64,000 bases of DNA from Planctomycetota bacterium (GCA_029260825.1 JAJDCM010000367.1:16584-80583), one strand, 5' to 3'; shown: positions 1 through 64,000, counted from the first letter of the stretch. Numbers and translations are program-made. Notes: generated by a model not told the origin, from the sequence alone.

Positions 1-1101
1 CACCGGGTCGGTTTCCTTCACGACCTTGCCGTTGATATCAGTATCAAGGACGAGACTCACCGGCGGTCGATTCGTCCACGAAATGCGCTCACCCGGGTCG
101 TGGGTGACTTTCCCGCCATTTCTGGAATGTCCAGACATGTGACAAGTGGCACAAGTCGGGGCCTGGGCATAGTCTTCCCCCAAGACCCAGTCCTTGCCAT
201 CCAGGTTCATCTTGTCCTTCAGATCCCGGTAAGCAACTCCGTGCTTTGACTCCTCAAAGATCTCTTTCTGGGGATGATCGGGGCCGAGGTGGCACTTTGC
301 GCAATTCTCCGGCTGCCGAGCCCGACGGGGCGAGAAGTCATGTCGGCTATGGCAAGCAGAGCAAGAGCCGCTGGATCCATCAAGGTTGAGCCGGCCGATA
401 CCTGTGTTGGGCCAGGTTCCAGGGTCGAATAGGGGTCGTCCATTCGCGTCGGTCTTGATCCGGGAGAGAGCCTCTACGTTGGTCGGAATCCCGTCGGGAC
501 CAGGTGCGAGATCATCGACCGTAATCGCCTGCCCCTCGGTCGCCTGGAGTGCCACCTTCGAGCCATGACATTGCTGGCATCCAAGAAGAGAGCTCGACAT
601 CCCGTTAACGGACTGAATATCGGGTCGCCCCGGCGTCGGCGAGTGAGGGTTAAAACTGCCTCGAAACCCCTCCACGGTCTCGGCAAGAAAGTTGTCAAGA
701 GACGCAAGGATGTTTCCGCCAGCAGCATGATGGCTCTGCGCAAACTCCGCGGCTTCGGTTGGATGACACCGACTACAGTCCAAAGGAGTGACGACGGTAG
801 CAATATCCACACCGTAGTGATCAAACGTGTCGGGATCACTCTCGCCGCTCTGGTGACACTCGACACACCCCACGCCCTTCTCGGCATGGGTGCTTCCTTC
901 CCAGTGGGCGATGATCCCGGGATTCTGCTGCTGGTGACAGTCAACGCAGCTCCGGGAGCTGTCGGGGACCGATATCGAGTGAGAGCTGAGACCCGTTTCC
1001 TCTCGACGCCTGACAACCTCGAGGAACTGAACAATCACCAGGGACGCCAGAAACAGCAGGCCCAGGATACCGATAATTACCTTCTTGATCTCAAGGTTCA
1101 T
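1..1101 (-). CDS. HAO-like multiheme cytochrome c, membrane-anchored, truncated by window start
   Basis: My own translation of the minus strand from ATG at 1101 stays open to base 1 (367 codons). It begins MNLEIKKVIIGILGLLFLASLVIVQFLEVV (N-terminal TM). It has 7 CxxCH motifs: CVDCH, CVECH, CSRCH, CQQCH, CSACH, CAKCH, CATCH. The block CSACHSRHDFSPRRARQPENCAKCHLGPDHPQKEIFEESKHG...APTCATCHMS...THDPGERISWTNRP is characteristic of the HAO family. The ORF track misses it because the ORF runs off the edge. Confidence 0.9.
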   Translation of the reverse strand, partial: MNLEIKKVIIGILGLLFLASLVIVQFLEVVRRREETGLSSHSISVPDSSRSCVDCHQQQNPGIIAHWEGSTHAEKGVGCVECHQSGESDPDTFDHYGVDIATVVTPLDCSRCHPTEAAEFAQSHHAAGGNILASLDNFLAETVEGFRGSFNPHSPTPGRPDIQSVNGMSSSLLGCQQCHGSKVALQATEGQAITVDDLAPGPDGIPTNVEALSRIKTDANGRPLFDPGTWPNTGIGRLNLDGSSGSCSACHSRHDFSPRRARQPENCAKCHLGPDHPQKEIFEESKHGVAYRDLKDKMNLDGKDWVLGEDYAQAPTCATCHMSGHSRNGGKVTHDPGERISWTNRPPVSLVLDTDINGKVVKETDPV

Positions 1102-1129
1102 TCTTCACACTCGTTTGGTTGATTGTGGA

Positions 1130-2188
1130 TCAATGGGCGACAAACGCTTCCCAAAGCGTGAGGCCAATCAAGGCGAACACCGCCAGGATTCCGAGCCACA
1201 CACTGAATTCCGACCCCTTCCATCGGCGCCGGATCGCAGCGTCAATAAAGGGCCAAAGAAACATGACAAAGACGATCAAACCCATGGAGAGAATCGCCGC
1301 AGTGCCCGAGAACAACTTCAGCCACCGGAAGGCGACATAAAAGAACCACTCGGGCTTGATGATCTCCGGAGTGACGAGCGGATTGGCCTCCGGGCCCATG
1401 TTTGCGGGCACAACGGTGGCGAGGAAACTCAGAAGGATCATCAGAACCAAGCCGATGAAAATCTCCATCAAGAAGTGATCGGGGAAAAACGCAAAATGGC
1501 CGCCCCCTTCTCCCTTGGCTTGATCCTTCTTGAACTGGAATTCGGTGACGCCCTGCAGCCGGATGAGAGAAATGTGGACCACCAGGAGGAACACCATCGA
1601 AACCGGAAGCACGGCAGCATGCAGAATGAAGAAGCGAGACAAAGTCTGCTCTCCATAGGAATCTCCGGCGAGCATCATCCTCTTCATGAAAGGCCCAAGA
1701 ACAGGGACCATATCCGCAATATTCGCTCCTACCGTCGCACCCCAGTAGCTGAGCTGCTCGTAGACGAGACTGTAGCCAGTGAAACCGGTCATCAAGGTCA
1801 AAACGAGCAACGTCATCCCGATCATCCAGTTGAGATCACGCGGCTTTCGATAGGATCCGGTGAAGTAGACCCTCATCTGATGGAGAATAATGCTGGCAAT
1901 CATGAGGGTCGCGGCCCACTTGTGGAGGCTACGAAAATACCAGCCGTATGCGACATCATGAGTGATGTAGCGAACCGACTCGTACGCGGTGCTCGACGAA
2001 GGTTCGTAATAGAACGCGAGCAGAATTCCGGTCACGATCTGGATAACAAAGAGGTAGGCCGGCGTACCGCCAAGGCAGAACCACCAGTGCTTCAAGTGGT
2101 TCGGCACCGGTTCGTTGGTGAATTCCCTCAGCTGCGATCCGCTGACCGGGATTCGTTCTTTCAGCCAGGAGCCAACAGTATTCATCAC
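1130..2188 (-). CDS. Cytochrome b of a bc-type (b6/IV-like) complex
   Basis: Multi-TM protein with NHLKHWWFCLGGTPAYLFVIQIVTGILLAFYYEPS, paired-His helices and a KPEWFFYVAFRWLK (PEW) motif; adjacent to Rieske. Confidence 0.93.
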   Translation of the reverse strand: MMNTVGSWLKERIPVSGSQLREFTNEPVPNHLKHWWFCLGGTPAYLFVIQIVTGILLAFYYEPSSSTAYESVRYITHDVAYGWYFRSLHKWAATLMIASIILHQMRVYFTGSYRKPRDLNWMIGMTLLVLTLMTGFTGYSLVYEQLSYWGATVGANIADMVPVLGPFMKRMMLAGDSYGEQTLSRFFILHAAVLPVSMVFLLVVHISLIRLQGVTEFQFKKDQAKGEGGGHFAFFPDHFLMEIFIGLVLMILLSFLATVVPANMGPEANPLVTPEIIKPEWFFYVAFRWLKLFSGTAAILSMGLIVFVMFLWPFIDAAIRRRWKGSEFSVWLGILAVFALIGLTLWEAFVAH

Positions 2189-2215
2189 GTAGACACCCTT
2201 CTTCTCAACGATTTA

Positions 2216-2755
2216 TCAGATGTTGCGCGATGAGCTGGGGCAGCACGAAGCATTTGCTGTCGAGACATTGAGAGGAACAAGAATATAAAGGAGGGTCCCT
2301 ACAACCTTGAGTGGGAAGCGGGTTAACGGTTGGTTTGCATCCTTGGGTGGCCCAGCGATGGGCTCTCCCGCGGCATCAAAGGCACCATTGTGACACGGGC
2401 AAAAGAATCGATCATTTTGCGCCTCCCAGTGAACCTGACAGCCGAGGTGAGGACACACGCTCGAGAGAGCGACAAAATCCTCTGCGGTCTTCCCGGATCC
2501 CTTTCTTGCCAGAGTCACTCCTGCTCCTTCGGGAGTTCGATAATCAAAACTATCTCCCTCCTTGAGGCTTTCCACGTCGGTGACGAACATCCAGGCTTTC
2601 TTTCCATCATCTGTCTGATAGAGGAATCGAGCACCCAGAAAAGCAAAGGTTCCATAGCCAGCGGCAAGGCCACCTGCCATGGCGAAGGTCGTGCCCGAAA
2701 CGAGAAAGTTCCTCCGGGAGACCCCCTCATCGGGTAGCTCAGGTGTTTCGGACAT
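2216..2755 (-). CDS. Rieske 2Fe-2S protein with Tat signal
   Basis: SRRNFLVSG Tat motif; CPHLGC and CPCHNGAF cluster-binding motifs. Confidence 0.93.
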   Translation of the reverse strand: MSETPELPDEGVSRRNFLVSGTTFAMAGGLAAGYGTFAFLGARFLYQTDDGKKAWMFVTDVESLKEGDSFDYRTPEGAGVTLARKGSGKTAEDFVALSSVCPHLGCQVHWEAQNDRFFCPCHNGAFDAAGEPIAGPPKDANQPLTRFPLKVVGTLLYILVPLNVSTANASCCPSSSRNI

Positions 2756-2823
2756 GAAAGCCCCTCCTCACTGGCGATTTCCGTGCTGGCTGCGAAGAAT
2801 ACCTCGAGCACCGAAGGATTCTC

Positions 2824-2837
2824 TTGACCCAGGTCAA
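2824..2837. promoter_or_regulatory. FNR/CRP-family-like palindrome TTGACCCAGGTCAA
   Basis: Perfect dyad TTGAC-N4-GTCAA in the divergent Rieske/porin intergenic region. Confidence 0.5.
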
Positions 2838-2868
2838 GGTGAGTCAAGAAAGTCGGATTGCTCAATGA

Positions 2869-2882
2869 TTGATCTCGATCAA
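2869..2882. promoter_or_regulatory. FNR box TTGATCTCGATCAA
   Basis: Exact TTGAT-N4-ATCAA consensus between Rieske (-) and porin (+). Confidence 0.75.
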
Positions 2883-2957
2883 TGTTGCTTTCGCTCTGAA
2901 GAGTAGACATGAGGCGGTTCCGGATTCATTCCCATATCGCACCGAGAGGAGGGCTTC

Positions 2958-4373
2958 ATGAGGTTGTCAAGCCTGGCAATGCTGGCATCAGTTCTGATCG
3001 TCCCGATGTCCAGGGAAGTTCAAGCTCAGGAAAAAAACTCGAATACCAAGGAGGACGGCTCGATCAGACAAGAGCTCAGTGAGCTTCGTCGCGAGGTCGA
3101 TGACCTGAGAGAGTGGAAGCTTCAGCAGGAGGAGACGGCCCCGGACGGGACGAGCGAGTCTCGGTTCAAACTCCCGGGATCGATGGGGCTTACCGTGTCG
3201 GGACAGATCCGAGTTCGAGAGGAGTACCGCAGTCATCTTTATAGTCCAACCGATCCAGACGGAAACGAGCGAAACGACTTCACCCGACTGCGGACTCGAC
3301 TCCGATTCGACTTTGAGGTCAATGAGCAGCTCCAGGCAATCGTGGAACTCCAGGACATTCGCCTTCTCGGATCCGAGGGCTCAACGACGGCGGACGCCGA
3401 GGGGCTTGATCTCAAACGAGCGGAAATGTTGATCAAAGACCCGTTCGGGCTCCCCGCCGAAATCGAGATCGGGCGATTTGTCATGTTCTACGGCAAGCAG
3501 AGAGTCATTGGCCACCTCGAGTGGTTTGATCAGGGACGTACTTTCGATGGGTTCCGCATCAAAGCTCAGGGGACGTCATGGTTTGCCGATCTCTTCGGGG
3601 CAAGAATCAATGACCTCGGCGCTTCCGACGAGGACGACAGCGATCTTGTCGGTATCTACGCAGGAACCAAAGAGCTCATGAGCGGGCTTGATGTCGAGGG
3701 GTACATCCTTCATACTCGCGATCAGCGTCGCGGCACCTCGGAGCGTGGAACCCAGGGAACGACCGGGTTCACAACATTCGGAAGCCGCTTGTTCGGAACC
3801 TGCTGCGGGCTCGAATATGAAACGGAAATTCTGTTCCAGACCGGCGAGGTTTTCGATGACAATCTGACCGCGTACGGTGGAGTTGTAGCGATCGGATACA
3901 AGTTCGAGGACTGTCCAATGACCCCCAGACTCGGGTTCGAAGTCGACTACGCCACGGGCGACCGGAACGGGACGGATGGCGATACTGAGCAGTTGCAGGT
4001 ACTATTCCCCACGAATCACATGCACTATGGAAACGCGGATCTGGCAGCTTTGAGCAACCTCTGGGATTTCCGGACATCGCTGGGGTTCCAACCATCGGAG
4101 ACGGTAAGAGTGTCCCTTGATCATCATCACCTCTCCCTTCAAGACGAGGAAGGGGCGTGGGTCAATGCCGGAGGAGCTACAATCCGCCCAGGCGCCGCGG
4201 GAGCTTCCCGTCATCTGGGGGAAGAAGTCGATCTTACGGTCTGGTGGGATGCCATCGAAAACCTCGAGCTCCAGTTCGGATGGAACCACTTCTTCGGAGG
4301 CGGCTTTACGGACGACACGGGAAGACAACGAGACGCGGTGTTCACCTACATCCAGGCGCTTCTCAAATTCTAG
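2958..4373 (+). CDS. Outer-membrane beta-barrel porin (alginate-export-like)
   Basis: Signal peptide, coiled-coil N-terminus, then alternating beta-strand pattern (LTVSGQIRVREEYRSH ... FDFEVNEQLQAIVELQDIRLLG) ending in aromatic/hydrophobic ALLKF. Confidence 0.75.
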   Translation: MRLSSLAMLASVLIVPMSREVQAQEKNSNTKEDGSIRQELSELRREVDDLREWKLQQEETAPDGTSESRFKLPGSMGLTVSGQIRVREEYRSHLYSPTDPDGNERNDFTRLRTRLRFDFEVNEQLQAIVELQDIRLLGSEGSTTADAEGLDLKRAEMLIKDPFGLPAEIEIGRFVMFYGKQRVIGHLEWFDQGRTFDGFRIKAQGTSWFADLFGARINDLGASDEDDSDLVGIYAGTKELMSGLDVEGYILHTRDQRRGTSERGTQGTTGFTTFGSRLFGTCCGLEYETEILFQTGEVFDDNLTAYGGVVAIGYKFEDCPMTPRLGFEVDYATGDRNGTDGDTEQLQVLFPTNHMHYGNADLAALSNLWDFRTSLGFQPSETVRVSLDHHHLSLQDEEGAWVNAGGATIRPGAAGASRHLGEEVDLTVWWDAIENLELQFGWNHFFGGGFTDDTGRQRDAVFTYIQALLKF

Positions 4374-4392
4374 TCACACAACCAGGTCAACC

Positions 4393-5178
4393 ATGATCGA
4401 AACCCAGGTCGCGATCGAAGCTGCGGTAGCCGGACTTCTGGCCAGCGTGGCCTGTGGCCTGGGTGCACTGCCGCTTGGATTCAAAAGAATCAATCTGGGG
4501 AAGAGGATCGGTCTTGGCTATGGCTTCGCGGCCGGGTTGATGGTCGCCGCATCGGTCTACAATCTACTGTGGCCGGCCCTCACCCTCGGGAATGCGGAGC
4601 TTCGACTCGGCTCGGTGCTAAAAACAACCGCGGGTCTTTTCCTGGGATGCCTTCTTCTATGGTGGATGGGTCGCTTTCTGACCACCGAGCGACTGGAGAG
4701 CCGTGGAATTGCAAAGTGGTTGGGAGGTCGAACCGAAGCACTCATCTTCCTGACGATGTGCCTTCACTCGGTCCCGGAGGGAATTGCCGTCGGAGTCGGG
4801 TATGCAGGAGAAGCTCGACTCGAGGACGCGGAGGGCCTGGGGGGCTACATTGCGCTCGCCATCTCCATTCACAACATACCTGAAGGGCTGGCGGTTGCCC
4901 TGCCGCTGCGCCTTCGCGGCGTATCTCTGGCAAAGTGTTTTCTCTTCGCGTTTCTGACCAGTCTACCCCAGCCCATCGCCTCGGTTCCAGCATGCCTACT
5001 GGTCTGGTTCTTCGAACCACTCATCTTGCCTTGCCTCGGACTTGCGGCCGGCGCCATGATGTACCTGACGATCGAGGAGCTCGTTCCGGACGCCCTTGAA
5101 ACCCGAAGTCGAGGACAGGTCGCGTGGGCCTTCATGATCGGTTTCATCAGCATGGTCCTCGTGCAGGCCGTCCTCTGA
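4393..5178 (+). CDS. ZIP-family metal transporter
   Basis: HSVPEGIAVGVG and HNIPEGLAVALPL motifs (ZIP TM4/TM5). ATG at 4393 preferred over the ORF-track start at 4117, which overlaps the porin. Confidence 0.9.
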   Translation: MIETQVAIEAAVAGLLASVACGLGALPLGFKRINLGKRIGLGYGFAAGLMVAASVYNLLWPALTLGNAELRLGSVLKTTAGLFLGCLLLWWMGRFLTTERLESRGIAKWLGGRTEALIFLTMCLHSVPEGIAVGVGYAGEARLEDAEGLGGYIALAISIHNIPEGLAVALPLRLRGVSLAKCFLFAFLTSLPQPIASVPACLLVWFFEPLILPCLGLAAGAMMYLTIEELVPDALETRSRGQVAWAFMIGFISMVLVQAVL

Positions 5179-5248
5179 TTGAAGTCGGCCACGGCCTGCA
5201 TCTTCCATCCGCATCAACGGTCCTTTCGAGATTCATCATCCTGTGAAC

Positions 5249-5262
5249 TTGACCTGAATCAA
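5249..5262. promoter_or_regulatory. FNR-like box TTGACCTGAATCAA
   Basis: TTGAC-N4-ATCAA, one mismatch to the FNR consensus, about 80 bp upstream of the CBS gene. Confidence 0.5.
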
Positions 5263-5343
5263 GGATCCGCCAGATTCACGGGAGTATCGTTTAGAAGCTT
5301 GTTATGGGGAATCGACAAGACGAAAAATTCAAGGAGGTAAATC

Positions 5344-5892
5344 ATGAGCCGAAACCGGAGCCTGACCGACGCGGCATCCCAGTTCCCGGATCGCCTGGCC
5401 CTGTTGACGGCCTCGGATTTGATGACTCCAAACCCGGTCACGATCATGATCACCGCGACCGTGCCAGAAGCGGTTGCCGTGCTCACGGATCTCCATTTCA
5501 GTGGGGCGCCGGTTGTCGATGCAGATGGATGCCCGGTCGGCGTCATCAGTCGCACCGACATCGTGCGAAACAATCACGAAGAAGTCGATCGAATTCAACC
5601 CAGCTCCGAGCCCGATGAGACTGATCTCTGGAGAACTCTGGTCGAATCTCGCGATGACTTCCTGATCGAGAAGGTGAACGAGACGCGGGTCGAGGACATC
5701 ATGACTCCCCTTGTGTTCTCAGTGAAGCCGAACTGTGGGGGCGTCGATATCGTGACCAAGATGCTCAGTCAAGACGTCCACAGGATCCTTGTTGTGGACG
5801 ATGAGGGAACTCTTCAGGGTGTGATCAGCTCCATGGATATCTTGAGAGAACTGGTAGATTCAACCCGATCCAGGACGGCGCAAGACACATGA
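5344..5892 (+). CDS. Tandem CBS-domain protein
   Basis: Two CBS motifs (DLMTPNPVTI...GAPVVDADGCPVGVISRTDI; DIMTPLVFSV...RILVVDDEGTLQGVISSMDIL). Strong SD AAGGAGGT just upstream. Confidence 0.9.
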   Translation: MSRNRSLTDAASQFPDRLALLTASDLMTPNPVTIMITATVPEAVAVLTDLHFSGAPVVDADGCPVGVISRTDIVRNNHEEVDRIQPSSEPDETDLWRTLVESRDDFLIEKVNETRVEDIMTPLVFSVKPNCGGVDIVTKMLSQDVHRILVVDDEGTLQGVISSMDILRELVDSTRSRTAQDT

Positions 5893-5912
5893 TCATAGGC
5901 CGTCAAATAGGC

Positions 5913-6578
5913 CTACGACCCTTCCTTCAGCACCCATTCCGTGGCGCGACGTGCGAGCTCGGTGGAAGTCTGAATCTGGAGCTTTTCCTTGATGTGCTCC
6001 CGGTGTGACTCCACGGTCTTCGGGCTGATGGAAAGGCGTTCGGCGATCTTCTTCGTGCCAAGCCCCGTTCCGATGAGCTCAAAAATTTCGAGCTCCCTGT
6101 TGCTGAGCCGATCAACTGTAGCGGCCTCTACTTTCGCTGAGCGCCCGACGAACTTACCGAGCATTCGGTTCGCGATCGTGTCACTGACATAAATCTCCCC
6201 CTTGTGGACCCGGCGAATCGCTCGAATGAGAAGCTCCGTTCCTTTCTGCTTCATGATGTAGCCGGAGGCGCCGGCTCGGAGAGCACGCTCAGCGTAGAGA
6301 GCTTCGTCATGCATGGAAAGGACGAGAATCCGGATGGCAGAGTTTCGGGCCTGTATCTGCTTGATCAGATCGAGGCCGCCAATATCTTGCAAGGAGAGGT
6401 CGACCACCGCGACATCGGGTGGTGGCTCGATCTTCTTCAGAGCATCGTGATACCCTTCCGCTTCTCCACAGACGCAAAGACCTGGCGTCTGGTTGATCAT
6501 GGCAATGAGGCCTTCCCGGACGATGGGATGATCGTCAACAAGGAGAATCTTGATCGGCGATCCGGAATCACTCGGCAT
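5913..6578 (-). CDS. NarL/LuxR-family response regulator
   Basis: Receiver (KILLVDDHPIVREGL...VAVVDLSLQD) plus C-terminal LuxR HTH (LSNRELEIFELIGTGLGTKKIAERLSISPKTVESHREHIKEKL). Confidence 0.95.
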   Translation of the reverse strand: MPSDSGSPIKILLVDDHPIVREGLIAMINQTPGLCVCGEAEGYHDALKKIEPPPDVAVVDLSLQDIGGLDLIKQIQARNSAIRILVLSMHDEALYAERALRAGASGYIMKQKGTELLIRAIRRVHKGEIYVSDTIANRMLGKFVGRSAKVEAATVDRLSNRELEIFELIGTGLGTKKIAERLSISPKTVESHREHIKEKLQIQTSTELARRATEWVLKEGS

Positions 6579-7647
6579 GGGAGCCCCCCATCAAGTTGCT
6601 TGCATGGTGGGGATCAAAATGACAATCCACAACCATTCCTCCTCCCTCGCGTGCTCCGATCGTGAGGATTCCACCAATGTGTCGAGTCCGGTAGTGCATC
6701 ATGTGAAGACCACGCCCACCTTGATTCGCCAAGGGAAACGTGAAACCCATGCCGTCGTCCGAAACCATGAGTCTCCCTTGTCGGCCCTGCACCGTAAGGG
6801 TGACCCAGATGTTCTTCGCTTCAGCATGCTTGAGAGCGTTGTTGACCGCCTCGCTTGCAATGTAATAGAGCTGAAGAGCAACGCTCTGATTATCGACCGG
6901 AGCTGGAAGTTCATTGTGGAAGTGACATGCCGGTCCTTGCGCTCGATTCACAGAATCCACAAGCTCTTCCAGGGAGATCATGAGCCCCTCTTCGTCCACG
7001 GTGACGGGAACCAGCCCCCGAACTAACGCGCGAGTGTGGTCGATGGCTCCGTTGACCAGGCTAACGATACGTGCAGCGTCCTTGGCCGCGGCGGGATTTG
7101 TTTTCCCCAGACTTGTCCCAAGAGCGCCAGCAAGGAGCGCGATTCCCGTCAGCTCCTGGCCCAACCCGTCGTGAAGATCTCGCCCAATGCGTCCTTGCTC
7201 CTCACTGCTCGTGTTCAAAACCTCTCGCTCCAGCTGCTTGAGCTCGGATATGTCCCGAACGATGCCGGTGAAGAGGAGGCGTTCGTTAACTCGAGTCTCA
7301 CTGATCGCCAGATGAATGGGAAACGTCGACCCGTCTTTCCGCCGGGCCACGACCTCACGCCCGGATCCGATCACCTTGGGGATTCTTGTAGCCACGTAGG
7401 CCTGGATATAACCGTCGTGCTCGCTCCGATATGGATCGGGCATGAGAATGGAAATGTTCCTTCCCAGGAGTTCCTCGTCGGTATAGCCAAAAAGGCGGTG
7501 GACCGCAGGATTCACCGTGAGGATCGTGCCCAGGGGGTCAATCGTAATAATTGCATCTACCGCGGCCTGAACCATGGATTCGAAAACGGCAAGGGACTCC
7601 TCCGGATTCGAACCTTGCACGGCATGATTTTCCTTCTTACTTTCCAT
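6568..7647 (-). CDS. PAS-domain NarX-type sensor histidine kinase
   Basis: PAS (AVDAIITIDPLGTILTVNPAVHRLFGY), HisKA_3 (EQGRIGRDLHDGLGQELTGIAL), HATPase (SEAVNNALKHAEAKNI; VSDDGMGF). Overlaps the response regulator. Confidence 0.95.
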   Translation of the reverse strand: MESKKENHAVQGSNPEESLAVFESMVQAAVDAIITIDPLGTILTVNPAVHRLFGYTDEELLGRNISILMPDPYRSEHDGYIQAYVATRIPKVIGSGREVVARRKDGSTFPIHLAISETRVNERLLFTGIVRDISELKQLEREVLNTSSEEQGRIGRDLHDGLGQELTGIALLAGALGTSLGKTNPAAAKDAARIVSLVNGAIDHTRALVRGLVPVTVDEEGLMISLEELVDSVNRAQGPACHFHNELPAPVDNQSVALQLYYIASEAVNNALKHAEAKNIWVTLTVQGRQGRLMVSDDGMGFTFPLANQGGRGLHMMHYRTRHIGGILTIGAREGGGMVVDCHFDPHHASNLMGGSHAE

Positions 7648-7762
7648 TGCTGGGTGAGTGTCCTTTGCTTTCCTTCACGACCTGAACAGTTCCCCGAAGG
7701 CTTCGCCGGGAGGCTGCGTCAGGTTAGCCGGTTCGAACTCCCCCAGCATAGGAAAAATCGGC

Positions 7763-8770
7763 TCAGCACGCGAGGGCCAGCTCGTCAAGGGATTCCGGAT
7801 CCTCGATCCAGACCGTCCTTCCTTCCACCTCGATAATTCGGCTCTCCTGCATGCTTCTGAGCCCCCGACTCAACGTCTCGGGAGCGACCCCCACAAGGGA
7901 CGCGATCTCGAACTTGGGGAGGCGGAGTCGGATAGGATTCGGCCCCCGGCGAAATTGCTCCAGCAAGTAGCGAGCAATTTTGCTCATGGATTGCCCTGTC
8001 GCAAGATGGGCGCTCATCCGAAGAAGCTTCTCGTTTCTGAGAGCGAGGACCCGGAGGACTCGCTTGCAGAATCCGGAATCCTTTTCCACCAGAGTCCGGA
8101 AGGTGGACGGTTTGACAATCAGGACGGTGGCCTCCGTGATGGACTCGGCGTTTCCGGTGTGCGGCTGTTCAAGGAGAACGGCCTCCTCGGCAAACACATC
8201 GCCAGGCTCGAGGGCGAGAAGATTGAAGGGGCGCCCGTCGTAGTTTGTGCGGCAGACCTTCAGCAATCCCTTGAGGACAACAAAAAATCCGCGGCAGGAT
8301 TCGCCGTCGTGAACGAGGCTCTCCTTGGGGGAGAGATGACGGACACGGCTCGTCTCAGCGATCAGGGAGAGATCCTGAGATGACAGCCCCTTGAAGAACG
8401 CGGTATCGGTGACAACCTGGATCATTCGTGCGGCGGGAATCCGAGCCTCACGAGCGCGTCGCGTCACAACAAGGGGACACTGGGGCAACGTCCCGCAGTT
8501 GGCCTTCTCCTGCAAGGTACGAACGACCTCATTGATTCGTTCGGTCGTCCGTGCGTCGAAGGAACGGGGCTTCCCGTCCAGGTCGCGCACATCCTCCAGC
8601 TCGATGGTTGTCTTGCCGCCGTCGAATTGAGCGGAGAGACAGAGTTCAACATCTTCAGAATCGGGTCCGATAGGTCCGGCGGGAGTTCGAAAACGGACAG
8701 GACCTTCCGGGTTCGGGCGAGCCTCACACCACTCACATCGTGTCCCTAGAGCTTCTGCGGACTTCGTCAT
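7763..8770 (-). CDS. Crp/FNR-family regulator with Cys-containing N-terminal extension
   Basis: cNMP-binding-like beta-roll plus C-terminal HTH (EIASLVGVAPETLSRGLRSMQESRII). N-terminal region of about 110 aa with CEWC and CGTLPQC. Confidence 0.92.
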   Translation of the reverse strand: MTKSAEALGTRCEWCEARPNPEGPVRFRTPAGPIGPDSEDVELCLSAQFDGGKTTIELEDVRDLDGKPRSFDARTTERINEVVRTLQEKANCGTLPQCPLVVTRRAREARIPAARMIQVVTDTAFFKGLSSQDLSLIAETSRVRHLSPKESLVHDGESCRGFFVVLKGLLKVCRTNYDGRPFNLLALEPGDVFAEEAVLLEQPHTGNAESITEATVLIVKPSTFRTLVEKDSGFCKRVLRVLALRNEKLLRMSAHLATGQSMSKIARYLLEQFRRGPNPIRLRLPKFEIASLVGVAPETLSRGLRSMQESRIIEVEGRTVWIEDPESLDELALAC

Positions 8771-8796
8771 GACTGCCTCCTTTTCGATGGACTGCC

Positions 8797-8810
8797 TTGA
8801 TCACCATCAA
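8797..8810. promoter_or_regulatory. FNR box TTGATCACCATCAA (copy 1)
   Basis: Exact TTGAT-N4-ATCAA, 27 bp upstream of the FNR-like gene start. Confidence 0.8.
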
Positions 8811-8812
8811 AC

Positions 8813-8826
8813 TTGATCACCATCAA
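8813..8826. promoter_or_regulatory. FNR box TTGATCACCATCAA (copy 2)
   Basis: Identical 14-mer, 16 bp start-to-start from copy 1. Confidence 0.8.
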
Positions 8827-9070
8827 GAGGAAACCATTTCGAGGGCCGTCCCGGTATCGGGAGCAAGTCTGGATTCGGGGGTAGGGAGTCTTCCCAGGCG
8901 CATGGGGAAATCCCCCATGGAGACTCGCCAACTGTAGAACTCAGAATCATCTTGACGCGGCTTTGAATGAACCCGGTCCCAGGATCAACGCGGAAACGAT
9001 TGCGCTAGCCCTTTCTAGCCCAGGGAAAATAACGATAGCGCCCCGGAAACAATTGTGCTAAAAAACCAGC

Positions 9071-10432
9071 ATGAAAACTTCCAAATCAAGCGCCTGGGCC
9101 CACCTCAAAGCTTCCTGGATCGTGGCCGCCTGCACCTTCATCCTCGCGACAAACCAGACCGCCCGCGGCGAGGAATCGCCCTCTCCGCTCGCTCAAGACT
9201 TCCAGTCCTTCTGGGAGGCTCCGGGGCCGAAACCTCGTCTCGAGCAAGTCGAGAAACTCCTGAAACACGATGCATCCTTCGACGAGTTGTTGTCACTCCT
9301 TGCCGCCGGTCCGCGGTTTCGTGACGATGTTCCTCGGGGGCGTATTCTGCGGTCACGAAAAGGAGCGGGAAATCAGGAACATCCCTGGCTCCTCCTTGTT
9401 CCTGAAGATTACCGGCCCGATCGCTCCTACTTCCTTCGGGTTGATCTTCATGGAGGCATGGGAGCACCCCCATGGCCAAAAGACGGCAGCTGGGCCAAAG
9501 GATGGAATCCACAGTCGAAGCAACTGATCCTCTTTCCCGCGGGCTGGTGGGACTCCATGTGGTGGACAGCGGGGCAAGTCGAGAACCTCGACGCCATCCT
9601 TGACGAGGTAAAACGGACCTGGAATGTAGACGAAAATCGGGTGCTCCTCGTCGGATCCTCCGACGGATGCATCGGATCCTGCTTCTACGCCCTCCGTCAT
9701 TCGACGGCCTTCGCCGGTTTCGGCGGCTTCATCGGCTGTCCGGTCCGCCTGACGAACCCCACCCTCCGAATCGATGGGCAAATGCATCTCTCTAACCTCG
9801 ACGGGACTCGATTCTTTCTGGCCAACGGAGGGCGGGATCATCTCTTTCCCGTCAAAGATATCCGTGACTACTGGGATCTTTTCCAACGTCATGGAGCCGA
9901 CGTCGAATACATCGAATACCCAAGAGAGGGTCACGGGTTTTCCTTGACGCGGGAGGACGAGCGCAAGTTCGCCAGGTTCCTGTTCAATACGCGCCGCGAC
10001 CCCTTGCCCGACAAAATCTCGTGGGCAACCGAGAGAACCGATCGCTATCAACGACGCGGCTGGATCGAAATCGTGGAACTCGGCAAGGCCTCAAGCGACT
10101 CAAAAGAGCTCGAAAAAGACATCGTCATGCCGCGGATCTGCACCGGTAAATATCGTCGGCTTCGCGCTCCTCGGCCTCGCCCCTGGGGAAGAGTCGACGC
10201 AAGCCGATCGGAAAATCGAGTCACCGTGGTTACCCGAGGCGTACGCCGTTTTCGAATCCTGCTTGCCCCGGGGGAGTTCGACCTCTCAAAGGAAGTCGAG
10301 ATCATCGTCAACGGAATTCCGGTCCTGAAAAAGATGATCAATCCGGACCCACGCATCCTCTTGACCCGGGCGGCTCACGATCTCGACCGGACGATGCTGT
10401 TCGCCGCGGAGGAAGAGATTCAGGTTCCCTAA
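9071..10432 (+). CDS. Secreted alpha/beta-hydrolase esterase (PHB-depolymerase/esterase-like)
   Basis: Signal peptide; DLHGGMGAPPW and nucleophile-type motif VLLVGSSDGCIGSCFYAL; late His in YPREGHGFSL. Confidence 0.75.
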   Translation: MKTSKSSAWAHLKASWIVAACTFILATNQTARGEESPSPLAQDFQSFWEAPGPKPRLEQVEKLLKHDASFDELLSLLAAGPRFRDDVPRGRILRSRKGAGNQEHPWLLLVPEDYRPDRSYFLRVDLHGGMGAPPWPKDGSWAKGWNPQSKQLILFPAGWWDSMWWTAGQVENLDAILDEVKRTWNVDENRVLLVGSSDGCIGSCFYALRHSTAFAGFGGFIGCPVRLTNPTLRIDGQMHLSNLDGTRFFLANGGRDHLFPVKDIRDYWDLFQRHGADVEYIEYPREGHGFSLTREDERKFARFLFNTRRDPLPDKISWATERTDRYQRRGWIEIVELGKASSDSKELEKDIVMPRICTGKYRRLRAPRPRPWGRVDASRSENRVTVVTRGVRRFRILLAPGEFDLSKEVEIIVNGIPVLKKMINPDPRILLTRAAHDLDRTMLFAAEEEIQVP

Positions 10433-10739
10433 GTTAGCAGCCCGCTGACAAACCCAGATGCTCGCGGCACGGATTGCATGGGGTCACAACAGCAGGTCCG
10501 AAGCTCCCGCTAGACCATGCGGCAAGAGGAGATCCATCTTGAAGCCGGATGAGATTCTATTCATTTATCCAAGAAAGTCCTGCAGGGTCACGGAAGCTTC
10601 GTCGCCATTCCCATCAGAACGACCGGAACCTCCGGAAGTTCACCGGTGTTCAGCGGCGGCTTTTCCGCTTCGAAGAGACTTTGCTTGGCGGAAACAAAGT
10701 CACCTCTCTTGGTCTGCATCTATTTGACGGAGAACCCTG

Positions 10740-11879
10740 ATGAATCGAAATGGCATCACGTTCGGAATCGCGTTTGGTATATTCATTGCTCTTGGCCTTC
10801 TTGCCAGGCCGGCGAAGGCTATTACGGTGTCGATTCCCTGTGGAACCCAAAGGTGCTTTCCAAATCTCGATCCCCCTTTAGCCCTTCAGTTCACCGTCGT
10901 GAATATCGGAGACTGCGCCGGAAAGATCCTGGCCTTTGACCAGATGGATTGCCAAGGAACGACTCTCGTATCCGCCTGTATCGATCCTGGAGAAGTGATT
11001 ACGATTGATCGCGCATCACGGGATGTTCGATCCATCTTGCTTGTGGCAATTGGCACAGGAAGTCAGGCACGACTCGACTTCACTCCGATTGCGGAAGAAA
11101 CCGTTCCCTCCGGGACAGTTCTTCCCTTTGCCGGAACTACGGTTCCTCAGGGCTTCCTTGTTTGTGACGGATCCGAGGTCTCCCGAGACAGTTTCTCCCG
11201 ACTCTTTGATCGTGTGGGAACGACCTACGGTGCCGGAGACGGATCAACCACGTTTAACCTCCCGGACCTGACTTCCAGGTTTCCGCTGGGTCTTTCCGCC
11301 TCAGGGACAGGTTCGATGCTTGGCGAGACTGGAGGTGAAATCGACCATATGCATGAGGGAGCAAGCCACACCCACGGAGTACCCGGACATAGTCACGGTC
11401 ACAATCTCACAGCGTCGGCATCGGGTAATCATCTCCACTCGATCTCCGGAACGACGAACGCAACCGGAAATCATTCCCACGCCGTGATCGGGACAACCGC
11501 AGTGGGAGGGCTTCATCGCCATTGCTTCAATGCACATCAGGTCGGCAACTACACCAATGATAACAACAACCCTCCCAGTGGAATCGTGGGACACGTACAA
11601 GGCGGAATCGCGGCCAACCAGCCACGAGATATCACGACCCAGAACGGTGAACATTCCCACAGTTTCTCGACCACTTCTGCAACAGCAGGGACCCACAATC
11701 ACTCTGTCTCAGGAACAGCCCTGTCCGCCGGAAATCATGTCCACAGCATTGGCGGCGTTGTAGGAAACAATGGAGGTGGGAACGGAGATCAAACATTGAA
11801 CACCGATCCTGGGACGAATGGAACAACAGGGATCGCCAATCCACCCTTCTTGACTCTCCGATTCATCATCAAGCTGTGA
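10740..11879 (+). CDS. Secreted protein with phage tail collar domain and HxH-rich region
   Basis: Signal peptide (MNRNGITFGIAFGIFIALGLLARPAKA). Collar motif GTVLPFAGTTVPQGFLVCDGSEVSRDSFSRLFDRVGTTYGAGDGSTTFNLPDLTSRFPLG. Repeated HTH/HSH/HLH/HRH/HNH/HVH in the C-terminal half. Confidence 0.85.
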   Translation: MNRNGITFGIAFGIFIALGLLARPAKAITVSIPCGTQRCFPNLDPPLALQFTVVNIGDCAGKILAFDQMDCQGTTLVSACIDPGEVITIDRASRDVRSILLVAIGTGSQARLDFTPIAEETVPSGTVLPFAGTTVPQGFLVCDGSEVSRDSFSRLFDRVGTTYGAGDGSTTFNLPDLTSRFPLGLSASGTGSMLGETGGEIDHMHEGASHTHGVPGHSHGHNLTASASGNHLHSISGTTNATGNHSHAVIGTTAVGGLHRHCFNAHQVGNYTNDNNNPPSGIVGHVQGGIAANQPRDITTQNGEHSHSFSTTSATAGTHNHSVSGTALSAGNHVHSIGGVVGNNGGGNGDQTLNTDPGTNGTTGIANPPFLTLRFIIKL

Positions 11880-12045
11880 CAGGTCGCCGGATTCGCGATG
11901 CGAGGGTCCCGGCCTGAACACCGGGGTCCTCCAAGAAAGGTCGTTTCCCCAATCAAAGCCCCCTATCGGCTCATCCCATGGCACCAACCGGAAACCTGTT
12001 TCCCTGGTAGATTCGTCCTGGACTCGTTGCTGTCCATACCCGAGA

Positions 12046-12618
12046 ATGTCCTTTTTTCGGGGGATCTTCTTGGACGGATCGCGAGAACAGAATGCTCCCC
12101 TTGACGAGGAGCTCACCGACGAGGTTTACCGGGAGCTTCGACAGCTCGCCGCCTACTTCATGAAAGGAGAGAGACGGAATCATACTCTCCAACCAACAGC
12201 CTTGGTTCATGAGGCTCTGCTTCGGATCGCTTCGTCCCGGACTTCCGTCCATAGCCGATCCCAGTTACTTGCCGTCGCTTCCGTCGCTATTCGTCGAGTT
12301 CTCGTCGATCACGCCCGGGGGAAACAGCGAATCCGGCGAGGTCGCGGGGTTCCAACTCTTGAATTCACGGAAGCCGACTCAACGGTTGCTCCTGAATCTC
12401 CGTTTCGCATCGAACTCATCGAACTCGATGAAGCATTGATCGAGCTCGAGCAACTCCATCCCCGCCAGGCCCGGATCATTGAACTTCGCTTCTTTGGCGG
12501 CCTGAGTGTGGAGGAAACGTCAAAAACTCTTGGCATTTCTCAACGCTCCGCCTTTGCGGACTGGGAGATGGCACGACGATGGTTGAAGCGCCGACTAGCG
12601 CCCTGCGAGCCCGAATAA
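12046..12618 (+). CDS. ECF-family RNA polymerase sigma factor
   Basis: LTDEVYRELRQLAAYFMKGERRNHTLQPTALVHEALLRI ... LEQLHPRQARIIELRFFGGLSVEETSKTLGISQRSAFADWEMARRWLKRRL. Confidence 0.93.
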   Translation: MSFFRGIFLDGSREQNAPLDEELTDEVYRELRQLAAYFMKGERRNHTLQPTALVHEALLRIASSRTSVHSRSQLLAVASVAIRRVLVDHARGKQRIRRGRGVPTLEFTEADSTVAPESPFRIELIELDEALIELEQLHPRQARIIELRFFGGLSVEETSKTLGISQRSAFADWEMARRWLKRRLAPCEPE

Positions 12619-12619
12619 A

Positions 12620-15340
12620 ATGAGTCGTGCAAGTTTCTTCAAAGTTCGGGAAGCATTTCACACGATGCTAGAACTCTCCAAACACGAGCGGTTGTCATTC
12701 CTTGCGACAATGGCCTCTCAAGATCCAGAGGTCCATGCGGAAGTTCTTTCCCTCATGGAGCAGGAACCGGATGATCTTCTGGACGGTTTCCTCAGGGTGC
12801 CAGCGCTGGGAACAGGCTTCAGTGTGTGCGCGGCTGTTTTTCCGCAAGAGCCCCCATCCGTCCCGAATCAACTGGGCAGTTTTCGAATCAAGAGGATCTT
12901 GGGAGGAGGCCTCTATAGTTTGGTTCTCCATGCCGAAGAGAACCGCCCGGACTGTCCCCCCCGATCGGTTGCCCTGAAAATCTTGAGGCCTGGATGCTGT
13001 TCCGAATCAATGCGTCGCCGCTTTATCGCGGAGGGCGATTCATTGCTTGCCATCACTCATGAGGATGTGGTTCGTGTCTTTTCTCGGGGAGTTTTCGAAG
13101 ATTTCGGCCCATGGCAAGGCACCCCCTTCCTCTGTCTCGAATATGTTGACGGCACTTCTATTGACGAATTCTGTCGTCGGGAAACCCTGAATCGCCAGGA
13201 ACGCCTTGACCTGTTTGCTCGGGTCTGTGACGCGATCCAGCATGCGCACCACAAAGGGATCATCCATCGCGACCTCAAGGTGACCAACATCCTGGTCTCC
13301 AGAAGTAACCGCAAATACTCTCCAAAAGTCATCGACTTCGGGGTTGCCTTGAATTCCAAGGATGAACCATCGGCAACCTTGACGCGACACGGCGAGCTTC
13401 TCGGAACAATATCGAACATGAGCCCGGAACAACTTTCCGGAAACTCGAACGGTGTCGATACCCGAACAGATGTTTACTCCCTGGGCGTCGTCCTCTATGA
13501 ACTCGTCACGAACCAGCCGCTTTGGGATCTGGAAGGGCTCTCTTTTCTCGAAGCAACTCGCGTCATTGCCGGGCTCGATCGCCCCCCGGCATGCGGCATC
13601 GATGGCGATCTTCGAACAATCATCACAAAAAGCCTGGAAAGAGAACGAGATCAGCGCTACCCGACCGTGTCAGAGCTTGCCGCGGACGTTCGCCGTTTTC
13701 GGGATGGCTTCCCGATCATGGCGCGGCCACCAACAATCCAGGGCATCCTTGCCCGGTGGGCGTGGCGGCATCGAGCCTTTACCATTCTCTCCGGAGTCAC
13801 CTCGATCATCCTCCTCTTTGCAGCAATTCACTTCGTGAGGTCGAAAGCGAAGGCTTCCCGGAACAATCGAGAGATGAGGGACACCCTGAGTGCAGCTCTC
13901 GACATTTCCCTGAGCATCGCAGAGTTCCCCGAGAAATCTAAAACGCATGTCGCAAACCTGGAGGATCTGCATTCGATCTCAAACGATCTTACCGCTCGTG
14001 ATCCCGAGAATCGGGACTTTTGGGACTGCCATGCGACGATTCAAGGCGCACTCTCGGATGCGTACGTCAAAGAAGACAACCATTCCCAAGGTCGGGCCCT
14101 GGCCGAAGACTCGCTACGACTGAGACAGCGCCTTGTAGAAAGTGATCCGGGTTCCGTAGACCTTCGCAAGAAACTGTCTCTTGCCTATGTCCGTCTCGGG
14201 GATGCTAAGAGACGAGAGGATGATTCCCAGGGGTCCCTTGAGGCATACCTGGAAGCTCTTCAAATCGACGATTTCCTGGCTGCAGAAGGGCCCAATGAAC
14301 GAGAGCTGCAGGACAACCTGGGTTGGAGTCACGACCGGATCGGTCACTACTACCTCGAAAGACGAATGGATGACCTGGCAGCAGCCTGCATCGCAGATCA
14401 ACTCAGAATTGCACGTTGGCTCGTTCAACGGTTCAAAGGGGATTACCGTGGTTACTTCCTTCTTTCCGAAGGACTCAAGAAATCTCATGTGATCAGCGCT
14501 CGCAACAAAGATCCGCTTCAGTTCCGATTGAATCTTCTGGACGAAGCGCTGTCCGCTGCACGAAAGGCGGTGGAGCTCGAGCCTCGAAACGGGCTCCTTC
14601 AAGATCGGCTCGGATCGATTCTTATCCGGATCGGTAATCAACTGGATGACATGGACCCTTTGATGGCTCTTTCGCACCTCGATCAGGGAATATCCATCAC
14701 CCGGGATCTCTATCGGGCCGATCCTTCCCGGACAGATTTGTTGAGTCGGATCTATTTCGCAGGAACGGGTCGAGCGAGAGCTCTTCTGATACTGGGCAGA
14801 ACCGAGGATGCAGCTGTTCAGATCAATCAATCCGTCCAGGGGATTTCAGCGATTGTCTCGATCCGTGGGACACACGTCATGCGCCGTCGACTCGCCAATG
14901 CTCTCCTGATCATGGTTGATGTTCTGGAGCGGCAGCTTCGAATCGAGGAAGCTAGCGAGGCACTCGTCCAAGCACACGGAATCAACCTTGATCTGGCGCG
15001 AGAATCCGATGATCCACTCACGGATCAGCTTCGATGCGGTCAATTGCTGATCAACCGCCCCGCACACCCGGAGGACCGGGACCGTGGGCTCAAAATGCTC
15101 CTAAATGGAAGTGACCGATTCCCTCAGGAGCCGTCTTTTCTGGAGGCAGCAATCCGTGAGTTGATTCGCGTCGAGGAGATCGGGGAAGCGCGCCTGAAAT
15201 TGAAGGAATGGCTGGAAAAATATGGGGGATCGGTGGGAGCCCAGACAAGAACGAGAGTCATTTCCATCTTCGACGAGATCGAAGAGGCCTCCGACAACGA
15301 TCGATCATCTGAAAGCGGGCTTGAATCAGGATCTCGTTAG
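12620..15340 (+). CDS. Ser/Thr protein kinase with TM segment and TPR-like C-terminus
   Basis: HRDLKVTNILVS, DFGVAL, MSPEQLSG kinase motifs; TM around FTILSGVTSIILLFAAIHFV; helical TPR-like repeats. Begins 1 nt after the ECF stop. Confidence 0.92.
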   Translation: MSRASFFKVREAFHTMLELSKHERLSFLATMASQDPEVHAEVLSLMEQEPDDLLDGFLRVPALGTGFSVCAAVFPQEPPSVPNQLGSFRIKRILGGGLYSLVLHAEENRPDCPPRSVALKILRPGCCSESMRRRFIAEGDSLLAITHEDVVRVFSRGVFEDFGPWQGTPFLCLEYVDGTSIDEFCRRETLNRQERLDLFARVCDAIQHAHHKGIIHRDLKVTNILVSRSNRKYSPKVIDFGVALNSKDEPSATLTRHGELLGTISNMSPEQLSGNSNGVDTRTDVYSLGVVLYELVTNQPLWDLEGLSFLEATRVIAGLDRPPACGIDGDLRTIITKSLERERDQRYPTVSELAADVRRFRDGFPIMARPPTIQGILARWAWRHRAFTILSGVTSIILLFAAIHFVRSKAKASRNNREMRDTLSAALDISLSIAEFPEKSKTHVANLEDLHSISNDLTARDPENRDFWDCHATIQGALSDAYVKEDNHSQGRALAEDSLRLRQRLVESDPGSVDLRKKLSLAYVRLGDAKRREDDSQGSLEAYLEALQIDDFLAAEGPNERELQDNLGWSHDRIGHYYLERRMDDLAAACIADQLRIARWLVQRFKGDYRGYFLLSEGLKKSHVISARNKDPLQFRLNLLDEALSAARKAVELEPRNGLLQDRLGSILIRIGNQLDDMDPLMALSHLDQGISITRDLYRADPSRTDLLSRIYFAGTGRARALLILGRTEDAAVQINQSVQGISAIVSIRGTHVMRRRLANALLIMVDVLERQLRIEEASEALVQAHGINLDLARESDDPLTDQLRCGQLLINRPAHPEDRDRGLKMLLNGSDRFPQEPSFLEAAIRELIRVEEIGEARLKLKEWLEKYGGSVGAQTRTRVISIFDEIEEASDNDRSSESGLESGSR

Positions 15341-15346
15341 CTTACC

Positions 15347-15382
15347 CAAAAAAAATGCCGACAGGCCCGATCGCCCGCCGGC
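15347..15382 (-). terminator. Rho-independent terminator of the FG-GAP gene
   Basis: Minus strand: TGCCGGCGGGC-GATCGG-GCCTGTCGGCA (11-bp stem including two G.U pairs) followed by TTTTTTTT, 34 bp past the stop. Confidence 0.85.
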
Positions 15383-15415
15383 ACGTTCTAGTTCAACGGT
15401 TCTTCTCGTTGCTTC

Positions 15416-17698
15416 CTATTCGAAATACAAGAGAATGGAGTTCGTCACGCTGAAGTTTCTGCTAGCCGACGAATCCCGGTTGTGAATCAGACCAATGATT
15501 GTCCAGTATGTTCCTGGAAGGAAGTTCGCCGGATCTCCACTGGGCCGATGCAGTGCGATCGCCGGAGCAATCGGGGGATCGGCCATGGGAGTTCCAAAAT
15601 AGTTCGTGGCGCCGATCTTGTTCGGGCGTCCAATGGTATTCAGAACGATCGACGGATTCCCGCCCTGAGTGAGGAGAATCTGGTGACAGATCTGCCCCAG
15701 GCCAAATGGGAGAGCTACGAGACTGCTCTCATCCGGGATCCCAGGAGTGACATGGATAACGTAAGATCCGTTACTGTTCGCAGGAGGGTTCCCCATCACA
15801 ATCGCCAGACTGCCGGAGGGACTCAGCTGCCTGAAAGGAATCGAGGAGCCATTCACCCTGAGGATGTTCATGACATCGCTTCCTTGACAGTCGTCGATGC
15901 TGTTCTCAACAAACTCGAAGGCTCCCGGAATCGTGGCGGAACCACACGAGGAGTTTACGTTGACATCGACGATTGCGGCCGGGGCAGCCGCCGTCCTCAC
16001 CAACAGGGTGGTATCCGTCGAGGCCCCATGAACAACCATCGGAGTGCCGCCGAAGTCCACGTTCACATTCCCCTGAAGAAGTCCGGTTCCGGTGATCGTG
16101 ACCAGGGTTCCTCCGGTGCTAAGGCCTTCGGTGGGAGTGACTGCACTCACCGAGAACGGAAGACAAGCATCATAGGTAAAGCTACCGGCAAGAACATCTG
16201 AACCGCAGCTATTGGTGACCGTGACGTCAACAGTACCGGCGGCTCCGGCAGGAGTCACCGCATCGACGAAGCGAAAACCGGTCGTATCGTACACGGTGAC
16301 ACTCGGGCTCGGGACACCACCAAAAAGGACGGTGGTATCGGCGGAGTGGGTCATTCCATCGGCGGTGATGGTTACGACCTCGCCGCCTGCATCGTAGCCG
16401 TTTGCGGGGTCAAGACTGTTCACGGCGACCGCACTGCACGCTCCTAGCTCCAGGTGCCAGATGCAATCGGAATCGGCGACAAGGATCTCGATCAACCCAT
16501 CGCCGTCCAGATCACCCAGCCCTGCAATACTGTCTCCGAACGAATCACCGGTGACTCCGGAGAAGCCGCCGGTATTCGAGGCGATCTTCACCTCGGAGAG
16601 AGCGCGATAGACCCCATCTTGTGTGAGAAGGTGAATGTATACACCGCCATCGCCGGTGGGCCCAAGATCCCTGGGAGCGCCAAAGGCAACGTCGTCGATG
16701 AGATCACCATCCACATCACCGATGTTGTCGAGGGCATACGCAAACTGGGAGCGGACGTTGGGGATACACTCGAAGGGTCGATGAACGTGAAAACTGTTGA
16801 GATTCAGGCCACCGGTTGAGTCCTTCAAGTAGGCAACCGCTGCCGCCCCCCAGCTATCCATTCCGTTGATCCAGTCGACCCCGTATGCCCCCACGATGAC
16901 GTCCTGGAGCCCGTCGCCGTTTCGATCTCCAGCGGAAGCGAGGGAGCTACCGAAGAACTGGTTGTCTTCACCAAAGAAAGTGAGGCCCGGAAGGTAGGGG
17001 CTGAAGTCCTCGGACTTCACGGTTCCGTCCGAGTTGAGCGCGAGGGACCACACACCTCCACTGTCGATCTCACCAAAGGTTCCCGATCGGGGAACGCTGA
17101 CCATGATGTCGGGAACACCATCGGTGTCGAAATCGCCAACGGCGGCGATCGCTGTTCCGAACTCATCGGTCTGACCGAGGGGCCCGGTGAATCCGGAAAG
17201 ACCTTCTCCAATGATGGTCTCGTCCTTCACGGTTCCGTTCGTGTTCATGAGAAGAATGTGGACATAGCCCTGAGTCCCGCCGATGAACCCTCCGTCGGCG
17301 GCGGGTGCTCCCACCGCAAGATCGCAGACGCCGTCATCATCGACATCCCCGATGTTCTCGGTGGTGTAGCCAAAAAAGGTGCCGTCCACATCGGCCTGCA
17401 GTCCACCAAGACCGGTACCAATCTGTGCCGTCGAGCTGAAGGTGCCGTCGGTATTGAGGAAGGCGATGGTCAAGATGTCCGAGGTGACAATCGTGTAGGC
17501 GATGTCAACGATCCCATCCCCATCAAGATCACCGATATTGGACAGACCGTTCACGCTGGAGATCGGGATGGCCGTCTGAGAGACGACCTCACCGGCAATC
17601 TGCGCGGCGGAGGGAAAGGCAAAAAGGGCGAGTGAAAGCAGGGTGCACATCAGGATGTGGATTCGGGTTCTCGTTCCGAATCGAGACTCATCTTGCAT
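15416..17698 (-). CDS. Secreted FG-GAP/integrin-like propeller with IPT/TIG domains and a shared C-terminal module
   Basis: Repeats such as IGDLDGDGIVDIAY, GDVDDDGVCDLAVGAP, AGDRNGDGLQDVIVGA; two IPT/TIG domains (GYDAGGEVVTITADGM; GLSTGGTLVTITGTGL). Start MQDESRF at 17698 preferred (signal peptide follows). Confidence 0.9.
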   Translation of the reverse strand: MQDESRFGTRTRIHILMCTLLSLALFAFPSAAQIAGEVVSQTAIPISSVNGLSNIGDLDGDGIVDIAYTIVTSDILTIAFLNTDGTFSSTAQIGTGLGGLQADVDGTFFGYTTENIGDVDDDGVCDLAVGAPAADGGFIGGTQGYVHILLMNTNGTVKDETIIGEGLSGFTGPLGQTDEFGTAIAAVGDFDTDGVPDIMVSVPRSGTFGEIDSGGVWSLALNSDGTVKSEDFSPYLPGLTFFGEDNQFFGSSLASAGDRNGDGLQDVIVGAYGVDWINGMDSWGAAAVAYLKDSTGGLNLNSFHVHRPFECIPNVRSQFAYALDNIGDVDGDLIDDVAFGAPRDLGPTGDGGVYIHLLTQDGVYRALSEVKIASNTGGFSGVTGDSFGDSIAGLGDLDGDGLIEILVADSDCIWHLELGACSAVAVNSLDPANGYDAGGEVVTITADGMTHSADTTVLFGGVPSPSVTVYDTTGFRFVDAVTPAGAAGTVDVTVTNSCGSDVLAGSFTYDACLPFSVSAVTPTEGLSTGGTLVTITGTGLLQGNVNVDFGGTPMVVHGASTDTTLLVRTAAAPAAIVDVNVNSSCGSATIPGAFEFVENSIDDCQGSDVMNILRVNGSSIPFRQLSPSGSLAIVMGNPPANSNGSYVIHVTPGIPDESSLVALPFGLGQICHQILLTQGGNPSIVLNTIGRPNKIGATNYFGTPMADPPIAPAIALHRPSGDPANFLPGTYWTIIGLIHNRDSSASRNFSVTNSILLYFE

Positions 17699-17901
17699 CG
17701 GTTCTCCTTCTCTTGACTGGATGTGGCTCATCAAACTCAGATGACCGGACACTGCCTTCCAGTTCTCGAGAAGCACGATCCGAACGAGAAATGTGGAAAT
17801 ATTCTGGATCCGATGAATTCAGGTGACTTTGGTGCCCAGATCAGGCGATTAGCACGAGAACGCAGCCCTTCCACTCGCTCTGGAATCGATTTTCGATGAC
17901 A

Positions 17902-20715
17902 TCACGGTCTCACTCGCCGGATCACCCGAACCCCGGGCCGCCCCCACCGGGCGTTGTCCAGGACGCCGGCCCGGGCCGCTGACCTGCACTTGATGGGAGT
18001 ATCCGTGCTTCCCCCTCCACGGATCGGGTACCGATGACCTTCCTCCCAGTCCCGGGCAAAATAGCGCAGTCCATCGCCGGGCCGGGCTTCCATTGTCGTG
18101 TAGGCCCGCCGAATGAAAACATCTGCGGCCAGTTCCCTGGCGTTACCGTGCATGTCGTACAGACCGAACGGATTGGGCAAGAAACTGCCAACCGGAGCAT
18201 TGCCCCGAAAGCGGTCATCGATTTGCTGGCTTGGCTTTCCAAAGACGGGAGATTCCTCCTGCCCCACGGATCGGTCCCAAACATTGGCGTGATTTTCGAG
18301 AGACGCAATGGAGTTGCCTGTGTAGAAAGCCGTCGTGGTCCCCGCCCGGCACGCATATTCCCACTGGGCTTCGCTTGGAAGTTGAAGCCAGGTTCGATCA
18401 AGAACTTTTAGCAGAGCAATCCGATTGGATAGGATCGGAAGAGCACTATGGCTTTGACTTGGCAGCAAGGTTCCGCCCAGTCGAACAAACTGGGCTCCGG
18501 TGAGCTCGTATTTCGAAACAAAGAATGGATCGAGCAGAACGGAGTGGGCCGGTTGCTCCTGATCGAGGTCCAACGCGGGAATCGGCTCCTCGAAAGGAAC
18601 CCCAGTCGATCTCGTCCCAACTTCAACCACACCTCCGGGAAGCAAGACCATCACGATCCCGGTTTCGGCGTCGATCTCAAGTCGACATGGGTCGTCCGGC
18701 GTCGGCTCCGCTCCGGGAATTGCCCCACTGATCACATGGACGAATTCCCACAATCCGCTCTCTGAATTGCGTCGCAGTGGAAAAAGCCCCATCTGGGGTT
18801 CGATCTTGAGGCCCCGGTAGACTTCCAGTTCGGAGATTTCTCTCTTGGCTCGATCCCATTCGGCGGCCGGGTCCAACATCGATGTCTTGTGTGCAAAGCG
18901 AATCCCTTGCTCGTGGGCAAGAACCTTTTTTTCCAGATCCAGTAATTCTCGATATTCCGTTTCGATGAGACGAGTCAACATGGCATGGCGCCATTCTTCG
19001 CTCCGGGTCCCGAACGTCCAGGTTCTTCTGTGGTCCTTGGTGGAAAGCTTGTCGATGAGCCGCTTGAGGTTGACAAGCTCAGCGTCGTTGTAGATGTTGA
19101 AAGCTTCGGGATCGTCCGCCCGCTCCATGAGATCTTCCAGGCTCCGGAGCTCCTTGCGAAGACCAGCAATCCTCTCCTCATCGGGGGCTCGATCCATCCT
19201 CTCCTCTTCCTCCGTATACGGAAGTGCATTCTCGCGGATGGAGGTGAGCTCCCTCTGATAGATCGAGTACCTCTTGCGGACCTGGTCAACCTTGCCATAC
19301 CAGTTCCCCATCTCTTCGAGACGTCCCGGGTCCATCGGCCAGAACGACCAGGCCTCCCGGGTCATCTTGGCGATCCAGTGCGAGTCGGCCAGAAGCTGGA
19401 TGCGTTGAAGGGCCACCCGTTCTCGCGCCGCGGTGAAGACAGCGAAAAAAAGCAACAAGGAAAAAAGCGCCAGGGAAAGGACGACGATCGGATGGCGTCT
19501 CGAGAAGATGCGTGCTCGGGCCGACCACCCAGGACCGGTGGCGACGACGGGCATTCCGGCAAGAACGTTTGCGAGATCCCGAGAAAAATCGACGGCACCC
19601 GAATACCGGGAGTCCGGTTCCCGGCTCATCGCTGTGAGACACACCATCTGAGCGTTCCGCGGGATCGCCGGATTCCAGGTACGCGGAGTTCGCACATCCC
19701 CCGCAATGATCCGTTGCATCGTCCCCTCGTTGGAACCAGACTCGAAAGGGTCTCGGAGAGTGAGGCTCTTATAAAGTGTTACCCCGAGAGAGTAGATGTC
19801 GGTTCGCTTGTCGGTTGCGGTCGATCCACGAACCTGCTCGGGCGACATGTATAGCAACGAACCGACCTGGGTTCCCGTTCGAGTGAGTTGAGTTGCATCG
19901 CTCGAACGAGCGAGTCCAAAATCAATCAGGACCGTCCGCCCGGCCGGAGTCACCCAGATATTGGAAGGCTTGATGTCTCGATGCACGATCCCCCGGTCGT
20001 GGGAGTGATCGAGAGCCCGGGCAACTGCTTGAGTGATACGAATACAGGCCTCGCTCCAGGTTCCTTCGAACAGGGCTGGAAGCTCCACGGGCGAGACTTC
20101 GTCTTTTGCCCCGGAAGACCGAGCCTGAAGATCAAGGATCGCTTTGAAAAGATCCTCGCCGGTGAGTGCTTCGGGCTGCCGACCTTCGAAACAACCGAGC
20201 ACATCGTGGAGAGTGGATCCTTCGAGCCATTCCATGACAAAAAACGGGATCTCTCGATCTTGGCCAACGGAAATCACCGACACAATGCCCGGATGTTCGA
20301 GCCGTGCAATGGCCTCGACTTCCCGCCGAAAACGCGCCACATCTTTTGAGTCGTAGATTCGATCCGGCCGGATCACTTTGAGAGCAACGCGGCAAGCCTG
20401 AGTCCCCTGCTGGGCCAGGTAAACAACCCCCATCCCCCCGCCGCCGATTTTTCGGATCAGGCGAAACTCACCGAGCTGTTCGGGAAAGCTTGCAGGAGTG
20501 CCGGCGGATTTTGAATCCACCAGCCCCATGGCATCCAATCGTTGAAAGCCTTCCCGGAGCTGCTGAGCATGGTTCGGATGCTCGGCGCACATCGCCTCGA
20601 GAGCACCCCTTCCCTCCTTCGATACGCGCTCAAGGCAAAGAAAGAGCAGCTCGTCTCGGATGGTTGGTGAACCGGATTCTTCGGGATTCACAGACATCAG
20701 GAGGCCTTTCACCAC
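17902..20715 (-). CDS. Ser/Thr protein kinase fused to C-terminal FGE/SUMF1-like domain
   Basis: KIGGGGMGVVYLAQQ, HRDIKPSNIWVT, DFGLARSS, MSPEQVRGS; TM; C-terminal LPSEAQWEYACRAGTTTAFYTGN ... NPFGLYDMHGNARELAADV ... RGGGSTD. Confidence 0.93.
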   Translation of the reverse strand: MVKGLLMSVNPEESGSPTIRDELLFLCLERVSKEGRGALEAMCAEHPNHAQQLREGFQRLDAMGLVDSKSAGTPASFPEQLGEFRLIRKIGGGGMGVVYLAQQGTQACRVALKVIRPDRIYDSKDVARFRREVEAIARLEHPGIVSVISVGQDREIPFFVMEWLEGSTLHDVLGCFEGRQPEALTGEDLFKAILDLQARSSGAKDEVSPVELPALFEGTWSEACIRITQAVARALDHSHDRGIVHRDIKPSNIWVTPAGRTVLIDFGLARSSDATQLTRTGTQVGSLLYMSPEQVRGSTATDKRTDIYSLGVTLYKSLTLRDPFESGSNEGTMQRIIAGDVRTPRTWNPAIPRNAQMVCLTAMSREPDSRYSGAVDFSRDLANVLAGMPVVATGPGWSARARIFSRRHPIVVLSLALFSLLLFFAVFTAARERVALQRIQLLADSHWIAKMTREAWSFWPMDPGRLEEMGNWYGKVDQVRKRYSIYQRELTSIRENALPYTEEEERMDRAPDEERIAGLRKELRSLEDLMERADDPEAFNIYNDAELVNLKRLIDKLSTKDHRRTWTFGTRSEEWRHAMLTRLIETEYRELLDLEKKVLAHEQGIRFAHKTSMLDPAAEWDRAKREISELEVYRGLKIEPQMGLFPLRRNSESGLWEFVHVISGAIPGAEPTPDDPCRLEIDAETGIVMVLLPGGVVEVGTRSTGVPFEEPIPALDLDQEQPAHSVLLDPFFVSKYELTGAQFVRLGGTLLPSQSHSALPILSNRIALLKVLDRTWLQLPSEAQWEYACRAGTTTAFYTGNSIASLENHANVWDRSVGQEESPVFGKPSQQIDDRFRGNAPVGSFLPNPFGLYDMHGNARELAADVFIRRAYTTMEARPGDGLRYFARDWEEGHRYPIRGGGSTDTPIKCRSAARAGVLDNARWGRPGVRVIRRVRP

Positions 20716-20753
20716 CGATCTCCTCGACGACCAGCGATGATCTCAACAGCTGG

Positions 20754-23660
20754 TTATTCGATGCAAAGCACCACCGCATTCGTCACGCTGAATGGGGTGC
20801 TCCCAAGACTTCCGCTGTCCTGAAGAAGTCCCTGTAGGGTCAACTTGATCGGGTTTGCAAGACCTTGAGGCCGGGTAACCGAGAAGGGTGCTCGAGCCGG
20901 AGAGGGATTCTCCGTCGCCCCGAAACAGACGATCGGAGGAGTTCCCGTGGATCGAAGGCAGAAAATGGGCTGGGGCGAAAACCCACTGTTGAGGGGAGTC
21001 GGCTTCGCAAAGCACCCGATCAATTCACCGTCCAGCGAGAGAGACGCAGACGGTGCATTCGAAAAGCCACCGGCCCAGGTCCACAGAACATACCGAGCGT
21101 TGGCCGCCGGCCCACTGGCACTTGCGTCCATCGATATCGTGAGAGGAGTACCCGTGCTCAGAGTGACCGTCCGCTGAGCTCCGCCAATACCACCATTGAC
21201 CTGCAACACCCCTTGAGGCGTTCCCGACGCCCCCTCATTCACGTTTCCATCCACGCAATTGACGACGGTGAACGCCAGAGCCTCAACCTTCCAGATCACA
21301 GGCGTGTTCGGCGGAGAAGTGATCGACGTTTCGAGGCCGTCCGTCGCGAAGGCATAGATCACGTGATCACCATCTTCAAGAACCTCTGTTTGTCCCGTCC
21401 CCATGTCCCCCAATGGCGTTGCCAGGCTCCACTCGCCTCTCACAGTATCGACCTGATAATAGATCTGGGAGATCGGGGGCGCGTTTGGCATGAACGTGCT
21501 GGTAGCCTGGAATGTGAATTCCGGCTGCCGTGTCACGGAGACATTCCCCGGAAGCGGAGAAATGGTGACATCAAACGGAACGAACGATTCTACCTGGGAG
21601 TCAATCACTGAAACACTATTGCTATTATTGTTCACCACGTAGACCCGTCCCGTGACCTGATTCACGGCAAAACCCTGGGGGAGGCTACCGACTGACACGG
21701 ATCGGGCACAAGAGTCTCCTCCGAAGATCGTCACTCCTCCATCGAAACGAGTCGCGACATAAACGTGGTTTGTGGCCGGATTGATGGCCAATTCGCTCGG
21801 GCTGTCTCCCACGCCGATAAAAGAACTCTGGTTGAAATCTTCGCTCACCACACAGACCTCGTCCTGACCGGGCAAAGCAACATAGACGGTTCCCGTACAA
21901 GGACTCACAACCACTCCTGCCGTTTGAGAATTGAGGGGGAAAGTATCTTCGATCAAATTCGAATCGCCGTTGATCCGGGTCAGGGACTCGGAGATTGAAC
22001 CGGCCACAAAGACCTTGTTGCTAGCCGGACTGATCGCGATCCCCGAGGGAAAGACCCCGACCGAAGAGACCGTTTGAACAATGTTCTTTCGGTCGTCGAT
22101 CACCGTCACGTTGTTGCTGTCCTGGTTAAGAACATAGATCTTGTTCGTAGCCTGGTTGATCTCAATCGCGATGGGATAGTCACCCACCGGTATGGTCGTC
22201 GTTGAATGATCCCGCCCGTCAATGACGGTGACCGAGTCATCATTTTGATTGGCTACGTAGGTCTTGTTCGTTACGGAATTTACGGCAACAACTCTCGGGC
22301 AGTCTCCAACGAACACAGTCTCTGTCGAGTTGTCCGATCCGTCAATCACCGTCACAGAATTACCTTGATCATTGGCGACATAGATCTTGTTGGTGACCTG
22401 ATTGACTGCGACCGCAGTCGGTGTATCTCCAACGTTGATCGTGTCATCCACCGAGTTGAATCGGCCATCAATGACGGTAACCGTGTCATCCAGAGCGTTT
22501 GTGACGTAGACAAGATTGGTCACCGGGTTCACGGCGGCTTGAGCTGGGAATCCACCGACAGCAACCGTTCTATTCGAGTGCTCCGTCCCATCCAGAACAA
22601 GAACATCAAAGGCCATCGCGCAGAAGATTTCGTTCGTCACTGAATTGATTGCGAGACCACGGATTATTCCGGTATTCCTCCCCTCCATCGCCAAGCTGCT
22701 TCCATCCACGATCACCGAATTTGATGAACTATTAGCACCGAGAACAATCTCATTCGTGATTGTGTTCACTACAAGCAGACCCATGTCTCCCACGGTGAGA
22801 CTGGATCCCGAGTTATCCAACCCATCGATGATCCGCAACGTCCCCGCATTGGTGGTCAAATAGATCATATTTGTCACCGGATTGACTCCGATGGATCGAG
22901 GCCGGGCACCAATCAGAATTTCCTGCGTGGAGTTATTCGTGCCATCGATTGCGATCACGCTATCGCTTCCCTCGTTCATGACATAGATCTTGTTCGTCAC
23001 CGGGTTCACTGCGAGCGCCGTCGGGCCGACTCCGACTGGCACGGTCTGGGTCGACTCATTGACACCATCGATGACGGTGACGGTATTACTTCCGATGTTG
23101 ACAACATAAGCTTTGTTCGAAACGGGGTTCACCGCAATCGCGATTGGGAACATCCCCGCGGCTACGTGAGTCACTGAATGATCGTTCCCATCAATGACTG
23201 ACACGGTATTGTCATCCGTGTTGCTGACGTAGATCTTGTTAGAAATCGAATTCACGGCAATGTGCCTTGCTTCCATGCCGACGTCAACCGTGGCGACAGC
23301 TGTCTCGCCGATCGTGTCGATAACAGTCACCTTGGCATCACTTCGAGAAACGGCGTAGAGAAAATTCGTCACAGGATTCAGAGCCAAAACGCCGTTAGTC
23401 CGACCTGTAGATAGGCATCTTTGGGTCCTTGACTTCGAATCGAAAATGTCGATGACATCCGAGTCTTCGGTGGAAACATAGACCTGCCCCGTAACCACAT
23501 TCACGACGACAGAATCTGGTGAATCGTTAGTATTGATCAAGGACTCGGCTCGAGCGACGGAAGTCGTCAAAACGCTGGTCATGATCCAAAGAGCCATGGC
23601 GAATCCGCCGTGCAGCCCCATCTTGCCCGCACGGTTTCCGGGATCCTGAGTCATGTACAT
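20754..23660 (-). CDS. Secreted YVTN-type beta-propeller protein with shared C-terminal module
   Basis: Many repeats of AVNPVTNKIYVxNxxxNxVTVIDGxxxSTxTVxVGxxP; signal peptide; unique C-terminus CVDGNVNEG...VLQVNGG...FSVTNAVVLCIE. Confidence 0.92.
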   Translation of the reverse strand: MYMTQDPGNRAGKMGLHGGFAMALWIMTSVLTTSVARAESLINTNDSPDSVVVNVVTGQVYVSTEDSDVIDIFDSKSRTQRCLSTGRTNGVLALNPVTNFLYAVSRSDAKVTVIDTIGETAVATVDVGMEARHIAVNSISNKIYVSNTDDNTVSVIDGNDHSVTHVAAGMFPIAIAVNPVSNKAYVVNIGSNTVTVIDGVNESTQTVPVGVGPTALAVNPVTNKIYVMNEGSDSVIAIDGTNNSTQEILIGARPRSIGVNPVTNMIYLTTNAGTLRIIDGLDNSGSSLTVGDMGLLVVNTITNEIVLGANSSSNSVIVDGSSLAMEGRNTGIIRGLAINSVTNEIFCAMAFDVLVLDGTEHSNRTVAVGGFPAQAAVNPVTNLVYVTNALDDTVTVIDGRFNSVDDTINVGDTPTAVAVNQVTNKIYVANDQGNSVTVIDGSDNSTETVFVGDCPRVVAVNSVTNKTYVANQNDDSVTVIDGRDHSTTTIPVGDYPIAIEINQATNKIYVLNQDSNNVTVIDDRKNIVQTVSSVGVFPSGIAISPASNKVFVAGSISESLTRINGDSNLIEDTFPLNSQTAGVVVSPCTGTVYVALPGQDEVCVVSEDFNQSSFIGVGDSPSELAINPATNHVYVATRFDGGVTIFGGDSCARSVSVGSLPQGFAVNQVTGRVYVVNNNSNSVSVIDSQVESFVPFDVTISPLPGNVSVTRQPEFTFQATSTFMPNAPPISQIYYQVDTVRGEWSLATPLGDMGTGQTEVLEDGDHVIYAFATDGLETSITSPPNTPVIWKVEALAFTVVNCVDGNVNEGASGTPQGVLQVNGGIGGAQRTVTLSTGTPLTISMDASASGPAANARYVLWTWAGGFSNAPSASLSLDGELIGCFAKPTPLNSGFSPQPIFCLRSTGTPPIVCFGATENPSPARAPFSVTRPQGLANPIKLTLQGLLQDSGSLGSTPFSVTNAVVLCIE

Positions 23661-24010
23661 GTGATCTCCTCTTTTGCGTCTGAGGCGAACAAGCCATATC
23701 GACCGGTTGTTCTTGTAGGTGATTCATTCCAAACAAAAGAGGCTGGCCCTTGTACCCGCCTTCTCCTTTTGCGCCAAGATTGTATCGAATATCTCGATCT
23801 GAAGGGGGGAATTCGGATGAATTCAGCCCGGAACCAGCGATCTAACAGGCTTCAAGAGCCTCCACGGATCATCAAGGCGGCTCAGATTCTCCGCGTTGCC
23901 GAAGAAATCGTCCTGACGCGACAGGTCACTCGCCTGAAGGAAACCGATGAAGTAGAATGGCCGGGTTCACTGGCCCGGGCCAGCCTCGATGAGAATCAAG
24001 GATCAAATCC

Positions 24011-24202
24011 ATGGACAAAGATTCGAAGGAAAACCAGGTTGCCTCCGACTGGGAGGTCGCTCGCAAATTTGGAATCGATATGGCCGCAATCGAGTGCAAC
24101 ATGCGAAAGACCGTCGAGGAACGAATTCGGGATCACTCCAGGGCACTTTCCATGGCGGAAACCTTGAAGCGAGCTCTGGAGAGTGCACGTGGCAGATCTT
24201 GA
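24011..24202 (+). CDS. Small helical protein preceding nucleotidyltransferase (63 aa)
   Basis: MDKDSKENQVASDWEVARKFGIDMAAIECNMRKTVEERIRDHSRALSMAETLKRALESARGRS; overlaps the start of the next ORF. Confidence 0.55.
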   Translation: MDKDSKENQVASDWEVARKFGIDMAAIECNMRKTVEERIRDHSRALSMAETLKRALESARGRS

Positions 24203-24674
24203 GTCCCTTCTGGATCGGCTCCTTACGCATTCCGTTGATTTCGTGATCATCGGCGGATTCGCGGCGATGGCGCACGGATCCTCACTTCTCACCCAGGATC
24301 TTGATATCTGTCTCCCTTTCGAGAAGAGCAATCTTGGCAAATTGGCGGCGGCCATTCAGGATCTAGATCCCCGCCATCGGATGGCCCCCTCTCGCCCCCT
24401 TGTAAATCTCGTGCCGAAAGAACTCGCGACTTACCACAATCTCTACCTCGACACAAAATTTGGTCAGTTGGACTGCCTCAGTCAAGTAGAAGGACTTGGT
24501 ATTTACAAGGTCGTATTCCAGAAGAGCGTACCCATTTCACTGAAGGGGGGAACGTGTCGGATCCTGAGCCTCGATGCCTTGATTGAATCAAAGGAAGCTC
24601 TGGGGCGAGATCGCGATCGAGAAGCTGCTCTGCAGCTCCGAGCCATCAGAGAAAAGCGCTCCGAGGCGCCATAG
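24183..24674 (+). CDS. Nucleotidyltransferase-fold protein (putative TA-like partner)
   Basis: VDFVIIGGFAAMAHGSSLLTQDLDICL: GG...H...DxD nucleotidyltransferase signature. Start GTG 24183 or 24189. Confidence 0.75.
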   Translation: MHVADLESLLDRLLTHSVDFVIIGGFAAMAHGSSLLTQDLDICLPFEKSNLGKLAAAIQDLDPRHRMAPSRPLVNLVPKELATYHNLYLDTKFGQLDCLSQVEGLGIYKVVFQKSVPISLKGGTCRILSLDALIESKEALGRDRDREAALQLRAIREKRSEAP

Positions 24675-24754
24675 AGGGTCAATCGAGCAAGATGTCGGAC
24701 AACATCACCCGAGAACAAATTGCTTGCTTCCACCTGAAGACCAAGGAAAAAACC

Positions 24755-25987
24755 ATGACTGCATACCGAACTCTTGCCTTCCTCCTTTCAGTCGCTGGAC
24801 TCTTACCGGGTACTCAAGCACAAGCGGAGGCCTCGGAAAACGACATCGTCATCGGTCACCGCAGAATCGTTCATTCAAAGGTTCTTGGCGAAGATCGAAA
24901 GATCAACATTTACACCCCACAAAGCTACAACTCCGGTAACCACAACTACCCAATTCTCATCCTCCTCGATGGCGACGGTCATTTCCACCACGCGACCGGA
25001 ATCATGGAGGTGCTGGCCAAAAACGGCGGCATTCCAGAAATGATCGTCATCGGTGTCACCAACACTCAGCGCACCCGAGACCTCACACCCTACGCTAACG
25101 AAGGGGAGCCCGGTGGTGGCGCCAACAACTTTCTCCAGTTCCTGACCGATGAACTCACTCCCTGGATCGATAAAAACTACCGGACTCGCCCTCTCCGCTT
25201 TCTGGTAGGCCATTCTCTTGGTGGTCTCTTCGCCGTCCACACCCTAACCAAGAAACCAGACTTTTTTCGCGGCCTCATCGCAATCAGCCCGAGCATGCAG
25301 TGGGCAAAGCAACGCTCGACGAAAGAGTTCGAAACATGGCTTGAAACCAAGCCCAACGTTACGGCTTCCCTCTACATGACGGCTGGTAATGAAGGGATGG
25401 GCCTTCTCGGCGGAACCCTGAAAATATCCGGGTCCCTCAGCGAACATGCACCCGCCACTTTACAGTGGAAATTCGATCACCACCCGCTTGAGACTCACAA
25501 CTCGGTCGTGCATCGAAGCATTTACGATGGCATGGAGTTCATCTTCAAGGGCTGGAGAGTGAGCGATCCGCTCGCCATTTACGACGAGGGAGGGCTGGAA
25601 GCTGTGGCATCAAGCGTCGAGAAGTCTCGCGCTCCCTTCGGGTACGACTTCACGATCCCTCCCTCCACCATGTTCTTTCTCGTTGCGACCCTACTGATGC
25701 AAGATCGACACGATGAGGCCATCGCCATCTTCGTCGGACTCGACCCGGACCAGTACACTTTGCCCGGGTATTACCTGAGCTATTTGTCCAAACAGGTGAC
25801 GACCAAGGCTCCCGTCGCAGTGCAGAAGAAATTTCACCTTCACTGCCTCGAGATAGACCCTCACAACGAGCTGGCACGCACCAGCCTCCAGAAACTGGGA
25901 GTGGAGCCTCCTCCGCCACCCGCGAAAATGGGTGCCCCCATTGCTGCCCCTGATCCCACGACAAGCGAACCCTCAAACAAGAATTGA
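24755..25987 (+). CDS. Secreted esterase (Fes/esterase-D-like alpha/beta hydrolase)
   Basis: NIYTPQSYNSGNHNYPILILLDGDGHFHHATGIMEVL ... FLVGHSLGGLFAVHTL (GHSLGG); signal peptide MTAYRTLAFLLSVAGLLPGTQAQA. Confidence 0.88.
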   Translation: MTAYRTLAFLLSVAGLLPGTQAQAEASENDIVIGHRRIVHSKVLGEDRKINIYTPQSYNSGNHNYPILILLDGDGHFHHATGIMEVLAKNGGIPEMIVIGVTNTQRTRDLTPYANEGEPGGGANNFLQFLTDELTPWIDKNYRTRPLRFLVGHSLGGLFAVHTLTKKPDFFRGLIAISPSMQWAKQRSTKEFETWLETKPNVTASLYMTAGNEGMGLLGGTLKISGSLSEHAPATLQWKFDHHPLETHNSVVHRSIYDGMEFIFKGWRVSDPLAIYDEGGLEAVASSVEKSRAPFGYDFTIPPSTMFFLVATLLMQDRHDEAIAIFVGLDPDQYTLPGYYLSYLSKQVTTKAPVAVQKKFHLHCLEIDPHNELARTSLQKLGVEPPPPPAKMGAPIAAPDPTTSEPSNKN

Positions 25988-26050
25988 GTTGGCCTCAAAT
26001 TCCAGAGGAATTAGGATGGGAGCGTCATTTGGTTCCATCCGGAGAGGCTC

Positions 26051-27763
26051 ATGCTTTCACGCCGCGACTTTCTTACTGGCGGCCTCAGCGCCGTTGCAAT
26101 CGGACTCCTAGCTCGACTTGGCCTGGGACAGGGCCCGCTCCAAACACTCCCCCCGATCCGGGATTCGCTTCCAGGGTCCGGTCCATTCGCTCGCCTCCCG
26201 GCTCTTCCTCCGTCGATCGACATCGACGGTCTCCCGTTTCTCGCTGACTTCACTGGCGATGGGTTCCCCAACAGCTCCATCCCCTTTCATTCGTGCGAGA
26301 GCTGCTCCGAACTTCCCGAGCCCACCGAAACCACCCGAGTTGCAATTGTTGGCGGAGGAATCTCGGGCCTTGCCACCGGCTACCTCCTTCGAGGATATAA
26401 TCCTTTACTCTTCGAACTTCATCCACGATTTGGAGGCAACGCCCAGGGCGAGATCTGGCAAGAAACACCCTTTTCTCTTGGAAATGCCTACTTCATCACG
26501 CCGGATCCTGGCACATTTCTTGAACAATTCTACACAGGTCTTGGCCTGGACAAAGTTGTCCGCGTTCAAACAGGTGAGGATCTCTATGAGCTCGGGGGCA
26601 CTCTTGTCTCCGATTTCTTCGAGACAAAAGACCGCAGCCCGGAAGACCAGCTCGCGTTCACGCGATATCGAGAGCTCGTACTCCGGATGGCCAATGAAGA
26701 ATACCCCGAAATTCCATTGCCGAAAGGGCAAGACAACCGGGCAATCCTGAACCTGGACCGAAAGAGCTTGAAACAGCATATTCAAGAACAGCTGGGCGTC
26801 CCGATTCCAACCCATCTTGCCTCGGCGATCCAGGGCTATTGCTATTCTTCGTTTGCAGCCGGCTGGGAAGAAATCTCCGCCGCTTCCGGATGGAACTTCC
26901 TCGCTGCAGAAGAATTCGGCCGATGGGTTCTTCCCGGTGGAACAGCATACCTGGCCGACGCAATGTGGAATCAACTGGCCCGACTTGAAAAACCAGTACG
27001 AGACGCAAGACATCAACGCCGCCCAAGCTGTCTACGCGGCGGAAGCCGAGTCGTCGATGTCCGGCTCACCCAAGACAAAGTGCGGGTGACATATCGAGAC
27101 GCCTCAGGAAGCTATCATGGACTGATCGCCGACAATGTGGTTGTCTGCTGCCCAAAGCACATCTGCAAGTACATTCTCCACGACCTTGAATCCATTGACC
27201 CGGAAAAGAGGGCGGCTTTCGACCAGCTTCATCAACGGGCCTACGTGGTAGTCAATGTCCTTCTCGATTCCCCGGTTGAACTGGATTTCTACGACGCATT
27301 CCTTCTCGGAGACGGAAGCCTTCCCACCAACCAAGACGAAGCACTCGCCCAATCTCGGGTCACCGATATGCTAAGTGGTCATTACAACCGGGGACCGAAA
27401 ACACGCCACAGCGTACTGACCCTCTACTGGCCTCTCCCCTTCGCGTTCGGCAGGGCGACGCTGATCGAGACTGGATCTCACACGACCTATGCGGAAAGAC
27501 TTGTTCCCCAGGTTCGATCCATGCTCAAGCTCCTCGACATTGACCCCAAGAAAGTGGTGCAGATTCGCATGTCTCGCTGGGGACACGCCATGCCGGTAGC
27601 GAGTCCCGACCTCATCGCGAATGGAACCGTCGACAAGCTCCGACGCTCCATCGACGATCGGATCCACTTCGTCAATCAAGACAACTGGGCCCTTCCGGCC
27701 GTCGAGAATTGCCTCCTCGATGCCAAGTCCGTCACCGATTTGATCCGCGCAAAACTCGGCTAG
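26051..27763 (+). CDS. Tat-exported FAD-dependent amine-oxidase-like oxidoreductase
   Basis: SRRDFLTGG Tat motif; Rossmann VAIVGGGISGLATGYLL; LFELHPRFGGNAQG; C-terminal FVNQDNWALPAVENCLLDAKSV. Confidence 0.88.
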   Translation: MLSRRDFLTGGLSAVAIGLLARLGLGQGPLQTLPPIRDSLPGSGPFARLPALPPSIDIDGLPFLADFTGDGFPNSSIPFHSCESCSELPEPTETTRVAIVGGGISGLATGYLLRGYNPLLFELHPRFGGNAQGEIWQETPFSLGNAYFITPDPGTFLEQFYTGLGLDKVVRVQTGEDLYELGGTLVSDFFETKDRSPEDQLAFTRYRELVLRMANEEYPEIPLPKGQDNRAILNLDRKSLKQHIQEQLGVPIPTHLASAIQGYCYSSFAAGWEEISAASGWNFLAAEEFGRWVLPGGTAYLADAMWNQLARLEKPVRDARHQRRPSCLRGGSRVVDVRLTQDKVRVTYRDASGSYHGLIADNVVVCCPKHICKYILHDLESIDPEKRAAFDQLHQRAYVVVNVLLDSPVELDFYDAFLLGDGSLPTNQDEALAQSRVTDMLSGHYNRGPKTRHSVLTLYWPLPFAFGRATLIETGSHTTYAERLVPQVRSMLKLLDIDPKKVVQIRMSRWGHAMPVASPDLIANGTVDKLRRSIDDRIHFVNQDNWALPAVENCLLDAKSVTDLIRAKLG

Positions 27764-27795
27764 TCCGGAAAATGGAGCCTGAGGCGCCAGTGGCT

Positions 27796-29448
27796 TCATG
27801 GCTTTTCCTGAGAACTGCTCGGAGCGGAATCCGACGACTCGAGGCCATGCCGATAAACATGAACATCCCTCTGTGGAAATGGAATGGAAACACCCTGTCG
27901 ATCGAACTCTTCCTTCACCTTTCGAGTCACGTCCCAGTAGACGTCCCAATAGTCCTCAGTCTTGACCCATGGGCGACAGATGAAGTTGACGGAAGAATCG
28001 GCCAGTTCGTGAACCCGAACATTTGGCGCCGGATCTTTCAAGACGGCAGGGTGTTCCGCGAGGATACCCTCCATGATCGAATGCGCCTTTTCAATGTCGT
28101 CGTCGTAGCCGATGCCGAACACGAGGTCGACGCGGCGCTGGTGACTACCCGTGACATTCGTAATCACGCCTCCCCAGACCGCGTTGTTGGGAACGACCAA
28201 CACCTTGTTGTCCAGAGTTTGGATTCTCGTGGACACAAGGTTCAACGAAGACACCTTGCCGGAAACGCCCGCGACGTCGATCAAATCACCGACATCAAAG
28301 GGTCGGTAGACCAGGATCATGATACCGCTGGCAAAGTTGCCAAGGCTCTCCTGCAATGCAAACGCAACGACAAAACCCGCTGCGCCGACCAAGGCAAGTA
28401 GCGGGCCGATGTCCACGCCAAGCGCCGAGATCGCCACAACCAGCCCCATGAGAAAGACGACCCTTCCCGAAATCTTCTCGACAAAATCCCCCATCAAGCT
28501 CGTGACTCTTCGTGACTTCCTAACTGCCCGGGAAACCACCTTGCGGATAGCGACAGACAGAACCAAGAAAATGGCGAAGATCACGATGCTCTTCAACACA
28601 TTCAATCCCCAGTGAATCCCTCCCTCCGGAGATTTGAGCCAACCGTACAGAGCTGTTCTCGTGGCGCTGACATCCGTGAGATCGACGTGCAACTCGGACA
28701 CCGCATCCAGATAGACCTGCCGGGATGCGGCCTCCCCTCCCTTGGTTTCAAGGGCCGCCAGCACAGCAGCCGCACGCTGCACAAGGGCGGCACGCTGGCT
28801 TCTGAGCAGATTGAGTTCCTCAAGGAGAGTCGTCCTCTGACGTGACAGTTCTTCGGCTTCCCCGCCATCGGGTAGGAGCGAAGCTTCTTCGAGCACGTTT
28901 TCCATCCCCTCGAGCTTCTTTGCCCCATCTCGAATCGGCGGCTCTTTTACTGCTTGTGTCTCGGTAGTCACCGGGGCTTGTTGCTCAAGCTGCTTCTTGA
29001 GCAACAGGATGGCAATATTCGCCTCCGCGATCTCCTCGACTTTCTCCTGCACCAAGGCACACCAGGCGTCAGCCTCAACCTCAAGCTGATCTTTGTTCAG
29101 GGGAAAGATGAGCCAACTAAGCTCTTCCAACGAGACGGTCGGAACCGAAGTCGTCCTTGGCTTTGCTTCTACCTTCTCGTCAGCTTTTGCTACGGACCCC
29201 TGTAGGCACAAAATGCTGACCAGAAACAGGATCAGACAGAGCAGGTGAGTTCGCACCCTATGAACTCTCGCTGGTGAGGCTCCCGTGAGTCGTGATCTCC
29301 GATACAACGAAAAGTAATGAGACCGGTCGGTTACCAGCTCTGAATTCAAACCGGACCGATCCGACCTGACCGACAGAAAGGATCCCAAAGAAGAAGGGCC
29401 AAAGTTCACTTCATTTTCCTCGCTTTTCACGGCTTTTTCTCTCAACAA
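27796..29448 (-). CDS. MscS-family mechanosensitive ion channel
   Basis: LVGAAGFVVAFALQESLGNFASGIMILVYRPFDVGDLIDVAGVSGKVSSLNLVSTRIQTLDNKVLVVPNNAVWGGVITN. Confidence 0.95.
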   Translation of the reverse strand: MLREKAVKSEENEVNFGPSSLGSFLSVRSDRSGLNSELVTDRSHYFSLYRRSRLTGASPARVHRVRTHLLCLILFLVSILCLQGSVAKADEKVEAKPRTTSVPTVSLEELSWLIFPLNKDQLEVEADAWCALVQEKVEEIAEANIAILLLKKQLEQQAPVTTETQAVKEPPIRDGAKKLEGMENVLEEASLLPDGGEAEELSRQRTTLLEELNLLRSQRAALVQRAAAVLAALETKGGEAASRQVYLDAVSELHVDLTDVSATRTALYGWLKSPEGGIHWGLNVLKSIVIFAIFLVLSVAIRKVVSRAVRKSRRVTSLMGDFVEKISGRVVFLMGLVVAISALGVDIGPLLALVGAAGFVVAFALQESLGNFASGIMILVYRPFDVGDLIDVAGVSGKVSSLNLVSTRIQTLDNKVLVVPNNAVWGGVITNVTGSHQRRVDLVFGIGYDDDIEKAHSIMEGILAEHPAVLKDPAPNVRVHELADSSVNFICRPWVKTEDYWDVYWDVTRKVKEEFDRQGVSIPFPQRDVHVYRHGLESSDSAPSSSQEKP

Positions 29449-29553
29449 GATCCCCTCACCCGATGTTAGGATCGGCCCCCAAATAATCGTGACTCATCAG
29501 GACAACGTGAGGTCGCAACACTTGCGATCCTCTCTTCTTGCAAAGGAACTCAC

Positions 29554-30600
29554 ATGCCCCGTGGTGTCTTGCCTCCGCTCCCTCTCTGGTTGTTCTGCAC
29601 TTTTCTTCTTGCCTCGCCTGGAGCAGCAGATGAAGTGACTGTCAAGGGCGTTGTGCTTCGAGGCAGCATTATCGAGGTAACAGCGGAGAGCATCGTCTTC
29701 GAAACCGAGTATGGTGAGGGCTCGATCACAATCCCGTTTGATACCATCGATGCGCTCGTGACGGAAGGCTCTTTCTTGATTCTTTACGGTGACGACGGCG
29801 AGATCTCAGGGAGGCTCCTTGGAGTAAGAGAAGGGAGGCTATTGGTCGGAACGGAGCCCATCAACCTTGACACCATTGTCAGAGGATCGTCCGACACGGA
29901 CCTATCCGGCTACGATCGATTCAGGAATGATTTCCGGCACTGGCATGCAGAGCTAAGCCTCGGAATCGGCTACAAAGCCTCCACCACCGATGAGGTTGAC
30001 GTCGCCGTCGGCTTTCGGGTCGAGCGAATCAAAAACCCCGCTCGCCTCCTGGCGGAAATCAATTGGATCTATGAAAATGAAAAGAAAAACAACCAGGATC
30101 GAAGTACGACAGACAACGAGATCCGGGGGCTAGTCAAAGCCGAGCACCGCTTCAGCGAACGGTGGTTCGGCTACACATCCCACGACGGCGAGTATGATGA
30201 GCTGGACAATCTGAGCCTGCGCTACGTTGGCAAGGTTGGCCCGGGCTACTGGCTCTTGAAAAATGATGACTATTACTGGCAAATCGAATCCGGAATTGGC
30301 TATGCCTATGATCGTTTTTTCGGTGGAGACCGGGAAGAGTTTGCCGCCCTGCCGATCGGCACCGAAGCCATGGTAAAACTTCCCGGGGGAGCAACATTTC
30401 GAGCTCGAGCCGACTACTTACCCTCGCTACAAGACTGGACAGGTGACTATCTACTGCGAGCAGACGCCTCCCTCACCGTCCCCATCGACAAGAGCCTCTC
30501 CCTCAAAGCTTCCATCCTCGAGACCTATGACAGCACCCCTGACCCGGGCTCCGAAAAGAATGAACTGAAGTTTCTGTTCGGCCTGGCATTGCACTTCTAA
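29554..30600 (+). CDS. DUF481-like outer-membrane/salt-induced barrel protein
   Basis: Signal peptide; LSLGIGYKASTTDEVDVAVGFRVERIKNPARLLAEINWIYENEKKNN... RYVGKVGPGYWLLKNDDYYWQIESGIGYAYDRFF... ending LKFLFGLALHF. Confidence 0.8.
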   Translation: MPRGVLPPLPLWLFCTFLLASPGAADEVTVKGVVLRGSIIEVTAESIVFETEYGEGSITIPFDTIDALVTEGSFLILYGDDGEISGRLLGVREGRLLVGTEPINLDTIVRGSSDTDLSGYDRFRNDFRHWHAELSLGIGYKASTTDEVDVAVGFRVERIKNPARLLAEINWIYENEKKNNQDRSTTDNEIRGLVKAEHRFSERWFGYTSHDGEYDELDNLSLRYVGKVGPGYWLLKNDDYYWQIESGIGYAYDRFFGGDREEFAALPIGTEAMVKLPGGATFRARADYLPSLQDWTGDYLLRADASLTVPIDKSLSLKASILETYDSTPDPGSEKNELKFLFGLALHF

Positions 30601-30855
30601 CCAGTTCACCACGAGAACCGCCTAGCCCGGATGAATCATGAGTTTGAGCGAGAATCATCCGGGCCTTGTGCCTGCTTCCGTTTCCACTCGTCCGTGAGCA
30701 GACCCTCGAAACCCCAGTTCTCCTCCTCGATCTCCTGGATGACCACGTGGATATGCTGAGGCTTCTTCGCAAGTTCGCGAGCTCCGCAAGGAAAATCAAG
30801 CAGACGATCGACCTCAAGGAAGAGGTGATCTCGAGGCGCTTGCGAAAGGCCCGAC

Positions 30856-32313
30856 CTAGTTATTCTGAAAAGCCACGAGCTTCTGATCCAGCTCGGCAAG
30901 AACCCTGGGATCAACGGTCAGATGCTGGCTCTGATTCTCCCAGAAGTCAGCCGATCGATCGTAGTACTCGATTTCGCCGTTCCCATACTTGATGTACTTG
31001 ACCCTTTGCGTGATGATGCCGGCATAGCTTGGCATCCGGCACTCCGAGGTGGCCACACACGTGTCATTTGCGGGGTCCGGAGATCTGCGCTCAATGAATA
31101 TTTCATCGTGGATCTTGAGCTTGGATCCGTTGAGAATCGGGACAAAGCTTCTTCCGTCAAGAACGGTTTGTGGATGAGCCCCCGCCAGGTCAACAATTGT
31201 CGCGGTCAAATCCACCGTCGTGAGCAGTGCATCAGATGTCACCCCCCTACCCATCCCAGGACCAAATGCCATTGCCGGCACTCTCACCGACTCGTCGTAG
31301 GGAGAATTCTTCTGGTTGCCAAGTCGATGCTCACCTAGCGAATATCCGTTGTCCGAGAAGAAGAGGATCACCGTATTCTCAAGGACCTCCAGATCCCGAA
31401 GAACCCCAACGATGTCCACAAACGCTCGATCCACCGATCGGAGTGATTCAGCCATGTTCACATGAATCTGGTCGTAGTGATCGAGTTCCACAGAATCTGG
31501 ATCCAGATTCCGCACCCATGTCGGCTTGTCGGAGACATCAGACTCGTTATAGTTCGGTGGTCGCGGGATCTCCCCGGCGTAGGAACCGATATCGGGAGGG
31601 GCAGGCGTCGCCGGCACGTGGGGTGCCGAAAAGTTGAGATAGGCAAAGAAGGGTTTTCGATCGACGGCCGTCGCATTTACCGAAGAGCGAATAAAGGCGA
31701 TCGTGTGATCACGCAACACCGATGTCGAATAATCCCTCTCTTGAGAGAAGTAGTACCTTCGCCTACCGTTTTCGATCAGCTGATAGTGGTAGTACAATGG
31801 AGAGCCCATGGCTCTCCAGTCATCCCAACCCGGAGGGATGTCGGGCGCGATCGCATCGTACAAATTCATGTACTTCCCGTGCAGAGCCGTTCGATATCCT
31901 GCGTCTTGCAGCCACACTCCCAGCGTTGATTCATCAAGACCTGAATCTCTGAAATATGCGGCTCCCCCCCGCCCGATCGAGCCCAGGTCGCTATTCAGCC
32001 ACATCTGTGTGTGATGGGGATAGCGCCCGGTCAAAACCGCAGCTCGGGACGGATTGCAAAGAGGGGTCACCACGAAAAAGTTGTCGAGAATAACTCCCTT
32101 TGTCTCGAAGAAGCCAAGTGTTCGATCCAGAAAGACTCGGTGCCGGTTCGCCATATCGTCAACCGAGACGAGCAAGACGTTCGGTCGCACAAACGGCCGC
32201 TGGCCCTGGGCCGATGCCTGGAACAGGCCGAGCGTGAACGAAAGAGCACAGACGCAGCAACATCCTCTAGGCACGGTACGATCCTCCCTCGGGGCGAGGT
32301 GCGCGGTGATCAC
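30856..32313 (-). CDS. Sulfatase (Cys-type)
   Basis: RPNVLLVSVDDMANRH ... TPLCNPSRAAVLTGRYPHHTQMW (C-x-P-S-R) ... FFSDNGYSLGEHRLGNQKNSPYDESVRVP. A GTG near 32274 could be the true start. Confidence 0.93.
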   Translation of the reverse strand: MITAHLAPREDRTVPRGCCCVCALSFTLGLFQASAQGQRPFVRPNVLLVSVDDMANRHRVFLDRTLGFFETKGVILDNFFVVTPLCNPSRAAVLTGRYPHHTQMWLNSDLGSIGRGGAAYFRDSGLDESTLGVWLQDAGYRTALHGKYMNLYDAIAPDIPPGWDDWRAMGSPLYYHYQLIENGRRRYYFSQERDYSTSVLRDHTIAFIRSSVNATAVDRKPFFAYLNFSAPHVPATPAPPDIGSYAGEIPRPPNYNESDVSDKPTWVRNLDPDSVELDHYDQIHVNMAESLRSVDRAFVDIVGVLRDLEVLENTVILFFSDNGYSLGEHRLGNQKNSPYDESVRVPAMAFGPGMGRGVTSDALLTTVDLTATIVDLAGAHPQTVLDGRSFVPILNGSKLKIHDEIFIERRSPDPANDTCVATSECRMPSYAGIITQRVKYIKYGNGEIEYYDRSADFWENQSQHLTVDPRVLAELDQKLVAFQNN

Positions 32314-32768
32314 AGATCATCACCTACGCACGGGAAGAACTAAGAGCTACTCGTGTCCTGGCTAGCCCGCATTACTCATGAAAGGACGGCCGAAACCGCG
32401 GGCTAATGGGAGTGGATGCGAAATCGACGTTCAAACGGAAGGGAAAAACCTGAGATGGGCGAGCCACAAGGGTGTCGCCCTCGCTGACTGGAAGAGTTAC
32501 TCTCCTCTGCTTCATGAAAATTGACGAAGCAGCCTGGAAGCGTCCGACTGACGGACAATCTGGCGAAAACATTCGCATCCATCATCTTAACGTCCCCCCA
32601 CAGAACTGACCGACATTTGACCAGACACCTTCCTGGTAGTCAACACTATTTCCATAATAATCGGTCAGACCATCTTCATCGGCACGCTTCGGAACCCACT
32701 ATCACGAGTAGATCTGGCAATAGATTCATGGTAGCCGTTACTCGGTCAAACTTCACTACCGACGTGGT

Positions 32769-35513
32769 TCAGTCGACCTTCCTCGCCGGCCGAACCCCAA
32801 GTGCGTTATACTTCAAACCCGCTGAATCATAAAACCGGGACGAGGATCTACAGCCGGAAGGAGGATCAAGAAAGCTACCACCACGCACCACAGCGTTGAT
32901 CTCCGCACCCGGAAAACTCACCTCACGCAAACCATCTCCTGGGCGAACAGGAAACGAGTAGGAACCGGATGGGTCGCGGCACCACTCGGAGACATTTCCC
33001 AGGACATCATGCAGCCCAAAAAGATTGGGACGAAACGAGCCGACCGGAGCGTGGATCACGTAGCCGTCATCGAGAGACTCCTCACAATCCAGCCCAGGGC
33101 GACGGATCTGTGCCATTCGAAATCCATCCGAAACGTTGGCGGCATTCGCAAGAGAGGAGACCTCATTGCCAGTCCACCAGCTCCCCGTGGTGGATGCCCG
33201 AGCCGAATATTCCCATTGAGCTTCCGTGGGCAGAACGAGTCGGAGTCGACCAAGAACATCGGCGCACTGGTATCGATCCACATTCTCAACCGGATGAATG
33301 AAAGAGTGTGGAGACTTGGACCGACTCCACCATTCCTCCCAGTTGTTTGCACCACAATAGCTGGGATTCTCGCCGGTCGTACGCATCCACTGGGCCTGAT
33401 TCATTTCATACTTGGAAAGAAAGAACGGGTCCAGAGTAACGGTTCGTACAGGACCCTCGTCCCCTCCAGCAAACGGATCTCGATTCGGACCTGCAGTCCG
33501 TCTCTTTACCGCTCCCATCCGGAATGATCCGCCAGGAATGAGAACAAACACGAGGCCCGTGTCCGTGTCGATCAAGATCTTTCCCGTTTCATCACGACCG
33601 GGCATCTTGCCCGACTGCAGAAGCAGGAACTCCCACAGCCCCGATTCGGAATCGCGCCCGATGGGAACCAAACCGACCTGATGGTCCATCTGCAACCCCT
33701 CGTAGGCAGGGCACTCCTCCTGGTTCGCGATGGATCGAATCGCTTCTTTCCATTCCCCCGCGTAGTCTTCGACCGACTCCTTGTAGATTGCGCTCGCTCG
33801 GTTCAATCTCTGCTGAACATCGGCAATGAGCCCAATCGCGGGATCAGGATCAACAAAGGTTTCAAGTTGAGTTACGAGTTCCGCCAGGACATCGTTAATC
33901 CACTGGGCTTCCGTGTCTTCAAACCTGTAGGAACTCGCGCCAGGAATAGGTTGCCCCGAATCCTCGGCTTGCTTGATGGCGCCCTTTCGAATCCGGCCCA
34001 GGGTTTCCCGATGCTTCTGTCGATTTGCCGCAAGGTCCTTGGCGTTTTCAAGCCAGGCCTCCATGTCATCAATTCTCTCGGGATAAGCGGGCCATAGTGA
34101 TCCGGCGGAGGAGGTAGCATCCGCCAGCCGCTTCGCGTCGGAAAGCTGAAGGATCTCCTTTTTCTGTGCGCGCTCCCGCTCTTCTGCTCTTTCTGCAGCC
34201 TCGCGCGCTTCTCTCTCCTTGGCTTCCGCCTCCTGAGCACGAATTCTCTCCTGATCAGCCAGAGACCAGCCTTCTTTTGCTTCCGCCTCTCGACGCTCCG
34301 CGAGGGAGCGCGCCTCCTGGGCATCGACAGTTGCCGAAGCGGCTCGAAAGTAAAAAACCGTAGCTGTGATTCCTCCCGCAACGACGACCAACAGGATCGC
34401 CGCGATGCTACTCACCAGGCCAGCGTTCTTCTTCACGAACTTCTTGATGCGGTAGCCCCCGCTGGGAGGGCCCGCAGAAACAGGTTCGTCATTGAGATGA
34501 CGTTGAATGTCGGCGGCCAGGTCGGATGCGGTGGCATAGCGGCGGGTTCGGTCCTTCTCCAGCGCTTTCATTGTGATCCAGTCCAGATCACCTTTAAGAC
34601 GGCGAACCAGCGCATGCCCACTCACCTGACAGCGAGATGACGCAACGGACGTCAGGCTTTCCTCAGATCCGATCTTCGTGCTCGGTTTCTTGGGCTCTTC
34701 CTCCCAGAGTCGTCTTCGCACCGCATCCACCGCGCCTCGGGGCTCCTGGGTTGGATGCGGCGTCATCTCAAGAGGAAGAGAACCCACGAGAAGCTGGTAG
34801 AGGATGACACCCAGCGAATAGATGTCGGTTCTCGTGTCAATGTCGAGAGTTGTCGGGTCGGCCTGCTCCGGACTCATGTAATCCGGAGTTCCCATCATCA
34901 CGCCGATTGATGTGACACATGTCTTGTCTGTCAACCGGTGCCCTCCGATGGCCTTTGCAAGACCAAAGTCGATGATCTTCGGGATGGGCCGGTTGTCTTC
35001 TTCCGAGACGATGATGTTGGAGGGTTTGAGATCCCGATGAATGATTGCCTTTTGATGAGCGTGCTGGACGCCAAGGCAGATGTCCCGGAACAACTCCAGG
35101 CGCTCCCGGATCCGGAGCTTCTGCCGATCGCAATGCTCGATGAAAGGGATTCCCTTCACGTACTCCATGGCGAAATACGGCCGTCCATCCCGGGTAGCAC
35201 CGGCAAGAAGAATCCGAGAAATATTGGGGTGGCTCATCAGGGCCAGTGCCTGTCTCTCCGATTCAAACCTGGCGATGACCGATTCGGTGTCCATGCCGGC
35301 TCTTATGACTTTGAGCGCGACCTTTTGCCGAACCGGTTCTTGCTGCTCGGCAAGATAAACGGTCCCCATCCCACCTTCACCGATCGTGGAAAGGATCTTG
35401 TAAGGACCGATGGTCTCGTGAGTCGGGTGTGGAGTGCGAGTAAAACCCGGTTCCTCGTCGGAAAACCGGGTTGGTTCCTCCGAATCGCCGAAGGAAAAGT
35501 CGTCGTTCATCAT
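32769..35513 (-). CDS. Ser/Thr protein kinase fused to C-terminal FGE/SUMF1-like domain
   Basis: [42 protein letters not shown]; coiled coil; C-terminal [15 protein letters not shown] ... [23 protein letters not shown] ... [18 protein letters not shown] ... VVRGGSF. Confidence 0.94.
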
Positions 35514-35691
35514 TCTTGTTTTGGCCCCTGGAGAGTTTTCTCTCTCCCAATGATAGGGGGCCAAAAGGCCGCTTGCAAGCCTCCCTCCCATTCGCACGGT
35601 CGGTACCAGACGTAGGGCCACCAAATCGGGGGCGTGTCATCCCCCGCGGAGCATCCGGTCGATCCGAGGATTCGGATCCCAAGACATCCTT

Positions 35692-36399
35692 CTACTGCCG
35701 GTTTCCTGCGGCAGGATGACTCATGCTCGAAGCAGAACCCTCGAGGGGGACAAACTGCAGTGGCGGCAGAGCGATTCTCGTCTTCTCCAGCTCCTCACCG
35801 GATAGAAACACCCGGATCAAGCGCCAGGCCTCGGGGAGGCTCATCCAGGTTTCGTGACCGGCGCCATCAATGATCAAGTGGGTTGATTCTGAAAACCCCC
35901 AGCGCACCTCCTCAGCCTGAAAAGGTGGTGTGTTGCAGTCGAGAGTACCGCTGATGAAACGAGTGGGGGCCGATGAGATGACCGGAGCACGAAAGCCGTC
36001 ACCAAGATCTGGCGCATTCCAGAGCGCATCGACTTTGGCGTATTCAAGATTGACCGCCGACCCCAGGAGGCTCGCTCTCTCTTCGAAAGCAATCCGGCTT
36101 GCCCGTTCCTTTGTCACCCCGGATGCACCGTCCATGACAAACAACAGGCCAGAAAGAAACGGTAGCTGTCCAAGCCTCCTGGTAACAAACCACTGCAAAA
36201 CAGACGAATCTCACTGATCAATCGAGTGGAGCAAAAGGGGAAACACGGGTAGATCGGATCGATCCCCCAGATCGGCCATCATCAAGAACAGCAGACCGAA
36301 AGAACCAACAGGAACAACCACGCTACGGCGAGTTCTCGGCTGGACGATCTTCACTGGCATCGGTTCTTTATTGAGCTTCGACAGTACACGACGTAGCAA
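35692..36399 (-). pseudogene. Decayed TAP-like alpha/beta hydrolase, N-terminus missing, in-frame TGA
   Basis: ORFs 36211..36399 and 35692..36198 are in the same frame: SFGLLFLMMADLGDRSDLPVFPLLLHSIDQ-*-DSSVLQWFVTRRLGQLPFLSGLLFVMDGASG...FISGTLDCNTPPFQAEE...LIIDGAGHETW. No GxSxG region upstream. Confidence 0.75.
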
Positions 36400-36410
36400 G
36401 GGAAGTCAGA

Positions 36411-37154
36411 TCACTTTTTCTTGCGCTCGCGACGAGTCGAGGGTCGCTTCGATCGAGCCTTGAGTGGAACCGGCGCCTCCATCGGAACCCCCAGATAGAG
36501 GACCAGCGCACGAGTCATCTCTTGCACCAGAGCCTCGTCACCGGACACAACGGACTCTGCATGAGGAGCGTTTCCAAATAGGATCTTTTCTCGACAGGCA
36601 GAGATAACAAAGAACAACCCCATTTCGACCGCTCGCTCGGGGTCGGGGTGTTCAATCTCGCCTCGCTTTTCCAGAAGAACCTCAACAACTCCACGATGCA
36701 GACGCGTTCGAGCCGATCGGATTGCGGGAGAAATCTCCTTCGGCCGTTGCCTGGCAAATGCGGTGACTGCTCTCATCAACCCGCGGCGCTGGCGATAGCT
36801 CCGCACGGTCCGGCCAACAAGCCGCTCGGCGCGCTCGACCAGACTCAACCCGACCCACAACTCAGGAGCGAGGACTTCCTCCATTTGCTCGGTGAGAGTC
36901 TTGTCGTACCTTTCATAGAGAGCGGGAAGAAGCGACTCCTTCTGAGGAAAGCGGGTGTAGAACGCCCCCACGGAGGTCGCGGCCGCGCGAACCACATCGG
37001 CGATGGTGATGTCCTCAAAGAGCTTCTCTTCAAGAAGCACTTCCATGGCATCAAGAATGCGCAGAAGAGTACGCCGACTTCTCTCCTGGCGTGGCGGGCG
37101 GACACCAGCGAGGTTAGCCTCGGGCACCAAAGGAGAAGCGGCGGAGACGTGCAT
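36411..37154 (-). CDS. TetR-family transcriptional regulator
   Basis: RSRRTLLRILDAMEVLLEEKLFEDITIADVVRAAATSVGAFYTRFPQKESLLPALYERY, typical TetR HTH. Confidence 0.93.
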   Translation of the reverse strand: MHVSAASPLVPEANLAGVRPPRQERSRRTLLRILDAMEVLLEEKLFEDITIADVVRAAATSVGAFYTRFPQKESLLPALYERYDKTLTEQMEEVLAPELWVGLSLVERAERLVGRTVRSYRQRRGLMRAVTAFARQRPKEISPAIRSARTRLHRGVVEVLLEKRGEIEHPDPERAVEMGLFFVISACREKILFGNAPHAESVVSGDEALVQEMTRALVLYLGVPMEAPVPLKARSKRPSTRRERKKK

Positions 37155-37170
37155 GGCGATACTCTCATTT

Positions 37171-37198
37171 CAGAATCAGAATCTTGATTCTGATTCTG
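37171..37198. promoter_or_regulatory. Perfect 28-bp palindrome, probable TetR operator
   Basis: CAGAATCAGAATC-TT-GATTCTGATTCTG: 13-bp perfect arms, 17 bp upstream of the TetR start codon. Confidence 0.8.
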
Positions 37199-37232
37199 GC
37201 GAAAACAGACCGCTTTGTCAAACCTCGTCCCG

Positions 37233-37256
37233 GGTCCTGCTCAGGACTTTTTTTTT
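37233..37256 (+). terminator. Terminator/attenuator-like hairpin in the cox operon leader
   Basis: GTCCT-GCTC-AGGAC followed by T9, upstream of coxB and downstream of the TetR operator. Confidence 0.5.
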
Positions 37257-37287
37257 GGAATTTCAAGCGTAGAATTGATACCTATAC

Positions 37288-38121
37288 ATGACAATCGGAT
37301 CTTTAATTAGCTTATTGTTTCTTCGACCCATGACCCTTCGGAAATTCGCGATGCCCTACCCAACTCGAGCATCTGCCGACGCTCATCTGATCGACGACCT
37401 CTTCAACCTTGCCATCATCTCGACAAGCATTGCCTTCCTGATCGTCCTTGCCATGCTCACCTATTTCGTGATCGTGGGAATTCGACGCTCCCGGGGACAC
37501 TACACCCACGGTACGTCCAAGCAGGCCTACATCTTCACCGCTCTTTTCGCCATCGTCGTCTTCATCGGACTAGACGTGAACCTCGCCTACTTCGACCAAA
37601 AAGCCTACGGCGTCGTGTTCAGCCGCGTTCCCGAGCCCAAGAACAACCTGGTCGTCCAGGTCTTCGCCAAGCAGTTCGAGTGGAACTTTCGGTACGCAGG
37701 AACGGATGAAAAATTCGGAACCGACGACGACATCATGACCGTCAACCAGCTCGTCGTTCCCACCAAAACGGACGTCATCCTGAAGATGCAGAGCCTGGAC
37801 GTCGTGCACTGTCTTTTCCTGCCGTCCCTCCGGATGAAGCAGGACGTCCTACCAGGCATGACGGTTTCTCTGATCTTTCAAGCCAACCTGACCACCAAGG
37901 CCGAGAAAGAGCGAAGGAACGATCCAGAGTGGGTCTTCGAGATCGCGTGCGCCGAGTTCTGCGGCCTGAATCACAGCGATATGAAAGGGAAGTTCCTCAT
38001 CCTCGAAAAAGACGAGTACACAACCTGGGAAGAAGAGCAGTCGATCGCGGCCGCTGACTTCGTCGCACCCGAAGTCTGGGAGCACTGGATGGACGGCAAC
38101 AGCGAGGAGAAAAGCGAATGA
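37288..38121 (+). CDS. coxB: Cytochrome c oxidase subunit II
   Basis: Two TMs then cupredoxin domain; CuA motif CAEFCGLNHSDM; VVHCLFLPSLRMKQDVLPG. Start may be 37330 or 37351. Confidence 0.95.
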   Translation: MTIGSLISLLFLRPMTLRKFAMPYPTRASADAHLIDDLFNLAIISTSIAFLIVLAMLTYFVIVGIRRSRGHYTHGTSKQAYIFTALFAIVVFIGLDVNLAYFDQKAYGVVFSRVPEPKNNLVVQVFAKQFEWNFRYAGTDEKFGTDDDIMTVNQLVVPTKTDVILKMQSLDVVHCLFLPSLRMKQDVLPGMTVSLIFQANLTTKAEKERRNDPEWVFEIACAEFCGLNHSDMKGKFLILEKDEYTTWEEEQSIAAADFVAPEVWEHWMDGNSEEKSE

Positions 38122-39854
38122 GTGGCGACGTCGATCCGAAACCGGGGTTCATACGGACCTATGTTTTCTCTACCGACCACAAGATGATTGCCAAGCAGTA
38201 CCTATTCCTGGGCATCTTCTATTTGCTAATAGCCGGTTTGTTCGCGGTTCAAATTCGCATGCAGCTGGCCCATCCCGACGCCGAGGCTCCACTGATTGGA
38301 AAGGCGCTTTGGCCTCAAACGGACGGAAAGATGCCTCCTGAGTTTTACAATATGCTCTTTACCATGCATGGATCACTCATGGTGTTCTTCGCGATCACCC
38401 CCATCGTGATCGGAGCCTTTGGTAATTTCGTCATTCCGTTGCAGATCGGGGCCAAAGACATGGCCTTCCCAATCCTGAACATGCTGTCCTTCTGGGTGAT
38501 GTTCATCGGAGGGATCGTCATGGCCGCGTCGTTCTTCGTCCCCCATGGCGCAGCCACCGCTGGCTGGACAGCTTATGCCTCTCTTTCGTCCAGCTCGGAA
38601 GTCACATCCCCCATCTTGGGTCATGGTCAAACATTCTGGCTTCTCGGAATCGCGTTTGCCGGCACATCATCCCTCATGGGAGGCATCAACTATATTGTTA
38701 CCGTGCTCAACTTCCGATGCCGCGGAATGAAACTGCTGAGAATGCCTCTTACTACTTGGGGGCTCTTTTTTACGGCAATCCTAAACGTCCTTTGGGTTCC
38801 AGTTGTGGCTGCCGCCTTGTTCATGGTCCTCGTCGATCGCCTCTTTGGAACTTCTTTCTTCATGGCGGGCCCCCTTGCATCGGTGGAGGGCGGTCAACCC
38901 CTTCTCTACCAGCACCTCTTCTGGGGATTCGGCCATCCCGAGGTCTACATTCTCATTCTTCCCGTCTGGGGACTCGTCGGGGATCTGCTCTCGGTGTTCT
39001 CGCGAAAGCCGGCGTTCGGATACAAAGCGACGGTTTACTCCATGGCCACAATCGTCATCCTCAGCCAGATCGTGTGGGGACATCACCTGTTCACATCGGG
39101 CATGAATCCACTACTTGGCCATGTTTTTGTGTTTCTCACCATCACGATCAGCGTTCCCACTTCCATCTTCTTTCTGAACTGGCTGGCAACTCTGTGGCGA
39201 GGAGCCATTCGACTGACCGAGCCGATGCTCTATGCTCTTGGCATCGTCTTTGTGTTCTGTATCGGCGGCCTCACCGGGCTCTTCAACGCACTCCAAGCTC
39301 TGGACATCTACGTCCACGACACCTATTTCGTTGTCGGGCACTTCCATTACACACTCGCCGCAAGCGTTCTGTTCGGGGTCTTCGCCGGGATCCACTACTG
39401 GTTCCCCAAGATGTTCGGTCGCAACATGAATGCAAGGATGGCCAAGGTTCACTTCTGTCTCACGTTTATCTTTCTCAACTGCGTGTTCTTTTCCATGATG
39501 TACGTGGGTGCGGGCGGTCACATGCGACGCATCTCCGACCCGACGACCTATACCTTCCTAAAAGACTTCCAGGTCTGGAATCGTTTCATGGGCTATTCAA
39601 CTTTGGCCCTGGCTGCAGCTCAGCTTCTTTTCGCGTGGAACTTTTTTCACAGCCTATTCTTTGGCAAGAAAGCGCAACAGAATCCTTGGCAGGCGAACAC
39701 TCTCGAGTGGTCTGCACCAACACCTCCTCCTCACGGCAACTTTCTCTCTCCTCCCAAGGTCGCCCGAGGTCCGTACGAGTTCAACTCTCCCCTCTCCGGT
39801 GACCGAGACTGGCTCATGCAAGACGACCCAGCTGCAACGGCGTCAGACTCCTGA
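38118..39854 (+). CDS. coxA: Cytochrome c oxidase subunit I
   Basis: FSTDHKMIAKQYLFLG, HGSLMVFFAITPIVIGAFGNFVIPLQIGAKDMAFP, WGFGHPEVYILILPVWG, HDTYFVVGHFHYT. ATGA overlap with coxB. Confidence 0.98.
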   Translation: MSGDVDPKPGFIRTYVFSTDHKMIAKQYLFLGIFYLLIAGLFAVQIRMQLAHPDAEAPLIGKALWPQTDGKMPPEFYNMLFTMHGSLMVFFAITPIVIGAFGNFVIPLQIGAKDMAFPILNMLSFWVMFIGGIVMAASFFVPHGAATAGWTAYASLSSSSEVTSPILGHGQTFWLLGIAFAGTSSLMGGINYIVTVLNFRCRGMKLLRMPLTTWGLFFTAILNVLWVPVVAAALFMVLVDRLFGTSFFMAGPLASVEGGQPLLYQHLFWGFGHPEVYILILPVWGLVGDLLSVFSRKPAFGYKATVYSMATIVILSQIVWGHHLFTSGMNPLLGHVFVFLTITISVPTSIFFLNWLATLWRGAIRLTEPMLYALGIVFVFCIGGLTGLFNALQALDIYVHDTYFVVGHFHYTLAASVLFGVFAGIHYWFPKMFGRNMNARMAKVHFCLTFIFLNCVFFSMMYVGAGGHMRRISDPTTYTFLKDFQVWNRFMGYSTLALAAAQLLFAWNFFHSLFFGKKAQQNPWQANTLEWSAPTPPPHGNFLSPPKVARGPYEFNSPLSGDRDWLMQDDPAATASDS

Positions 39855-39863
39855 AAGGAAACG

Positions 39864-40457
39864 ATGGAAGCAACTTCAAGCATCGACCCCGAGCTCGAAT
39901 TCACCTCCACCGGAGTCAATAGCTCCAAACTTGGAATGTGGATTTTCCTCGCTTCCGAGGTCATGTTCTTTACCGGGCTCATTGGAAGCTACATCGTCCT
40001 TCGCCTCGGAAGCGATACCTGGCCGGATCCCTCCCAGCATCTCGCCACATCGGTCCTCGCCATCAACACCTTTGTCTTGATCTGCTCCAGCCTGTCCATG
40101 GTGCTCGGGCTTCAGGCAATCTCTCAGGGCGACCAGAAGAAGCTCACGAAGTACTTGTTGATAACTATTCTTCTGGGGACCACATTCCTCGTCATCAAGG
40201 TCGCGGACTACGTCCACATGATCCACAACAACTTCACGATCACAAGCAGCCTCTTTGGATCCTGCTACTACTTCCTGACCGGATTCCATGGCCTGCATGT
40301 GGCCGGGGGTATCGTTACCCTGGTGGTCGTCCTCATCATGGCAAAGAAGGGACGATTCTCCAAAAGCCATTACGACATGGTTGAGTGCACCGGCCTTTAC
40401 TGGCACTTTGTGGACCTTGTTTGGATCATCCTTTTCGCAATCCTTTGTCTGGTGTGA
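39864..40457 (+). CDS. coxC: Cytochrome c oxidase subunit III
   Basis: KLGMWIFLASEVMFFTGLIGSYIVLRLG ... GFHGLHVAGGIVTLVVVLIMA ... GLYWHFVDLVWIILFAILCL. Confidence 0.95.
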   Translation: MEATSSIDPELEFTSTGVNSSKLGMWIFLASEVMFFTGLIGSYIVLRLGSDTWPDPSQHLATSVLAINTFVLICSSLSMVLGLQAISQGDQKKLTKYLLITILLGTTFLVIKVADYVHMIHNNFTITSSLFGSCYYFLTGFHGLHVAGGIVTLVVVLIMAKKGRFSKSHYDMVECTGLYWHFVDLVWIILFAILCLV

Positions 40458-40459
40458 TC

Positions 40460-40750
40460 ATGAGCACAGCCCCTACCTCGTCGAGCTTCAGCCCACTCAA
40501 AGTGTTTGCCTGGCTCACCATCTTGACCGTTCTTGAAATCGGACTGACCTATGTCGATCTCTCCAAACCGACTCTAGCCGCAGGACTGATTCTGTCCGCG
40601 ATCGCAAAAGCAATCCTCGTGGCCCTCTACTTCATGCATATGAAGTTCGAAGGAAAATTGATCTGGGGCATGGTGGTCGCAAGCATCTTTGTTGGGGTAA
40701 TCTTCCTGGTCGGACTGGTGCCCGACATAGTAGTCGGATACTGGAGGTAA
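40460..40750 (+). CDS. Cytochrome c oxidase subunit IV-family protein
   Basis: FAWLTILTVLEIGLTYVDL...SAIAKAILVALYFMHMKFEGKLIW, typical of the small prokaryotic COX IV family. Confidence 0.85.
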   Translation: MSTAPTSSSFSPLKVFAWLTILTVLEIGLTYVDLSKPTLAAGLILSAIAKAILVALYFMHMKFEGKLIWGMVVASIFVGVIFLVGLVPDIVVGYWR

Positions 40751-40755
40751 CGTTC

Positions 40756-41025
40756 TTGCGAATCCCGACAGTACTCAAGCTGGTCGCCACCAGCCTACTG
40801 CTTGCCATGCTGTGGGCTGCGGTTGGGGATGCTCAGTGCTCGATGTGCAAAGAAAGCCTGGCCTCAGGCGGGAAAGGCGGACTCTTGCTCGGATTCAAGC
40901 TGAGCGTGGCCTTACTCCTTGCCGTGCCATTCACCATGGTTAGTCTTGCCATCTTGATTCTAGCTCGCTCGTGCCGCCGCCAGAAACGACGTCAACAAGA
41001 AGCTCTCCTGGCTCGGAACCGCTAG
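40756..41025 (+). CDS. Small secreted/membrane protein with CxMC motif, cox-operon associated
   Basis: TTG start 5 nt after the subunit IV stop; signal peptide then AQCSMCKESLASGGKGGLLLGFKLSVALLLAVPFTMVSLAILIL (one TM). Confidence 0.75.
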   Translation: MRIPTVLKLVATSLLLAMLWAAVGDAQCSMCKESLASGGKGGLLLGFKLSVALLLAVPFTMVSLAILILARSCRRQKRRQQEALLARNR

Positions 41026-41062
41026 CGCGGTGAGTCGGAGCGATCAAAAATCGAGACTAAGA

Positions 41063-41482
41063 CTAAGCCCCCCTCCTTTTTTTGGCATCGAATTCCGCCA
41101 CCTTCGACAAAGTCATTGCCTTCAAGAACGTGACCTGCTTCTCGCGATGGCTTACCCAAAACTCATGGGCGGGACACGCTCTTTCATCCGAGCACTCTGA
41201 AGTCCGAAGCATGCAAATCTTGTTGACGATCGCATCGTCCAGGGCGACGCTAATATCGAAGAGAGATAGCTTCGACGGATCGCGCTTCAGCCGGATCCCA
41301 CCCCCGACTCCCCTCTGACTGACAACGATCCCTTTCAACGCGAGGCGATGCATGATCTTCGCCAGATAGGGAACAGGAAGATCGGTTTCCTCAGCAATTG
41401 TCTTGATGACAACGGGATCACCACCGACTCCAACCAAATAGGAAAGAGCCTTGACCGCATATCCGACTGACAGCCCCAGCAT
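41063..41482 (-). CDS. Rrf2-family regulator with Cys triad
   Basis: SVGYAVKALSYLVGVGGDPVVIKTIAEETDLPVPYLAKIMHRLALKGIVVSQRGVGGGIRLKRDP; CMLRTSECSDERACPAH. Confidence 0.93.
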   Translation of the reverse strand: MLGLSVGYAVKALSYLVGVGGDPVVIKTIAEETDLPVPYLAKIMHRLALKGIVVSQRGVGGGIRLKRDPSKLSLFDISVALDDAIVNKICMLRTSECSDERACPAHEFWVSHREKQVTFLKAMTLSKVAEFDAKKRRGA

Positions 41483-41700
41483 AGGCTACCCCTTGCGACT
41501 TCAGGGTTGAAGCCTCCCAAAGACATCCAGCGCTCCAGGATACAATCGTGTCGGTCCGCGAGAAGCTTCGCGACCATGGGTGCTGAGACTATCAGCGACG
41601 CTGGCCAAAATCCAGACAGTTTACGTCATTGAAGCCGGTACATCGTTGCGGTCTTCAGTCGAGCACCCTGACGGATTCGCTAAGCCGATCAATCGACCAG

Positions 41701-42646
41701 CTATTCCTCCCGAAGATACCCCAGCTCGCTCAACCGATCCCTGACCTCTTTGGAGAGCAGCACTTGATCAGCCTTTTCCTGGTGAAACCCCGTTCGCTTC
41801 ACCAGCTGAGAGAAAAACTCGGCAGTTTCCCTCTCAGCTCTGGACAGATCCTGCAGCTCCCCCGGGTCCTTGCGTAGATCGTAGAGGTATTCGCGCCGGA
41901 CATCCTCTTCACCGGTCAAATATCCAAACCCCGCCCAACGGATATACCTCCAGGAGTCGCTGCGTACCGAGGTTTCGTCGACACCTGCCGGAAGGTCTCT
42001 TCGGCTAATCGCCATCAGCCTCTCCTCGAACTCACCGGAGTGAATAAGAGGCAAGAGCGAAACACCCTCCACATTCTCAGGAATGACAATGTCGACCATT
42101 TCCAGCAGTGTCGGCATGATATCCAGGCCCCGGACTTGCCGTCCGATCCGCTTTCCCCGAAGCGATTCGCCAGGAGGCTTGATCAACAAGGGGACACGAA
42201 GTAACTCGTCGTGCAGAGTGTCTGCGTGCCTGCCAATAGCCCCGTGCTCGTTGAACTCCTCGCCGTGATCCGACGTGAACACGATCACGGTGTCCTGATA
42301 GACGTTCTTTTCACGCAAGTAGGAAATCAACGCTCCGAAGGCTTCGTCCATTCCTCGCACTTCGGCGTCGTAGGAGCGAACGATATGAGCGAGATCTCCT
42401 GGTCCTAAGTCAATCTTTGGCTGGACGATGCCGTTGAGCCGATCTAGATACTCCACCGAAATATTCAGAGGCAATGACCAGATGGTCGTATCGGAGCGTA
42501 TCGATTGAAATCAGAATGACATTGGGTCGAAAACTGAATTGACACTCAGTCCTGGCCAGGATGATGACCCCGCCCCCGAGGAAAGCACCGAAGATCAAAA
42601 TAGCAGCGACTATCTTACTCCGACCTTCAGGTGGTTCCACCTTCAC
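41701..42646 (-). pseudogene. Sulfatase pseudogene with internal deletion and frameshift
   Basis: ORF 42410..42646 starts a sulfatase (FRPNVILISIDTLRYDHL). ORF 41701..42474, in another frame, supplies only the C-terminal half (VRSYDAEVRGMDEAFGALISYLREKNVYQDTVIVFTSDHGEEFNEHG...). The (C/S)xPSR catalytic segment is absent. Confidence 0.85.
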
Positions 42647-42828
42647 GGGAATTTCCTTCGCTCGTTTCCACAGGCAAGAAAACTGGCAATGTCATCATGG
42701 ATCCTCCTCCGCGAACGAGGAGTCCCACAAGCCAAAACACTTTCGGATATTATCGCTCCCTCCTTCCAACGCGAATCCTCAAGAGCGGTGGCTCAAACCT
42801 GCGGATGGGAACGGTGTGATCCATATTG

Positions 42829-43230
42829 CTAGAACGGCCAGAGTTTGTACTCCGCAAGGCTTGAGTAGTCCGCAGCGTCGATGCTTGTGACAACATCGCT
42901 CTGGTCGAGAACGATGATCCAGCCATTCGTCCCGACCTGACTGTGACCGATAGCCAGGAGGGGAAAGGGGCTGAAACCGACCGTCACGCCGACCCCCATT
43001 CCTTTCTGAATCCGCTGGGTATAGACCAGGACCTCGAAGTCTCCAGATGTGTGAAAAACGTCAACGGGGACACCGAGCTGATCGTAGATTTGCGCCTTCG
43101 TTGTCACCCCAGGGAGGATCGCACTCGTGTCGTCCGGACGAACTCCGATGCGCGCCTGAGTGCAGCTCGTGAGCCCGAGGAGCACAAGAAAGGCGAGGGC
43201 AAAAATGAGTCGGATCGGTTGAACGTTCAT
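42829..43230 (-). CDS. BamE/SmpA-like small lipoprotein 1
   Basis: Lipobox LTSC; ILPGVTTKAQIYDQLGVPVDVF...ends AEYKLWPF. Confidence 0.7.
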   Translation of the reverse strand: MNVQPIRLIFALAFLVLLGLTSCTQARIGVRPDDTSAILPGVTTKAQIYDQLGVPVDVFHTSGDFEVLVYTQRIQKGMGVGVTVGFSPFPLLAIGHSQVGTNGWIIVLDQSDVVTSIDAADYSSLAEYKLWPF

Positions 43231-43676
43231 ACTTTGGGTTTCTCCGAGCTCAGCTTGTTCGATGAGGGAGCGCGGTCGGCCGTGTCCTCAAACGGTGGCC
43301 GTACGACGTCTCGTCTGCTCCTGGTCACGTACGTGACCCTTCCGTTGAGATCGCACTCGATCAAGAGTTCATCGACTTCCACCGATTCCTCCCAACCGAA
43401 AGGGAGCCAGAGAAAGTACCGAGCAATGAACCCGGTCGTGCGGACATCCGTTGCGCTGTACTTGAAGGAACGGGTGTCTTTGATGGGAATGTCTGGAGCA
43501 CCGAGCTTTCGAAGGACCTCCCGGAAATGTGTCTTTCCGACCTCGATAAACGATGTGTCCAGGTTTCGAGCGCCGTCGTTGATCACCGTGCGAGAGAAAA
43601 AACAACCGGAGGCCGAGAAGGACAAGGCAATTGCCAGGAACATTATCAGGATTGATCGCTGCATGTCAGACTCCAA
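43227..43676 (-). CDS. BamE/SmpA-like small lipoprotein 2
   Basis: Lipobox SASGC; FIEVGKTHFREVLRKLGAPDIPIKDTRSFKYSATDV. ATGA overlap with the next gene. Confidence 0.7.
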   Translation of the reverse strand: MESDMQRSILIMFLAIALSFSASGCFFSRTVINDGARNLDTSFIEVGKTHFREVLRKLGAPDIPIKDTRSFKYSATDVRTTGFIARYFLWLPFGWEESVEVDELLIECDLNGRVTYVTRSRRDVVRPPFEDTADRAPSSNKLSSEKPKV

Positions 43677-44061
43677 ATGGCCAGTAGTCCCATGTGAGCT
43701 CCTTGGAGTTCTCGCTCACGCTCACTTGCTGGACGACTCCGTCCTTGTTCACAATAATCAGCGCCGAGTCGACTCCGACATTCGTCCTGCTGAAATTCAC
43801 GATGAGGAGATTCAAGGAGTTCTTCTTCGAGTCTCCGAACGTATAGAGCAAGACCTGCCCTCCGTCCGAGGTGGGAATGATGTTGTTGGGAGGACCGCCG
43901 ACCAATTTGGGTACATCGGCAATCTTCGTCTTGCCAACCACGATTCCCTCGACCCTGTCGTGAAAATCGGAAATATTTGTCCGTGATCGATTCCATGCAC
44001 ATCCCCCGGAGAACAAGGTCCCCAGGAAACAGGCCAACAGGACAATTTTCGTGCCGCGCAT
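43666..44061 (-). CDS. BamE/SmpA-like small lipoprotein 3
   Basis: MRGTKIVLLACFLGTLFSGGC lipobox; GIVVGKTKIADVPKLVGGPPNNII...ends LTWDYWPFGV. ATG 44061 preferred over the ORF-track start. Confidence 0.7.
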   Translation of the reverse strand: MRGTKIVLLACFLGTLFSGGCAWNRSRTNISDFHDRVEGIVVGKTKIADVPKLVGGPPNNIIPTSDGGQVLLYTFGDSKKNSLNLLIVNFSRTNVGVDSALIIVNKDGVVQQVSVSENSKELTWDYWPFGV

Positions 44062-44305
44062 ATGCTCTCCTCTTTCTCTTATATTTGTCTGAACCGAATG
44101 CCAGCTTCCGACCGCCGAGACGCTTGATCTCCTGGCCGTTACCCGAGCATCCGCCAAGCTCAGGCACCGCAAGTCTATCAATCCTCCGCTGATAGTCCGG
44201 TAATAAAGCGATTTTTGGCGATGCAGAGCCGGGGTGAAAGGACTGTCCTCCGTGAAGCTTCGTTTCTCGAATCCCGTCATCGCTCGGCAAACACATGACC
44301 CTCTG

Positions 44306-47300
44306 TCACCGGTTGCAAGCTCCATTCTGCTCGGCGAGCTTCCGGGTCTGTTGGCACAACTGCCAGCAGTCGTCATCCCTGGAGAGAAAGCGCTCGGCTT
44401 CGTCAAGAGCATCCAGGGCTTCATCGGCTCTCCCCAGATCAACAAAACCCATCGCCAAAAAGACAAGGGCACCAGGTCGAATCTCTTCGACCCCTTTTGC
44501 TTCGGAACGAACAAGATCCTCAAGACACATCACACCGTCCAACGAGTCTCCGCACCGAATCCTCGCGGCCCCCAAATTCCGGAGATAGAGCGGAACTTCC
44601 GTATCAAGTCCAAGCGCGATGATCGAAGCATCTCTGGATCTAGACCAGGCGTCGCTCCCGGAACCGGAGTCCAAGAGGGTTCTCCAGGTGCGCCATGCAA
44701 GTCGACGCGGGTCATTTCCCTCGGCCCGAATGACCTGCTTCATGGCCCGGCGCTCGTCGTCACCCCGGAAAGAGACTCCGGATATGAATTCCAGTCGCTC
44801 TCCCACATTCATGTCACTCGAATTCGTTTGATCGAGTCGAGCCGCCACCTCTTCCCGAAGGATTCTCTGCTGCTTCCGGACCGATTTCTCTTCCACGGAG
44901 CGCCCCTGCTCCCAAAGCCTCACCGTTCGATCTTTCGATGCCGACGCCAGAGTTGCTCCTGAAGGACTGAAGGACACCGAATTGACCCACCAGCTATGAC
45001 CGAGAAGGCGGGCAACCACCTTCATGGACTCCACGTCCCAGATCAGGATGCTTCGGTCCCTTGCACCCGAAGCTAGCCGGCTGCCATCCGGTGTAAAGCT
45101 AAGGGAGGTGACCCCGCGCGAATGGGCCTTCTCACGACGAAGTGGAACCAGCCCCATCCCCCGGATTTCCCAGATCTGGATCGATCCGCCGGTGCTCCCT
45201 CCGAACAGACGAGATCCATCCGGCGAAAAACAAAGGGACAGGATCGAATCTTCGGCACCGAGACTCGAACTCATCGCTGACCAGCTCGAAGTCTGCCACA
45301 GCTTCACTTCCCCGTCCGTCGATGCTGAGACAAGCCATCCTTCGTCTGGAGAAAAAACGAGGTCCGTGATGCCACTCCCATTTCCTTCGAGAACTCGAAG
45401 GATGCTCATGGCATCCGGATCCCAGATCAAGATGGTTCCGTCGCTTGATCCCGACGCCAACCATCGGCCGGAAAGTGAGTAAACGACCGAATCAACCCAG
45501 CCCGTGACCTCCGCGCACCGGGTGACGGCACCGGTGGAAAGATCTACAAAGCATACTGCGGGGGACCGGGTCCCGACGGCAAGCTGGTTTCCCCCGGGGT
45601 TAAACGCGACGTCGTGGACATGATGCCTGGCATAGTAAGTACCGATATCGATGGCCGATTCGGCATCCCACACCTTGATGACATAGTCCCAGCCTGCGGA
45701 AGCAAGCCGCCTTCCTTCAAGATCCCAGGCGACGGCCTGAACATAGACCGGGTGCCCCCTCAGAACCTCCACGTCGGAAGAAACCGAATCGCTCCAGAAC
45801 TTCACGGCTCCCTCGAATCCACCCGAAACAAATATCTTGCCCTTCGGTGATACCGCAAGAGCTGTAATAGGTTTCTCATGACCTCGAACAATCGACTCAA
45901 CTTTCTCGGTCTTCGTGTCCCACCACCTCAAACTCCGATCTTCGCCGGCCAGAAGGACCTTGTTGGGAGATGAGGGATGGGAAAGACCAAAGGCGATCCT
46001 GTCCGTATCAGAGCCATAGTGGCTCTCGACCCGATCTTCGCGTCCAAACGTCTGAACTCCATGACTGATGGACACGATACTCTCATCGCTTCTGTCGTAG
46101 AAAGCCCTGACCTTCCCAGGAAACCGATCCAAACGTCGAACAAGCCGTCCGGTTTCCGCATTCCACTCACACACACCGGACGCGCTCGTGAGAATCCGAT
46201 CGCCTCCATGATTGTAGGTCAAGCTGATGACATCGGCCCGATCAGCCGCGATCACAAGAATCTCTCGCCCCGAAACAACGTCGATGACGCGAACTTCCGG
46301 TCCGACCGCAATTGCTAGGGAATGCCTTTCCGGATGAAGCGCAATGTCAGGGACCGATCCCCTCTTCGACCGGAAGAGTTCGCCGACTTCCCCCCCGGTC
46401 TTCAGGCTCCACTTTTTGACCGACCCGTCCTCTGATCCGGAAATCAGCACTTGCTTTGAAAGAAATTTCACTGCATGCACAAGACCCTCATGCCCCTCGA
46501 AAGAATGGACCAGGGTTCGCTTTTCCGTATCCCAGACCTCGATCATGTTTCCGTAGGCGACGGCCAGAAGTTCTCCATCCGGGCCAAAGGAAAGAGATCG
46601 AATCCAGCTCCCGAACTCGAGGGTGCAATCACTCTGATCAAGCCTCCCGTAGAAGTGATGCCACTCCCAGTTCCGGAGAGAAGCCGGTGCCGCCTCGAGC
46701 TGCCGCCGTGCTTCCGGCACATCATTGATCCTTAGCGCCGCCTCCGCCGCGCTCATGCTGGCGATATAGCTCTGAAGCAGAGCCTCTTTCCGCTCGGAGG
46801 CAATTGCCCTCTTTGCCCGATTCTCCTGAACCATCAAGGCGGACGGAGTCACCACGACAAAAACAAGGATCACCAGAGACGCCGCTGCAATGAAGCGATT
46901 TCTTCTGACCCACTTCTGGAGATCAACCAGTGGCCCGATACGATGAGCAGCAACGGCTCGCCCATCAAGATGGGCTTCGAGATCTTCCGCCATGTCCAGC
47001 GCACTCGAATATCGCTTCTTGGGATCGCGCGTCATGGCCTTGCTGCAGATGGCCACGAGCTCGGGATGAGCATCGGGATTGATGCGATCGACGGCAACCG
47101 GTTCACCCCGATTGATCTTCTCCACGATGTCTTGCTGTTGCCCACCACGCTTCACATCTTCGTACGGCCTTTGATCCGCGAGAAAAGAATAGAGAATCGC
47201 ACCAAGAGCATAGATATCCGAAAAGGGCCCGACCGCCAGCGGGTCACCGGAAGCCTGCTCGGGCGACATATAATAAGGAGTACCGAGAACCGCACCAGCA

Positions 47301-48211
47301 ACGGTCATCAAGGGAGAATCCGGAGTGGTCTCGAGCTCATCACGACGATCTGTCCGGATAACATCCAAGTCTTCAGAGTCGGGTCGACTCTCTTCATCGT
47401 CCTTGCAGCGGCCGTTTTCAGCCAGCAATTTAGCGAGCCCCCAGTCCAGGACATAGGCCTCGCCGAACTGGCCCACCATCACATTCGAGGGCTTGAGATC
47501 CCGATGAACGACTCCCTTGGAATGAGCATAGGCAATGGTCTGGCAGATCTTCACAAGAACTCCAAGTGCCCTCTGCTGATTCCATCCTTTGTTACCCGCT
47601 CGAGCAAGGCGGAAGATCTCTCCCAGCTCCTCACCTCCAACCTTCTTCATGGTGAAGAAAACGTGGCCCTCAGCGTCGACTCCCAGGTCGTGGATCGGGA
47701 CCACGCCCGGATGATCGAGTTGCCCTGTGATTTGCGCCTCCTCGAGAAAACGAGAGAGCGCCCGGCGTGTCCGGGAGGTTGCTGCAGGCCCGGATTGGGG
47801 GCTCCGGCTGGCACCGGCCACTTTCATGGCCAGTCTTCGCTTGAGGTCGAGATCTTCGACCTCAAGGACGATACCCATCCCTCCACGACCCAGATTGCCG
47901 ACGATACGATAGCGAGAATCATCATCACCCTTGGCGATGGCTCGCTCAACCAGGCGGTCAAGACGAGCGTCGGTGGATTCCGAGCCATCGGAAGAACTCG
48001 GACGTTCTCGATCGGCGGCGATTCCACAAACCTGCTCCAGCCACACCCAATCCTTGAAGAGAGACTCGACTTCGGATGCTTCGAGGGGATGCTTCTTACG
48101 GAGGATCTCCCAGTCCTCCTGACTCGGGTCTGGTGAAGCTTCCAGAAACTCCAGAAAGACCCGTTCCGTGGACGGTGAGATCGACGACGGCCCTGTATTT
48201 TCCTTTTTCAT
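44306..48211 (-). CDS. Ser/Thr protein kinase with C-terminal WD40 propeller(s)
   Basis: [56 protein letters not shown]; many WD40 units (VQAVAWDLEGRRLASAGWDYVIKVWDAES; VTSLSFTPDGSRLASGARDRSILIWDVES). Confidence 0.95.
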   Translation of the reverse strand: MKKENTGPSSISPSTERVFLEFLEASPDPSQEDWEILRKKHPLEASEVESLFKDWVWLEQVCGIAADRERPSSSDGSESTDARLDRLVERAIAKGDDDSRYRIVGNLGRGGMGIVLEVEDLDLKRRLAMKVAGASRSPQSGPAATSRTRRALSRFLEEAQITGQLDHPGVVPIHDLGVDAEGHVFFTMKKVGGEELGEIFRLARAGNKGWNQQRALGVLVKICQTIAYAHSKGVVHRDLKPSNVMVGQFGEAYVLDWGLAKLLAENGRCKDDEESRPDSEDLDVIRTDRRDELETTPDSPLMTVAGAVLGTPYYMSPEQASGDPLAVGPFSDIYALGAILYSFLADQRPYEDVKRGGQQQDIVEKINRGEPVAVDRINPDAHPELVAICSKAMTRDPKKRYSSALDMAEDLEAHLDGRAVAAHRIGPLVDLQKWVRRNRFIAAASLVILVFVVVTPSALMVQENRAKRAIASERKEALLQSYIASMSAAEAALRINDVPEARRQLEAAPASLRNWEWHHFYGRLDQSDCTLEFGSWIRSLSFGPDGELLAVAYGNMIEVWDTEKRTLVHSFEGHEGLVHAVKFLSKQVLISGSEDGSVKKWSLKTGGEVGELFRSKRGSVPDIALHPERHSLAIAVGPEVRVIDVVSGREILVIAADRADVISLTYNHGGDRILTSASGVCEWNAETGRLVRRLDRFPGKVRAFYDRSDESIVSISHGVQTFGREDRVESHYGSDTDRIAFGLSHPSSPNKVLLAGEDRSLRWWDTKTEKVESIVRGHEKPITALAVSPKGKIFVSGGFEGAVKFWSDSVSSDVEVLRGHPVYVQAVAWDLEGRRLASAGWDYVIKVWDAESAIDIGTYYARHHVHDVAFNPGGNQLAVGTRSPAVCFVDLSTGAVTRCAEVTGWVDSVVYSLSGRWLASGSSDGTILIWDPDAMSILRVLEGNGSGITDLVFSPDEGWLVSASTDGEVKLWQTSSWSAMSSSLGAEDSILSLCFSPDGSRLFGGSTGGSIQIWEIRGMGLVPLRREKAHSRGVTSLSFTPDGSRLASGARDRSILIWDVESMKVVARLLGHSWWVNSVSFSPSGATLASASKDRTVRLWEQGRSVEEKSVRKQQRILREEVAARLDQTNSSDMNVGERLEFISGVSFRGDDERRAMKQVIRAEGNDPRRLAWRTWRTLLDSGSGSDAWSRSRDASIIALGLDTEVPLYLRNLGAARIRCGDSLDGVMCLEDLVRSEAKGVEEIRPGALVFLAMGFVDLGRADEALDALDEAERFLSRDDDCWQLCQQTRKLAEQNGACNR

Positions 48212-48527
48212 GCCCGCTATCCGGCCCTACCTTTCCCGTTCGATAATCAGTAGCATAAGGCGGACAAAGGAGTTCCGCAAGGTACCTGAAACCTCCGCAG
48301 ACAAGCTTTTCAAAAAAAACTCAGGAAAGTTGTCCCAAAAGCCCCCATTGCATCCGCTAGATGTGTGGAGGAAGTTGTCTGAACGGGTTTCGAAGCCCAC
48401 TTTGTTGAGGCGACGGGGCACCGGGTGCTTCTGATCCCACCATATTGGATAAGGAATATTGCTAAGACGGGCTTCCAACCCGGCGTGGACCGAAACCGTT
48501 CGATGAACCACTTCGAGAGAATCTGAT

Positions 48528-49124
48528 TTGGCTTCTACTGGGCCCGACAATCCGGACGACAACAAGCAAACCTTGATCCGCCAAGCACGCGACGGGGATG
48601 AGCAGGCACGGAGCGAACTCTTCAAACTCTGTTCCCCCACTCTCGAAATCTATCTGCGAAAGAGAATGGGACCGAGCCTACGCCGATTCGCCTCCTTATC
48701 TGACGTTTGCATGGAGACTTTCGGGCGCCTCTTTCGGTCCCTTCATGTACTCCCGGAGGAAGCCTCGCTTGACGATGTACAGGGGATCTTGTTTCGCAAC
48801 GCCAACTGGACCCTCGCCGACCAGGGACGCAAGGCAGCGAAGTTCCGTGGAGAGTCTGCGGGAGGCGCTACAGGCATCGAGGATCAGCCAATCGGGGAAC
48901 TCGATGCCGGAACAGTTACTCGAGACGACGAAATGGATTGGATTCGACTTCAGATCCACAGATTGAGTGAGAATCAAGCCCAGGTTGTCGAGAGAAGACT
49001 TGGGGGCATGAGCTTTGAGGCAATTGCGGAAAACCTGGGCATTGCAAAGGACACGTGTCGAAAACGCTATCTCCGAGCGTCGCTTCGGCTGAAGAAACTG
49101 ATCGGATCGGAATCCGACGCCTGA
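48528..49124 (+). CDS. ECF-family RNA polymerase sigma factor
   Basis: LIRQARDGDEQARSELFKLCSPTLEIYLRKRM...SLSDVCMETFGRLFR...RLSENQAQVVERRLGGMSFEAIAENLGIAKDTCRKRYLRASLRLKKL. Exact start uncertain. Confidence 0.88.
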   Translation: MASTGPDNPDDNKQTLIRQARDGDEQARSELFKLCSPTLEIYLRKRMGPSLRRFASLSDVCMETFGRLFRSLHVLPEEASLDDVQGILFRNANWTLADQGRKAAKFRGESAGGATGIEDQPIGELDAGTVTRDDEMDWIRLQIHRLSENQAQVVERRLGGMSFEAIAENLGIAKDTCRKRYLRASLRLKKLIGSESDA

Positions 49125-49128
49125 CCCT

Positions 49129-49854
49129 CTACTGGTGAGCCTCCCAAAGGAAGGTGACGTCACTGGCGTTCCCATCCCACTCCAGAGTGAATCCATCCGG
49201 ATCAAAGCTCACCAGAGTGGCGCTCTTTCGGGTAAGACTGATGCTGTCGGCAACCGTAACGATCGCCACAATCCGGTCACTGAACTCGTGAGGTCGACCG
49301 ATGTTCGGATTGCCGCTCCAGTGCCCGACCGCATGCTGGTTCTTGACAGAAGTGGCGATGCCAATACTGCTGGAGACAATTGGCGGGCTCGCGACTCCGA
49401 TATTGAAGAGTACAGTAATTTTTACCATCGCCGGCTCGAAGCCCACCCCCGTGATGCTCTGGACGAACGGACCTTGGGATGGTCCGGTAGCCACACCTGC
49501 ATCGTGCAGCGGGGTTGCCCCCAAACCTGTGGCGACCAAAAGAGCACCTGTTACTCCCTGGGTGCCGATCGTCACCCGCACCGAACTCGTACGCGGGAAC
49601 GGACGATTGACGGTGGCCGACTCTCCTGGCGCCAGGTCGAGATCCAGTAGCACGGTACCTGTTTGGTCGGGTTGATCAAATGCCTCGATGTGCGCCGAAC
49701 AGTCTCCCGCATTGACCACCCGAAAGGCGAGGGTCACCGATCGGTTGAAAGTCCGGGTGATACCACAACCGAAGCTGAACTGAGCCGCACGGGCCGAGCC
49801 GACGGCAAGAAGAGGAAGAAAAACGGCCAGAATGGACAACTTACTCATACGCAT
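49129..49854 (-). CDS. Secreted protein with N-terminal domain shared with the 10740 collar protein
   Basis: MRMSKLSILAVFLPLLAVGSARA signal peptide; FSFGCGITRTFNRSVTLAFRVVNAGDCSAHIEAFDQPDQTGTVLLDLDLAPGESATVNR. Start revised from 50007. Confidence 0.75.
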   Translation of the reverse strand: MRMSKLSILAVFLPLLAVGSARAAQFSFGCGITRTFNRSVTLAFRVVNAGDCSAHIEAFDQPDQTGTVLLDLDLAPGESATVNRPFPRTSSVRVTIGTQGVTGALLVATGLGATPLHDAGVATGPSQGPFVQSITGVGFEPAMVKITVLFNIGVASPPIVSSSIGIATSVKNQHAVGHWSGNPNIGRPHEFSDRIVAIVTVADSISLTRKSATLVSFDPDGFTLEWDGNASDVTFLWEAHQ

Positions 49855-50189
49855 CTTCAAGATCCTTTTTCGTTGGGTATTCCGTCGGATTCTCTTCCGA
49901 CCCGGCACAAACCCCGATCGTACCCAGAATAGGGCAGTTGCGGGGAAACAAAAACGATCATTCAGGAGCCCGAATTGAGGAGACTTCGCACCGAGTGACC
50001 GTACCAACCCTCTTCGGTTCGGAGAAATGATCCCGGCCGCGATCTCAGGACCGGAGACCCTCTCCGATCAAGGGCTGCATCCGGGCCCCCCACACAAAAA
50101 TGCTAGAAAGGAATCGGAGCCGGGTGTAGCCTTGGATACACCACTGTCATCACGGAGAATAGACAGCCTGCATCGAAACTCACGACGCC

Positions 50190-51320
50190 ATGAAAATGTC
50201 ACACAAAGAAAGCCGTGTCGCCTACGACCCCGAAACGGGAGTGGTCAGAACTCCGCCACAACACATCTTCCTTGAGCTGAGTTCCCGATGCAATCTGGTG
50301 TGTGTGCATTGCTCCAAGGACTATGGATCTCCCGGGGGGCACCCATCTTTGGACATGGACATCGCTCTTGTTCGGCATCTTTGTCCCTGGCTCCATCAAG
50401 CCCACTTTGTCAATCTCAACATGGTGGGAGAACCACTCCTTCACCCGGAGTTTTCCAAAATCCTCAAGCTTGCCAGTCCCAAGGTTGCCTCGAGCCATCG
50501 ACCCAATCTCTCCTTCAACACCAACGGCGTACTGCTGAATCCGGAAGTCGACCGGCTCATCGTCGAGCAACGAGTATCTCACGTCGTGATATCGCTGGAC
50601 GGAATAGAATCCAACGAGGCGATTCGTGGAGTACCTTATGAACTCCTCAAGAAACGGATTGCCGAGCTCGCTCACATCCGACGCGAATCAGGGTCGGACC
50701 ATCCAAAAATCGGTATTGCCTACACTCTGATGCGACGAAACCTCCACGAGCTCCCTCGAGTCATGGCAGATCTTTGTCCCTCGGGAGACATCGATGAAGT
50801 TCATGTTCAACCGTTGATCGTTTTCTATGAAGGACTGGTCGGGGAGAACGCATACCGCCAACCTGAGGTTCAATCAGTTCTGTCGCATTGTCAGACGACT
50901 GCGAGAAAGTTCGGGACATCACTCCGTGTTTTTCGTTCGACTTTCACCCAGGACGAACGTTACTCCAGCTCCGAGGATGATCCCGTCTTGCTGGGGCAGA
51001 CATCTGTTCAATACGGCTGTATCGACCCCTTCTACGAGATCAAGATCCGCTCAACCGGCGACATCATGGCATGCTCCAATGGACTCACTCCGGGGCTCAA
51101 CGTGAAGGACCTGACCCTGGACGAAGCGTGGAACCACTCCTGGTATCGCGATCTTCGAAAAAACCTCGCAGCGAAATCCTTCAAGGCGGAATGCGAGCGG
51201 TGCAGCTTCATTTTCGGGGAAGCCAGCAATCAGGAAGCATCACTACGACCAGGCGTGCACAATTCGGCCGAGCCCAGGTTCATGACTTCACCTCGGGCGG
51301 TCAATGATCCGGCTCCTTGA
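50190..51320 (+). CDS. Radical SAM protein with SPASM-like C-terminus
   Basis: LSSRCNLVCVHCSKDYG (CxxxCxxC); NMVGEPLLHPEFSKIL; VVISLDGIESNEAIRG; C-terminal CIDPFYEIKIRSTGDIMAC...CERCSF. Confidence 0.9.
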   Translation: MKMSHKESRVAYDPETGVVRTPPQHIFLELSSRCNLVCVHCSKDYGSPGGHPSLDMDIALVRHLCPWLHQAHFVNLNMVGEPLLHPEFSKILKLASPKVASSHRPNLSFNTNGVLLNPEVDRLIVEQRVSHVVISLDGIESNEAIRGVPYELLKKRIAELAHIRRESGSDHPKIGIAYTLMRRNLHELPRVMADLCPSGDIDEVHVQPLIVFYEGLVGENAYRQPEVQSVLSHCQTTARKFGTSLRVFRSTFTQDERYSSSEDDPVLLGQTSVQYGCIDPFYEIKIRSTGDIMACSNGLTPGLNVKDLTLDEAWNHSWYRDLRKNLAAKSFKAECERCSFIFGEASNQEASLRPGVHNSAEPRFMTSPRAVNDPAP

Positions 51321-51574
51321 AGAGTCTCCGTTACTCTCTGGCCTATGCACATAAACGTGCCACTCATCCGGGCCCGCCTCGACCGCGTAATGCTCAACCC
51401 CCATGTGCTTCCAAAGATCGTACAACACGAAGAGACATGAGCACCTCCTTGGGGTTCAATCTACTCTTCGTAGCATCGGGAAACTCGTCTCATTCTTTGA
51501 CCTCTTGCCATGGCATAAAGAGAAATAGGGAAACTTTCCGCTCAAGACATCCGGGAGACGGCCTACAATCAACA

Positions 51575-51817
51575 ATGAAGTCCGTCCTGATCGAGGTAAC
51601 ACCAGTGATTCAAAGCATAGGAAACAATGCGTTTGAGGCTTACCAGTCCTCCATCAACCGTCACTCGGCGGCAGCCCAGCGCATCGCCGGCTCGGGCTCT
51701 CCGCAGCCTCAGGACATCGTCGATCTCAAGGCCAGCTCACTCGAAGCAAAAACAAGCCTCGCCCTCATCAAGGCTGAAAACGGGACCATCGGCTCCCTCC
51801 TCGATTTGCTCGCCTGA
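51575..51817 (+). CDS. Small protein (80 aa) with weak flagellar-rod-C-terminus-like pattern
   Basis: MKSVLIEVTPVIQSIGNNAFEAYQSSINRHSAAAQRIAGSGSPQPQDIVDLKASSLEAKTSLALIKAENGTIGSLLDLLA. Confidence 0.5.
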   Translation: MKSVLIEVTPVIQSIGNNAFEAYQSSINRHSAAAQRIAGSGSPQPQDIVDLKASSLEAKTSLALIKAENGTIGSLLDLLA

Positions 51818-51938
51818 TTGCGGGATTTCCGCTCTCCTCCATTTATCCCTCCACCAAGAGTTTTGACGAAGACGGTCTTCCCGATGTTCTGGTTCCAAGT
51901 TATCTCGAGCATGGAGCAACCATCTTTCCCAACGCTTC

Positions 51939-52064
51939 TTGAATCCTCAACTATGCCTGGAAGGAAATGTGAACGCATCCTTGGGGCCCACGACTGATGT
52001 CTTGCAGGTGAATGGTTGCTTCGTAAACCCAACTCGAACCCAACGCTCTTCTCATGAATCCCGC
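51939..52064 (+). pseudogene. Fragment of the GNVN/VLxVNG C-terminal module
   Basis: Encodes LNPQLCLEGNVNASLGPTTDVLQVNGCFVNPTRTQ, matching CVDGNVNEGASGTPQGVLQVNGGIGGAQRT of the YVTN protein, with no upstream or downstream coding context. Confidence 0.5.
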
Positions 52065-52147
52065 TGGTGTTGTGAGTCAGAAGTTGTGTGGATCAGTTTC
52101 GAGGGCAATGGCCCGAAACTTATGTGCAGAGCTTTCGACTCACGCCA

Positions 52148-53281
52148 CTAGGAGTTCTTCACCAGCCAATCGATCCATAGATCAAAAAGTGCACTATGGA
52201 CTGCTCCCCCACGGCTTCCGTTGGTCAGAACGATGAGAGCATCGCCCGACTTTGGAACAAGAGATAGGCGTGCCATCCACCCACGATTTGCCCCGTTGTG
52301 TCCGACCCATTCAATGCCACGAGTCGTCTCGACACTATACCCCAGACCGTATCCGGGGGAGGCCAAGGCCGGAGTCTGCATCGTCCGAACCGATGCGGCG
52401 GAAAGCGGCGACCGGAGCCCTTCAACACGATCATGAAACTCGGCAAGGCTCGCCTGGGCAAACCGGGCGAATTCGTTCGGTGACGTCTGGAGTCCGGCGG
52501 CCGCCGCTGCGGTAAATCTTGGACCGGCGATTGGCTGTCGCGATCGGTCATAAGGCGTGGCCGCTAACTTATCGATTTCTTCGGTCCATCGATAATCGCT
52601 CGATTTCATACCCAAAGGCAACAATACATTCTTCTTCATGTACTCAGCAAAGGGAAGCCCACTTGCCTCTTCGATAGCGAGTTGAGCGATCGTGTAACCT
52701 CCCCCAGAATACTTCCATTGAGTACCTGGCTCGAACAACAGATAGACACCCCCTGATCCGTTGGTTGCACCGGAAAGAGAAGCCTCGACCGTCGGAAGCG
52801 CCTCACCCGGTTGAAACCCGGGGTAACCATGGAGCGAAAGCCCTGCGGTGTGACTGAGTAGGCGCCTGAGGGTGACTTTGCCGGAATCGATCGCAGATTC
52901 CGGAAGCTTCCACCGGCTGAGGGATTTCTCGATCGGTGCATCAAGATCGAGCTTGCCCTCTTCGACGAGAAGCATGGCCCCCCAGGCCGCAACGGTTTTC
53001 GACACAGAGCCGACGTTAAAGACCGTATCTCCCGTAACGGGTGTTTCCTGTTCAAGGTCGGAATACCCAAAGCCACCGGTCCAGGCGATTTCACCCTTTC
53101 GAAGGATTGCCACACCCGCTCCAGGAACCCGATTCCGCGCCAGGAGGCCAGGAGCGCGCTTGTTGAACAGGCGAAGGAGGCTATCGACGGATGAAAGCTC
53201 TTCTTGAGCCGAGGCAGGTGACGGGAACCCCCAGATCAAAACCAGAATCAGAAAACAAACGGCCTTGTAAGTGCGCTTCAT
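52148..53281 (-). CDS. Serine hydrolase, beta-lactamase class C/PBP-like
   Basis: VFNVGSVSKTVAAWGAMLLVEEGKLDLDAPIEKSL (SxxK); WKYSGGGYTIAQLAIEEASG; signal peptide from ATG 53281. Confidence 0.92.
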   Translation of the reverse strand: MKRTYKAVCFLILVLIWGFPSPASAQEELSSVDSLLRLFNKRAPGLLARNRVPGAGVAILRKGEIAWTGGFGYSDLEQETPVTGDTVFNVGSVSKTVAAWGAMLLVEEGKLDLDAPIEKSLSRWKLPESAIDSGKVTLRRLLSHTAGLSLHGYPGFQPGEALPTVEASLSGATNGSGGVYLLFEPGTQWKYSGGGYTIAQLAIEEASGLPFAEYMKKNVLLPLGMKSSDYRWTEEIDKLAATPYDRSRQPIAGPRFTAAAAAGLQTSPNEFARFAQASLAEFHDRVEGLRSPLSAASVRTMQTPALASPGYGLGYSVETTRGIEWVGHNGANRGWMARLSLVPKSGDALIVLTNGSRGGAVHSALFDLWIDWLVKNS

Positions 53282-53371
53282 GGCAGTTCCCCTGAAATAT
53301 GGATGAAGAGTCGAACACACGCCTGAATACGAACGATCACCACTCTCATTCCAGAGAATCAGTTGGTGAGC

Positions 53372-54271
53372 TCAATCCGTTAACTGGATTTTCGCCACCT
53401 TGGGGGCTCGAGGAAGAAGCACCCGAAGCTCAACCCGTTCGTTCCTGGAGAGCAAACGGACGCGTTGCTCACTGAAACCGACAAAAGCTCCTTCCCCATC
53501 AAACATCTCGAGGCGGACGTAGCCCCGAGCAAGGGCTTCAACAGCAAGACGCTTCCCCAGGGTTCCACTGTCTTGCAGAGCCTTCTCATAACTCTTCAGG
53601 TCGACGGGGTAGCCGTCTCCCCGACGCAGTACCAGGACCAGCTCTTGAGGATGAGAACCACTTCGAGGTTCTTCCACGATTACCAGATCGCTAAATTCGC
53701 CCGCATCGACTTCGACCAACGCAGGGTCAAGGGGAGAAACCGCAGAAACCAAACTCCGCGTCACTTCCGCGACATCGAAGAAGATAGAAAACACTCCGAG
53801 AAGTGCCAGGGACACAAGAGCAACCGAGAGAATGGTGATCGCAAGGCGCTGACGGCTCATCGGTTCTCTGGGCGCAATCGTCTTGGCCTCAACCGAACGC
53901 TGGTGGGTTTCTACCGTTCCATCAGGACGAAACCTGAAGACCGTCTGAACTTCTTCTCCCGGGCGAAACTCGGAACTGCGAAGCGTCGAAGTGAGACCGG
54001 GTGGGAATCCTTCGGGGAAGGCCTGGGTGAGGTTGGTGAGAAGCTGGCGCAAACCTTCGTCCGGAAGTGCACCGAGTCGGCTCGCCAGCAAAGGACTCTC
54101 ATCTGGAAGAAGGCTGAAGGTGTCTCCGGAGAGATCAAGGGAAAACGAAGGACCTAGCTTCGCCGCGAAGGAAACCCACTCCCTGAGTTTGTCCTGGAAC
54201 TCAAGTTCGCCAGGAAGTCGCCCCTCGACCAGGCCATCCAGAAGGAGTGTTCCTTCTACGTGCTCGGTCAT
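53372..54271 (-). CDS. Single-TM hypothetical protein
   Basis: 299 aa ORF with one TM (LAITILSVALVSLALLGVFSIFF). ATGA overlap with the upstream GYF gene. Confidence 0.7.
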   Translation of the reverse strand: MTEHVEGTLLLDGLVEGRLPGELEFQDKLREWVSFAAKLGPSFSLDLSGDTFSLLPDESPLLASRLGALPDEGLRQLLTNLTQAFPEGFPPGLTSTLRSSEFRPGEEVQTVFRFRPDGTVETHQRSVEAKTIAPREPMSRQRLAITILSVALVSLALLGVFSIFFDVAEVTRSLVSAVSPLDPALVEVDAGEFSDLVIVEEPRSGSHPQELVLVLRRGDGYPVDLKSYEKALQDSGTLGKRLAVEALARGYVRLEMFDGEGAFVGFSEQRVRLLSRNERVELRVLLPRAPKVAKIQLTD

Positions 54272-54885
54272 ACAGTAAAGTTCGGCTTGACCTGCGACAC
54301 CTCGTCAGCACGAATCCATTGCGGCAAGCTTTCGGTCCAAACCAGGTTGCTACCCCGAACTTTTCCCTTCTTCAAAAGGGCAATCAGCTCGGATTGCTTG
54401 ACGGGACCAAAGGTCTCTCCATCAATTTCATAGTGCCAAAAAAGCCCGGAACTCTCCTTCTTTGATTCAGGCCCCGGTTTGCTCTCAACGACATCGGAGG
54501 TCGTGTCGGACGCCTCAAAACCCGACTCCCCAAGATGAGGAACCGGCTCCATCGGGGCCCCCATCGCTCGGGTGTCCATCCCCAGAGCTCGATCATGCTC
54601 ATCGAGACGAGCCAGACTCTCTCGACGAAGAGCATCCGTCTTCATCTTCTCCTGACGCAGCTGCTCCCGCATGCGTCTCTGGTCACCCTTGATTTTCTTC
54701 TGATCGGAATCAAGCAGATTCAGATTGGGAAGAACCGCAACGATGATGATCCCGATCACTCCGAGAAAAAAACCGCCGAAAAACCATCCGCCAGAGGATC
54801 GCCCCCTGTTTGACGCGATGGAGCTGGCGATAATCGCGCAGAGTAGCTTCCACACAATCGTGCCGCCTACGATTCTAACGTCCAT
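54268..54885 (-). CDS. GYF_2-domain membrane protein
   Basis: Two hydrophobic segments then GLFWHYEIDGETFGPVKQSELIALLKKGKVRGSNLVWTESLPQWIRADEV (GYF_2 signature). Confidence 0.85.
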   Translation of the reverse strand: MDVRIVGGTIVWKLLCAIIASSIASNRGRSSGGWFFGGFFLGVIGIIIVAVLPNLNLLDSDQKKIKGDQRRMREQLRQEKMKTDALRRESLARLDEHDRALGMDTRAMGAPMEPVPHLGESGFEASDTTSDVVESKPGPESKKESSGLFWHYEIDGETFGPVKQSELIALLKKGKVRGSNLVWTESLPQWIRADEVSQVKPNFTV

Positions 54886-55093
54886 TGAATCCTCCACTCC
54901 TTGAGCGTCTGTTTCCGCTCTCTCAAGTCATCCGGCCGTCGGGCCTATCCTGCGTGTTCCCCACGATTAACGAAACAATGCGGCGCGGGTTCACTCGGCT
55001 TCCATGGTATCTCGAGCGACCCCGGTTTTCCCGGGCTTTCCCTCGTCTTTTAGAGCGTATTCGTGGCAACATGGAGAAATGAGGAGGTTTTCC

Positions 55094-56578
55094 ATGATGA
55101 AGTCGATTCTTCTGGTATTTCTGGGGCTCTCGTGGGCCCTGACACGACCCGCGGTCGCCCGAGATCACCGACCAAAACGGCCCCCGAATATCATCTATGT
55201 GCTCGCCGATGACCTGGGTTTCAATGAGGTCGGCTGCTACGGGCAATCCAAGATCAAGACCCCGAACATCGACCGGATTGCCCGGGAAGGCATGCGGTTC
55301 ACCCAGCATTATTCAGGATCTCCGGTCTGCGCGCCCTCTCGATGTGTCCTTCTCACGGGAAAGCACACGGGCAATGCCTACGTCCGCGACAACTACGAAA
55401 TGGGAGGCTGGAAACGAGACTCCAAGGAGGGACAGCTCTCTCTCCTGAAGGACACCTTCACGCTACCCAAGCTCTTGCAGAAGAACGGGTACCGCACCGG
55501 GGCCATGGGCAAATGGGGGCTTGGCGGTCCCGATTCCCCGGGACACCCGAACCTCCAGGGATTTGATGAGTGGTACGGCTACCTCTGCCAGCGAGTTGCC
55601 CACAACTACTACCCAACTCACCTCTGGAGGAACCAGGAAAAACACGTTCTTTCCAACCCCTATTTTGCTGCCCACCAGAAGTTCAGCGGCCGGCCAGACA
55701 ACCCGGAGTCCTACGCCAAGTATGCAGGAGAGGACTACTCCATGGACTTCATGACCCGGGAGGCTCTCACGTTCGTTCGAGAAAACAAGGATCGCCCCTT
55801 CTTTCTGTATCTTCCGTTTCCCGTTCCCCACGTCTCCCTGCAGGTCCCCGAGGACTCACTCGAAGAATACCGGGGAAAATTCAATGACCAACCCTACCTC
55901 GGTAACAAAGGATACCTTCCTCACCCGTCACCCCGAGCCGCCTATGCGGCGATGATCACTCGAATGGATCGGGACATCGGATCGGTCCTTGACCTCCTCG
56001 ATGGGCTCAGCCTGTCCAGGAATACGATCGTCTTCTTTTCCAGTGACAACGGCCCAACCTTCAACGGCGGATGTGATCGGGAGTTCTTTGATAGCGCAGG
56101 TCCTCTCCACGGGGGAAAATGCGAACTCTATGAGGGAGGCATTCGTGTTCCCTTTGTCGTTCGGTGGCCAGGACACATCGCTGCGGGAACAATCAGCGAC
56201 CACGTGTCTGCCTTCTGGGACGTGCTCCCCACGATTGCCGAAATCATTGGCGCCAAGACTCCTGGAGATATCGACGGGATCAGCTTTCTTCCCACATTGC
56301 TGGGCCGAGGTGATCAAGAGCAACACGACTCCCTCTACTGGGAGTACCACGCAAGAAAAGGCATGCAGGCCGTTCGCATGGGAGACTGGAAGGCGCTCAG
56401 ACTCAACCGAAGAGACAATCCGAACGGACCGGTTGAGCTCTACAACCTGGCGGTAGACCTGGGGGAGACGAAAGACGTTTCGGCCAAGAACCCGCAAGTC
56501 GTCCGGAAGATCGTTGAAGTGATGAATGCCCGGCAACCCTCACCGATCGAGCGGTGGAACTTCACAAGCGTAAAGTGA
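55094..56578 (+). CDS. Sulfatase (Cys-type, arylsulfatase-like)
   Basis: PPNIIYVLADDLGFNEVGCYGQSKIKTPNIDRIAREGMRFTQHYSGSPVCAPSRCVLLTGKHTGN; signal peptide from ATG 55094. Confidence 0.96.
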   Translation: MMKSILLVFLGLSWALTRPAVARDHRPKRPPNIIYVLADDLGFNEVGCYGQSKIKTPNIDRIAREGMRFTQHYSGSPVCAPSRCVLLTGKHTGNAYVRDNYEMGGWKRDSKEGQLSLLKDTFTLPKLLQKNGYRTGAMGKWGLGGPDSPGHPNLQGFDEWYGYLCQRVAHNYYPTHLWRNQEKHVLSNPYFAAHQKFSGRPDNPESYAKYAGEDYSMDFMTREALTFVRENKDRPFFLYLPFPVPHVSLQVPEDSLEEYRGKFNDQPYLGNKGYLPHPSPRAAYAAMITRMDRDIGSVLDLLDGLSLSRNTIVFFSSDNGPTFNGGCDREFFDSAGPLHGGKCELYEGGIRVPFVVRWPGHIAAGTISDHVSAFWDVLPTIAEIIGAKTPGDIDGISFLPTLLGRGDQEQHDSLYWEYHARKGMQAVRMGDWKALRLNRRDNPNGPVELYNLAVDLGETKDVSAKNPQVVRKIVEVMNARQPSPIERWNFTSVK

Positions 56579-56837
56579 CGAAACGATCAGCAGTGACGTG
56601 ATTCAATCGACGATCTTGACGCCGAGGAGATGGCTCGCGAACTACTTGAAGTTCAATGCCGTCTTGAGGACGATGAAGAGCTGATTTACAGGAAATCCGG
56701 ACCCGATTAATCCCAGGGAGCGCGTTGACCTCCAATCACACCCCCTGAGCGAGGGGTTGATCTTCTCCCCGCTTTTGCTTAAGCTTATGTGCGGAAAGAA
56801 GATCGGGACAGCCTCCCGATTTCAGAGGAGGAAAGCG

Positions 56838-59276
56838 ATGTTTGGCCAGAATCGCTCCGGTGCCATTTCAGTTCTCGTCGTCGGACTGGGGCTGTTTGCT
56901 GGCTGTGGGGGCGGCGGATCATCGGGTCAATCCGGCTCCAACCTCACGGTTCTCGACGCTCGTGCGGAAACCGGACTCGGCCTGCCTTCAACCGGCATCT
57001 TCATTAACGAGAGAATCATCCTCAGTTTCTCCGCACCGGTTGATCCCAACTCGGTCAACGAAGACTCGATTCAGATTCGACAGATCACTGGATTCGAAAT
57101 CGGATCCTCGGTCGAAGCTCAAGGATCGTTCGTGGTCTCAGGCACGACGGTTAGTTTCGTTCCAAAGCTTCCAAGTCGAACCAACCTGAAAGACGCGGGT
57201 CTCCTCCCTGACACCGAGTATCAGGTTTTCTGTCCGGGCTTTCCCAGCTTTGACTCATTGCATTCGATCGACGGTAGAGCACTCGATGCTGATTTCAGCG
57301 TCAGGTTCACCACGAAGTCTACCGCTCCTTTCTTGCGGGACCCGGTTCCTGGACCGCCCCAGATCACTGCGATCGGACTCGACCTCGATGGAGACGGCAC
57401 CATCAGCGCAGATGGCGACCCCCTCACCCAGAGCGACGAGGAGTTCTTTGATTTCGAGGTTCTTCCGTTTCGGATCGAGACTCCGGTGGGTCTGGCCAGG
57501 GCACCTCTCATGATCTCGTTTGTGCTGAGCGAACCCATCCTTCCTTCTTCTCTCTTTGGCGATCTGAATCAAGATGGATTCCCGGATAATGCCCGGCTCA
57601 TTCATCGTGCAACCCGGAACCGAATCCCCTTCGAACTGGAGCTCCAGCAGACCTTTGATCCCCTTCGTGACAGATTTGCGGTTGCGGTGATTCTTCGTCC
57701 CACGACCGCGCTCCCCGCAAGGTCGGAGATCGAAGTGTCCCTCGAGGAAGGGATCGTCGACTTCGCTTCCCCGGCGAGGCTCTTGCCTTCGGTGCTGACA
57801 TCCTTCGAAACTCGAACCGATTCCGCGACCCTCGATGACGCTTTTGTCGAGAACTTTGATCGACGGAGAGACTCGGACCCGAGCTCTACCGCGGAGTGGA
57901 ATGCCAATGACGCCAATATCCTTCGAGCAGGACTCGGTATTGGCGGTTCGGGAATCGACGGCAACCTGGTCCTTCCTGAGTTCTCCATCGCCGTCCTCGA
58001 CACCTCGGTGAACGGAGGCTTCTTCAACTTCCGTGAAATTGACATCCCTGGAAACTCGAACCTCCAGATCATAGGCCCGAACGCTCCGCGTCTCTTCTGC
58101 ACCGGTGATATCAACATCGCCGGCACCATCAACATCAGCGCGAATGACGGCCGGGATGGACTCATGGGCCAGGGCCTGACACGAGTCCCCGGCGCTGCCG
58201 GAGGACCGGGAGGTTTTCGTGGTGGTAACGCTAACAATCCGCCGTACAACTTCGGTGGAAAGGCCGAATCAGGACATGGCCCGACCAGCGATTCGGGAGG
58301 CGGCTTCGGAACAAGAGCCACGTTCCCCGGGGGAGGAGGCGGTGGTGGCCACTCTCGACTCGGTCAAACATGCATGCTCATCAACATCTGGTGCGGCATT
58401 GCCGGAACAGCCTACGGCAACTCGACCATCTCCCAACTTCTGGGAGGCTCCGGAGGAGGCGGCGGTGGCGACACCATATCGCCCGATCCCGTCGAGGACG
58501 TCACCGGAGGCTCGGGCGGAGGAGGCGGTGGTGCCATCTCCATGGAGTGTGCCGGTACTTTCACCATGACCGGCACCATCGCTGCAGACGGCGGAAACGG
58601 CGGCGACGGTGGCTCCTCGAACCCGGGTGGAGGGGGCGGAGGCGGTGGGTCCGGCGGATCCATCAAGATACGGTCCTTCAAGATAAACTCCATTACGAAT
58701 CAGGGAGCTTCACTCACCGCTCAGGCAGGCTCCGGCGGGTTCGGGGGAGGCGGCGCATCTTCCGGCGGTGCGTCGGGTTCGGACGGCCGTATCTTCCTGG
58801 CAAGCTTTGACACCAACCGGGACGGCCAAGCAAACGATTTCTTCGTCGATCGGTTGCGAGTCAACGTGGCTCCTCGTGAGATCAGAGGCCTCATTTCCGA
58901 GCGAGACCTCGGCACTTCGTTTGGGCTTTCCAGGTGGCTCGACACCGGTTCTCCCGATCCCCGATTCACATTCGAGGCAACCGATCCGGACACAGGCTTC
59001 ATTCTTCCTGGCCCCCAGGTTCCCGATGTTGATATTCCCCTGGGAATTCCAGAATCGGCCACGATCAAAGTCCTCTTTCAGGGAGCCCACGAACATCCAA
59101 CCCTGGCGAGGACTCCGGATATCGATTCCGCAACCGACTTCATCACCCGCATCGAAGATCTGAACGGGTTTCAGTTCATCCGGTACCGGATCGAGTTCGA
59201 CATCGGTCCCGACCTTGCCACCGCCATCAAACCGGAAATCGAGGCCATCAACATTCGCTTTCAGTTCGACATCTAA
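56838..59276 (+). CDS. Large lipoprotein with Ig-like (Big_5-like) N-terminal region and glycine-rich segment
   Basis: Lipobox LFAGCGGGG after ATG 56838 (SD GAGGAGGAAAG); INERIILSFSAPVDPNSVNEDSIQIRQ; GGSGGGGGGDTIS...GGGGGGGGSGGSIKIRS. Confidence 0.85.
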   Translation: MFGQNRSGAISVLVVGLGLFAGCGGGGSSGQSGSNLTVLDARAETGLGLPSTGIFINERIILSFSAPVDPNSVNEDSIQIRQITGFEIGSSVEAQGSFVVSGTTVSFVPKLPSRTNLKDAGLLPDTEYQVFCPGFPSFDSLHSIDGRALDADFSVRFTTKSTAPFLRDPVPGPPQITAIGLDLDGDGTISADGDPLTQSDEEFFDFEVLPFRIETPVGLARAPLMISFVLSEPILPSSLFGDLNQDGFPDNARLIHRATRNRIPFELELQQTFDPLRDRFAVAVILRPTTALPARSEIEVSLEEGIVDFASPARLLPSVLTSFETRTDSATLDDAFVENFDRRRDSDPSSTAEWNANDANILRAGLGIGGSGIDGNLVLPEFSIAVLDTSVNGGFFNFREIDIPGNSNLQIIGPNAPRLFCTGDINIAGTINISANDGRDGLMGQGLTRVPGAAGGPGGFRGGNANNPPYNFGGKAESGHGPTSDSGGGFGTRATFPGGGGGGGHSRLGQTCMLINIWCGIAGTAYGNSTISQLLGGSGGGGGGDTISPDPVEDVTGGSGGGGGGAISMECAGTFTMTGTIAADGGNGGDGGSSNPGGGGGGGGSGGSIKIRSFKINSITNQGASLTAQAGSGGFGGGGASSGGASGSDGRIFLASFDTNRDGQANDFFVDRLRVNVAPREIRGLISERDLGTSFGLSRWLDTGSPDPRFTFEATDPDTGFILPGPQVPDVDIPLGIPESATIKVLFQGAHEHPTLARTPDIDSATDFITRIEDLNGFQFIRYRIEFDIGPDLATAIKPEIEAINIRFQFDI

Positions 59277-59408
59277 CTGTAACGAAAAGTTACGATCGTC
59301 CTTCTCTTCGAAAATATCCAAAAAACTCCCCCCCCATTCTCCTCGCTTCATCGCCTTAGCTCGTGAAAAGCAAAGGTTCATTCACGAGACATCCAAGGAG
59401 AACACGTC

Positions 59409-62051
59409 ATGTCACGCACGCTTCATCAAAAAGCCATTGTTACCCTTTCTTTGAGCCTTTTCCTGTGTCTTTCTCTCGGATGCGGCCGCCGAGAAAAGGG
59501 ATCCCCCCCCTACGATTCAGCTCCTTCCAACGCCTCGCCGGCTGTTCACGATCATCAGCCCTCCACCCTTCCCGGCACAAAGAAAGGTGTCCCTCTCGGC
59601 ATCCGGATCGATTCAAAGGAGCGCTCTTTCATCGGTGATTCCGTTGACTTGACCGTCATTGCCACCTCCCAAACCGATCTCGATGAGGCTCGAGTCAGCA
59701 TCGAACTTCCCGACCAACTTCGGCTGCTCTTTGGCTCAAGAGAATGGACCGGCGCCCTTGCCCGGGGGGAGTCCGTAACCCTTCCCATGACCGTGGAAGT
59801 CATGGAGGCCGGCGACTACTCGATCCTGGCCTGGATCAAAAATGACGTTCTTGGCAAACGCGCCCACCGGAACTTCCATGCTCGCGAAGATCAAGTCGTG
59901 ATCTCCAGCGATCCCTTTGAGATCCTTCGTTATCAACATGCCCGAACGGAAGAGCAAAGAGCCAGTACGCTGCGACTACCGCCAGGAGATGCCGAGGTCA
60001 ATACGGATCCCGACGCTTTTCCGGAAAGAGATACGGATAACGCTCGCGCCTTTCGACGTGCTATTTCCAGCCCTCCCTCGGAGGAGGAGGAAGGATCTCC
60101 GGAGCGGGCAGGAGGTCGAAACATCACCTTTCAGGGACGGATCGTCTACGAAGACTCGGCGGGAACCCAGCATCCCGTGAGACTTGCTCGGGTTCAGATC
60201 GTTCAGCATCCGGGTGGGGTTGTCGACTGCAGCTCAGGACATGGCGCCGGCGCGGGGACCGTTCTTGCAACAACCAACACCAGCGTGACCGGAAATTACT
60301 TCACCGTGGTCAACGTACCCGACGACCCGGACGATTCCGACCCGGACCTCAAGATCCGAGTCATCTCCCAGATTACTCCTCCCGGAAATGGTTCGGGCGC
60401 AATCATCGCCCACGTCGAACACATCACCGCTGGTGATCTTTACTTCTGCGAGAGCCCACTTCAGGCCGACGTTGCCGGCACCAGCCTGACGGTGAACTTC
60501 TCCGTGGGAAAACCGACCGTCGGTAGCACCACCGATTCGACCGCATCTCGAGTTTTTTCCGTTCTTGATGCAATGTTGCAAAACGCCGCAGCAGCGTTCT
60601 ACCTTCGCGGCAATCAGCTCCTGGCAGAAATCCCGGTCAAGTTCCCTGTCGGAGGTTCGGTTTCCTTCTACAGTTCATCAAACGTAGAAATCAGCATCCT
60701 GCGGGCCGATGCCCTCGACTGGGACGTCCTCGGCCACGAGTATTTCCACTACGTCACGGATAAGGGAACCAATCGATCCATCGACAATAACCCTGGCGGG
60801 AGTCACAACGGATGTAGCGCCATCGGCCAGAACGGCCGCAACAAAGATCAGGGAATGCGTCTTGCCTGGTCCGAAGGCATGGCGACATTCTTCGGAGTTG
60901 CACTCCAGCTCGACAACGGAGTCCCCCTCGCATATCCTTGCGCACCGGCCTGCATCCCGAATGGTCACGACAGTAGCTATCAAGATACCGAGGATGCCTC
61001 CATCAACCAGAACATGGAAACCATGGTCGGAGGTTGCTCGGAAGGCTACGGAAGCGAAGACTCGGTGGGTGCCATCCTGTGGGACCTCATGGACAGCGCT
61101 TCCGATGAAGATCCCGCCGACGACACCATCAAGGATGTCATTGGCATCGGTCTCCCGACCATCTGGACTCTCATCACTCGGGGCGACAACGATACCCTGG
61201 CAAAGTTCTACACTTCGGTTGCCTCACGCCCTGGCTTGACTCTTCGTCACATGGCTTTCTTCGGACAGATCCTCACCCTGAACAAGGTCGCGGCAAAGCT
61301 CGGGTCACCCGATGACGAGGACATCGTCTCCCCCGTCACACCTCCCACGTTTTCCTGGACTCCGCAGGGAGATCCGGCCGTCGCATTTCGCAACAACAAG
61401 TTCACCTTGGTCATCACAAAAGACAATTTCGCGACCCAGCAGACCTGGGATGCCGGAACGTCAACTTCCTTTACCGTACCTCAGGTCGAATGGGCAACTC
61501 TTTTCCAGACGGGCGTCGATGAAAACACAGTCCTGCGATGGATGGTCGTTGCTCGAAATACGGCGGCTCCAGCGACACCAAGCGGAACCCTGTTGACCGG
61601 CAACTGGGCCAGCCATGTTCATCGGTTCACCCCCAAAGCCTTCGAAATCAAGCTCACCTGGCCGACCGTCGGTGCCGATGTGGATCTCCACCTCCGCCCA
61701 CCCGCAGGATCGGGCTTCTCCGGCTGGCAATTCGGAGGGGATTGCGCCTACTACAACCGGACTCCCGACTTTGGCATCCCGGGCGACCCTTCCGACAATC
61801 CAACCCTGGATCGGGATTGCATCACCTCGTGCGTGGAGGAAAATATTACCCTCGACAAGATCACCGAGGCAGGCACCTACAAAGTCCTCGTTCATTACTA
61901 CAACGACCACAACCTAGGTGACACCACGGCCACGATCGTGATTCTACGGTTCGGTCGGGTGGTTCGAACGGCGAGTCAATCCCTCAGCAATCCGGATCAG
62001 GACCCGGACTCGGGAAGCCTCTGGACGGCCTTTGAGTTCATGATCGAATAG
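59409..62051 (+). CDS. Lipoprotein with HExxH metalloprotease-like motif and DUF2135-like C-terminus
   Basis: LSLGCGRREK lipobox; DWDVLGHEYFHYVTDKGTN (HExxH); ADVDLHLRPPAGSGFSGW...ENITLDKITEAGTYKVLVHYYNDHNLGDTTATIVI. Confidence 0.8.
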   Translation: MSRTLHQKAIVTLSLSLFLCLSLGCGRREKGSPPYDSAPSNASPAVHDHQPSTLPGTKKGVPLGIRIDSKERSFIGDSVDLTVIATSQTDLDEARVSIELPDQLRLLFGSREWTGALARGESVTLPMTVEVMEAGDYSILAWIKNDVLGKRAHRNFHAREDQVVISSDPFEILRYQHARTEEQRASTLRLPPGDAEVNTDPDAFPERDTDNARAFRRAISSPPSEEEEGSPERAGGRNITFQGRIVYEDSAGTQHPVRLARVQIVQHPGGVVDCSSGHGAGAGTVLATTNTSVTGNYFTVVNVPDDPDDSDPDLKIRVISQITPPGNGSGAIIAHVEHITAGDLYFCESPLQADVAGTSLTVNFSVGKPTVGSTTDSTASRVFSVLDAMLQNAAAAFYLRGNQLLAEIPVKFPVGGSVSFYSSSNVEISILRADALDWDVLGHEYFHYVTDKGTNRSIDNNPGGSHNGCSAIGQNGRNKDQGMRLAWSEGMATFFGVALQLDNGVPLAYPCAPACIPNGHDSSYQDTEDASINQNMETMVGGCSEGYGSEDSVGAILWDLMDSASDEDPADDTIKDVIGIGLPTIWTLITRGDNDTLAKFYTSVASRPGLTLRHMAFFGQILTLNKVAAKLGSPDDEDIVSPVTPPTFSWTPQGDPAVAFRNNKFTLVITKDNFATQQTWDAGTSTSFTVPQVEWATLFQTGVDENTVLRWMVVARNTAAPATPSGTLLTGNWASHVHRFTPKAFEIKLTWPTVGADVDLHLRPPAGSGFSGWQFGGDCAYYNRTPDFGIPGDPSDNPTLDRDCITSCVEENITLDKITEAGTYKVLVHYYNDHNLGDTTATIVILRFGRVVRTASQSLSNPDQDPDSGSLWTAFEFMIE

Positions 62052-62088
62052 GGACAAACAAAGAGCAAGCAAGTATCTACAATCGGAC

Positions 62089-62120
62089 GAAGCCGGCGGG
62101 GACACCCCCCTGTCGGCTTC
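62089..62120. other. Strong hairpin without U-run downstream of the metalloprotease gene
   Basis: GAAGCCGGCGGGG...CCCCTGTCGGCTTC, about 13-bp stem with two G.U pairs. Confidence 0.5.
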
Positions 62121-62245
62121 CTCCGCCAAAACCCAGGACATTTCCCCCCGAACATGCTCACCCGACTCTCTCTTCGTGCGTACTGATTCAAAGTTACTTG
62201 AGGGCCACCGGATATGCCCCGAGAATCTTGCATCAAGGACGGATC

Positions 62246-63619
62246 ATGAAACTTCATCACTTCCACGTTGCCGCAGGGGCCCTTTTTCTGCTCATCTGTG
62301 TCAGCATTGCTCCTCTCTGCGCGAAGGAAGGAAGCACGACTCCGTGGCCGTCCTTTCGAGGAATCAACGCAAGGGGCATCGCCGAAAACCAGAATCTTCC
62401 CCGGGAGTGGAACCCAACCACCGGAGAGAACATCCTGTGGAAAAGAGAGCTCCCGGGTCTGGGGCACGCAAGCCCGATCGTGTGGGGAAACAAGGTCTTC
62501 ATTGTCACAGCAATATCAAGTCGGCAAGAGTCGAAGATCGACCTCGATTCCTATCATACGAATCCGGACGATGACCTGAGCCCCCATTCGTTCCGGGTCC
62601 TGTGCTTCGATCTGGACTCGGGAAAGACCCTCTGGGAGTCCGTCGCCCACGAGGGAATTCCTCAGGTGAAGAGGCATCCAAAAAGTACCCAGGCCAACTC
62701 AACCCCGGTCACGAACGGAAGTCAACTCGTCGTACTCTTTGGAGCCGAAGGACTCTATTGCTACGACATGGAGGGAAAGCAGCTGTGGAGAAAAGATGTC
62801 GGATATCTTGACCCTGGTTTTTTCGAGGACCCGACCCTTCAATACGGACACGCAAGCTCCCCCATCTTGTATGAAGACCTGGTCATCCTTCAAGCCGACC
62901 GCTCCAAGGAGTCATTCGTTGCCGCCTATCGATTGAGCGACGGATCCCTCGCCTGGAAGACGAATCGATCGGACTTTCCTTCCTGGTCTACCCCCGGGAT
63001 TTACCAACCAAAAATAGGCCAGGCCGAGCTCATCGCAAACGGAGGGAAGTTCATCATTGGATACGACCCGAAAACGGGAAAAGAACTGTGGCGATTCGCT
63101 TCCGAAACGAACGGAACGATTCCAAGCCCCGTGTTCTTCGAAGACCTGGTAATCCTGGGCGCATCCCAACCTCTCTTTGCCTTGCGGGCGGGCGGACGAG
63201 GAAATATCTCGGAAACCGACCCATCTGCAGAAGGCAAACCATCGTTCGTCGCCTGGACAAGCACTCGAGCGGGCTCGTACATCCCCACCCCATTGCTCGA
63301 TCGAAGCAACCTCTATCTCTGCCACCATAGTGCCATCTTGAGCCTGTATGACGCGACCTCCGGAGAACGACGATCGCGACGCCGCCTCAAGGGATCACAA
63401 ACCGGCTACCGAGTCACGGCGTCACCTGTCGCGGCCGACGGGATCCTCTACGTCTGCACCGAGCAAGGGACCGTATTTTTGATCGGGTGCGATGACAAAC
63501 TGACCGAGATCGGGGAAAACCACCTGGGCGAAGCGATCCTTGCCACTCCTGCCATCAGCGGAGGGAGGCTCCTCATCCGCTCGGAGCGCCACCTGTTTTG
63601 CATCGGCAAAACGCGATAA
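62246..63619 (+). CDS. PQQ-like (BamB-type) beta-propeller protein
   Basis: WPSFRGINARGIAENQNLPREWNPTTGENILWKRELPGLGHASPIVWGNKVFI...GLYCYDMEGKQLWRKDVG...GYDPKTGKELWRF; signal peptide from ATG 62246. Confidence 0.92.
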   Translation: MKLHHFHVAAGALFLLICVSIAPLCAKEGSTTPWPSFRGINARGIAENQNLPREWNPTTGENILWKRELPGLGHASPIVWGNKVFIVTAISSRQESKIDLDSYHTNPDDDLSPHSFRVLCFDLDSGKTLWESVAHEGIPQVKRHPKSTQANSTPVTNGSQLVVLFGAEGLYCYDMEGKQLWRKDVGYLDPGFFEDPTLQYGHASSPILYEDLVILQADRSKESFVAAYRLSDGSLAWKTNRSDFPSWSTPGIYQPKIGQAELIANGGKFIIGYDPKTGKELWRFASETNGTIPSPVFFEDLVILGASQPLFALRAGGRGNISETDPSAEGKPSFVAWTSTRAGSYIPTPLLDRSNLYLCHHSAILSLYDATSGERRSRRRLKGSQTGYRVTASPVAADGILYVCTEQGTVFLIGCDDKLTEIGENHLGEAILATPAISGGRLLIRSERHLFCIGKTR

Positions 63620-63663
63620 GACGCCCCCTTCTCACCGCAGTGCAACGATGAGACACTGGTGGC

Positions 63664-64000
63664 ATGAGCAATTTCCGCGCAATCCTGTTGATCCTGCCCT
63701 TTACCGTGCTGACCTCCATCGCTGGCGGTCAGGAACTCGAGAACCCTTCGTTCGAAGAATCTGGTTCTCCACCTCCCGGCTGGAAAATCACTGTTGGCGC
63801 TACGAATGCTGACTCCGGGCCAAGCTCTCAAGTTGCCTTGAGTACCGACGTCCGAAAAGACGGCGATCAAGCCCTTCGCCTGTCCGGCAATACCCGAACA
63901 GCAAAGTGGAGCGCACTTCACCAGGAGATCCCGGTTCAACCTGGACATCGAGTCGTCTTGACCGTGGCAGTAAGAAGCCAGGACGTCGTACGGGAAGAAC
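63664..64000 (+). CDS. Secreted carbohydrate-binding-like protein, truncated by window end
   Basis: My translation from ATG 63664: MSNFRAILLILPFTVLTSIAGGQELENPSFEESGSPPPGWKI...DGDQALRLSG...; open to the last base, hence absent from the ORF track. Confidence 0.7.
   Translation, partial: MSNFRAILLILPFTVLTSIAGGQELENPSFEESGSPPPGWKITVGATNADSGPSSQVALSTDVRKDGDQALRLSGNTRTAKWSALHQEIPVQPGHRVVLTVAVRSQDVVREE

Follow-up and report, generated by a model that had tools for sequence, protein, structure and literature searches.

An octaheme HAO-like cytochrome encoded with Rieske and cytochrome b proteins in a planctomycete: a likely quinol-linked nitrite reductase

Uncultured lineages that are generally regarded as heterotrophs can carry a gene annotated as 'hao', and this annotation has been read as a sign of nitrification or anammox potential. 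A planctomycete genome fragment raises the question of what such a gene may do when it lies beside genes for a Rieske protein and a cytochrome b. The fragment (here called the window; 64,000 nt, G000:C298:16584-80583) comes from an assembly of 8.37 Mb that is 90% complete. A sequence-only reading had seen at its left edge a membrane-anchored HAO-like multiheme cytochrome, possibly part of a bc-coupled nitrogen-redox complex, in a lineage with aerobic cox genes; a CtaD-like gene is indeed present at 38118-39854.

The operon lies on the minus strand in the order first proposed, namely a Rieske protein with a Tat-type signal (SRRNFL; 2216..2755, recognised by profile and cluster boxes), a cytochrome b of the fused b6 and subunit IV type (1130..2188, by profile and residue motifs) and the octaheme cytochrome (1..1101), with intergenic gaps of 27 and 28 nt. 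The octaheme gene is cut by the window edge, as had been suspected. The window holds the N-terminal 367 of its 526 aa in a frame that stays open down to base 1 and contains the seven CxxCH motifs counted earlier, and leftward extension on contig C298 reaches a stop after 480 further bases, giving a complete gene at L002:16104-17684 (minus strand in the window). No cytochrome c1 or f gene is present in the operon, and its place is taken by the anchored octaheme protein. To the left, a gene of tryptophan 2,3-dioxygenase type is oriented convergently, and two genes for universal stress proteins are also found there. On the other side a PF13372 (alginate-export type) outer-membrane porin, assigned by profile, is encoded divergently from the operon (2958..4373, plus strand); in four relatives (L034, L035, L119 and L156) the porin gene is immediately upstream of the Rieske gene on the same strand. 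Further into the window, at 10740-11879, a gene encodes a protein with a phage tail collar domain (PF07484); no phage genes were seen next to it.

The completed protein has the eight CxxCH motifs expected of an octaheme cytochrome (at 52, 79, 109, 175, 247, 267, 317 and 388) and scores 77.1 bits against the PF13447 profile, for which the cut-off is 21.9; it is the only PF13447 gene product in the source genome. The nearest solved structures by sequence are IhOCC (4QO5), followed by KsHAOr (6H5L) and Nitrosomonas europaea HAO (4FAS/1FGJ). A Foldseek search with the AlphaFold model gave significant matches only to 4QO5, 6H5L and HAO, at global TM scores of 0.30-0.34; these low values are ascribed to a model built without hemes, and heme geometry was consequently not derived from it. 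The profile score, the heme count and the solved relatives together bear out the suggested membership of the HAO family. The hydrophobic N-terminus (Kyte-Doolittle 2.7 at residues 8-26), an N-terminal helix at 3-35 in the AlphaFold model (pLDDT 87) and a shared anchor motif agree with the proposed membrane attachment, and point to an uncleaved anchor (about residues 9-27) encoded at 1021..1077 on the minus strand.

The residues around the active site bear on the direction of the reaction. Alignment of anammox HAO to PDB structures fixed the register of N. europaea Tyr467, His459 and Asp267/His268, and a MAFFT alignment with anammox paralogues transferred these columns onto the window protein. 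The cross-linking Tyr467 corresponds to Trp470, His459 corresponds to Met462, eight residues before Trp470, and the catalytic Asp267/His268 pair is retained as Asp275/His276. All four residues are invariant across 81 homologues, so that Trp stands in the place of the Tyr in 81/81. Absence of the cross-linking Tyr is an accepted mark of reductive HAOs (PMC12758564), and Trp in its position together with Met eight residues earlier is the eHao signature (PMC8940962). The replacement points to the reductive type rather than to an oxidative HAO, and assignment as a reductive HAO, eHao-like by residue signature, is well supported. Identity as an oxidative HAO, HDH or HOX was rejected, both on the loss of the Tyr needed for the heme P460 cross-link and on the tree grouping described below. 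The 81 homologues also share eight invariant His outside the CxxCH motifs (H72, H95, H125, H254, H276, H287, H334 and H450), a count that fits seven distal ligands and one catalytic His. Conservation of Asp275/His276, Trp470 and Met462 with exactly seven further His suggests an open catalytic heme under selection.

Among characterised proteins, the eHao of Campylobacterota shares the Trp and Met signature, although its quinol link is a NapC/NrfH-type tetraheme cytochrome (CycB) and not a Rieske/cytochrome b pair. IhOCC from Ignicoccus hospitalis, the best match in both sequence and fold, is likewise without the cross-linking Tyr, but the Asp of its Asp-His pair is not accompanied by His (PDVP, compared with GPDH in the window protein), and it belongs to a distant branch. 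Kuenenia HAOr (6H5L) is reductive, keeps the Asp-His pair and has Trp at the Tyr position (judged on its orthologues L073 and L081), but is only about 25% identical to the window protein, falls in another clade and forms part of the Kustc0457/Kustc0458 complex.

Homologues with 57-73% identity over nearly the whole query are present in 12 of 79 same-phylum genomes. When the HAO protein by itself was used to query 84,980 named genomes, 558 relatives were recovered; the best 80 of these 558, together with the same-phylum genomes, gave 88 unique loci, whose neighbourhood genes were predicted with a homology-weighted caller suited to GC-rich loci. Cytochrome b is directly upstream in 69 of the 77 loci with sufficient sequence, and 67 of those 69 have a Rieske motif within 3 kb. 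NapA is encoded downstream in 20 of 70 assessable loci, often followed by an NrfH-type tetraheme cytochrome. Linkage to Rieske and cytochrome b in the window and in about 70 other loci makes a quinone-linked HAO-like complex likely. Most loci carry the label Planctomycetota, with others assigned to Acidobacteriota (13), Gemmatimonadota (4), Myxococcota (4), Krumholzibacteriota (1) and Chlamydiota (1) and five unplaced; the isolated outlying phyla could reflect misbinning, since nearly all carriers are metagenome-assembled genomes (MAGs). A plasmid search returned only distant multiheme proteins (Desulfobaculum, Desulfosarcina and Ruegeria). Some OFTM-named MAGs from the Oslofjord tunnel carry the operon, and MAGs from that site have been annotated with 'hao' (PMC10732223).

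The anchor follows the linkage closely. A motif defined after inspection of the sequences is present in 79/79 copies that follow a cytochrome b gene and in 0/8 unlinked copies (a few duplicate loci included), and three additional anchored copies are truncated by contig ends. The unanchored proteins (L043, L044, L147, L157-L159, L161 and L162) have signal peptides that are plain by eye. Three of these, L157-L159 from Myxococcota (including the isolate Anaeromyxobacter oryzisoli SG63), are close homologues with neither anchor nor Rieske/cytochrome b genes, and their position inside the linked clade indicates an apparent switch to a soluble enzyme.

In a tree of 58 rows, whose loci include no reference eHao sequence, the window protein falls inside the linked clade and apart from HAOr, the anammox 4574-type, the HAO of ammonia-oxidising bacteria (AOB), HDH and HOX; neither a non-HAO heme arrangement nor an affiliation with unrelated multiheme cytochromes was encountered. 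A single clade with the anammox 4574-type was rejected by the AU test (p 4.7e-53), as was one with the Tyr-type AOB HAO, HDH and HOX (p 2.4e-11). Support for the 30-row linked clade is weak (45/82) owing to L050 and its neighbours, and flagged long branches make deep placement uncertain. Within the clade, the linkage to Rieske/cytochrome b has changed on four or more occasions. A neighbouring HAO clade includes L045, L046 and L047 (from G057, G078 and G040), which have a signal peptide and lie beside NapA and tetraheme cytochromes; also beside these HAO genes is a pair resembling NrfD/DsrP and DsrO, a different connection between quinol and a reductive HAO.

Separation in the tree from the Rieske/b-linked HAO of anammox bacteria indicates that anammox bacteria recruited theirs separately. 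In the Kuenenia cluster kuste4569-4574, a Rieske/cytochrome b complex is encoded with the HAO-like kuste4574, and nitrite has been proposed as its acceptor (PMC12954380). The likeness to the window extends to a Rieske protein, a b-type cytochrome and an HAO-like octaheme protein in one cluster. However, kuste4569-4574 has separate b6 and subunit IV genes, an NAD(P) oxidoreductase and a hexaheme cytochrome, whereas the window operon has three genes only. The anammox loci L168 and L169 show the longer order, with Rieske, a protein of ~590-600 aa where the NAD(P) oxidoreductase would be, then proteins of 256 aa (b6) and 240 aa (subunit IV-like), the hexaheme cytochrome and HAO; L075 and L082 were assigned to the 4574-type by gene order matching PMC12954380. 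The anammox Rieske box is CPCHGSKY, with a potential of +303 mV, compared with CPCHNGAF in the window protein. Comparison of synteny with anammox bc clusters thus went against equivalence, given the extra genes and the different HAO clade, and gene content and the AU test exclude an anammox-type bc-HAO identity for the operon. Of the earlier proposal, the bc-coupled HAO-like complex stands as likely on the tight Rieske/b linkage, while its equation with the anammox bc-HAO system falls.

A closer precedent is Caldithrix abyssi, where the genes for a Rieske protein (Cabys_2558), cytochrome b (Cabys_2557) and eHao (Cabys_2556) are adjacent within a Nap cluster; its authors proposed that the Rieske/b complex passes electrons to eHao either directly or through NapM (PMC5317091). 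Compared by gene order, both clusters set the same three genes side by side, for Rieske, cytochrome b and a reductive octaheme HAO. The C. abyssi cluster includes Nap, whereas the window operon has no adjacent NapA and about a quarter of its relatives have one; the window protein also has a membrane anchor, which the available part of that report does not mention for C. abyssi eHao. Among the loci examined, no cultured strain carried the full operon, Anaeromyxobacter oryzisoli having the soluble form alone, so C. abyssi is the closest organism in culture to show the arrangement.

The partner proteins retain the hallmarks of bc1/b6f complexes (Rieske boxes, b-heme His pairs and PEWF) with the c1/f subunit absent. 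In the cytochrome b, H89/H103 and H190/H205 are candidate heme ligands, PEWF is at 279, and Cys38 occupies the FCLGG position of b6-type heme c_i, a Cys found in about half of the relatives' cytochromes b. Assignment of this cytochrome b to the ExtP selenite/tellurite family was rejected, its score of 231 being below the curated cut-off of 290. The Rieske cluster boxes are CPHLGC and CPCHNGAF, without the Ser and the Tyr to which increases in potential of about 130 and 65 mV are ascribed (PMC12954380). Absence of both is nearly family-wide, whereas a box with Ser is found in the anammox Rieske and in the two other Rieske proteins of the source genome. From this box we infer a low-potential, menaquinol-type Rieske protein in the operon. 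Altogether the source genome encodes three Rieske/b complexes, and the multiheme partner differs in each. Of the other two, one, on G000:C403 (L177 2025-8056), comprises Rieske, b6 and a 309 aa membrane protein near a COX1 gene, and c1/f is replaced there by an eight-heme cytochrome of 1036 aa; the second, on G000:C346 (L178 4779-7976), has a five-heme cytochrome.

Taken with the active-site residues, these features make it likely, in our judgement, that a Rieske/b quinol-oxidising complex has had its c1/f subunit replaced by an anchored octaheme reductase for nitrite. The operon would then probably let the cell respire nitrite with a gain of energy. Complex formation, direction, substrate, product and proton coupling are here deduced from genes, residues, conservation and genome content. 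Quinol, probably menaquinol, would be oxidised at the positive side by the Rieske/b complex, with one electron passing through the low-potential Rieske cluster into the eight-heme wire and the second to the b hemes. Nitrite would be reduced outside the cytoplasmic membrane at one open heme, on the side of Asp275/His276, more likely to hydroxylamine and/or ammonium than to NO, and hydroxylamine may be finished in the cytoplasm by the hybrid cluster protein (Hcp).

The source genome encodes NarG, NrfHA and Hcp. In this genome, about 90% complete, NirK was not found, nor was NorB, the two PF00115 genes looking like COX1-type oxidases. The preference for hydroxylamine or ammonium rests on the presence of Hcp and the failure to find NorB, as in the reverse-HURM pathway of Nautilia profundicola, where an octaheme HAO without the Tyr acts as a quinol-fed nitrite reductase with Hcp downstream (PMC3701875). 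NapA likewise had no close match in the roughly 90% complete genome, so that the strongest contextual link is confined to the relatives. The best NapA-like match, on contig C294, has NuoF- and FdhD-like ORFs as neighbours and was set aside by eye as a likely NAD-linked formate dehydrogenase. Because NrfHA is encoded, nitrite ammonification is possible without the octaheme protein.

The neighbourhood of the operon is rich in Fnr-type sites. TTGAY-N4-RTCAA occurs five times in the window, against 0.47 sites expected, and always within 2824-8826; 0/100 shuffles reach five. By motif scan, the divergent promoter between Rieske and the porin has an Fnr/Dnr-type palindrome (TTGACCCAGGTCAA, 2824..2837) and an Fnr-type palindrome (TTGATCTCGATCAA, 2869..2882). 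Another Fnr/Dnr-type site (5249..5262) precedes a gene for a CBS-domain protein (5344..5892, plus strand; by profile), which may be co-regulated, and a tandem pair (8797..8826) is immediately upstream of a gene for a Crp/Fnr-family regulator (7763..8770, minus strand; cNMP_binding and HTH_Crp_2 profiles, top NCBIfam FtrB). This regulator has an E-x-x-S-R recognition helix and is a candidate reader of the sites. Between the CBS and Crp/Fnr genes, on the minus strand, homology identifies a LuxR/NarL-type response regulator (5913..6578) and a PAS histidine kinase (6568..7647) with FixL, MctS and NarQ/NarX as top matches. Together with the FixL/NarX-like kinase and NarL-like regulator, the sites point to anaerobic or N-oxide control in the source species. 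Two more sites precede a universal stress protein gene left of the operon (L002 14755-14907), and six lie in the first 20 kb of contig C6, which carries Hcp and NarG; among other strict sites in the genome, many are within genes. Upstream of Rieske in relatives, a site was found in 1/53 loci, the window's own, so the conserved system does not include this regulation.

Three other readings of a reductive or non-catalytic octaheme protein were weighed. Kuenenia HAOr is reportedly proposed to reduce nitrite by one electron to NO. In a variant of the preferred mechanism, the octaheme subunit would do the same, with the favourable half of quinol bifurcation driving the other branch. KsHAOr is the closest solved relative by sequence after 4QO5, the same role has been proposed for the anammox Rieske/b-linked octaheme cytochrome (OCC) (PMC12954380), and the OCCs of planctomycetes have been interpreted as octaheme nitrite reductases that yield NO or ammonium (PMC11266412). 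However, the window clade differs from both HAOr and the 4574-type, the operon has no NAD(P) oxidoreductase gene, and NO-consuming NorB was not found in the roughly 90% complete genome; formation of NO is accordingly considered unlikely.

It is also quite doubtful that the complex serves N-oxide detoxification, with quinol supplying the electrons to remove NO and/or hydroxylamine while NarG respires nitrate and NrfHA takes care of nitrite respiration. NarG, NrfHA, Hcp and the Fnr-type sites would suit such a role, and the neighbouring Crp/Fnr regulator could be a Dnr-like NO sensor, but bc-type wiring would be elaborate for it, and NapA adjacency in relatives favours nitrite supply. That adjacency (about 20 loci), the missing c1/f subunit and IhOCC-like relatives with no settled catalytic role would each fit a pure electron conduit, in which the octaheme protein is a large non-catalytic substitute for c1/f feeding NapA, an oxidase or other acceptors. 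This is improbable, given the invariant Asp275/His276, Trp470, Met462 and seven further His that indicate an open catalytic heme, and given that NapA was not found in the source genome. An oxidative module running forward from hydroxylamine to quinone, like that of ammonia oxidisers, draws on family membership and the quinone link and is hardly credible against the change of the cross-linking Tyr to Trp in 81/81 homologues, a tree position separate from AOB HAO, HDH and HOX, and no match to AMO in a search run without a positive control.

If the preferred reading of a Rieske/b complex with a built-in nitrite reductase is true, such a bc-type complex would conserve energy at the quinol step. 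The established quinol-fed nitrite ammonifiers (NrfHA, and eHao paired with a NapC-type tetraheme) are not known to do so. The annotation 'hao' here points the opposite way from nitrification or anammox, towards nitrite reduction and possibly nitrogen retention, and the three-gene operon offers a simpler system for testing the role of the anammox Rieske/HAO complexes. More tentatively, and with rather less confidence than for the window itself, the relatives may constitute widespread unnamed energy-conserving quinol:nitrite oxidoreductases, with the octaheme protein as an anchored, Q-cycle-coupled c1/f equivalent, recruited independently of anammox and repeatedly lost together with its anchor. 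In the literature searched, no description was found of the anchored Rieske/b-linked family as such, nor of its multi-phylum spread, its independence from the anammox complex or its low-potential Rieske box. The arrangement and its reading have already been published for C. abyssi (PMC5317091), and what is apparently undescribed is the widespread anchored family.

Two further regions of the source genome are of note. On G000:C6 (L206 and L207), a NarG operon, an ACIII-like cluster, two transporter genes, Hcp, and FtsH-like and stress protein genes occur together; the surroundings of NarG, examined by eye, include NarH-like, ACIII-like and transporter-like genes, and the region is a probable anaerobic respiration island. 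On G000:C95 (L061), cytochromes with 4, 7 and 15 hemes are encoded with a 1123 aa protein, possibly for extracellular electron transfer.
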